Part shown: one piece after another, positions 1 through 35,264 of the stretch
Position numbering within the stretch: position 1 is the stretch's first letter
Layout: every line of letters starts with the position of its first letter
Assembly (NCBI GenBank): GCA_016188075.1
Contig: JACPIO010000002.1
Span: 1 to 35,264 of the forward strand
DNA: 35,264 nt
Direction: 5' to 3'
Source of the DNA: Candidatus Wolfebacteria bacterium
Lineage (GTDB): Bacteria; Patescibacteriota; Minisyncoccia; UBA6257; UBA9933
Notes under the pieces: generated by a model
Told to the model about the DNA's origin: nothing
What the model saw: the letters and a program-made list of their open reading frames with translations, nothing else
Database searches by the model: none
Translations under genes and position numbers: made by a program

Positions 1-2
1 AT

Positions 3-827
3 ATTTGGCCGGATGAGGCAGTGGAGTTAGGTTTTGTCAAAAGTTCTTTTTTAATCAAGATGAGTTATTGGCTGGAGGATTTTCTTCATCGGAAGTCGGA
101 TTTTATCGTGGTTAATTCGCCGGGAATAAAAAATTTCTTGACGGAAAATAAGAGGGTGTCCGAGGATAAAGTCGCGGTTGTTCCGAACGCCGCTGACTTG
201 GAATTTTCTGACAAGCTCCAAGATTTTTCTTTGAGAAACAAAATGAGATGGGAGGGCAAGACCGTAGTGCTTTACGCCGGGGCAATGAGCATTGTTTACG
301 ATTTTGATTTAATCCTTGAAGTTGCCAAAGAAATAAAAAATCCTAACATTCTTTTTGTTTTTGTCGGAGACGGCCGGCAGAGAAAGGTAATGGAGAAAAA
401 AGTAAAGGAAGAAAAGCTCCGCAATGTGATTTTTTTGGGCGCTGTGCCCAAGATAAAATTGACCGAATTTGTCGCAGCTTCGGATATTTGTATTGCGAGC
501 CTTAAAGATATGCGCTTTTTAAAATATGTTTACGCCACCAAACTGATGAGCTATATGGCTGGGAAAAAGCCAATCATTCTCGCGATGGAGGGCGTGAGCG
601 CTCAATTGGTTTGCGGGAAAGCTAAGGCCGGGCTTTGTTTTAACCCGAAGGACCAGGCAGGCGTGAAACAAGCCATTTTGGAACTAGCCTCTGATAGTGC
701 CCAAAGAGAAAAACTGGGCCAGGCGGGATATGAGTACGCGCGGGAACATTTTGATTCCAAAAAATTGGCTCGATCTTATTTGGATATTTTGAGTGAGATT
801 GCGATTGGTCGCCAAACGCCCCGCTAA
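3..827 (+). CDS. Glycosyltransferase family 4/GT1-like, 5'-truncated at window edge
   Basis: Frame is open to the window edge (IWPDEAVELGFVK...); VVLYAGAMSIVYDFDLILEVAKE, FVGDGRQR, LGAVPKIKLTEFVAASDICIASL and PKDQAGVKQAI are typical GT-B features. Confidence 0.85.
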   Translation: MWPDEAVELGFVKSSFLIKMSYWLEDFLHRKSDFIVVNSPGIKNFLTENKRVSEDKVAVVPNAADLEFSDKLQDFSLRNKMRWEGKTVVLYAGAMSIVYDFDLILEVAKEIKNPNILFVFVGDGRQRKVMEKKVKEEKLRNVIFLGAVPKIKLTEFVAASDICIASLKDMRFLKYVYATKLMSYMAGKKPIILAMEGVSAQLVCGKAKAGLCFNPKDQAGVKQAILELASDSAQREKLGQAGYEYAREHFDSKKLARSYLDILSEIAIGRQTPR

Positions 828-939
828 AGGCCTTTCGATAATTGAGTGGTAGTTTTAAAGCTACCGCTGAAATTGTATGGTCTATTGAATAAGTTAAACT
901 TCCGTAGATCGCTTCCGTAGTCTCCGGAGGGGAGGAACG

Positions 940-2922
940 CTAACTGAACCAATAGTCGTACCAGAGAGAGAGCGTCACCAAATTCCAAAGCCGAAAATTG
1001 TGTTCGACGTTTTGGTATTGATGAGCATTAATCAGGCGTTCGACGAAATCGTAGTTTAAGATGCCGCGTTCTCGGAGCTTTGATGCGCGGATAATCGAGA
1101 TTAGTCTTTTCTCCATTCGTGAATTCGGCTTAAACCACTCGCTCATCGGCGTGGCAAATCCCTTTTTTTCGCGCCAGATTATCTCATTGGGGATAATACC
1201 CTCGACGGCTTTTTTCAGAATATATTTGGAGGTATTATTTTTGATTTTGACATTGGTTGGAATCTGAAACGTCAGTTCAACCAATCGATAATCCAAAAAC
1301 GGAACCCGGCCTTCAAGAGAATGAGCCATGGTCATTTTGTCGGCGCGCGCGAGCAAGAGCTCCGGCAGGCGATGTTTGATTTCAAGATAAGTAAGGCGTC
1401 GCAGAAAGTCAGCAGTATTGTCGAGATGGTCAATTTCCCGGTAGATATTTTGAACGACAGGGTAACCCGACCATTCTTTAAATTTATTTTTGTATTCGTC
1501 TGTAAGCAGTTTTTCTTTTTCGTAATCGCCGAAAGCAATGGCGTTTCCCCAAAAAGGTTCTTGATTGTCTTTGAGTCGCCGTAGATACTCTTTGTGGAAA
1601 TCAAAACGCGGATGTCGGAAAAGTTTAGCTAACTCGAAAGGGCTAGTCCGTAGTCCTTGCGGCAGTTTTTGAAGCCGCCGCCACCACTTCTCATAAAGTT
1701 TTAGAGCTAGAATATAGGTGCTGTAGCCGGTAAAGATTTCATCCGAACCCTCGCCGATTTGAATGACGATCACGCCATTTTCGCGGGTGAATTTCGAAAG
1801 CCAGAAAAGCGGCACGCAAACCTGATCGCCGTTAGGGTCATCGGTATAGTACGGATATTCAAGGAGGAATTCCTCGAGATGGTTGTCGTCGATTAGAATT
1901 TCATGAGGAGTAGTACCTAAAACTTTCGCCATTTTTCTTGAATATTCAAATTCGTTGTATTTTTGAAAATTTTTAGAGCCGACGGAAAAAGTTTCCACTG
2001 GATGACCCATGGCCTCGGTCATTAAAGCCGCGTTGGTTGAGGAGTCTATGCCGCCCGAGAGAAAGCAACCAAAAGGCACGTCAGAGACCATCTGGGATTT
2101 GATGGAATCGCGCAGCAGTCGCCGGATTTCTTCGATATAGAATTGCTCGCTTCTATTTTCTGATTTCTGATTTCTATTTTTTGATTGTACCGGACTCCAG
2201 TACTCTTTTTCTTCCATCTCGCCGTTTTTTATTACAAGGTAGTGCGCTGGCGCTAGTTTTTTTACATCCTGAAAAAGCGTATAAGGCGAAGGCAGGCAAG
2301 AAAAAGTCAGATAATGCGAGATATTGCCTTCATTTAGCTCTTTTTTGAAATCGGGGTGAGCGAGAATAGCTTTGATTTCCGAGCCGAAATAGAAAGTGCC
2401 GTTTTGAATTGCGTAATAAAATGGTTTGATGCCCAAGTGGTCTCTCGCGGCAAAAAGCAGTTGTTTTTCCTCGTCCCAAATGGCAAAAGCAAACATGCCG
2501 TTCAGGCGTTTGACGCATTCCACTCCGTATTCGAGATAGCTTACGAGAATGACTTCGGTATCGGTTTTTGAGCGAAACTGATAGCCCTTTTTAATCAAAT
2601 CCGCCTTGAGTTCCTGAAAATTATAAATTTCTCCGTTAAAAGTAATCCACGCTCGCGGTAATTGGTAATTGGTAATTGGTAATTTATTTCTAATTTCTAA
2701 TTTCTTATTTCTAATTTCCGAAGACATTGGCATATGTCCGGCCGGACTTAAATCAATAATTTTTAATCGCCGATTTCCCAATCCCGCTTTTTTGTCCGGA
2801 GAAATATAAATACCCGCGTCGTCCGGTCCGCGGTGAACAAGGGTGTCGGTCATTTTTTTTATAACCGCCTCGTCTGTCTTCCCTGAATTATTAAAATGAA
2901 AAACTCCGCTTACGCCGCACAT
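940..2922 (-). CDS. asnB: Asparagine synthase (glutamine-hydrolysing)
   Basis: Start reassigned to MCGVSGVF (catalytic Cys2); VHRGPDDAG, FNGEIYN, FAARDHLGIKPFYY, FLSGGIDSS, EGRVPFLDYRLVE. Confidence 0.93.
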   Translation of the reverse strand: MCGVSGVFHFNNSGKTDEAVIKKMTDTLVHRGPDDAGIYISPDKKAGLGNRRLKIIDLSPAGHMPMSSEIRNKKLEIRNKLPITNYQLPRAWITFNGEIYNFQELKADLIKKGYQFRSKTDTEVILVSYLEYGVECVKRLNGMFAFAIWDEEKQLLFAARDHLGIKPFYYAIQNGTFYFGSEIKAILAHPDFKKELNEGNISHYLTFSCLPSPYTLFQDVKKLAPAHYLVIKNGEMEEKEYWSPVQSKNRNQKSENRSEQFYIEEIRRLLRDSIKSQMVSDVPFGCFLSGGIDSSTNAALMTEAMGHPVETFSVGSKNFQKYNEFEYSRKMAKVLGTTPHEILIDDNHLEEFLLEYPYYTDDPNGDQVCVPLFWLSKFTRENGVIVIQIGEGSDEIFTGYSTYILALKLYEKWWRRLQKLPQGLRTSPFELAKLFRHPRFDFHKEYLRRLKDNQEPFWGNAIAFGDYEKEKLLTDEYKNKFKEWSGYPVVQNIYREIDHLDNTADFLRRLTYLEIKHRLPELLLARADKMTMAHSLEGRVPFLDYRLVELTFQIPTNVKIKNNTSKYILKKAVEGIIPNEIIWREKKGFATPMSEWFKPNSRMEKRLISIIRASKLRERGILNYDFVERLINAHQYQNVEHNFRLWNLVTLSLWYDYWFS

Positions 2923-2932
2923 AGGGTTAACT

Positions 2933-4408
2933 TTAAACAACAGCCGAGTTTAAATTATTAAATAATAATTTAATTTCTTTCAAAACCTTTTCTTTTAGAA
3001 GAAAGAGCAAGCCGAAATAGATTATAACAGAGGTGATAATATTTATAATTATATTTAAACCGGCTTGACTAAATAAAAAGCTCGATATTCCCATAAGAGC
3101 CGCGGCGGCGATTATTTTTTTTAGATGCGGCAAGATATAGAAAGAATCGATCTTCAGTAGAAAATTCCAAGTCAGGCCGATATTTAACGCTTGAGCGATA
3201 AGAGTAGCCACGGCCGAACCAGCCATTCCGTAGGATGGGATTAAAAACCAATTAAAGACAATATTTCCCGTGGCGCCAATTAGTTGATAGTTGACCGCGC
3301 GACGCTGTTTATTGTGCGCCAGCACTAGATTGCCGAGTAGCGCGCCAGGAAAAATAAAAAAAAGAGTGGTAATAAGTATTTGAAAAGAAAGAACCCCGGC
3401 CAAGTATTCTTTACCAAAAACAAGTTCTATGATTGGTTTTCCTAAAATTATACTACCCAAGATTAAGGGGATTCCCACGAGAAAGGCAAGAGTGAAAGAC
3501 TTCTCGTTTAAAATTTTAGCTTTTTCTTTTTCTCCTTGCCCGACAAAACGTGAAAGCGTCGGGAAGATGGCGCTGGCTAAAAGGCTTGGTAAAATATAGA
3601 AAATCTGAACAATCCTTTGACTGGCGGAATAATAACCAATTTCTGCGGGGGTTCGCCACCAACCGAGCATTACAAGATCGGTATTCAACATGAAAAAACC
3701 AAGGGTACCAGAAAAGGCAATCGGCCAGCAAAAGGTGAAAGTTCTCCAGATTAATTTTTTATCAAAATAGCGAAAAATGCCGGCGAATTGACTCCTTAGA
3801 ATAAATATGGATAATAACGCCGCCAAACCGACACTCGCAAAATAAGACAAAAGCAGGGCTTTCGCGGTTTTAAAAAAATACAAAATAATAAATCCAGCAA
3901 TTACGATAGCCACATTCATTATTGTCACAATAAAAGCCTCCCACTCCATTTTTTGGAGTCCGCGGAAATAGGACAAGACAAATTCTCGGATGTTATCGAA
4001 AAGAGTAAGAAACGCCACTAGGGGAATCAAGACAGCCGCTTCTTTAATGTTGGTGAGTTTAGGCGCGACGAAGATTATTAAAAGGGTTGTTAGTGCGAGC
4101 AGCGCCGCTTTTATCCAGAAGCTCGCAGCAAAATGGCGCGCTCGCTCACCTGGGTGACTGGCAACATCGCGAGTCAAAAGACTATTTACTCCTATATCGG
4201 CGAAAACAGTAAAAAAACCGGCGAAGCTTAAAACATACGAAAAAACCCCGTATTCGGCCGCGCCTAAAACCCGGGCCGCGTAAATAATAATTATTGCCCG
4301 AATAAGACGGCTGCCAATATGGCTCACACTTAACCAAAAAACATTTTTGGTTACGGTTTGGCGCGTGCCTTTATTTTCAAAAAGAAAAGATTTTAATCGT
4401 GAAAGCAT
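2933..4408 (-). CDS. Polysaccharide flippase (Wzx/MATE-like oligosaccharide transporter)
   Basis: About 12-14 hydrophobic helices; AARVLGAAEYGVFSYVLSFAGFFTVFADIGVNSLLTRDVA N-terminal signature. Confidence 0.85.
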   Translation of the reverse strand: MLSRLKSFLFENKGTRQTVTKNVFWLSVSHIGSRLIRAIIIIYAARVLGAAEYGVFSYVLSFAGFFTVFADIGVNSLLTRDVASHPGERARHFAASFWIKAALLALTTLLIIFVAPKLTNIKEAAVLIPLVAFLTLFDNIREFVLSYFRGLQKMEWEAFIVTIMNVAIVIAGFIILYFFKTAKALLLSYFASVGLAALLSIFILRSQFAGIFRYFDKKLIWRTFTFCWPIAFSGTLGFFMLNTDLVMLGWWRTPAEIGYYSASQRIVQIFYILPSLLASAIFPTLSRFVGQGEKEKAKILNEKSFTLAFLVGIPLILGSIILGKPIIELVFGKEYLAGVLSFQILITTLFFIFPGALLGNLVLAHNKQRRAVNYQLIGATGNIVFNWFLIPSYGMAGSAVATLIAQALNIGLTWNFLLKIDSFYILPHLKKIIAAAALMGISSFLFSQAGLNIIINIITSVIIYFGLLFLLKEKVLKEIKLLFNNLNSAVV

Positions 4409-4416
4409 ATCTTTAG

Positions 4417-5733
4417 TTACTCCGGGTTGCTGAAAAACAATCTAATGGTTTTTAAGATGATAAATATATCCAGAATGAACGAACGATTTTTGATGTAATA
4501 AATATCGTATTTCAGTTTTTCGAAGGCTTCTTCCGGAGAGGCGCTGGGACGATAATTCACTTGAGCCCAGCCAGTCAGTCCCGGCTTTATGACGTGCCGG
4601 ATTTCATAGTAGGGAAGATTTTGATACTCGCGGGCGAGTTCCACTCTCTCCGGCCGGGGGCCAATAAAAGAAATGTCGCCCTTCAAGATATTCCAAAGCT
4701 GGGGCAGTTCATCGAGATGCGAGTACCGCAGTATTTTGCCCAAAAAAGTCAGCCGTTTGTCGTTTGCGGTTGTCCAGAGCGGGCCCTCGTGGTTATTACG
4801 CATAGTGCGGAATTTATAAAGCGTGAAAACATTGCTGTTTTTTCCGAGTCGTTTCTGCGGATAGAAAATCGGCCCTTCGGAAGTCAATTTAATAAGCACT
4901 GAATTTATAATCATAATTGGCAGAAGAATTAAGCCCAGACAAATGGACAAGACGGCATCCATGGCCCTTTTTAGGGCGTCATAGGCCTTACGGCGGCTCA
5001 CGATTTTTCCCACAAACCAGCCTTCTTCCAATTCTTCGATGGGAATTTTTCGGAAAATCATTTCAAAAAAATCTGCCGAATCTAAAGTTTTTACTCCCAA
5101 GGGCAAAAGCCGGTAGATTAATTGAATGATTGCCGTGTCGTCTTTTATAAAATGCGTCGGCAGAATAATCAAATCAATATCTTTTTCCACAATCAGCTGC
5201 CTTAACTCGTCTAACCCTTTTTCTCTTAAATCGTCATCTAGCCAAAACGCCACGTTATATCCTAATTGGGGATTTTGTCTTAAATAAGAAACTATTTCTT
5301 GAATGGTTGACGAGTTTCCCATCGCCAGAAGATTAGTCCTCGCGTAATCCAAGCGGATGATTAAAAATTTCCAAAATAAATCCAGAATAAAAAAAATTAC
5401 GCCGAAAAGAGCCAAATTGGTTTTAGGAGTAAGGTTGAAGAAATTCAGGAAAAGATAAAAGAGGATAACCGAAACAGCGGCGGCCAGAATAATGACGCCG
5501 GCGAGATTGCGAATTAAGACAAAATCTCGTTTGAGCGAGCGGATTTCGTAGCAGTCCGTAAGATAAAAGATTAAAATCCAAATAAGAAAAATCGCGGAAA
5601 AGGGCTGGAGATGAGAGCCGAAAGAGCTCTGGAAGTCGGCCGGCCCGTATCGGAATACAAGGGTTAGGGCTAAACTTAAATAAAGTAAAAAAATATCGCC
5701 CAAAATAAGTATTGTGGTTTTGATTTTTAACAT
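4417..5733 (-). CDS. Exopolysaccharide biosynthesis polyprenyl-phosphate sugar transferase
   Basis: N-terminal TM helices and C-terminal bacterial sugar transferase domain: KRAMDAVLSICLGLILLPIMIINSVLIKLTSEGPIFYPQKRLGKN, FRTM, LDELPQLWNILKGDISFIGPRPE, PGLTGWAQVNYR. Confidence 0.92.
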   Translation of the reverse strand: MLKIKTTILILGDIFLLYLSLALTLVFRYGPADFQSSFGSHLQPFSAIFLIWILIFYLTDCYEIRSLKRDFVLIRNLAGVIILAAAVSVILFYLFLNFFNLTPKTNLALFGVIFFILDLFWKFLIIRLDYARTNLLAMGNSSTIQEIVSYLRQNPQLGYNVAFWLDDDLREKGLDELRQLIVEKDIDLIILPTHFIKDDTAIIQLIYRLLPLGVKTLDSADFFEMIFRKIPIEELEEGWFVGKIVSRRKAYDALKRAMDAVLSICLGLILLPIMIINSVLIKLTSEGPIFYPQKRLGKNSNVFTLYKFRTMRNNHEGPLWTTANDKRLTFLGKILRYSHLDELPQLWNILKGDISFIGPRPERVELAREYQNLPYYEIRHVIKPGLTGWAQVNYRPSASPEEAFEKLKYDIYYIKNRSFILDIFIILKTIRLFFSNPE

Positions 5734-5779
5734 TGCAAGATTTTTGATAGTTGTTCACGAAATATCACTTCTCTTGTCT

Positions 5780-5974
5780 CCGCAGGCAATTTGCCCGAAA
5801 ACACGCTATCAAATTCCCCAGCGAGGAATTTGCGCTCGCTCTCGGCCTCCCCGAAGCAATCCCTTCGGGATGCTACGGGGCAGGCGCTCTTATGCCCGTT
5901 TACCCCGTACCAAACCGAAGGTTTTGGTGCGGGGCTTGGCCTGCGAGACGGTTTTCTTGGCAAATTGCCTGCGG
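5780..5974. repeat. Composite nested inverted-repeat region (16-bp outer stem with several inner hairpins)
   Basis: CCGCAGGCAATTTGCC (5780-5795) is the reverse complement of GGCAAATTGCCTGCGG (5959-5974); inner hairpins AAATTCC/GGAATTT, CCCCGAAGCAATCCC-TTC-GGGATGCTACGGGG, CCCCGTACCAAACC..GGTTTTGGTGCGGGG. Confidence 0.85.
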
Positions 5975-6011
5975 GAAGATGTGAACAGCAGTGGTATTTT
6001 TTGTCCATAAG

Positions 6012-6539
6012 TTAATTAATAATCCCCCGAATTGTTTTGAAGATTACGCGGATTTTTTTAAATTCTTCAGCGCTCATTTTTTTTAGAACAAGCTTATTGG
6101 CCTGGACTTTTGGTCCGTCTAAATGTCTTATTCCCACGCGGATGCGCCAGAAATTTTTGGTGCCGAGGGCTTGAATGATTGATTCCACTCCCCGGTGCCC
6201 GGCCGAACCCCGGCCAAAAGAAAGTTTGTAGTCGCCCAAAGGGATATCGGAGTCGTCATGAATTACGACAAGCTCTTTGGGTTTTAGCCGGAAATATTTT
6301 AAGGCGACTAAAACCGAGCCGCCGGATTCATTCATAAAGCCGCAAGACTTAATCAAAATCTTTTGGCCTAATTTTAAATACTCGAAAGATTGTCTTCTTG
6401 GATGTTTAAAAGACTCCGAAGAGTCGATTTTACCCTCTTTTTTCAGGTAATTGAGAGCCAAGAATCCGATATTGTGATAGGTTCTTTGGTAATTTTGACC
6501 CGGGTTTCCCAACCCCACAATCGCTTTTATTTCATCCAT
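6012..6539 (-). CDS. pth: Peptidyl-tRNA hydrolase
   Basis: VGLGNPGQNYQRTYHNIGF, MNESGGSV, VVIHDDSDIPLGDYKLSFGRGSAGHRGVESIIQALGTKNFWRIRVGI. Confidence 0.95.
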   Translation of the reverse strand: MDEIKAIVGLGNPGQNYQRTYHNIGFLALNYLKKEGKIDSSESFKHPRRQSFEYLKLGQKILIKSCGFMNESGGSVLVALKYFRLKPKELVVIHDDSDIPLGDYKLSFGRGSAGHRGVESIIQALGTKNFWRIRVGIRHLDGPKVQANKLVLKKMSAEEFKKIRVIFKTIRGIIN

Positions 6540-6590
6540 AAGCTAATACAATAAGGAATCACGATAACTATACACAATAATGGCCTAAAC

Positions 6591-6618
6591 TTGCAATTAT
6601 CGTTTTTCGGTATACAAT
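6591..6618 (+). promoter_or_regulatory. Possible sigma70-type promoter for lepB
   Basis: TTGCAA - 16 nt - TACAAT, 22 nt upstream of the lepB ATG. Confidence 0.4.
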
Positions 6619-6640
6619 AAGGCCAACTAATAGAGTATTT

Positions 6641-7192
6641 ATGGCGATGAAATCCTTTCTCTATTCCGTTTGGGAAACTATCGAGGTGGGGGTCGTGGCT
6701 GTCCTCGCGGTTTTTCTTATAAGAAGTTATCTTATCCAGCCGTTTCTTGTGAGCGGCGCTTCCATGGAGCCGAATTTTTCTTCCGGTGACTATCTTTTGA
6801 TTGACGAGCTCACCTATCGTTTTCGCGAGCCGGAGCGCGGAGAGGTGATTGTTTTTCATTATCCTTACGACGAGACCACTTACTATATAAAAAGAATAAT
6901 CGGGTTGTCCGGCGAACGTTTAATTTTCAAAGACGGCAAAATTACGGTTTTTAATTCTCGAAATCCGAACGGCCTTACCTTGCCCGAGGGTTATTTGCCG
7001 GCCGGATTTATGACTTCGGGGAAAGAGGTGGTTTTGCGGGATAACGAACTTTTCGTTTTAGGCGATAACCGAAACTATAGTTTTGATTCTCGAAGTTGGG
7101 GAAGTTTGAGCAAAAAAGAAATAGTCGGCCTGGTTCGTCTGCGACTCTGGCCTTTTACCAAAGTTTTGGCAGTAGAGAAACCAATTTATTAA
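6641..7192 (+). CDS. lepB: Signal peptidase I
   Basis: N-terminal TM, SGASMEPNFSSGDYLLIDELTYRF, RGEVIVFHYP, YYIKRIIGLSGE, LGDNRNYSFDSRSWG. Confidence 0.95.
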   Translation: MAMKSFLYSVWETIEVGVVAVLAVFLIRSYLIQPFLVSGASMEPNFSSGDYLLIDELTYRFREPERGEVIVFHYPYDETTYYIKRIIGLSGERLIFKDGKITVFNSRNPNGLTLPEGYLPAGFMTSGKEVVLRDNELFVLGDNRNYSFDSRSWGSLSKKEIVGLVRLRLWPFTKVLAVEKPIY

Positions 7193-7206
7193 AACTCTAA
7201 GCACTA

Positions 7207-8532
7207 ATGCCTAAATCTGTAATTAAAACTACCAAGAAAAAAGCAGGGAGTGGACAGGAGAAAATCCTTTTCCGGGCTCCGCGCGGTATGCACGATATTT
7301 TGCCGGAAGATCAGCCGTGGTGGAATAAGGCGAGAAAAACCATCGACGAGGTTGCTGATTTTTACAACTTTTCGAGAATCGACACGCCCATTCTCGAGGA
7401 AGCGGCCATATTTGAAAAAGGCTTGGGGACAACCACGGATATTGTTTCCAAGCAGATGTATGTTTTAAGAACAAAGGGCGGGGATCGTTTGGTTTTAAGA
7501 CCGGAAGGAACAACCGGAGTAATCAGGGCTTATTTCGAGCACGGGCTGTCGCGTCTTAGTCAGCCTCTTAGGCTTTACTATGTCGGTTCTTTTTTTCGTT
7601 ACGAAAGACCGCAGGCCGGTCGTTATCGCGAGCTTCATCAGGTTGGTTTTGAAATGATCGGAGGCGAGGATGATCCGATTTATGACGCTCAAATGATTCT
7701 GGTCAGCTTCCGGCTCGCCGAGGAGTTAAAAATAAAAAACTTAATTGTTCAGCTGAATAGCATCGGCTGCCGCAACTGCCGACCGGTCTATCGCCGCCGC
7801 CTCCAGGAATACTATCGGAAAATGTCTTCCGGCGTCTGCAAGGATTGTCGAGCGCGCCTCAATCTTAATCCGCTTCGGCTTTTGGACTGCAAGGAAGAAA
7901 ATTGCGAGAAGGTGAAAAGCGGCGCGCCGACGATCATCAACCACCTGTGTCAAAGTTGCCGGAGCCACTTCAAAGCGGTCTTGGAATATTTAGACGAGTT
8001 GGGATTGCCGTACACTTTAAACGCCTACCTGGTGAGAGGTCTTGATTATTATAATCGGACTGTTTTTGAAATCTCGTCCGAAAATAATGCCTCGTTCGCT
8101 TTTGGAGGAGGCGGACGATACGATTATTTGGGAGAGATAATAGGGAAAAGAAAAACGCCCCTTCCGGCGGTGGGTAGCGCTTTGGGAATGGAAAGACTGA
8201 TTGAAGAAATGAGGAGCCGAGGCGTGAACGGTACCTTAAGATCTCGAGGCCGGGTTTTTTTGGTACAGATTGGCAGTCCGGCAAAAATTAAAGCTTTGGG
8301 CTTGATTGAAAAGTTCAGGGAGGCTAATATTAAAGCTCTTGAATCGCTGGGCAGGGCGTCTTTTAAATCGCAGTTGAGAATAGCTGATAAAGAAGGAGTC
8401 GATCTATCCTTGATATTGGGACAGCGCGAAGTCTTCGAGGATAGCATTATTATTCGGGATATGAAAAGCGGCAATCAAGAAACCGTTCCCATAGGTAAGA
8501 TGGTGGAAGAGGTGAAAAGGAGATTAAAATAG
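7207..8532 (+). CDS. hisS: Histidyl-tRNA synthetase
   Basis: RAPRGMHDILPEDQPWW, RPEGTTGVIRAY, YYVGSFFRYERPQAGRYRELHQVGFE, LVRGLDYYNRTVFE, FGGGGRYD. Confidence 0.95.
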   Translation: MPKSVIKTTKKKAGSGQEKILFRAPRGMHDILPEDQPWWNKARKTIDEVADFYNFSRIDTPILEEAAIFEKGLGTTTDIVSKQMYVLRTKGGDRLVLRPEGTTGVIRAYFEHGLSRLSQPLRLYYVGSFFRYERPQAGRYRELHQVGFEMIGGEDDPIYDAQMILVSFRLAEELKIKNLIVQLNSIGCRNCRPVYRRRLQEYYRKMSSGVCKDCRARLNLNPLRLLDCKEENCEKVKSGAPTIINHLCQSCRSHFKAVLEYLDELGLPYTLNAYLVRGLDYYNRTVFEISSENNASFAFGGGGRYDYLGEIIGKRKTPLPAVGSALGMERLIEEMRSRGVNGTLRSRGRVFLVQIGSPAKIKALGLIEKFREANIKALESLGRASFKSQLRIADKEGVDLSLILGQREVFEDSIIIRDMKSGNQETVPIGKMVEEVKRRLK

Positions 8533-8626
8533 TATCGATGCGAATATACTAATATACGAATTATGCTAATCGTAAACGATCGGTCCATTCGTATCATTAG
8601 TATAATTCGTATATTGGCATCGATAC
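8532..8626. repeat. AT-rich inverted repeat between hisS and the HIT gene
   Basis: GTATCGATGC (8532-8541) with GCATCGATAC (8617-8626); AATATACGAATTATGCTAAT (8551-8570) pairs 19/20 with ATTAGTATAATTCGTATATT (8596-8615). Confidence 0.85.
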
Positions 8627-8636
8627 ACGCGAAGCG

Positions 8637-9005
8637 ATGAATTGCGTTTTTTGTAAAATCGTAAAAAAAGAAATACCGGCGGAGTTCGTCTACGAAAAAA
8701 ATAATATTTTGGTCTTTGCCGACATCCGACCCAAAGCGCCTGTTCACTACTTGGTCATTCCCGAAGCTCACATTGAATCAATCCTTTATTTGGAGGAGGT
8801 TCACAAAAAAGTTATTTCGGAAATGGTTTTTGCCGCGAAAGAAGTAGCTCAAAAACTGGAGCTCAAAGGATACAAATTGGTTTTCAATGTCGGAAAAGAA
8901 GGAGGACAAGTGGTCGATCATCTCCATCTTCATCTTTTGGGAGGCTGGAGCGCTAAAGCCGACATTGATCGTCTGCCGCACCCGGGACTAAAATATGAAG
9001 CATGA
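8637..9005 (+). CDS. HIT family (histidine triad) protein
   Basis: CVFCKIVKKEIPAEFVYE and VVDHLHLHLLGGW histidine triad. Confidence 0.93.
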   Translation: MNCVFCKIVKKEIPAEFVYEKNNILVFADIRPKAPVHYLVIPEAHIESILYLEEVHKKVISEMVFAAKEVAQKLELKGYKLVFNVGKEGGQVVDHLHLHLLGGWSAKADIDRLPHPGLKYEA

Positions 9006-9025
9006 AGCATGAAACATGAAACATT

Positions 9026-9238
9026 ATGGAATTAAAACGTCGCGAGGGAGAATCGGTTGGATCGTTTCTCCATCGCTTTACAAAAAAAGTTAGACAAAGC
9101 GGTATTTTGGTGGAAGCCAAGAAAAGGCGTTTTCAGAGGCGTAAGTCTTCAAAGCTAAAAAAGCGTCTTTCGGCGCTTTATCGTTCCCGAAAAAGAAAAG
9201 AAGTGGAGAAGGCCAAAAAATTTGGAATACCCGGTTAA
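9026..9238 (+). CDS. rpsU: 30S ribosomal protein bS21
   Basis: Short, very basic protein; KRREGESVGSFLHRFTKKVRQSGILVEAKKRRFQRRKSSKLKK. Confidence 0.85.
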   Translation: MELKRREGESVGSFLHRFTKKVRQSGILVEAKKRRFQRRKSSKLKKRLSALYRSRKRKEVEKAKKFGIPG

Positions 9239-9244
9239 TTCGAA

Positions 9245-9709
9245 ATGGAAACGTTTCTGCAGCGAAAAATTGAGGACGACCTAAAAGAGGCTTTAAAGAG
9301 TGGTAATTCCAAGAAGGTTTCGACCTTAAGATTGATTTCGGCCTCGATCCACAATCGGGAAATAGAAAAAAGAAGTAAAACCGGAGATCGGGTTTTGACT
9401 GACGAGGAGATTTTGGAAGTTTTAAATCGGGAAGCCAAAAAAAGAAAAGAGGCAATCGAGATCTATTTAAAAAATGGCCGCGGGGATCTGGCTCAGGGAG
9501 AAACCGAAGAGCTTGGAATGATAGAAGTCTACCTCCCTCGGCAGTTAACCGAGGAAGAGCTCGGAGAGTTTATCAGCGAGGTTATAATTTCTCTGGGAAG
9601 CAACCCAAAAGATTTTGGCCGAATAATGGGAGAAGTGATGAAGCTGGCTAAGGGCAGGGCTGACGGAAGAAGAGTAGGAGAAATGATAAAAAAAAGAATC
9701 TCTGAATGA
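9245..9709 (+). CDS. GatB/YqeY domain protein
   Basis: LQRKIEDDLKEALKSGNSKKVSTLRLISASIHNREIEK, YLPRQLTEEEL, MGEVMKLAKGRADGRRVGEMIKK. Confidence 0.92.
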   Translation: METFLQRKIEDDLKEALKSGNSKKVSTLRLISASIHNREIEKRSKTGDRVLTDEEILEVLNREAKKRKEAIEIYLKNGRGDLAQGETEELGMIEVYLPRQLTEEELGEFISEVIISLGSNPKDFGRIMGEVMKLAKGRADGRRVGEMIKKRISE

Positions 9710-10155
9710 ACAAAGTTCTGGTTTGGAGTCTAAGACCCGCTTTCAAAAGCAAGGAACAATACGTAAAGCGCGTTGCCTCTAAAATCTTGAAGGTCCTGAA
9801 AAAAGAAAAGGTTGCTCTGGAAATCAATTTGATAGACGATCGGGCCATGCGAAAAATTAACAGGCGGTATCGAGGAGTGGATAAGCCGACGAACGTATTG
9901 AGTTTTCGGGAATCTAAAGATTTCCCTCATCCTGAAAGCAAATTAAAATATTTGGGAGAAATTTACCTATCCCCGGACTATATTAAAAAAGAAGCCCGAG
10001 TTAACGGAATTACCGGTTACAAATTACTAATTACCAGCTTGCTCGTCCACGGCATTCTTCATCTTCTGGGCTACACTCATAAGAATGAGAATGATAGAAT
10101 AAAGATGGAAAACAAGGAGCGGCAGCTCCTTAAATTCCTAATGACCAATTCCTAA
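9706..10155 (+). CDS. ybeY: Endoribonuclease YbeY (rRNA maturation)
   Basis: NRRYRGVDKPTNVLSF, LGEIYLSPDYIKKEA, LLVHGILHLLGYTH (HGxLHLxGYDH-type metal motif). Confidence 0.93.
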   Translation: MNKVLVWSLRPAFKSKEQYVKRVASKILKVLKKEKVALEINLIDDRAMRKINRRYRGVDKPTNVLSFRESKDFPHPESKLKYLGEIYLSPDYIKKEARVNGITGYKLLITSLLVHGILHLLGYTHKNENDRIKMENKERQLLKFLMTNS

Positions 10156-10231
10156 TTTCCAATAAAATGCTTAATAACTAAATTTTATTAGAAAATTTAT
10201 TAGAAATTAGTAATTAGAAATTAGAAATTTC
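10141..10231. repeat. Degenerate ATTAGAAATTAG-type word repeat between ybeY and ftsA
   Basis: Repeated ttattagaaa/ttagaaattag/taattagaaattagaaattt; also supplies the last ybeY codons and stop. Confidence 0.75.
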
Positions 10232-10234
10232 TTA

Positions 10235-11458
10235 ATGTACATTACTTCTCTTGATATCGGCACATCAGAAATACGCGCTCTCGTGGCCGAGACACAAAAA
10301 GACCGTCGATTGTCATTAGCCGGTCTTTTTAAAAGTAAAGCCGAGGGTTTGCGCAAGGGCGAAATTGTAAGCATTGATGATGCTTCGAGAGTTCTCGCTC
10401 TTCTTTTCGATGACATAAAAAAGATTCATAAAACCGCTTTAAAAAATATTTTTTTGGGCGTGGGCGGCAGTAATATAAAAATGGAAAGTTCTCGGGGCAT
10501 CGCGGCGGTTTCCCGATCGGACAACGAAATCTATCAGGATGACGTTCAAAGAGTGATTAAAGCCTCGCAGGCAATCAGCCTTGGCCCTAATCGGATGATT
10601 CTTCATACTTTAACAAGGGAGTTCATCGTGGATGGCACCTCTGGCATTGTTGATCCATTGGGGATGGTGGGAAACCGATTGGAGGTCCAAAGCTTAATCA
10701 TTCATAGTTTTAAGTCCAGCGTTAACTCTCTAATAAAATGCGTTGAAGCCGTGGGCGGCGAGGTGGCTGGTTTAATTTTTAATCCCTTGGCGGCCAGCCG
10801 GGCAGTTTTAAGCAAAATTCAAAAAGACTTGGGAGTAGTCGTGATTGATATTGGCGCCGGAACAACCGGGGTTTGCGTCTATGAAGAAAATAATCTGCTT
10901 CAGGTTATGGTTTTGCCGATGGGCGCGACCAATATCACCAATGACCTGGCTATTGGATTAAGGTGCGGCGTGGGAAGCGCTGAAACCATCAAGTTGTCTT
11001 TTGGGTTTGCTCTGCCTAAGGAAGTGGGGACGAGAGAGCGGTTGGAGCTTCAGGAAATCGATCCGAATTTGAAATCGAACGTGACTCGGCGTTTTATCTC
11101 CGAAATTATCGAGGTTCGGCTTGCGGAAATTTTCGAGTTGGTGAATAATGAGCTTAAATTAATGGGCAGGAATAGTCGCCTGCCGGCAGGAGTGGTTGTA
11201 ACCGGCGGCGGGGCGAAAATGCCTGGCATAGTCGATTTAGCCAAGGAGGAGTTGAAATTACCGGCGCAGATCGGCATTCCGGTCTTGGACAATCTGGAAG
11301 TAAATGACCCCGAGGTTCGCCTTGAGCTGGAGGATCCTCGATTTTCCGTTGCCTTGGGGCTGCTTCTCTGGGGGGGTGATGAATCTTTTAAGGGAAAGTG
11401 GTCAAGCTCAAAGAAGGGCGGGTGGGCTGGAAAATTTTTTAAACATTTTTTGCCCTAG
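10235..11458 (+). CDS. ftsA: Cell division protein FtsA
   Basis: SLDIGTSEIRALVAE, VVIDIGAGTTGVCVYEE, VVVTGGGAKMPGIVDLAKE; immediately upstream of ftsZ. Confidence 0.93.
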   Translation: MYITSLDIGTSEIRALVAETQKDRRLSLAGLFKSKAEGLRKGEIVSIDDASRVLALLFDDIKKIHKTALKNIFLGVGGSNIKMESSRGIAAVSRSDNEIYQDDVQRVIKASQAISLGPNRMILHTLTREFIVDGTSGIVDPLGMVGNRLEVQSLIIHSFKSSVNSLIKCVEAVGGEVAGLIFNPLAASRAVLSKIQKDLGVVVIDIGAGTTGVCVYEENNLLQVMVLPMGATNITNDLAIGLRCGVGSAETIKLSFGFALPKEVGTRERLELQEIDPNLKSNVTRRFISEIIEVRLAEIFELVNNELKLMGRNSRLPAGVVVTGGGAKMPGIVDLAKEELKLPAQIGIPVLDNLEVNDPEVRLELEDPRFSVALGLLLWGGDESFKGKWSSSKKGGWAGKFFKHFLP

Positions 11459-11464
11459 AAATTA

Positions 11465-12685
11465 ATGGCAAAATTACCCAAGAATAAAATTAATTCAGAA
11501 TATAATCTGGCCAAGATTCGGGTTGTGGGCGTTGGCGGCGCGGGTTGCAACGCCGTTTCTCGGATGACTGACGGATTTCCTCGCGGAGTGGATCTCGTAG
11601 CCGTAAATACCGATCTTCAGGACTTAACGCATGCTAACGCTAAAAGAAAGATTCAAATTGGAAAGAACGCAACCAAGGGTTTGGGCAGCGGAATGAATCC
11701 GGATTTGGGAAGGCAGGCGGCGGAAGAAAGCCGTTCCGAGATCGCCGACGTTCTTCAGGGTTCTGACTTAATTTTTATTACCGCTGGTTTCGGCGGCGGA
11801 ACCGGCACCGGCGCTTCTCCGGTCATAGCCGAGATCGCCAAAGACTTGGGAATTTTGACCATCGCCGTAGTCACCAAACCTTTTAGCTTCGAAGGATCGA
11901 AAAGAACGCAGATTGCCGAAGAAGGATTGATTAAAATTCGGGATCGCGTCGACACCCTAATCAGTATTCCCAACGATCGGATATTTTCTTTGGTTGATAA
12001 AGACACTCCGCTCCTCCGCGCTTTTGAGGAGATTGACGAGGTTTTAAAAAACTCCGTTTTGGGGATTACCGAAGTGATTACTACCCCCGGGACCATAAAT
12101 ATTGATTTTGCCGACGTAAAAACGATTATTCAGGACGGCGGATCAGCCATCATTGGCGTTGGAGTGGGAAGCGGCCCTGATCGGTCGGTCGCCGCGGCCA
12201 ATATGGCCATCCATTCGCCTCTTCTCGAAACTTCCATTGACGGGGCTAAAGGCGTTCTTTTCAGCATCGCTGGTCATAAAGACTTAAAAATGAGCGAGGT
12301 TAATGAAATTGCCAAGTTGATTGGAGAGAGCGTGGATCCGTCGGCGAAAATAATCTTCGGCAGCCACCACGATCGCAAGCTTAAAAAAGGCCAGATTAAA
12401 GTTACCTTAGTCGCCACGGGTTTTAACGGTCATATTACCCGGAACAATGTGCTTTTTTCAGCTTTGCCGCTTGCCGCGCCGTCCAAAAAAGAAGAAGGAG
12501 CTTTTAATCCTTCTCGAAGTTTGAGGGATCTAGGTGAATCAGAATTAAAAGAAAAAGAAGATGAAAGTAAGCCTCTTTTTGATAAAGCCTTTGATTCTAA
12601 CCTTGATACCGGCGAAGGAGATAAAAAAGAAGAGGTTTGGGACATACCGGCTTTTCTTCGGAAGAAGAAGCGCAAACGCCGCTAG
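11465..12685 (+). CDS. ftsZ: Cell division protein FtsZ
   Basis: IRVVGVGGAGCNAVSRM, FITAGFGGGTGTGASPVIAEIAK tubulin signature; C-terminal WDIPAFLRKKKRKRR. Confidence 0.98.
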   Translation: MAKLPKNKINSEYNLAKIRVVGVGGAGCNAVSRMTDGFPRGVDLVAVNTDLQDLTHANAKRKIQIGKNATKGLGSGMNPDLGRQAAEESRSEIADVLQGSDLIFITAGFGGGTGTGASPVIAEIAKDLGILTIAVVTKPFSFEGSKRTQIAEEGLIKIRDRVDTLISIPNDRIFSLVDKDTPLLRAFEEIDEVLKNSVLGITEVITTPGTINIDFADVKTIIQDGGSAIIGVGVGSGPDRSVAAANMAIHSPLLETSIDGAKGVLFSIAGHKDLKMSEVNEIAKLIGESVDPSAKIIFGSHHDRKLKKGQIKVTLVATGFNGHITRNNVLFSALPLAAPSKKEEGAFNPSRSLRDLGESELKEKEDESKPLFDKAFDSNLDTGEGDKKEEVWDIPAFLRKKKRKRR

Positions 12686-12813
12686 GTTGCGGGAATTTTT
12701 ATTGACAACCCCGTTCTTATTCAGTTTAGTTGTCCACAAGGCCGGGTTGAAAATTAGTTTCGTCGCAGTTAAGATTCTATCGTCAATCGGTTTTTTAAAA
12801 TTTATTTTTAACC

Positions 12814-15087
12814 ATGGAGGGGCAAACAATTTTAGGAACAGAAATTTTTAAATTAGTCAAGAAGCGCGACGGGCGGCTCGCGGCTTTTGAACAAGATCGC
12901 GTTACCCGAGCGATTTTGAAAGCAATGATGGCCGTGGGCGAGGGATCGCCGGAAGACGCCAAAAGGGTTTCCGATTTCGTAATTAAAGAATTAAAAAAGA
13001 AGTACTTACCGGGCTATATTTTAGGAATTGAAGAGATTCAGGATATGGTGGAAACTTCTTTGGTTACCCTTGATTACGCCAAAACCGTCAAGGCCTACAT
13101 CCTTTATCGGCAGAAGCGCGCCGAAATTCGCGGACAAACGCGAACCATTCCCGAGAAAGTAAAAAATTTTGTTCTCGAAAGTAAAAAATATTTTAAGAAT
13201 CCGCTTTCGGAATTTATATACTACAGAAGTTATTCGCGCTGGATTGAGTCGGAAAGCCGGAGAGAGACTTGGGTGGAAACAGTCAACCGCTACATCTCTT
13301 TTATGCGGGAGAACCTCGGCGACAAACTGACGGACGCCGAGTATGACGAATTGCGGCAGGCGATCTTGGAACAGAGAATCGTTCCTTCGATGCGGCTCAT
13401 GTGGTCAGCGGGCGAAGCTTGCCGGAAAAATAATACCACGGCCTACAACTGTTCGTTTATCGCACCGACCAAACTGGAAGATTTCGCCGAGATAATGTTT
13501 TTGGCGATGTGCGGTTCGGGCGTGGGATTTTCAGTTGAACAAAACAATGTTCAAAAGCTGCCTCAAATAAAAAAGCAGACCGGAGAGGTCTTGCCGGCTT
13601 ATGTCATTGAGGACAGCAAGGAAGGCTGGGGCGATGCTTTGACGTTTGGTTTTAAAACCTGGTTTGAAGGAAAAGACGTTAATTTTGATTTTTCGAAATT
13701 AAGACCAGCCGGAGCCAGACTCCGAACAATGGGGGGAAAGAGTTCCGGGCCCGGCCCCTTAAAAGAACTTCTTGAATTTTCCCGAAGAAAAATTTTAGCT
13801 CGTCAGGGCCGGCGTCTGAATCCGATTGATGTTCACGATATAATTTGTAAGACCGGAGAAGTCGTGCATATGGGCGGCGTCCGCCGGACCGCTTTGATTT
13901 CGCTTTCTGACTTGGACGATACCGAAATGCGCATGGCTAAGGTTGGTCAATTTTATCTGACGGAGCCGCAGCGCAGCATGGCCAATAACTCGGCCGTCTA
14001 TAATGAAAAGCCCGGAGCCGCGGAATTTTTGGATGAGTGGTTGGCTTTGGCCAAGAGCGGTTCGGGCGAGCGGGGAATTTTTAACCGCGGCGGCCTCAAA
14101 AAACAAATGCCGTCTCGGAGGTGGCCGGTTTTTGGATCGGATGCCTCTATGAGCGGTACGAATCCATGCGGCGAAATAATTCTCAAATCCAAGCAATTCT
14201 GCAATTTAACCGAGGTTATTGCTCGACTGGAAGATACCGAAGAAACCCTGGTGGATAAGGCGCGACTCGCGGCCATTTTGGGCACTTATCAGTCGATGCT
14301 TACGAATTTTCCCTATCTTTCTCCTCAATGGAAGGAAAATTGCGACGCCGAGCGTCTTTTGGGCGTTTCCATCACTGGCCAGTGGGATTCGCCGGCAGTG
14401 CGTAATTCCGAAACCTTAAGCAAGATGAAACAAAAAGCCCTTGAAACAAATAAAATTTACGCCGAACGATTTGGCATTAATGCGTCGACGGCGGTTACTT
14501 GCGTGAAGCCGTCCGGCACTGTTTCTCAATTGGTGGATGCGGCCTCGGGTATGCATCCGCGTCACAGCCGTTACTATATAAGACGAGTGCGGATTTCCGC
14601 GAGCGACGGGTTATTTCAAATGCTTAAGGATCAAAAAATTCCTTATCACGCGGAAGTCGGTCAGAGTTTGGATTCAGCCACCACCTATGTGTTGGAATTT
14701 CCGGTTAAGGCGCCTGACGGGGGAGTTTTTAAAAATGATTTGACTGCCGTGGAACAACTTGAACACTGGAAGATGGTCAAGGAGAATTTCACGGAACACA
14801 ATCCGTCGGTGACGATTTCCGTGGGCGAGGGCGAATGGATCGGGGTGGCTAACTGGCTTTACGAGAGTTGGGATATATTGGGAGGCCTTTCTTTCCTTCC
14901 GCGGGAAGATAAAAATCACGTTTACGCTCTGGCTCCCTATGAAGAGATTACGGAAGAAAAATATCGGGAAATTATGGAGAGTTTTCCGGATCTCGATTTC
15001 TCTCAAATAATAATTTACGAAAAAAACGACGAAACCCAGGGTTCGAAGGAGCTGGCTTGCGTTGGATCTGTTTGTGAGGTACAATAG
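12814..15087 (+). CDS. nrdJ: Adenosylcobalamin-dependent (class II) ribonucleoside-triphosphate reductase with N-terminal ATP-cone
   Basis: ATP-cone-like LVKKRDGRLAAFEQDRVTRAI; NCSFIAPTKLEDFAEIMFLAMCGSGVGFSVE; NPCGEIILKSKQFCNLTEV; SGTVSQLVDAASGMHPRHSRYYIRRVR; C-terminal ACVGSVCEVQ Cys pair. Confidence 0.88.
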   Translation: MEGQTILGTEIFKLVKKRDGRLAAFEQDRVTRAILKAMMAVGEGSPEDAKRVSDFVIKELKKKYLPGYILGIEEIQDMVETSLVTLDYAKTVKAYILYRQKRAEIRGQTRTIPEKVKNFVLESKKYFKNPLSEFIYYRSYSRWIESESRRETWVETVNRYISFMRENLGDKLTDAEYDELRQAILEQRIVPSMRLMWSAGEACRKNNTTAYNCSFIAPTKLEDFAEIMFLAMCGSGVGFSVEQNNVQKLPQIKKQTGEVLPAYVIEDSKEGWGDALTFGFKTWFEGKDVNFDFSKLRPAGARLRTMGGKSSGPGPLKELLEFSRRKILARQGRRLNPIDVHDIICKTGEVVHMGGVRRTALISLSDLDDTEMRMAKVGQFYLTEPQRSMANNSAVYNEKPGAAEFLDEWLALAKSGSGERGIFNRGGLKKQMPSRRWPVFGSDASMSGTNPCGEIILKSKQFCNLTEVIARLEDTEETLVDKARLAAILGTYQSMLTNFPYLSPQWKENCDAERLLGVSITGQWDSPAVRNSETLSKMKQKALETNKIYAERFGINASTAVTCVKPSGTVSQLVDAASGMHPRHSRYYIRRVRISASDGLFQMLKDQKIPYHAEVGQSLDSATTYVLEFPVKAPDGGVFKNDLTAVEQLEHWKMVKENFTEHNPSVTISVGEGEWIGVANWLYESWDILGGLSFLPREDKNHVYALAPYEEITEEKYREIMESFPDLDFSQIIIYEKNDETQGSKELACVGSVCEVQ

Positions 15088-15095
15088 GAGTAATC

Positions 15096-16337
15096 GTGCC
15101 TAAGCGGAACTTATTTCTTTTGCTTTTTATTATTATTTTGACCGCCGGGAGCGGCCTTTTTGTCTACCCCCGCTCGATATTTCGATATGTCGATCTATCG
15201 CGTTTTTTACCTTGGCGCTTGGGGCTTGATTTGGTGGGGGGATCGCATTTGGTTTACGACGTCGATCTCTCTAATGTTTCCGATGGGCAGTCGGTTTTAA
15301 ACGGCCTCCGCGATATTATGGAAAAAAGAGTAAATCTTTTCGGCGTGTCCGAACCGAATGTCGTTTCTAGCCGCTCCGGAGGAAAAAGTTATATCATTGT
15401 TGAGCTGGCTGGAATTAAAAATCCGGCGGAGGCCATCGCGCAAATCGGGCGGACGGCTCTTTTGGAGTTTCGCGAAGTCATCTCGAGCGGAGACGAAAAA
15501 GAACCCAAAATTGAATTCACGCCGACGCCCCTCGGCGGCCGATACCTGACGTCAGCCCGCCTGACCGCCGATTCCTTGGGTCAGCCGCAGGTGGCTTTAA
15601 ATTTTAATTCCGAAGGCGCGAAAATTTTTGAAGAGTTGACCGGAAAGAACGTCGGAAAACCTTTGGCGATTTTTATTGACAGCGAGCTTATTTCTTCTCC
15701 GCGGGTTAATGAGAAAATTGCCGGAGGCAGCGCGGTTATCACCGGAGTGAAAAGAGAAGAAGCGAAAGCCTTGGTCAATCTTTTGAACGCCGGCGCCCTG
15801 CCGGCGCCGGTTACCCTAATTAGTCAGTCCACGATCGGCGCGAGTCTCGGAGCGGAATTTTTGAAAAAAGCGATTTGGGCGGGTTTTTGGGGAACGCTCG
15901 CGGTGATTTTGTTTATTTCCGTTTACTATCGCGGTCTGGGTATCTTGGCTTCTTTGGCCCTGCTTATTTACATCATTCTTACCTTGGGAGTTTTTAAACT
16001 TTTGGCGATCACGATGAGTTTGGCGGGCATTGCCGGGTTTATTTTATCGATTGGTATGGCGGTGGACGCCAATATTTTAATTTTCGAGCGGACCAAGGAA
16101 GAAATTAAAAGGGGTTTAACCAGGGTGGGCGCCATCGAAGAGGGATTTCGGCGCGCCTGGCCCCCTATTCGAGACTCCAATATCTCTACGATTCTTACTT
16201 CGATTATCCTTTATTTTTTCACCACCAGCTTTGTTCAGGGATTTGCCCTAACGCTTTTAATCGGAGTTTTGGTTTCGATGTTCTCCGCCATCACCGTCAC
16301 CCGAATTATTTTAAGGGTTTTCATAAAATCAGCATGA
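15096..16337 (+). CDS. secD: Protein translocase subunit SecD
   Basis: LGLDLVGGSHLVYDVDL, IAQIGRTALLEFRE, AVITG, GAGILIF-type region GMAVDANILIFERTKEEIKRG. Confidence 0.96.
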   Translation: MPKRNLFLLLFIIILTAGSGLFVYPRSIFRYVDLSRFLPWRLGLDLVGGSHLVYDVDLSNVSDGQSVLNGLRDIMEKRVNLFGVSEPNVVSSRSGGKSYIIVELAGIKNPAEAIAQIGRTALLEFREVISSGDEKEPKIEFTPTPLGGRYLTSARLTADSLGQPQVALNFNSEGAKIFEELTGKNVGKPLAIFIDSELISSPRVNEKIAGGSAVITGVKREEAKALVNLLNAGALPAPVTLISQSTIGASLGAEFLKKAIWAGFWGTLAVILFISVYYRGLGILASLALLIYIILTLGVFKLLAITMSLAGIAGFILSIGMAVDANILIFERTKEEIKRGLTRVGAIEEGFRRAWPPIRDSNISTILTSIILYFFTTSFVQGFALTLLIGVLVSMFSAITVTRIILRVFIKSA

Positions 16338-17287
16338 ACATCATTCGTTATCGTCATTTCTTCCTGTTTTTTTCCGGAGCGCTTGTCGCGTTGAGCGTTT
16401 TAGCTTTAATTTTCTGGCGGCTGACGCTGGGCATTGATTTTTTGGGCGGTACGCTTTGGGAGGTGGGACTAAGGACGGACCCCGAAGCAGAGCAAGCTCG
16501 CTACGGGGCAGGCGGTGAGCGGCTAACGGCTGTCGAACTAAAAGATTTTTTTGAAAAAAATTTGGGATTGAAAGACGTTTCGGTTTCACCTTCGGAGAAT
16601 CAGAGGTTTTTAATTCGGCTGCCGCACCTCGGCGAAGTAGAGCATCAAAGCCATTTAGGCCAGCTGAAATTTAAATATCCAGATCTCGAGGAAGTTCGCT
16701 TCGACGCCATCGGCCCGGCCATCGGAAAAGAATTGAGGCAAAAAGCCGTCTGGGCGATTATTTTGGTTTTATTCGGCATTTCTTTTTACGTCACCCTCGC
16801 TTTTCGCAAAGTTTCCCGTCCGATTAAATCTTGGAAATACGGAATGATTACGCTCGCGACTTTATTCCATGACGTTATGATTCCCGTGGGGCTTTTTTCC
16901 GTTTTGGGTCGTTTTGGGGGCGTGTCAGCCGATATAAATTTTGTGGTGGCGGTTTTGGTCGTTATGGGTTTCTCGGTTCACGATACGATTGTTGTTTTTG
17001 ACCGGATTCGGGAAAACCTTTTGAGTGTTCGACAGAATTTAAATTTCGCGGGACTCTCCGAGATAATCGGCGGGAGCGTAAGTCAGACCGCGACTCGATC
17101 CGTGAACACCTCGCTCACTCTTATCTTGGTTCTTTTGGCGCTCTTGTTTTTTGGGCCGTCGTCTCTTTGGTATTTTATTTTGACGATTTTGGTTGGCGTC
17201 ACTTTCGGCACCTATTCTTCGATTTGCGTTGCCAGCCCGCTTTTGCTCCTTATAAGCGGCACAAAGAAATCATCGCATGCGCTTTAG
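16334..17287 (+). CDS. secF: Protein translocase subunit SecF
   Basis: LGIDFLGGTLWEV, VVMGFSVHDTIVVFDRIRENL, SVSQTATRSVNTSLTLILVLLALLFFG; ATGA overlap with secD. Confidence 0.96.
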   Translation: MNIIRYRHFFLFFSGALVALSVLALIFWRLTLGIDFLGGTLWEVGLRTDPEAEQARYGAGGERLTAVELKDFFEKNLGLKDVSVSPSENQRFLIRLPHLGEVEHQSHLGQLKFKYPDLEEVRFDAIGPAIGKELRQKAVWAIILVLFGISFYVTLAFRKVSRPIKSWKYGMITLATLFHDVMIPVGLFSVLGRFGGVSADINFVVAVLVVMGFSVHDTIVVFDRIRENLLSVRQNLNFAGLSEIIGGSVSQTATRSVNTSLTLILVLLALLFFGPSSLWYFILTILVGVTFGTYSSICVASPLLLLISGTKKSSHAL

Positions 17288-17300
17288 TTAACTAAAGCGC
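17279..17300. repeat. Perfect loopless palindrome at the secF stop codon
   Basis: GCGCTTTAGTTAACTAAAGCGC equals its own reverse complement. Confidence 0.95.
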
Positions 17301-17367
17301 GTTTAGTTTCGCCTAAAATAGCTTTTCAGAAGTTAATTTCAGAAGTTAAGTTGCGCTTACTTTGTGC

Positions 17368-17385
17368 GCTACGTTTAAACGTAGC
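17368..17385. repeat. Perfect palindrome GCTACGTTTAAACGTAGC (copy 1)
   Basis: 18-nt self-complementary sequence; repeated at 17491-17514. Confidence 0.95.
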
Positions 17386-17490
17386 AGGCAGAATCGGTTG
17401 GTTTGTCATTAAAGCCGACTCCTAAGAAAAAGAGTTTTGATGGTTTTTGTTCCCCTGGGTTTTTCGTCTGTCTGTTGACATTCCTCCCTG

Positions 17491-17514
17491 GCTGCTACGT
17501 TTAAACGTAGCAGC
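17491..17514. repeat. Perfect palindrome GCTGCTACGTTTAAACGTAGCAGC (copy 2, extended)
   Basis: 24-nt self-complementary sequence containing copy 1. Confidence 0.95.
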
Positions 17515-17603
17515 GAGTTGGGGGAATACAAAGTTAATGTAAGATTGGCACAAGATTAAAGAAGCGGGAAAAAGGGGAATAAACAATGTGGGGGTGTGGG
17601 GGA

Positions 17604-17632
17604 TTGACAGAAGATAGGTAACATTGTATTAT
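17604..17632 (+). promoter_or_regulatory. Strong sigma70-type promoter for the small-ORF transcription unit
   Basis: TTGACA (17604-17609) - 17 nt - TATTAT (17627-17632). Confidence 0.75.
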
Positions 17633-17717
17633 TGAGCCAGTACCTAAGACGCGAGGGAGTAAGGCAGGGGCATGGTGCCTCTGTCGAGCTTCTTTGCAAG
17701 TACGGAGGGAGGTTGTT

Positions 17718-18209
17718 ATGGATAGCGTCGGGACCGTTGCGGTGTTGTTGATGATGTTGGTAATGATAGTTATGGGTGGATTATTTTTATTGGGATTAAG
17801 AAAGGACTTACGGTCGTTACAGGGGGGAATAGAGACTCTGCTCGCTGGTCAGCCGGTAATCGGACAGAGTCTAGTCGCGATCACCGAGTCGGTTCGATCT
17901 TTGGTGGAGAGCCAGAGGCTGTCGTCCGTGCTTTCTCTGTCGCCGGCGTCCTTGAAGATCGATCCCGCGATCTTCAAGGCGAACAAGGAACAGCTTAGGA
18001 CTCGACTTCTTCGGGTTTTAAGCGAAGAAAAGAGAGATTCTATCCCCGCCCCTACCTGGGCATACTGCGTTCTCGAACATTCGGGGTGGGGGAAGTTCGT
18101 AGACGGAAAAACGTTTTTGGCGGCTCAGGCCGCCTTGACACGGCTCCTAGCCAATGGCGATCTCGAGGGGGCCAAGGCCCTGCTCGGGGAACTCGTGGAT
18201 AAGCTGTAG
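17718..18209 (+). CDS. Uncharacterised small protein with one N-terminal transmembrane helix
   Basis: ATG preceded by AGGGAGG; MDSVGTVAVLLMMLVMIVMGGLFLLGLRKD TM segment; framed by promoter and terminator. Confidence 0.7.
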   Translation: MDSVGTVAVLLMMLVMIVMGGLFLLGLRKDLRSLQGGIETLLAGQPVIGQSLVAITESVRSLVESQRLSSVLSLSPASLKIDPAIFKANKEQLRTRLLRVLSEEKRDSIPAPTWAYCVLEHSGWGKFVDGKTFLAAQAALTRLLANGDLEGAKALLGELVDKL

Positions 18210-18219
18210 TTCTTCTCGC

Positions 18220-18255
18220 GCCCGCCCCGCGTGCAATTCTTGCCGCGGGGCGGGC
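18220..18255 (+). terminator. GC-rich hairpin terminator candidate
   Basis: GCCCGCCCCGC - 14-nt loop - GCGGGGCGGGC, perfect 11-bp stem 10 nt after the stop codon, followed by AAACTATTTTT. Confidence 0.65.
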
Positions 18256-18339
18256 AAACTATTTTTGACAGATTTGTAAAATTTTGATAGGTTTATTCGT
18301 GGCATTCGTATACATTCGTAGATTCGCATTATATTTTGC

Positions 18340-19362
18340 ATGCTTAGTTCCACCATCAACAATTTAATTCTCGACTTAAAGCCGCGGGAAAGGGAAGTGC
18401 TCGCCGGCCGATTTGGTTTGGAAAAAAACAAAAAAGAAACCCTGGCTGGTCTGGGGAAAAAATACGGCATTACCCGAGAAAGAATCCGCCAGATCGAGGC
18501 TGATGCCTTGGAAAAATTGCGGGAAGAGGTACGAAGAGAAAAATTTGTCCCAATCGTGAGTCAAGTTTCTCGGCATCTGGACGGCTTGGGCGGTTTGCGG
18601 CGGCACGATCTTTTGGTTCAGGAACTCCGCACGCTTTTAGACGACGAAAAACTTCACGACCTTCATCTCCATTTTTTGGGAGCGGTAACCCACCAGCCTT
18701 TCTATTATTTTGACGATGCCGAATTTCATTCATTTTGGTACGTGGATGAGAAAATTTTAAAAAAGTTAAGAAAGTTGATTGACCATTTGGAAAAAATGAT
18801 TGGTTCGCGTAAAGAAGAACTTATTTTGGAAAATAAATTTAATCATTATTTATCGCGCGTGAGCCGAATTTACAACGTGGCCGAACCAGTCGGTTTTAAT
18901 TACGTCTTGGTATCAAGAAAATTTAAGGCTAACCCTTTTGGCAATTTCGGTTTGAGCGAATGGGAAGAGATTGAACCGAAAACCATGGGCGGCAAAGCTT
19001 ACCTTATTTTAAAAAAGCAGAAAACCCCGTTTCATTTCCGCGAGGTGGCCCAGGAGATAAATCGGATGCGGTTTGACGATAAAAAAGCTCTGCCGCAGAC
19101 TGTTCATAACGAATTGATAAAAGATCCTCGTTTTGTTTTGGTGGGTCGAGGAATGTACGGCTTAAAAGAGCACGGTTATCTCCCGGGCACGGCGCGGGAA
19201 ATAATGACGTATATTTTGAAGAAAGACGGATCGATGACCGCGGATAATCTTTTGAAAGCCATTGCCAAACAGCGGATTCTTCAGAAAAACACGGTGGTTT
19301 TAAATCTCCACAATAAAAAGTACTTCAGGCGCCTGCCGAACGGAAAGTACGGCATAAAATAA
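18340..19362 (+). CDS. Sigma-70 region 4-like HTH protein with probable C-terminal HARE-HTH-like domain
   Basis: LKPREREVLAGRFGL...KETLAGLGKKYGITRERIRQIEADALEKLR is a canonical sigma region 4; no region 2 visible; C-terminal HFREVAQEINRM...VHNELIKDPRFVLVGRGMYGLKEHGY is HARE-HTH/RpoE-delta-like. Confidence 0.8.
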   Translation: MLSSTINNLILDLKPREREVLAGRFGLEKNKKETLAGLGKKYGITRERIRQIEADALEKLREEVRREKFVPIVSQVSRHLDGLGGLRRHDLLVQELRTLLDDEKLHDLHLHFLGAVTHQPFYYFDDAEFHSFWYVDEKILKKLRKLIDHLEKMIGSRKEELILENKFNHYLSRVSRIYNVAEPVGFNYVLVSRKFKANPFGNFGLSEWEEIEPKTMGGKAYLILKKQKTPFHFREVAQEINRMRFDDKKALPQTVHNELIKDPRFVLVGRGMYGLKEHGYLPGTAREIMTYILKKDGSMTADNLLKAIAKQRILQKNTVVLNLHNKKYFRRLPNGKYGIK

Positions 19363-19388
19363 ATTCGAAAGCATTTTGATTTTTTCCG

Positions 19389-20693
19389 ATGGCCACCCCT
19401 CCAATCCTTAAAAGTATTCTGGGAGTTTTAAACGATACTTGGTGGATTTTTCTGCCGATTCTTTTATTTTTCGCCTTGCGCGACGCCTGGCTCACGTACG
19501 TTACTGACCGCTACATCAAAAAAATCGAGTGGGTTCTTTTGGAAATTAAAGTTCCGAAAGATATTTTAAAAACGCCTAAGGCCATGGAGCAGGTGTTTGC
19601 CGCGATGTACGCAAATTACAGCCACGGCATTGATTTTTGGATGAAATATCTGGACGGCTGGGTGGATCTTTGGTACTCGTTTGAGATGGTGGGTTATGCC
19701 GGCGGCATCCACTTTTATGTTTGGACCGCCAAGAAGCTCCGGAATTCAGTGGAAGCCGCGGTTTACTCCCAATATCCTGACGTCGAAATTCACGAGGTTG
19801 AGGATTATACCAAAGACTTACCGGATACCCTGCCTAATGAATCTTGGGATTTATACGGAACGGATTTAATATTAAAAAGGGAAAGTTATTATCCGATTCG
19901 GACCTATCCTTATTTTGAAGAATCTCAAGAGGAAATAAGATTGGACGCGTTGTCGGCTCTGGCTGAAGTAATGGCCAATTTAAAAGGAGAGGAGCGGCTT
20001 TGGTGGCAGGTGATTGTCTGCCCCAGCGATCACAAGGTCGGCAATAACTGGCAAAAAGAAGGCGAGGAAAAAATGAATCAGATTGCCGGCAGAAAAGTGG
20101 AAACAAAAAAGACTCTCGGCGCCACCTTGGCTGATTGGTTTCGGAATTTAATCTGGGCGCCGATTGAGCATCCGGTCTGGCCTGAAGGCAAAACAGAAAC
20201 CATGCCCCTGCTTAAATTCTTGAATCCGGCCGAGCAGGAAGTTGTCAAAGCCATTGATGCTAAAATTTCCAAATTGGGTTTTGAAGCAAGAGTCCGCTTT
20301 GTCTATATGGATAAAAAGGAAACCTTCAGTACAGCAAATTTCACGGCAGTAATGGGCGCCTTAAGACAATTCAATACCCAGAATTTAAATAATATCGGAC
20401 CCGGAGAAGAAAAAACCATTCTTGGCGGCTGGAAGTTAAGATTGGTTCCTTTTTACGAAAAATTAGAACTTTTTTCCAGAAAAAAGAAAGTTTTCAGCAA
20501 CTATAAAGTAAGGCGTTTGGATGGTAAAATGCTGGGGAAATACCGGCCCAGCGGAAGGAAAATTCATACTTTTAACGTCGAAGAATTAGCCACAATTTAT
20601 CATTTCCCGACAATGATGGTTGGCGCGCCGACTCTCCGGCTCATCGAAAGCAAAAAAGGCGAACCGCCGGTAGGATTACCAATCGAAACATGA
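19389..20693 (+). CDS. Uncharacterised membrane-anchored protein paired with a VirD4-like ATPase
   Basis: N-terminal TM helix (TWWIFLPILLFFALRDAWLTYV) then long soluble region; overlaps the ATPase start by 4 nt. Confidence 0.7.
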   Translation: MATPPILKSILGVLNDTWWIFLPILLFFALRDAWLTYVTDRYIKKIEWVLLEIKVPKDILKTPKAMEQVFAAMYANYSHGIDFWMKYLDGWVDLWYSFEMVGYAGGIHFYVWTAKKLRNSVEAAVYSQYPDVEIHEVEDYTKDLPDTLPNESWDLYGTDLILKRESYYPIRTYPYFEESQEEIRLDALSALAEVMANLKGEERLWWQVIVCPSDHKVGNNWQKEGEEKMNQIAGRKVETKKTLGATLADWFRNLIWAPIEHPVWPEGKTETMPLLKFLNPAEQEVVKAIDAKISKLGFEARVRFVYMDKKETFSTANFTAVMGALRQFNTQNLNNIGPGEEKTILGGWKLRLVPFYEKLELFSRKKKVFSNYKVRRLDGKMLGKYRPSGRKIHTFNVEELATIYHFPTMMVGAPTLRLIESKKGEPPVGLPIET

Positions 20694-22159
20694 GCGACAT
20701 CACTCTTTTCGGGAAAACTAATTTTCGGGGGAAGCAGGTGCGGTTTGGAATAAAGCTTGACGACCGGCGCCGGCATTTTTATATCATCGGCAAAACCGGA
20801 ATGGGCAAAACCGTGCTTTTGGAAAATATGGTGATTGCCGATATCTTGGCGGGTCGGGGAGTGGCGGTGGTTGATCCTCACGGCGAGTTTGCCGAGAATC
20901 TTTTGAATTTTATACCGGAGCACCGAATAGACGATGTCATTTATTTTAATCCGGTGGACATTGACTACCCGATCGCTTTTAACGCTTTGGAAAGGGTGGA
21001 CATTGAACATCGTCATCTTATCGCTTCCGGTCTGATGGGCGTTTTCAAAAAAATCTGGCCTGATGTTTGGTCGGCGCGGATGGAATATATTTTGAATAAC
21101 GCTCTTTTGGCGCTTCTCGAATATCCCGGCTCCACTCTTTTGGGCATTATGCGGATGCTGGCTGAAAAGGATTATCGGAAAAAAATCGTTGATAATCTTC
21201 AGGATCCGGTGATCAAGGCTTTTTGGATCAATGAATTTGACCGCTATACCCAGCGACTGGAGATAGAAGCAGTGGCGGCCATTCAGAACAAGGTCGGCCA
21301 GTTTGTCTCCAATCCCTTGATTCGAAATATCGTGGGCCAAACCCATTCGGCCATTGATATGAGAAAGGTGATGGATGAAGGGAAAATTTTGATTATTAAT
21401 ATCGCCAAAGGCAGAATCGGCGAGGACAATTCGGCTCTTTTGGGCGCGATGATGGTTACCAAGCTTCAGCTCGCGGCTATGTCGCGGGTTGACATTCCGA
21501 TGGAGGAGCGCCGGGATTTTTATCTTTACGTTGATGAATTTCAGAATTTCTCCACTGATTCCTTTGCCAATATTTTATCCGAAGCCAGAAAATATCGTCT
21601 CAATTTAATTTTAGCCCATCAATACATTGAACAGTTAAGCGAGACCGTGCGGCCGGCAATTTTTGGCAATGTCGGGACCATTGTTTGTTTCCGCATCGGC
21701 GCCGAAGACGCGGAATTTCTGGAAAAAGAGTTTGCCCCGGAATTTACCGCCAACGACCTCCTTAATCTCGCTAAATATCATATTTATGTTAAATTGATGA
21801 TTGACGGCGTTGCTTCCAAACCTTGTTCAGCGACAACCTTGGAGCCGCAAACCGCGCCAAGTCAGGCCGCGCGGGATGTTATTATCGAAAATTGTCGGGG
21901 TAAATACGGAACACCGCGCAAGATGGTTGAAGAGAAAATAGCGGCTGAATGGGTGGCGAATGGCGAGGCTATTGAGGATAGGGTCAAGCGCCGAGAAGAA
22001 ATGCCTCTTCATAGCGTGCTTCTCGAGAGACCCCAGACCCCGCGGCGTGAAGAGGATAGGCGCGAGAAGGAAAAAGAAAAGAAAGCCGTTAATATCGAAG
22101 ATTTAAGGCAAGCGATAGAAGAGTCGTTAAAAGATCTAGGAAATAATGCGCATCCTTAA
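20690..22159 (+). CDS. VirD4/TraD/HerA-like type IV secretion coupling-type ATPase
   Basis: FYIIGKTGMGKTVLLENMVIADILAGRGVAVVDPHGEFAENLL (Walker A plus DPHG), FYLYVDEFQNFSTDSFANILSEARKYRLNLILAHQYIEQL (Walker B, sensor). Confidence 0.85.
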   Translation: MSDITLFGKTNFRGKQVRFGIKLDDRRRHFYIIGKTGMGKTVLLENMVIADILAGRGVAVVDPHGEFAENLLNFIPEHRIDDVIYFNPVDIDYPIAFNALERVDIEHRHLIASGLMGVFKKIWPDVWSARMEYILNNALLALLEYPGSTLLGIMRMLAEKDYRKKIVDNLQDPVIKAFWINEFDRYTQRLEIEAVAAIQNKVGQFVSNPLIRNIVGQTHSAIDMRKVMDEGKILIINIAKGRIGEDNSALLGAMMVTKLQLAAMSRVDIPMEERRDFYLYVDEFQNFSTDSFANILSEARKYRLNLILAHQYIEQLSETVRPAIFGNVGTIVCFRIGAEDAEFLEKEFAPEFTANDLLNLAKYHIYVKLMIDGVASKPCSATTLEPQTAPSQAARDVIIENCRGKYGTPRKMVEEKIAAEWVANGEAIEDRVKRREEMPLHSVLLERPQTPRREEDRREKEKEKKAVNIEDLRQAIEESLKDLGNNAHP

Positions 22160-23534
22160 TCGAGAAGTCATTACTAAAGAGGGCGAAATTATTGAATTGG
22201 CTGGTTGGGTTTCAAAACGCCGGGATCACGGTAAGATTATTTTTATTGATTTGAGAGACAGGAGCGGAATAAATCAGCTGGTTTTTGTGCCGAGCGACAA
22301 AGAGCTTTACGGAAAAGCCGAGACTTTGCGGTCAGAATGGGTTATTCAAGTCAGGGGAGAAGTGAGGCAAAGGCCCAAGGGAATGGAGAATCCGGAACTC
22401 TTAACCGGGGAGTACGAAATAGAAGTTAAAGATTTAAAAATTTTAGCCGAAGCCCAAACCCCGCCTTTTGAAATCGAAACTGACGGTTATGATTTAAACG
22501 AAGAATTGCGGATGAAATATCGATATCTGGATTTACGGCGGGAAAGAATGAAGAAAAATCTGCTTTTGCGTCATAAGATAACGACTCTGGTCAGGCAATA
22601 TTTAAATGAAAAAGGTTTTGTAGAAGTAGAAACGCCGATGCTCACAAAGACCTCACCCGAAGGAGCTCGCGATTTTTTGGTACCGTCGCGGCTTCAGCCC
22701 GGTAAATTTTACGCCCTGCCCCAGGCGCCGCAACAATATAAGCAGCTTTTGATGATTGCCGGAGTTGAAAGATATTATCAAATTGCCCGGGCCATTCGCG
22801 ACGAAGATATGCGGGGCAATCGCCAACTCGAGCATACGCAGATTGATTTGGAAATGTCTTTCGCGGGCGAAGGAGGCGTGCGAGACTTGGTCGAGGAATT
22901 GATGATTTATGTGGCGGAAAATTGCGGAAAAAAAATTTTACAAAAGCCCTTTCCGGTTTTTACCCACGAAGAGGCAATGACGAAGTTCGGAGCGGATAAG
23001 TTTGATTTGCGCGAGGATAAAGCAGATGCTAATACTTTGGCGTTTGCATGGGTCACGGATTTCCCTTTGTTCGAGTGGGACGAGAAAATAAAGAGATACA
23101 CTTTTGCTCATAACCCGTTTTCCGCGCCCAAAGCTCATGATGTGGCGAAATTAATGGAGGGAGAAAATTTGGGAAATTTAAGGGCTCAACAATATGATTT
23201 AGTTTGCAACGGAGAGGAATTAGGTTCCGGAGGAGTGAGGATTTCGGACCCAGCCGTCCAGAGAAAAGTTTTTGAGCTGATGGGTCTGACCAAGGAGCAA
23301 ACCGAAGAAAGATTCGGGCATTTACTCCGCGCTTACGAATACGGGGCGCCGCCGCACGCAGGAATGGCGCCGGGACTGGATCGGCTCATCATGATTATTG
23401 CCGGTGAGCCGAATATACGGGAGGTGATACCGTTTCCGGTTTCCTCGTCCGGGCAAACATCAGTAATGGACGCGCCCTCGGAAGTGGAAGATGAATATTT
23501 GAAAGACTTGCACATTAAGGTAGTTAAGGAATAG
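22146..23534 (+). CDS. aspS: Aspartyl-tRNA synthetase (short form)
   Basis: GWVSKRRDHGKIIFIDLRDRSGINQLVF, YRYLDLRRERM, ETPMLTKTSPEGARDFLVPSR, FYALPQAPQQYKQLLMIAGVERYYQIARAIRDEDMRGNRQLEHTQIDLEMSF, GLDRLIMI. Confidence 0.94.
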   Translation: MRILNREVITKEGEIIELAGWVSKRRDHGKIIFIDLRDRSGINQLVFVPSDKELYGKAETLRSEWVIQVRGEVRQRPKGMENPELLTGEYEIEVKDLKILAEAQTPPFEIETDGYDLNEELRMKYRYLDLRRERMKKNLLLRHKITTLVRQYLNEKGFVEVETPMLTKTSPEGARDFLVPSRLQPGKFYALPQAPQQYKQLLMIAGVERYYQIARAIRDEDMRGNRQLEHTQIDLEMSFAGEGGVRDLVEELMIYVAENCGKKILQKPFPVFTHEEAMTKFGADKFDLREDKADANTLAFAWVTDFPLFEWDEKIKRYTFAHNPFSAPKAHDVAKLMEGENLGNLRAQQYDLVCNGEELGSGGVRISDPAVQRKVFELMGLTKEQTEERFGHLLRAYEYGAPPHAGMAPGLDRLIMIIAGEPNIREVIPFPVSSSGQTSVMDAPSEVEDEYLKDLHIKVVKE

Positions 23535-23545
23535 AATTTAAAACT

Positions 23546-24154
23546 ATGGAGCAGGACGGTAAAAAAGAGAAAACTTTAGTTATTATTAAACCCGACGGCA
23601 TTCAGCGGAGTCTTGTCGGCGAGTTAATCAAGCGTTACGAGCGAAGCGGTTTGAAATTGGTCGGCCTCAAGATGTTTGTGCCGACCGATGCTTTTATAGA
23701 ACAACATTACTCACTTGATCCGGATTGGAAAATGAAAGCCGGAGAAAAGGCCATCGCGGCTTACGACAAAAAAGGAATTGCCCCGCCATCGCGGGAGCCG
23801 CTTGAGGTTGGCGAAAAAGTTCTGCGGAATTTGAAAAAATATTTATCTTCCGGACCGGTCGTAACGATGGTTTGGCAGGGGATGCACGCGGTTGAGATTG
23901 TGCGGAAAATTACCGGCGGTACCGAGCCCTTGACTTCGGACGTCGGCACCATTCGGGGCGATTTAACCATTGATTCTTACGCGGTGGCGGACACTGGTGA
24001 TCGGGCAGTACGGAATTTAATTCACGCTTCCGGTAGCCACGAAGAAGCCCAAAAAGAAATTCCCTTATGGTTTAAAGCCGAGGAGCTGATTAATTACCGT
24101 TTGCTCAACGAGTCAATTTTATACGACGTCAATTTAGGTGGAATTCTTGAGTAA
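23546..24154 (+). CDS. ndk: Nucleoside diphosphate kinase (extended)
   Basis: TLVIIKPDGIQRSLVGELIKRYERSGLKLVGLKM, SGPVVTMVWQGMHAVEIVRKITGGTEPL, GTIRGDL, NLIHASGSHEEAQKEIPLWF. Confidence 0.92.
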   Translation: MEQDGKKEKTLVIIKPDGIQRSLVGELIKRYERSGLKLVGLKMFVPTDAFIEQHYSLDPDWKMKAGEKAIAAYDKKGIAPPSREPLEVGEKVLRNLKKYLSSGPVVTMVWQGMHAVEIVRKITGGTEPLTSDVGTIRGDLTIDSYAVADTGDRAVRNLIHASGSHEEAQKEIPLWFKAEELINYRLLNESILYDVNLGGILE

Positions 24155-24244
24155 AAATTGAGAATTTTAGCAGTCTCGAAAACCCTCTTATAAACGAGCA
24201 AAAAACAGCTATTGATTTTTTGTCCGAGGTTGTATAATTAAAGT

Positions 24245-24370
24245 GCCCTGCCTGAGATTCTTGGACTATTCTTTACTAAAGGGGAGGGTAAAAGTACTCC
24301 GACGTAAAGTCGGAGTTGAGCCCACCCACCTGGTTTTATTTCCGGGATAATCAAGGGCAGGGTTTTTTAT
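24245..24370 (+). ncRNA. Candidate structured small RNA (rod-like, 6S-like architecture possible)
   Basis: TATAAT at 24233-24238; CCCTGCC (24246-24252) pairs with GGCAGGG (24356-24362); GATT/AATC, CTTGGA/TCCGGG, GGGAGGG/CCCACCC and ACTCCGAC-GTAAA-GTCGGAGT helices; T6 run at the 3' end. Confidence 0.6.
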
Positions 24371-24377
24371 TGCGGAC

Positions 24378-25342
24378 ATGCGAGAAGTCATTCTAAATTT
24401 TCCTCGGCAGTTCGGCTTTGAACCGAAAATTATAAATTCCGCCAGGCTGAAAAAAGCCGATAAATTTATCGTGGTTGGCATGGGCGGGTCGGCTTTGGCC
24501 GCGGACCTTTTAAAAATCGCAAAACCCAACTTGGATTTAATAGTTCACCGGAATTACGGTCTACCGGCACTACTACATGTAGTAGTCAACAAAGCGTTAG
24601 TAATTTTAAGTTCTTACTCTGGCAACACCGAGGAGGTAATTGACGCTTTTTAGAAGCAAGAAAAAAGAAGTTAAACGTGGCGGCGATAACGGTTGGCGGA
24701 AAATTATTGGATTTAGCGAAAAAAAATAAAATTCCCTTTATTCAAATTTCTGATACCGGCATAGAGCCGCGCATGGCCATTGGTTTTATGCTTAAGGCAT
24801 TGTTAAAACTCGTGGGTGACGAAAAAAATTTGAAAGAAGCAGAAAGATCAGTTTCGTTAATGAAACCAGGACTGCTCGAACATCAAGGAAGAATTTTAGC
24901 GAAAAAATTGAGCGGTTTTGTGCCAATCGTCTATGCCTCGCAGAAGAATATCGGATTGGCTTATAACTGGAAAATTAAGTTTAACGAGAGTGCCAAAATT
25001 CCGTCTTTTGCCAATCGCTTGCCGGAATTGAACCACAACGAAATGACGAGTTTTGATCCCGCGCCTTCGACCAAAAGTTTATCCTCAAAATTTTATTTTA
25101 TTTTTCTAAAAGACGGCGCGGATGACAAAAGAATAATGAAGCGAATGGCGGTTTTGGAAAAAATGTATCGACAAAGAAAACTGCCGGTGGAAATAGTGAA
25201 ACTTCGGGGCAAAAGTATCTGGCAGAAAATTTTTTCCAATTTAAGCTTGGGTGATTGGGTCGCGTATTACTTGGCTTTAAGCTACGGCGTCGAGCCAGAA
25301 GGGGTGCCAATGGTCGAGGAATTTAAAAGGATGATAAAATAA
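24378..25342 (+). pseudogene. Bifunctional phosphoglucose/phosphomannose isomerase-like SIS protein, frameshifted
   Basis: VVGMGGSALAADLLK...VILSSYSGNTEEVIDAF* continues in the -1 frame as LEARKKKLNVAAITVGGKLLDLAKK...LPELNHNEMTSFD. Confidence 0.75.
24569..24586. repeat. Perfect palindrome ACTACTACATGTAGTAGT inside the isomerase gene
   Basis: 18-nt self-complementary sequence encoding LLHVVV. Confidence 0.9.
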
Positions 25343-25343
25343 T

Positions 25344-25988
25344 ATGAGCGAAAAAATTGTTATAGGAATTGCGGTTTTGATTATTCTCGGAGTATTGGTA
25401 GGGGTTTATTACGCAATAACGAGTCTAAAGTCGGAAGAGAGGAAGGGCTCATCGCCGGAATCCGGAGCTGTGGCTGCTCCCGAGGCGTCAGCTCTAAATA
25501 AAGAAAATATGAACCACTTAATTACCATTAAAACCAATTTCGGCGAAATTCAATTTGAAACCTATGATAATGACGCGCCGAAAACAGCGAAAAACTTTAT
25601 TGACTTGGCAAATAAAGGGTTTTATAACAATCTAATCTTTCACCGCGTGATTAAAGATTTTATGATTCAGGGCGGTGATCCCAAGGGCGACGGCACGGGC
25701 GGACCGGGATATAAATTTGAAGACGAGCTTGATCCGAATACAGAATCTTATAAGCAGGGTTACGTGAAAGGCGTGGTCGCAATGGCAAACGCTGGGCCAA
25801 ATACCAACGGCAGTCAGTTTTTTATAATGCTCAAAGACACGGCCTTGCCGCACAATTACACGATTTTCGGAAAAGTGGTGAAGGGCCAAGAAGTAGTGGA
25901 CGCGATTGGAAATGTCCAAACCGGCGCAAATGACAAACCCCTTAAACCGGTTTTAATGGAGAAAGTGAGCGTTGAGGTAATGAAGTAG
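25344..25988 (+). CDS. Membrane-anchored cyclophilin-type peptidyl-prolyl cis-trans isomerase
   Basis: N-terminal TM; IKTNFGEIQFETYDNDAPKTAKNFIDLANKGFYNNLIFHRVIKDFMIQGGDPKGDGTGGPGYKFEDE, NTNGSQFFIM. Confidence 0.95.
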   Translation: MSEKIVIGIAVLIILGVLVGVYYAITSLKSEERKGSSPESGAVAAPEASALNKENMNHLITIKTNFGEIQFETYDNDAPKTAKNFIDLANKGFYNNLIFHRVIKDFMIQGGDPKGDGTGGPGYKFEDELDPNTESYKQGYVKGVVAMANAGPNTNGSQFFIMLKDTALPHNYTIFGKVVKGQEVVDAIGNVQTGANDKPLKPVLMEKVSVEVMK

Positions 25989-25998
25989 ATCGAACTTT

Positions 25999-26070
25999 TC
26001 GGGCCGCTGGGAATCGAACCCAGTCTACCTGCTCCCAAAGCAGGCGTACCACCATCATACGCCGGCCCGA
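25999..26070 (-). tRNA. tRNA-Pro(UGG)
   Basis: Minus strand TCGGGCC...CCTGC-TTTGGGA-GCAGG...CTGGG-TTCGATT-CCCAG-CGGCCCGA-type cloverleaf; anticodon TGG; CCA not encoded. Confidence 0.93.
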
Positions 26071-26077
26071 TAGATTT

Positions 26078-26443
26078 TTAACTTTTATACCGCCGCTCGT
26101 TTGTTTTATAACCCGTATCCGCTGACCAAGTCAAGTAAATTCGTTTTTTGAAGCCGCCTTTAATTTCCATATTTTTTGCCAAGGCTTTTTTCATTTCGCC
26201 GGTTTTAATCTTTTTTAATTTTCTGACTTCAGCAAAGACATTTAAAATATCAGCCAGTTCGTCAATGAATTCTTTTTGGGAGCGGGCTTGGAGTAGGCCG
26301 TCTGCTTCTTCCCCGACTTTTCTGATTAAGGCCTTTTCAAATTCTTTTTGGTTTAATTTCCGGCTGGCAAACGCCACACCCCTCTTTTTCATGTTGATAG
26401 CCACCTTATCGCGAATGAGTTTATTATAATAAATTTTTTTCAT
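26078..26443 (-). CDS. MazG-like nucleotide pyrophosphohydrolase
   Basis: YNKLIRDKVAINMKKRGV, KVGEEADGLLQA, FIDELADILNVFAEV (EExxE-ExxD type pattern). Confidence 0.8.
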   Translation of the reverse strand: MKKIYYNKLIRDKVAINMKKRGVAFASRKLNQKEFEKALIRKVGEEADGLLQARSQKEFIDELADILNVFAEVRKLKKIKTGEMKKALAKNMEIKGGFKKRIYLTWSADTGYKTNERRYKS

Positions 26444-26486
26444 TGATTTTTTTCAATTCGCGGTCGGTAGATCGAATCATCTTGAT

Positions 26487-26912
26487 TTATATCTTCTCTA
26501 AATATTCGTGGAGGGCTTTGACGTAATGCTTAAAATCTTTGCGGTTTTCCCGTAGAGATTTGATGAATAATTCTTTGTTTAAGGTTTCGTAGCCGTGAAC
26601 CACGCGGTTTCGCAGCCCAACAACCGGAGCAATTCGTGCCGCAAAGTCAGAAGATAGAACGCCGCTCCTGCCTAAAATATAGAAGGTGCTTTGAAAATCT
26701 TCGGCCGCTTCCAGCTTCAACTCTTTTATAAGGTGTTGATTCGCATCGATCATAATATCCACAATGAGCTGAAGGAGTCGTTCGGCAATATGCATTTTAC
26801 CGGAATCGTTTAAAATCTCTGCGTCGGAAAATTCCAAAAAGTTTTCGAGTTCTGTCTCGTATTTTTCCACTTCAATCAGTTTTTCCAAAATAAAACTTTT
26901 ACTGAAAGTCAT
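26487..26912 (-). CDS. hepT: HepT-like HEPN-domain toxin (DUF86)
   Basis: RNRVVHGY matches the RX4-6HXY HEPN motif; start placed at MTFSKS, 1 nt after the mntA stop. Confidence 0.85.
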   Translation of the reverse strand: MTFSKSFILEKLIEVEKYETELENFLEFSDAEILNDSGKMHIAERLLQLIVDIMIDANQHLIKELKLEAAEDFQSTFYILGRSGVLSSDFAARIAPVVGLRNRVVHGYETLNKELFIKSLRENRKDFKHYVKALHEYLEKI

Positions 26913-26913
26913 A

Positions 26914-27336
26914 TTATTTACTAACTCTCGCTCCAAGGCGCCTAAACTTTTCTTCGTAGAGCGGCTTAGTTTCTATATACTTCTTGAACGCGTAAGCCTG
27001 ATACGATGGAAATATGAATTCGTCTGCTGCGTAGAGCACTTGAGGATGCTCGAAAATGGCGTAGAAAAGAAGGGGCGGGGTTTTTTTTATGTCAACGGTG
27101 TCCACTCGATCTTTTTTAAACACCCCGGTGAATTCGTAGTTTAGACGATTTTCGCTTTCAAAGTCCATAGGCGTCTCTCTTAAGTAGGCGATATCAAAAT
27201 CACTTTCGCTGTGGATTTCACTGCTGCTTTGGGAGCCAAAAAGCAAAACCAGCTTCAATTGGTACCTCGCCGCGATATCTTCAATTTTTTTCTTTTGGTA
27301 TGGTGACAAATCCATATTTAGAGAATAGCAAAACAA
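26914..27336 (-). CDS. mntA: MntA-like minimal nucleotidyltransferase antitoxin
   Basis: LLFGSQSSSEIHSESDFDIAYL (GSX10DXD); adjacent to hepT. Confidence 0.87.
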   Translation of the reverse strand: MFCYSLNMDLSPYQKKKIEDIAARYQLKLVLLFGSQSSSEIHSESDFDIAYLRETPMDFESENRLNYEFTGVFKKDRVDTVDIKKTPPLLFYAIFEHPQVLYAADEFIFPSYQAYAFKKYIETKPLYEEKFRRLGARVSK

Positions 27337-27402
27337 GGCGTATTTTACAATAAATCCCTACAAAGTGTTATACTTCGGGGTTTTTCTTTGGCAGTGAATC
27401 CC

Positions 27403-27828
27403 TTACTGACTTATTGCGGTAAGTACCACCCCGCCAGCAATAATTAAAGCAATCCCCAAAATTTTTGCCAATGTCATCGGCTCACCAAGTATAAATCCGA
27501 TTAACACCGCAACAGCCATACTTCCACCGATAATTATCGGCCCCCCAATAGTTAAAGAAAGTCCGCGAGAATACGCTTGTAGCGCAAGGAAATCAATAAA
27601 GAACGCAGTAATCCCAGCGAGGACAAGAAACAGTATGCCTTTCGGATCAGTAAAAAGTTGCACTCCGCGCGCTTTAAATAAAAATACAACAGCACCAAAA
27701 ATAACTGCAGTTAGGGAAACGATAATTGCTCCGAAAGTTTGATTGACGTAAGGCGAAGCGAGTTTGTGAAACACGGTCCATAAACCAAATGAACCAGCAG
27801 CGAGTATGGCAATTAAGATGGGATTCAT
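27403..27828 (-). CDS. EamA/EmrE-like DMT-family transporter (half-size)
   Basis: About 5 hydrophobic helices; SFGLWTVFHKLASPYVNQTFGAI...LGEPMTLAKILGIALIIAGGVVL. Confidence 0.8.
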   Translation of the reverse strand: MNPILIAILAAGSFGLWTVFHKLASPYVNQTFGAIIVSLTAVIFGAVVFLFKARGVQLFTDPKGILFLVLAGITAFFIDFLALQAYSRGLSLTIGGPIIIGGSMAVAVLIGFILGEPMTLAKILGIALIIAGGVVLTAISQ

Positions 27829-27832
27829 GAAA

Positions 27833-28363
27833 TTATTTTAGCATTTTCTGTGCTTTTTTGATAGTTTCCAAGATAAATTTCGCTTTACTTTTGGTGTATG
27901 TTCCGCGATCGTTAGCGTGTTTTCCCGCAAGTTTATTTTTTAATTCCGCGTATTGTTTGGCACGAACTGGATGCTTACGGAGATAATCGCGGAAGCGTAG
28001 ATCATTTTTCCAAAGTGCGCCGTTGTATTTCATCACGTGGAGATAATGCGTTCGCTTGGACTCGGGGCCTTTCACGAAAAGGGTTTGTATATTGGGCCTG
28101 CCAAATTCTCGGCGAAGTTCATAACCTAATTTTTCAAGTGGTTTAATTAGTTTTTTGGCATCCTTCATAACGCGCACGCCCATGGAAATATCAATAATAG
28201 GTTTCGCCGGAATTCCGGGGATTGAAGTACTACCGATGTGCTGAATATCAATAACTAAATCGCCAAGTTTCTTTTCGATTTTCTTCTCCTCGTTCTCAAA
28301 AAGAAGCTTCCACTTTTTGTTATGAGGCAAAAGTTTTACTATTCCTCGTTTTAAGCCAATCAT
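27833..28363 (-). CDS. GrpB-family protein
   Basis: IQHIGSTSIPGIPAKPIIDISMGV, LGYELRREFG, HYLHVMKYNGALWKNDLRFRDYLRKHP. Confidence 0.88.
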   Translation of the reverse strand: MIGLKRGIVKLLPHNKKWKLLFENEEKKIEKKLGDLVIDIQHIGSTSIPGIPAKPIIDISMGVRVMKDAKKLIKPLEKLGYELRREFGRPNIQTLFVKGPESKRTHYLHVMKYNGALWKNDLRFRDYLRKHPVRAKQYAELKNKLAGKHANDRGTYTKSKAKFILETIKKAQKMLK

Positions 28364-28470
28364 AGTAAATCTTCTATAGTACTCTCTCCCGCATGAAGGC
28401 CAAAGGGATGCCAGAATCCAATCCCGAATTTTAAATCTGTTGTGTTCATATTCCGAATGTAATTTTTTCT

Positions 28471-28494
28471 AATACGCCACCCGGGTGGCGTATT
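28471..28494. repeat. Perfect palindrome AATACGCCACCCGGGTGGCGTATT
   Basis: 24-nt self-complementary sequence, intergenic. Confidence 0.95.
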
Positions 28495-28586
28495 CATAGC
28501 CCTGTCGATGGCAGGGCGAGCCAAACTTCGCTTTTACCAACTGGCGGTGTCTGTTTGAAAATATCCGAACGGAACTGGCTGGGCTC

Positions 28587-28622
28587 GGCGGGCGGAATCC
28601 CCCCACCCCCCTTCCGCCCGCC
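28587..28622. repeat. GC-rich hairpin GGCGGGCGGAA..TTCCGCCCGCC
   Basis: Perfect 11-bp stem, 14-nt C-rich loop. Confidence 0.9.
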
Positions 28623-28729
28623 TCGCCTTGCCTGCCCGACCGAAACTCTTGAGTGAAGGCGGGAACCGGAGCAGAAAGGACGATTTCAAATTTTTCTTTG
28701 GCGGCAAATTCTTTCTTTACTTTCTGAAT

Positions 28730-29425
28730 TTAAAAATCGACAAAATGCGGATATGACCGTGAAATTGGTTTTAGCGGTGTTCGTAGAACGGCCCATTGAT
28801 GATGTTCGTCCAATGACAATTTTTCTTCAAGTTTCCATCCCAGATTGTTTAGACAGAATGATACTGCTTTCGCAACAGCTGGAGCTTGGTAATCATCGGC
28901 AAATATGACGCCTTCGGGACGTACGAGACGCCCAAGATAAATCAAATCAAGGAATACTCGATCAAAGAGATGACTCCCATCTACAAACGCAAAATCAAAT
29001 TGTCGTCCTTCGCTCACAAACCGAGGTAACGCGATTTGCGATTCTTCTGCGCAGTGTTCAACTAAATGCGCAACCCCCGCTTCCTCCAATAATTGAAGAC
29101 CACAATTCTTAAAACTTGCGGCCTGAAAGGGATCGATGACAATATGGCGCGCATTATCTTTGCCACTCATCAGAAGACCCTCGCAGATATGGAGAGCCCC
29201 GATGCCCCATGCAAGACCAATTTCAATCGTGTGCACTGCTTTTTCTTTGATAACCCAATCCCGTAGCGCCTTGCCTTGAGCCGCGTTAATGGCAACAGGA
29301 AAAATATCAATAACCGATTTGTCAGAACGAGCGATTACTTTGCCATCACTAACAACGCGGTCAATTACTGAACGCGTGCGTTGCAATGTTTCATCTATAT
29401 TTGATGCGCTCTTTGGGCTAGTCAT
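28730..29425 (-). CDS. Class I SAM-dependent methyltransferase (O-methyltransferase-like)
   Basis: HTIEIGLAWGIGALHICEGL, HIVIDPFQ, FDFAFVDGSHLFDRVFLDLIYLGRLVRPEGVIFADDY. Confidence 0.82.
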   Translation of the reverse strand: MTSPKSASNIDETLQRTRSVIDRVVSDGKVIARSDKSVIDIFPVAINAAQGKALRDWVIKEKAVHTIEIGLAWGIGALHICEGLLMSGKDNARHIVIDPFQAASFKNCGLQLLEEAGVAHLVEHCAEESQIALPRFVSEGRQFDFAFVDGSHLFDRVFLDLIYLGRLVRPEGVIFADDYQAPAVAKAVSFCLNNLGWKLEEKLSLDEHHQWAVLRTPLKPISRSYPHFVDF

Positions 29426-29475
29426 TTCAATAAATCCTCAATAGAAACATCGAGGGCTTTCGCGATTTTTGCCAT
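29422..29475 (-). pseudogene. C-terminal remnant of an XRE-like HTH gene
   Basis: MAKIAKALDVSIEDLLK* matches the end of an XRE HTH domain and abuts the tRNA-Ser 3' end; ATGA overlap with the methyltransferase. Confidence 0.55.
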
Positions 29476-29494
29476 AGGCAAGTCATTTCCCAAC

Positions 29495-29584
29495 TGGCGG
29501 AGGAGGTGAGATTTGAACTCACGAGGGACTTTTGATCCCCACGGTTTAGCAAACCGTTCCGTTAGACCGCTCCGGCACTCCTCC
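29495..29584 (-). tRNA. tRNA-Ser(GCU), with encoded GCCA 3' end
   Basis: GGAGGAG...ACGGT-TTGCTAA-ACCGT...long variable arm...GTGAG-TTCAAAT-CTCAC-CTCCTCC-G-CCA. Confidence 0.93.
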
Positions 29585-29651
29585 CCGTGTTTAATCACAA
29601 TACATAAAATTCCTTGTAATTTCAAGCTTATTTTGGTAGGCTTGGTAGGTT

Positions 29652-31202
29652 ATGGATTTAACTAACAACCAACAACTGAAAACTGACAGCTTTTTGCCGC
29701 GCCCGCCCATTGTGGTGGTTTTGGGACACGTGGATCATGGAAAATCAACCTTGATTGATTTTATTCGAAAAACCAATGTGGCGGGCAAGGAAGCCGGCGG
29801 TATTACCCAATCTGTAGGTGCCTATGAAATTTGGCACCTACCGCAGAATGACGCAGAAGCTAATGCAGAAGGTCGCGGAAAAATTCCGCGTCATTCCGCG
29901 TCCGGTCCGCGCAGTTCCGCGTCTCCCGAAGGGAGAAAAATAACTTTTATTGATACCCCGGGCCATGAGGCGTTTTCCAAAATGCGAGCCCGAGGCGCTA
30001 AGGTGGCGGATTTGGCAATTTTGGTTGTGGCTGCTGATGACGGCGTAAAGCCTCAAACCAAGGAGGTGATAGGGGTTTTGAAAGAGAGCAATACGCCATA
30101 TGTCGTAGCCATCAATAAGATTGATAAAAATAATGCTGATGTCGAAAAGGTAAAACAAGAGCTGATGCAGGCAGGCGTTCTCTTAGAGGGATTTGGCGGG
30201 AATATAAGTTGGCAGGGAATTTCAGCGAAAAACGGTGAAGGCGTAAATGAGCTTTTGGATTTGATTCTTTTGACTGCGGAAATGGAGGGTTTGACCTATG
30301 ATTCCGAGGCGCCGGCTTCCGGAATAATTATCGAATCCACAATGGACAGTCGTCGAGGGCTCGCCGTGATGGCGATTGTGAAAAACGGCGTTTTGCGCGC
30401 CGGCGATTTTATAAAAACAGATAGCGCCTCGGGAAAAATTAAAATTCTCGAAAATTTTTTGGGAGAACGGGTGGAAGAATTAAGCCCCTCAAGTCCGGCT
30501 TTGATGCTGGGATTTGAAAGTTTGCCGCAAACAGGAGAAGAATTTACCGCGGCTAGTACTTTTTCGCAAGCATCCAAAAAAGAAATTGGTGAAGTTAGCG
30601 ATCAAATTCGCATCGATTCGCGAGTTGAGAAAAATTCGCGAGGGGTAAATTTGATATTGAAAGCCGATGTAACCGGATCGCTTGAGGTTTTGTCCCAAAT
30701 CATAAAAACAATGCCGGACTTCCAAATTGTAAGCGAGGGGATTGGAGATATAACCGATGGCGATGTAAAAAGCGCTCAAGGAACAAGCGCTGTGATCGTC
30801 GGTTTTAAGACCAAGGTGGCCAAGGCCGGAGAAAATTTAGCCAAAGCCCAAGGAATAGAGATTATCACCTCTGGTGTCATTTACGAGTTGCTTAAATTAC
30901 TTGAGGAAAAACTGCAGTCCGTTAAAGAACCAGCGCCCCAGGGAGAGCTTTTGGTTTTAAAAACCTTCAGCGCCAGAGGCAGGAAACAGGTTCTGGGCGG
31001 ACGGGTGGAGTCGGGTTTTATTAAGAAAAATACGCAGGTTAAGATTTTTCGAGAAGAGAGTGTTTTGGGACAAGGTAAAATTATCAATCTGCAGAAAGAT
31101 AAAAATGACACAAGTCAAGTTGCCGAGGCTAGCGAGGCTGGTATTCTTATTGAGTCAGAGGTGGTGGTAGCCGCCGGAGATCGATTGATTTATGAATCGT
31201 AA
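29652..31202 (+). CDS. infB: Translation initiation factor IF-2 (short N-terminus) with an in-frame insertion in the G domain
   Basis: [83 protein letters not shown]. Confidence 0.96.
29814..29936. repeat. Cluster of inverted repeats embedded in infB
   Basis: GTAGGTGCC/GGCACCTAC (29814-29841); GAATGACGC/GCGTCATTC (29846-29896) enclosing CGCGGAA-AAA-TTCCGCG; TCTCCC-GAA-GGGAGA (29922-29936); TTCCGCGT three times. Confidence 0.85.
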
Positions 31203-31212
31203 AGCATAAATC

Positions 31213-31497
31213 ATGAAGCATCGAGTAGAAAGAATAAATAGTTTAATTCAGGAAGAATTGGCTAAAATTTTTCTGCGGGAGATGGAATTCCCGGCTGCCT
31301 TGGTTACGATTTCGCGGGTAGAAACTTCTGATGATATGGCGAGAGCCGCGGTTGGATTAAGCGTTATTCCGTCGGGAAAATCAGAGGAGGTTTTGAAATT
31401 AGTGAATGGCAATCGTGAACTACCGATGATCTTGGCGAAGAATATGGCGATTAAGCCAATGCCGAAAATTGTTTTTGAAATTGACCCCCACACCTAA
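31213..31497 (+). CDS. rbfA: Ribosome-binding factor A, C-terminus interrupted by a hairpin insertion
   Basis: MKHRVERINSLIQEELAKIFLREMEFPAALVTISRVETSDDMARAAVGLSV; remainder EQAARIEKILMEDKIERG* lies downstream of the hairpin. Confidence 0.85.
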   Translation: MKHRVERINSLIQEELAKIFLREMEFPAALVTISRVETSDDMARAAVGLSVIPSGKSEEVLKLVNGNRELPMILAKNMAIKPMPKIVFEIDPHT

Positions 31498-31529
31498 TCA
31501 GTCTTGAGATTTTTGATTAGGTGTGGGGG
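31485..31529. mobile_element. Putative 45-nt palindromic insertion (16-bp inverted repeats, 13-nt loop, TTGA duplication)
   Basis: CCCCCACACCTAATCA-gtcttgagatttt-TGATTAGGTGTGGGGG flanked by TTGA on both sides (31481-31484, 31530-31533). Confidence 0.7.
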
Positions 31530-31609
31530 TTGATCGGGGGCCGGAGCAGGCGGCCCGGATTGAAAAAATATTGATGGAGGATAAAATAGAAAGGGGATAA
31601 GTAAAAGAT

Positions 31610-31855
<246 letters not shown>

Positions 31856-31860
31856 CAGTT

Positions 31861-31946
31861 GCCGGGGTGGCGGAATTGGCAGACGCGCTGGGCTTAAGCC
31901 CCAGTGAGAGTAAAATCTCGTGTGGGTTCGACCCCCTCCCCCGGCA
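31861..31946 (+). tRNA. tRNA-Leu(UAA)
   Basis: GCCGGGG..CTGGG-CTTAAGC-CCCAG, long variable arm, TTCGA loop, CCCCGGC-A. Confidence 0.9.
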
Positions 31947-31978
31947 CTTCGATAAACTTAGTGCAGGCACAAAAAATT

Positions 31979-32386
31979 ATGGAAAATCGGCCTAAGGTTG
32001 GCGTTGGTGTAATAGTCATGAAAGACGGTAAGGTGCCGCTTGGAAAAAGAAGGGGATCGCATGGCGAAGGCTCGTGGTGTCTCCCCGGCGGCCATTTGGA
32101 ATTTGGAGAGTCGTGGGAAGACTGCGCTAAGCGAGAAGTAACAGAAGAGAGCGGAGTGACAATAAAGAATATTCGCTTCGGCGCCGCCACCAATGATATT
32201 TTTGAGGAAGAGGGCAAGCACTATATCACGATTTACATGTTGGCTGATTGGGATTCTGGCGAACTTAAAATCACTGAGCCGGAAAAGTGGGATAAATGGG
32301 ATTGGTTCGAGTGGGGAAAATTTCCCGAACCGCTTTTTATACCCCTCTGCAACTTATTAAAACAAGGATTTGATCCTTTTAAATAA
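31979..32386 (+). CDS. Nudix hydrolase
   Basis: GGHLEFGESWEDCAKREVTEESGV Nudix box; start moved to ATG at 31979 because the longer ORF overlaps tRNA-Leu. Confidence 0.92.
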   Translation: MENRPKVGVGVIVMKDGKVPLGKRRGSHGEGSWCLPGGHLEFGESWEDCAKREVTEESGVTIKNIRFGAATNDIFEEEGKHYITIYMLADWDSGELKITEPEKWDKWDWFEWGKFPEPLFIPLCNLLKQGFDPFK

Positions 32387-32505
32387 AGGATTCTTCTTCT
32401 GTGCATAACTCATTTTGTTCTAAAGAAGGGAGTTGCTATAATGATAAGGTGAAAACTAAATCTTATTTATAAAGGTCGAATTTTTCGTTAAGTGATTATT
32501 TTTTT

Positions 32506-32895
32506 ATGAATCCTAAACAATTTCTTCAGATTGGCGGAGTAGTGCTGGTATTGGTGGGTCTCTTGGGATTTTTCAACGTGCTCGGCCCTGACGCTGCAAA
32601 TAGTATTTTTGGAAGCTCTTGGTGGTTTGATAGCGCTGAAAACTGGGCGCATTTGGTTTTGGGGGTGGTGGCGCTTGTCGCTGCTTTTGTTTTTCCGGCG
32701 AATACTCAAAAGCCGTTAGTCATAGCCGTGGGAGCATTGGGTCTGCTTGCCGGTCTCTATAGCGCTTTTGGCGAAGTAAACCTTTTGGGAGCTAATCTTG
32801 AAAACCCGGCAGACACTGTTTTGCATCTTGTGGTTGGCGCTTGGGCGCTTTGGGCCGGAATGAAAAAGGCCGAGTCCTTGCCAATGGCAATGTAA
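32506..32895 (+). CDS. Small membrane protein (DUF4383-like, four TM helices)
   Basis: Four hydrophobic helices; ENWAHLVLGVVALVAA and ADTVLHLVVGAWALWAG repeats. Confidence 0.65.
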   Translation: MNPKQFLQIGGVVLVLVGLLGFFNVLGPDAANSIFGSSWWFDSAENWAHLVLGVVALVAAFVFPANTQKPLVIAVGALGLLAGLYSAFGEVNLLGANLENPADTVLHLVVGAWALWAGMKKAESLPMAM

Positions 32896-32924
32896 GAATA
32901 TCGATTTCGTTTCGTAGTAAATAA

Positions 32925-32956
32925 AAAAGCGCCCCGACCGCGGTCGGGGCGCTTTT
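32925..32956. terminator. Bidirectional terminator, perfect 32-nt palindrome
   Basis: AAAAGCGCCCCGACCGCGGTCGGGGCGCTTTT between convergent genes. Confidence 0.88.
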
Positions 32957-32957
32957 G

Positions 32958-33413
32958 TTACTCAAATTTCACTTTCAGTTTTTTCGTTTTTGTTTTATTG
33001 ACCTTGGGCAGGCTGATTTTTAAGATGCCATTTTTTAAGGAAGCCTGGGCCCGGTCCGGATCAATTTCCTGGGGCAAAATAATGGAGCGGGAAAATTTTC
33101 CCCAGTAGCATTCTCTCTGAAGGTAGTTGTCGGTTTTGATTTTTTCTTCTTCCTCGCGGCTGCCCTTCACGGTTACCGAATCGGCGCCGATGGATATTTC
33201 AAGATTTTCGGCATTCACTCCGGCCACGGCTGATTTTACGACAAAGGCCAAGGGAGTTTCGTAAACATCAACCGTGAGTTGCCCTTCGGTTTCTTCGGTA
33301 AGAAGCGTGCCGATTTCATCGTTCACAATCGTTTCCTCCAAATCGACAGCTTCCTCCTTGTCCTGATTTATTCCCGACAGTCGCTCGAAAAAATTTTTAG
33401 TTTCGTCATCCAT
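32958..33413 (-). CDS. Hsp20/alpha-crystallin small heat-shock protein
   Basis: VDVYETPLAFVVKSAVAGVNAENLEISIGADSVTVKGSR, GKFSRSIILPQEIDPDRAQASLKNGILKISLPK. Confidence 0.93.
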   Translation of the reverse strand: MDDETKNFFERLSGINQDKEEAVDLEETIVNDEIGTLLTEETEGQLTVDVYETPLAFVVKSAVAGVNAENLEISIGADSVTVKGSREEEEKIKTDNYLQRECYWGKFSRSIILPQEIDPDRAQASLKNGILKISLPKVNKTKTKKLKVKFE

Positions 33414-33482
33414 GTCAATCGGTAATCGGTAAATAGTAATTAGTAATCAGACTTTCCGCTTCCATTTGCTAATTACCAGTTA

Positions 33483-34172
33483 CTAATTACTTTTTAATCG
33501 TTCGAAATCCCAAAATACAAACAAGGCAATCAAAATCAGAAATATCGTCGGATAAATCACCACGTCTTCCAGTGAAATTATAAGATAATTGAAAAGTCCA
33601 TGCAAGAGAGAAGCGGTGATCAAACCAATGACCAATGACCAATGACCAATGACTTTTAGAGGGGACTCACTGGATTTAATCAGGCTCTTTGCCCAGAAAT
33701 AGCCGACAATGGCCGATGACAAGGCGTGAAGCAGAGTGGCGCCGACAAAACGGAGAGTAACCACGCCCAGCGCTTCCTTTAGGGCCGAGGCGTTGATTAA
33801 AACCGCTATATTTTCTACCATGGCAAAGCCCAAAGCGGTGGTAATCAAATAAATCATCGCGTCAACTGGTTCGTCGAAAAACGGACTTTTTCGCACGATG
33901 AAATAGGCAACTCCGAATTTCATTGCTTCTTCGATGGCGCCGAAAGTCAAAAATGATAAAAAGTCATACGGAGCAATACCCGCGCGGTTAAAGAAAATCC
34001 GCAAAAGATTTTGCGCCGTTAAGGCGAGAATGGTGATGAACGCGCCGCCAAAGAAAACTTTGGCAAGCATTTTTTTTGGCTCGGGATGAAGGTCTTCTTT
34101 CAAGAAAAATAAAAGCCAGGCGAAAGAAGGGAGGAGACCAAGGATGATGAAGGAAAACACCATAGGGTTCAT
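33483..34172 (-). CDS. PrsW-family intramembrane metalloprotease
   Basis: Multi-TM; LKEDLHPEPKKML, FGAIEEAMKFGVAYF (EExxK), DAMIYLITTALGFAMVEN, LLHALSSAIVGYF; ATGA overlap with valS. Confidence 0.88.
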   Translation of the reverse strand: MNPMVFSFIILGLLPSFAWLLFFLKEDLHPEPKKMLAKVFFGGAFITILALTAQNLLRIFFNRAGIAPYDFLSFLTFGAIEEAMKFGVAYFIVRKSPFFDEPVDAMIYLITTALGFAMVENIAVLINASALKEALGVVTLRFVGATLLHALSSAIVGYFWAKSLIKSSESPLKVIGHWSLVIGLITASLLHGLFNYLIISLEDVVIYPTIFLILIALFVFWDFERLKSN

Positions 34173-35264
34173 TGCCAATTTTCAATCATGAGAAGTTTTT
34201 TGTTAGGAATTGGCAATTGTTGATATATCTCTTCGGTGATAAACGGCATAAAGGGATGGAGGAGTTTAATCAAGGTCGCGTGGAATTCAAGCAGGAGCGA
34301 TTTCGCGTTATCGCGCTCTTTCGGGTTTTTAGATTTTAATGTCGGCTTCATTTCTTCAATGACTTTATCAGCGTAGTAATGCCAGAAAAAATGATAAAGT
34401 TTCTCTGCCGCGTGGTGGAATTTAAATGTCTCAATGTCTTTCGTAACCTCCTTTTTAATGTTGGTCAATTTTTTGAGCATTGCTTTTTCTTTAGGGTTAT
34501 AGCTGGGAGAGTTTTTGATCGGCCCGGGAATCGAAAGAAGCAAGAACCTGGTGGCTTGCCAGATTTTATTGGCAAAATTCCGATAGCCCCGGATTTTTTC
34601 TTCGGAGATAGCCACGTCGTTGCCGGGAGCGTTCCCAATAATCAGCGCCATTCTGGCTGCGTCGGTGCCATAAAGCTCGGTGACTGCCAGGGGATCAATG
34701 ACATTTCCTTTTGATTTCGACATTTTTTTTCGGTCTTTATCGAGTACGAGTCCGTGAAGATAGACGTATTTGAAAGGAATTTTTCCGGTTCGGTACACGC
34801 CGAATATAATCATCCGCGACACCCACTTAAATAAAATATCCCAGCCGGTTTCCATTACCGTTGTGGGATAATAAGTTTTGTAGTCTTTACCGTTGGGATA
34901 GTCCAATGTTAAATAAGGCCACTGGCCGGAGGAAAACCATGTGTCTAAGACATCCGGGTCTTGAATTAAATCTTTTTTACCACACCTAGGACATTTTTGG
35001 GGAGGATTTATTCCTATAAATATTGGCTTTGTTGAAAAATCAAGCCATTTTCGCCAATAAGTTAATGATTGATGTGGCTCAATTTCTTTTTTAGGTAATA
35101 ATCCCTTCTCTACTATTTCTTCCATGCAAAACCACGCTGGGATTCTTATTCCCCAGATAATTTGTCGGGAAATCGCCCAGTCTTTTAGGTTTTTCATCCA
35201 CTGATAGTAAATTTTTTCGAAACGAGACGGAATAAATTTGATTTTTTTCTGTTTTACGACTTCT
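34169..35264 (-). CDS. valS: Valyl-tRNA synthetase, N-terminal part outside the window
   Basis: NLKDWAISRQIIWGIRIPAW, CPRCGKKDLIQDPDVLDTWFSSGQWPY, KKMSKSKGNVIDP, PFMPFITEEIYQQLP; frame open to the window edge. Confidence 0.92.
   Translation of the reverse strand, partial: EVVKQKKIKFIPSRFEKIYYQWMKNLKDWAISRQIIWGIRIPAWFCMEEIVEKGLLPKKEIEPHQSLTYWRKWLDFSTKPIFIGINPPQKCPRCGKKDLIQDPDVLDTWFSSGQWPYLTLDYPNGKDYKTYYPTTVMETGWDILFKWVSRMIIFGVYRTGKIPFKYVYLHGLVLDKDRKKMSKSKGNVIDPLAVTELYGTDAARMALIIGNAPGNDVAISEEKIRGYRNFANKIWQATRFLLLSIPGPIKNSPSYNPKEKAMLKKLTNIKKEVTKDIETFKFHHAAEKLYHFFWHYYADKVIEEMKPTLKSKNPKERDNAKSLLLEFHATLIKLLHPFMPFITEEIYQQLPIPNKKLLMIENWQ

Follow-up and report, generated by a model that had tools for sequence, protein, structure and literature searches.

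The 45-bp hairpin that breaks the rbfA coding sequence of this Candidatus Wolfebacteria genome is best explained as a non-autonomous MITE from a family whose likely autonomous form encodes a GIY-YIG nuclease. We consider this full model likely and assign it a probability of about 0.78. The narrower claim that the hairpin is a MITE-type insertion is very likely and close to certain. Family membership, the termini, the 4-bp target duplication, and an empty site in relatives are shown.

A palindromic element interrupts rbfA

The window (the whole stretch of 35,264 nt analyzed here) makes up a single contig of a genome that measures 676 kb and is 96% complete; its named relatives are Candidatus Wolfebacteria and further Patescibacteria/CPR genomes from metagenomes. 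It contains, in order, infB (29652-31202), rbfA (from 31213), and a tRNA cluster; the hairpin at 31485-31529 breaks rbfA. The features at the locus, with the evidence for each, are as follows.

31213-31484, forward strand: 5' part of rbfA, 90 codons plus 2 nt (ORF, Pfam RBFA)
31481-31484, unstranded: TTGA, left copy of the target duplication (sequence; excess of 4-bp duplications in element copies)
31485-31529, unstranded: palindromic mobile element, 45 bp, non-autonomous (hairpin, fold, same termini at other loci)
31485-31500, unstranded: left arm CCCCCACACCTAATCA, containing the TAA (31495-31497) that closes the interrupted rbfA frame
31501-31513, unstranded: loop, 13 nt (arm pairing)
31514-31529, unstranded: right arm TGATTAGGTGTGGGGG (arm pairing)
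31530-31533, unstranded: TTGA, right copy of the target duplication (sequence)
31534-31600, forward strand: displaced rbfA 3' end, ..RGPEQAARIEKILMEDKIERG and stop (flank joining, 15 relatives, tblastn)

The arms are 16 bp each and perfectly complementary, or 17 bp if the flanking A/T is counted in, and TTGA stands on both flanks. As single-stranded DNA, the hairpin folds at -19.2 kcal/mol (z = -6.9), and none of 200 shuffles equaled its fold. The interrupted ORF (31213-31497) encodes 94 aa and ends ..FEIDPHT at the TAA within the left arm; the codon broken at the insertion takes its next base from the element and the reading remains EID. Its product retains positions 1-93 of the 105 in the Pfam RBFA profile (PF02033, E 1.4e-14). 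When the flanks are joined minus one TTGA, they encode a 112-aa RbfA ending ..FEIDRGPEQAARIEKILMEDKIERG before the stop, and the displaced 3' end gives a tblastn match at 31526-31597. Element plus duplication amounts to 49 nt, which shifts the frame, and about 21 native residues are gone. The 45-bp copy has no ORF of its own.

We aligned the joined RbfA with that of 15 relatives, all uninterrupted by the hairpin, and the alignment is gap-free at the junction, where RbfA of relative G018 reads FEIDRGPENAARIEKILIDDKI. The joined protein also aligned to solved RbfA structures, again with no gap at that point. Since an uninterrupted rbfA aligns both in relatives and in solved RbfA chains, the empty site is real. 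The initial annotation, made from the sequence alone, had described a perfect hairpin at 31485-31529 flanked by TTGA with the rbfA stop inside it, an RbfA C terminus that becomes readable once the hairpin is removed, and the loss of about 20 residues to a 49-nt frameshift; all of this held, with the count adjusted to about 21. It had also proposed comparing the rbfA 3' end across relatives, and the 15 with the empty site answer that proposal.

Other readings of the locus were tried and rejected: an intrinsic terminator (0 calls of a stem plus T-run in 31200-32000), an RNA family (no Rfam family at gathering score), and a group I intron or homing element (no intron family at 29400-32400).

The element belongs to a dispersed family that duplicates 4 bp of target

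The family termini are CCCCCACACC..GGTGTGGGGG, with a terminal 10-mer common to the family. This genome holds six complete copies, the rbfA copy included, and a half copy at C26:63847. The further complete palindromes, each starting with CCCCCACACC and ending with GGTGTGGGGG, are listed by contig.

C2, 2908-3010
C9, 12484-12533
C11, 25227-25350
C11, 65261-65307
C20, 5025-5092

Palindromes of 30-90 bp with these termini occur in 39 of 244 genomes of the order, and a reversed-pattern control gave 0. Beyond the order, they were found in one of six sampled genomes from other orders of the class and in none of the 136 sampled phylum genomes outside the class. On the basis of this phylum sample, the CCCCCACACC subfamily is concentrated in this order. 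The exact-palindrome pattern had 0 matches in viral contigs, which, at this stringency, gives no indication of carriage by phages. No larger elements with the same ends were found next to unpaired single ends within the ~1.5 kb examined.

An exact 4-bp duplication flanks 47 of 104 distinct copies and is absent in the other 57; re-pairing the flanks gave an expectation of 7.2, with a maximum of 17 in 1000 shuffles. Among the duplicated sequences, TAAA/TTTA (18) and TCAA/TTGA (16) predominate. Hence, insertion of family members duplicates 4 bp of target and favors certain target sequences, with which the TTGA in the window agrees. In a separate observation, the inner arms vary within a single genome yet remain complementary, as if one arm were corrected against the other; the five G079 copies (L168 and L281-L284) are an example.

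These data also bear on the remaining claims of the initial annotation. A mobile, MITE-like hairpin with a 4-bp duplication is supported by the other copies, the excess of duplications, and the empty sites, and the search it had suggested for other copies in the genome found real ones, on other contigs. The label "REP-like" is not supported, given the 4-bp duplications and a partner that is not an HUH transposase. The term "fossil" is unproven; perfect arms and a perfect duplication point to a fairly recent insertion. A GGTGTGGGGG string near 17593, suggested as related, has no inverted partner and was rejected as a further copy. Neither a GIY-YIG coding partner nor in-frame gene insertions had been included.

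Copies inside protein genes

Thirteen copies lie within ORFs that continue across the element and extend for 40 codons or more on either side of it; in every case, the element length plus 4 bp is divisible by 3. The count partly reflects the open-ORF filter, which out-of-frame genic copies cannot pass. In a flank-joining test that does not require openness, rbfA was the sole out-of-frame case in an identifiable gene, with several doubtful ORFs unresolved. Housekeeping genes are common among the hosts. In a GalT-like protein of this genome (galT), 24 extra in-frame residues (YPHTKRTHTSFSAKGASVRSGVGV) are contributed by a 68-bp family member with a TTTA/TTTA duplication (L014 1501-1568; G000:C20:5025-5092). 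In PolX, 11 extra residues correspond to an exact 11-residue gap in the alignment with 3au2. RsmH also holds an in-frame copy, its identity as host gene supported by Pfam or PDB, and further hosts supported by Pfam are MurD, an acyl-CoA ligase, aspartate-semialdehyde dehydrogenase, D-Ala-D-Ala ligase, AlaRS, a class-V aminotransferase, and Dus.

Translation of the insert usually follows a single frame, xPHTKR..RSGVGV, which remains open in the CCCCCACACCAAACG subtype. In the CCCCCACACCTAA subtype, to which the rbfA copy belongs, this frame is closed (PHT-stop). The rbfA copy is thus the out-of-frame exception; its position 21 codons before the end of the gene presumably makes it tolerable. Separately, 32-bp members (L186 and L187, 1501-1532) immediately precede the FTLIE prepilin motif in two pilin-like proteins from different genomes; in L186, the glycine before FTLIE is supplied by the last codon of the element.

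A GIY-YIG nuclease is encoded by long copies with the same ends

Some copies measure ~285-310 bp between the shared inverted-repeat ends, and their only substantial ORF encodes a single-domain GIY-YIG protein of 84-92 aa. We searched the 244 genomes blindly for long copies, with the termini and a 285-315-bp length as the sole criteria. Five copies were recovered (control 0), four of which encode GIY-YIG; the fifth, in G047, has no intact GIY-YIG. Four of the five genomes with long copies also hold short ones (Fisher p 0.0025). Within G018, a 159-bp copy and a 309-bp GIY-YIG copy have identical ends (44/44 and 24/24 bases), which fits an internal-deletion derivative; this is supported for one pair, and the descent of the window copy is not shown.

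Inverted repeats with a score of 13 or more frame 23 of 46 distinct family loci with stand-alone GIY-YIG genes, vs 1 of 128 offset controls. Among 80 named GIY-YIG loci, such framing is present at 28, vs 2 of 296 offset controls. Elements fall into several end-sequence subfamilies (CCCCCACACC, CCCCGCACC, CCCAGTAAC, TCCCTCACC, and TCCCGTT) in which GIY-YIG is the sole substantial ORF and 4-bp duplications occur; flush 4-bp duplications were seen at 13 GIY-YIG loci with several different end sequences. The collection was scanned for GIY-YIG with a 4-sequence alignment (A2). Elements ending in CCCCCACAC were found in Wolfebacteria, Nealsonbacteria, Wildermuthbacteria, and others, plus the non-CPR phylum Omnitrophota. 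Among solved structures, UPF0213 proteins and SLX1, a structure-specific endonuclease, are nearest to the GIY-YIG profile; there is also a weak NCBIfam match to a group I intron endonuclease, under its cut-off.

The 96%-complete assembly of this genome lacks a CCCCCACACC-type GIY-YIG copy; the mover would therefore have been lost, missed, or provided by another subtype. We conclude that the GIY-YIG elements are likely the autonomous partners of the family, with strong support that comes by association only. That the GIY-YIG protein catalyzes movement is inferred, not shown, and strand joining is unexplained; no GIY-YIG enzyme is known to us to carry out transposition.

Insertions in a second rbfA and in rRNA and tRNA genes

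In another Ca. Wolfebacteria genome, G006, rbfA is interrupted by an element at the identical codon (LEI-D..HGPEN). This rbfA is missing ~60 internal codons, and 30 bp further along the tail lies a 389-bp element that ends in CCCCGTTAGAAACT, is flanked by TTGA/TTGA duplications, and holds a frameshifted GIY-YIG ORF. Given the lost codons and the second element, this rbfA appears to be a pseudogene. An rbfA match is absent in 11 of 21 relatives in the family; because of this and the decay in G006, RbfA is possibly under weak selection here.

The 23S rRNA gene of G006 (L316) contains a GIY-YIG element framed by terminal inverted repeats (TIRs). That of G012 (L312) contains a 126-bp insert with ends CCCCACACCAAT..ATTGGTGTGGGG, a CCCCACACC palindrome. 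We also observed many inserts with palindromic ends in 23S rRNA genes of the family (L316 in G006, L312 in G012, and L324/L326 in G000).

At L193-L197 (around 1773-1780), GIY-YIG elements end flush with tRNA 5' ends, and the first 7-10 nt of the tRNA are duplicated beyond the other side of the element. The terminal G-run of the element doubles as the first tRNA bases; in L193 and L194 this run is GGAGG instead of GGGGG, matching tRNA-Ser.

Other tRNA genes show nesting. Within the window, a broken tRNA-Cys-like gene (31609-31858; GGTCTGG..CCAGACC) has its anticodon loop split by an insert that carries an intact tRNA-Cys (31723-31795). The syntenic spot behind rbfA in G003 (L162) and G006 (L156) has a tRNA-Cys remnant, a GIY-YIG ORF, and an intact tRNA-Cys. 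The CCCCCACACC palindrome at G000:C2:2908-3010 (L104 1409-1511) carries an intact tRNA-Arg(CCT) and itself lies within an apparently broken tRNA-Arg gene, and G006:C33 (L087 1438-1568) shows similar nesting with a different tRNA.

Alternative explanations

The hairpin could be a MITE moved in trans by an unseen DDE-type transposase, with GIY-YIG as a passenger or as a separate homing nuclease that has similar ends. DDE elements typically show inverted-repeat ends and a duplication of fixed length, and short copies occur in this genome without a matching GIY-YIG copy. Against this stand several end-sequence subfamilies with 4-bp duplications and GIY-YIG as their sole substantial ORF, the recovery of GIY-YIG in four of five copies by a blind length search, and unpaired single ends that lack a convincing distant partner within the ~1.5 kb examined; we regard the DDE explanation as unlikely. 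Even less probable, and in our view very unlikely, is that the hairpin is an RNA-level signal of the rbfA mRNA (a terminator, attenuator, RNase III site, or translational bypass) and not an insertion. A very stable hairpin, a presumably transcribed operon, and a readable downstream frame speak for it. However, the hairpin is missing from 15 relatives, the same ends occur with 4-bp duplications in unrelated genes and at intergenic sites, and the interrupted rbfA of G006 is pseudogene-like (~60 codons lost and a second element).

A different question is whether the rbfA insertion is old and inherited together with that of G006 instead of reflecting two independent hits. Both genomes share the codon (EI-D) and a left flank of TTGA, and inheritance remains possible and is not excluded. 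Nevertheless, IF-2 of the window genome is 57% identical to that of G006, no closer than to that of G003, which lacks the insertion. The duplication is perfect in the window (TTGA/TTGA) but TTGA/TGGA in G006, and the interiors differ (45 bp in the window, 118 bp in G006). Moreover, TTGA is favored as a target, and in the G006 rbfA another GIY-YIG element hit a second TTGA, 30 bp away. We therefore favor independent insertions at preferred TTGA sites as the likely history.

Comparison with known systems

Like MITEs, these elements are short, have terminal inverted repeats and a target duplication, and appear to be deletion derivatives of a coding element; the window copy meets the MITE criteria of terminal inverted repeats, a fixed 4-bp duplication, and an empty site in relatives. 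Unlike MITEs, their coding partner has a GIY-YIG nuclease and no known transposase. Rickettsia palindromic elements (RPEs; PMC10969869, a 2024 review that mentions neither GIY-YIG nor endonuclease) are likewise palindromes in frame within unrelated protein genes. The present family differs in occurring in other bacteria, in being shorter (26-80 bp in genes), and in having clear 4-bp duplications and a candidate autonomous partner. In-frame genic insertion, an RPE trait, is not met by the rbfA copy (49 nt) but is met by 13 other copies, including that in galT.

REP/REPIN sequences with RAYT (IS200/IS605-type HUH) are also small palindromes, and a small nuclease is believed to mobilize them in trans. 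REP/IS200-type elements use HUH enzymes and leave no target duplication, whereas this family has 4-bp duplications and a GIY-YIG partner, so the REP/IS200-IS605 criterion is not met. GIY-YIG homing endonucleases (I-TevI type and free-standing HEGs) share the catalytic domain; here, in contrast, the nearest solved relatives are UPF0213 and SLX1, the ends are inverted repeats, and the targets are diverse 4-mers with no single homing site.

GIY-YIG insertions in CPR rRNA genes, unlike introns and thought to be outside spread by homing, have been reported along with many uncharacterized insertions of <200 bp (PMC11270868). The host group is the same, and the GIY-YIG element of G006 and the CCCCACACC palindrome of G012 both lie in 23S genes. 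The term "inverted repeat" is absent from the main text of that study, and the sections bearing on the insertions do not tie them to a mobile family outside rRNA. Family elements would account for at least part of these insertions. In the open-access literature searched (subscription papers and preprints were outside the scope), neither TIR-framed GIY-YIG elements nor these palindromes are described.

Proposed model and significance

In our preferred model of a GIY-YIG-associated MITE, the element inserted at a TTGA near the rbfA 3' end, duplicating 4 bp and shifting the frame such that the last ~21 residues were lost and the domain core was left. The autonomous form would measure ~285-310 bp, share the inverted-repeat ends, and encode one GIY-YIG nuclease, and short copies would be its internal deletion products, as is supported for one pair. 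The GIY-YIG protein is inferred to recognize the ends, perhaps as an extruded hairpin or cruciform, and to cut TTGA/TTTA-like targets with a 4-nt stagger; host fill-in of the staggered cuts would then yield the 4-bp duplication. Recognition of an extruded palindrome would be plausible, by inference, for a nuclease that acts on branched DNA. Genic copies would persist if the element length plus 4 bp is divisible by 3 and no stop interrupts the frame; the protein would then gain a short peptide, often xPHTKR..RSGVGV. All evidence comes from metagenome assemblies, and movement itself was not observed.

A bolder reading, toward which we lean only by a narrow margin, is that TIR-framed ~300-bp GIY-YIG-only elements form a new class of autonomous transposable element that is moved by a GIY-YIG enzyme and ranks with the smallest known. 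The rbfA hairpin would be one palindromic deletion derivative of this class, which would have spread in Patescibacteria through proteins (as in-frame peptides), rRNA genes, and tRNA genes, with the coding form also in Omnitrophota. No transposable element is known to be moved by a GIY-YIG nuclease alone; if the reading is true, GIY-YIG would join the nuclease classes used for transposition, in elements of ~300 bp. To our knowledge, no mover of RPE-like genic palindromes has been identified either, and the family would offer a testable model for their spread. It would also give a common origin to three puzzles of CPR/Patescibacteria: the abundant small GIY-YIG genes, the unexplained rRNA insertions (PMC11270868), and the in-frame palindromic peptides in essential enzymes.
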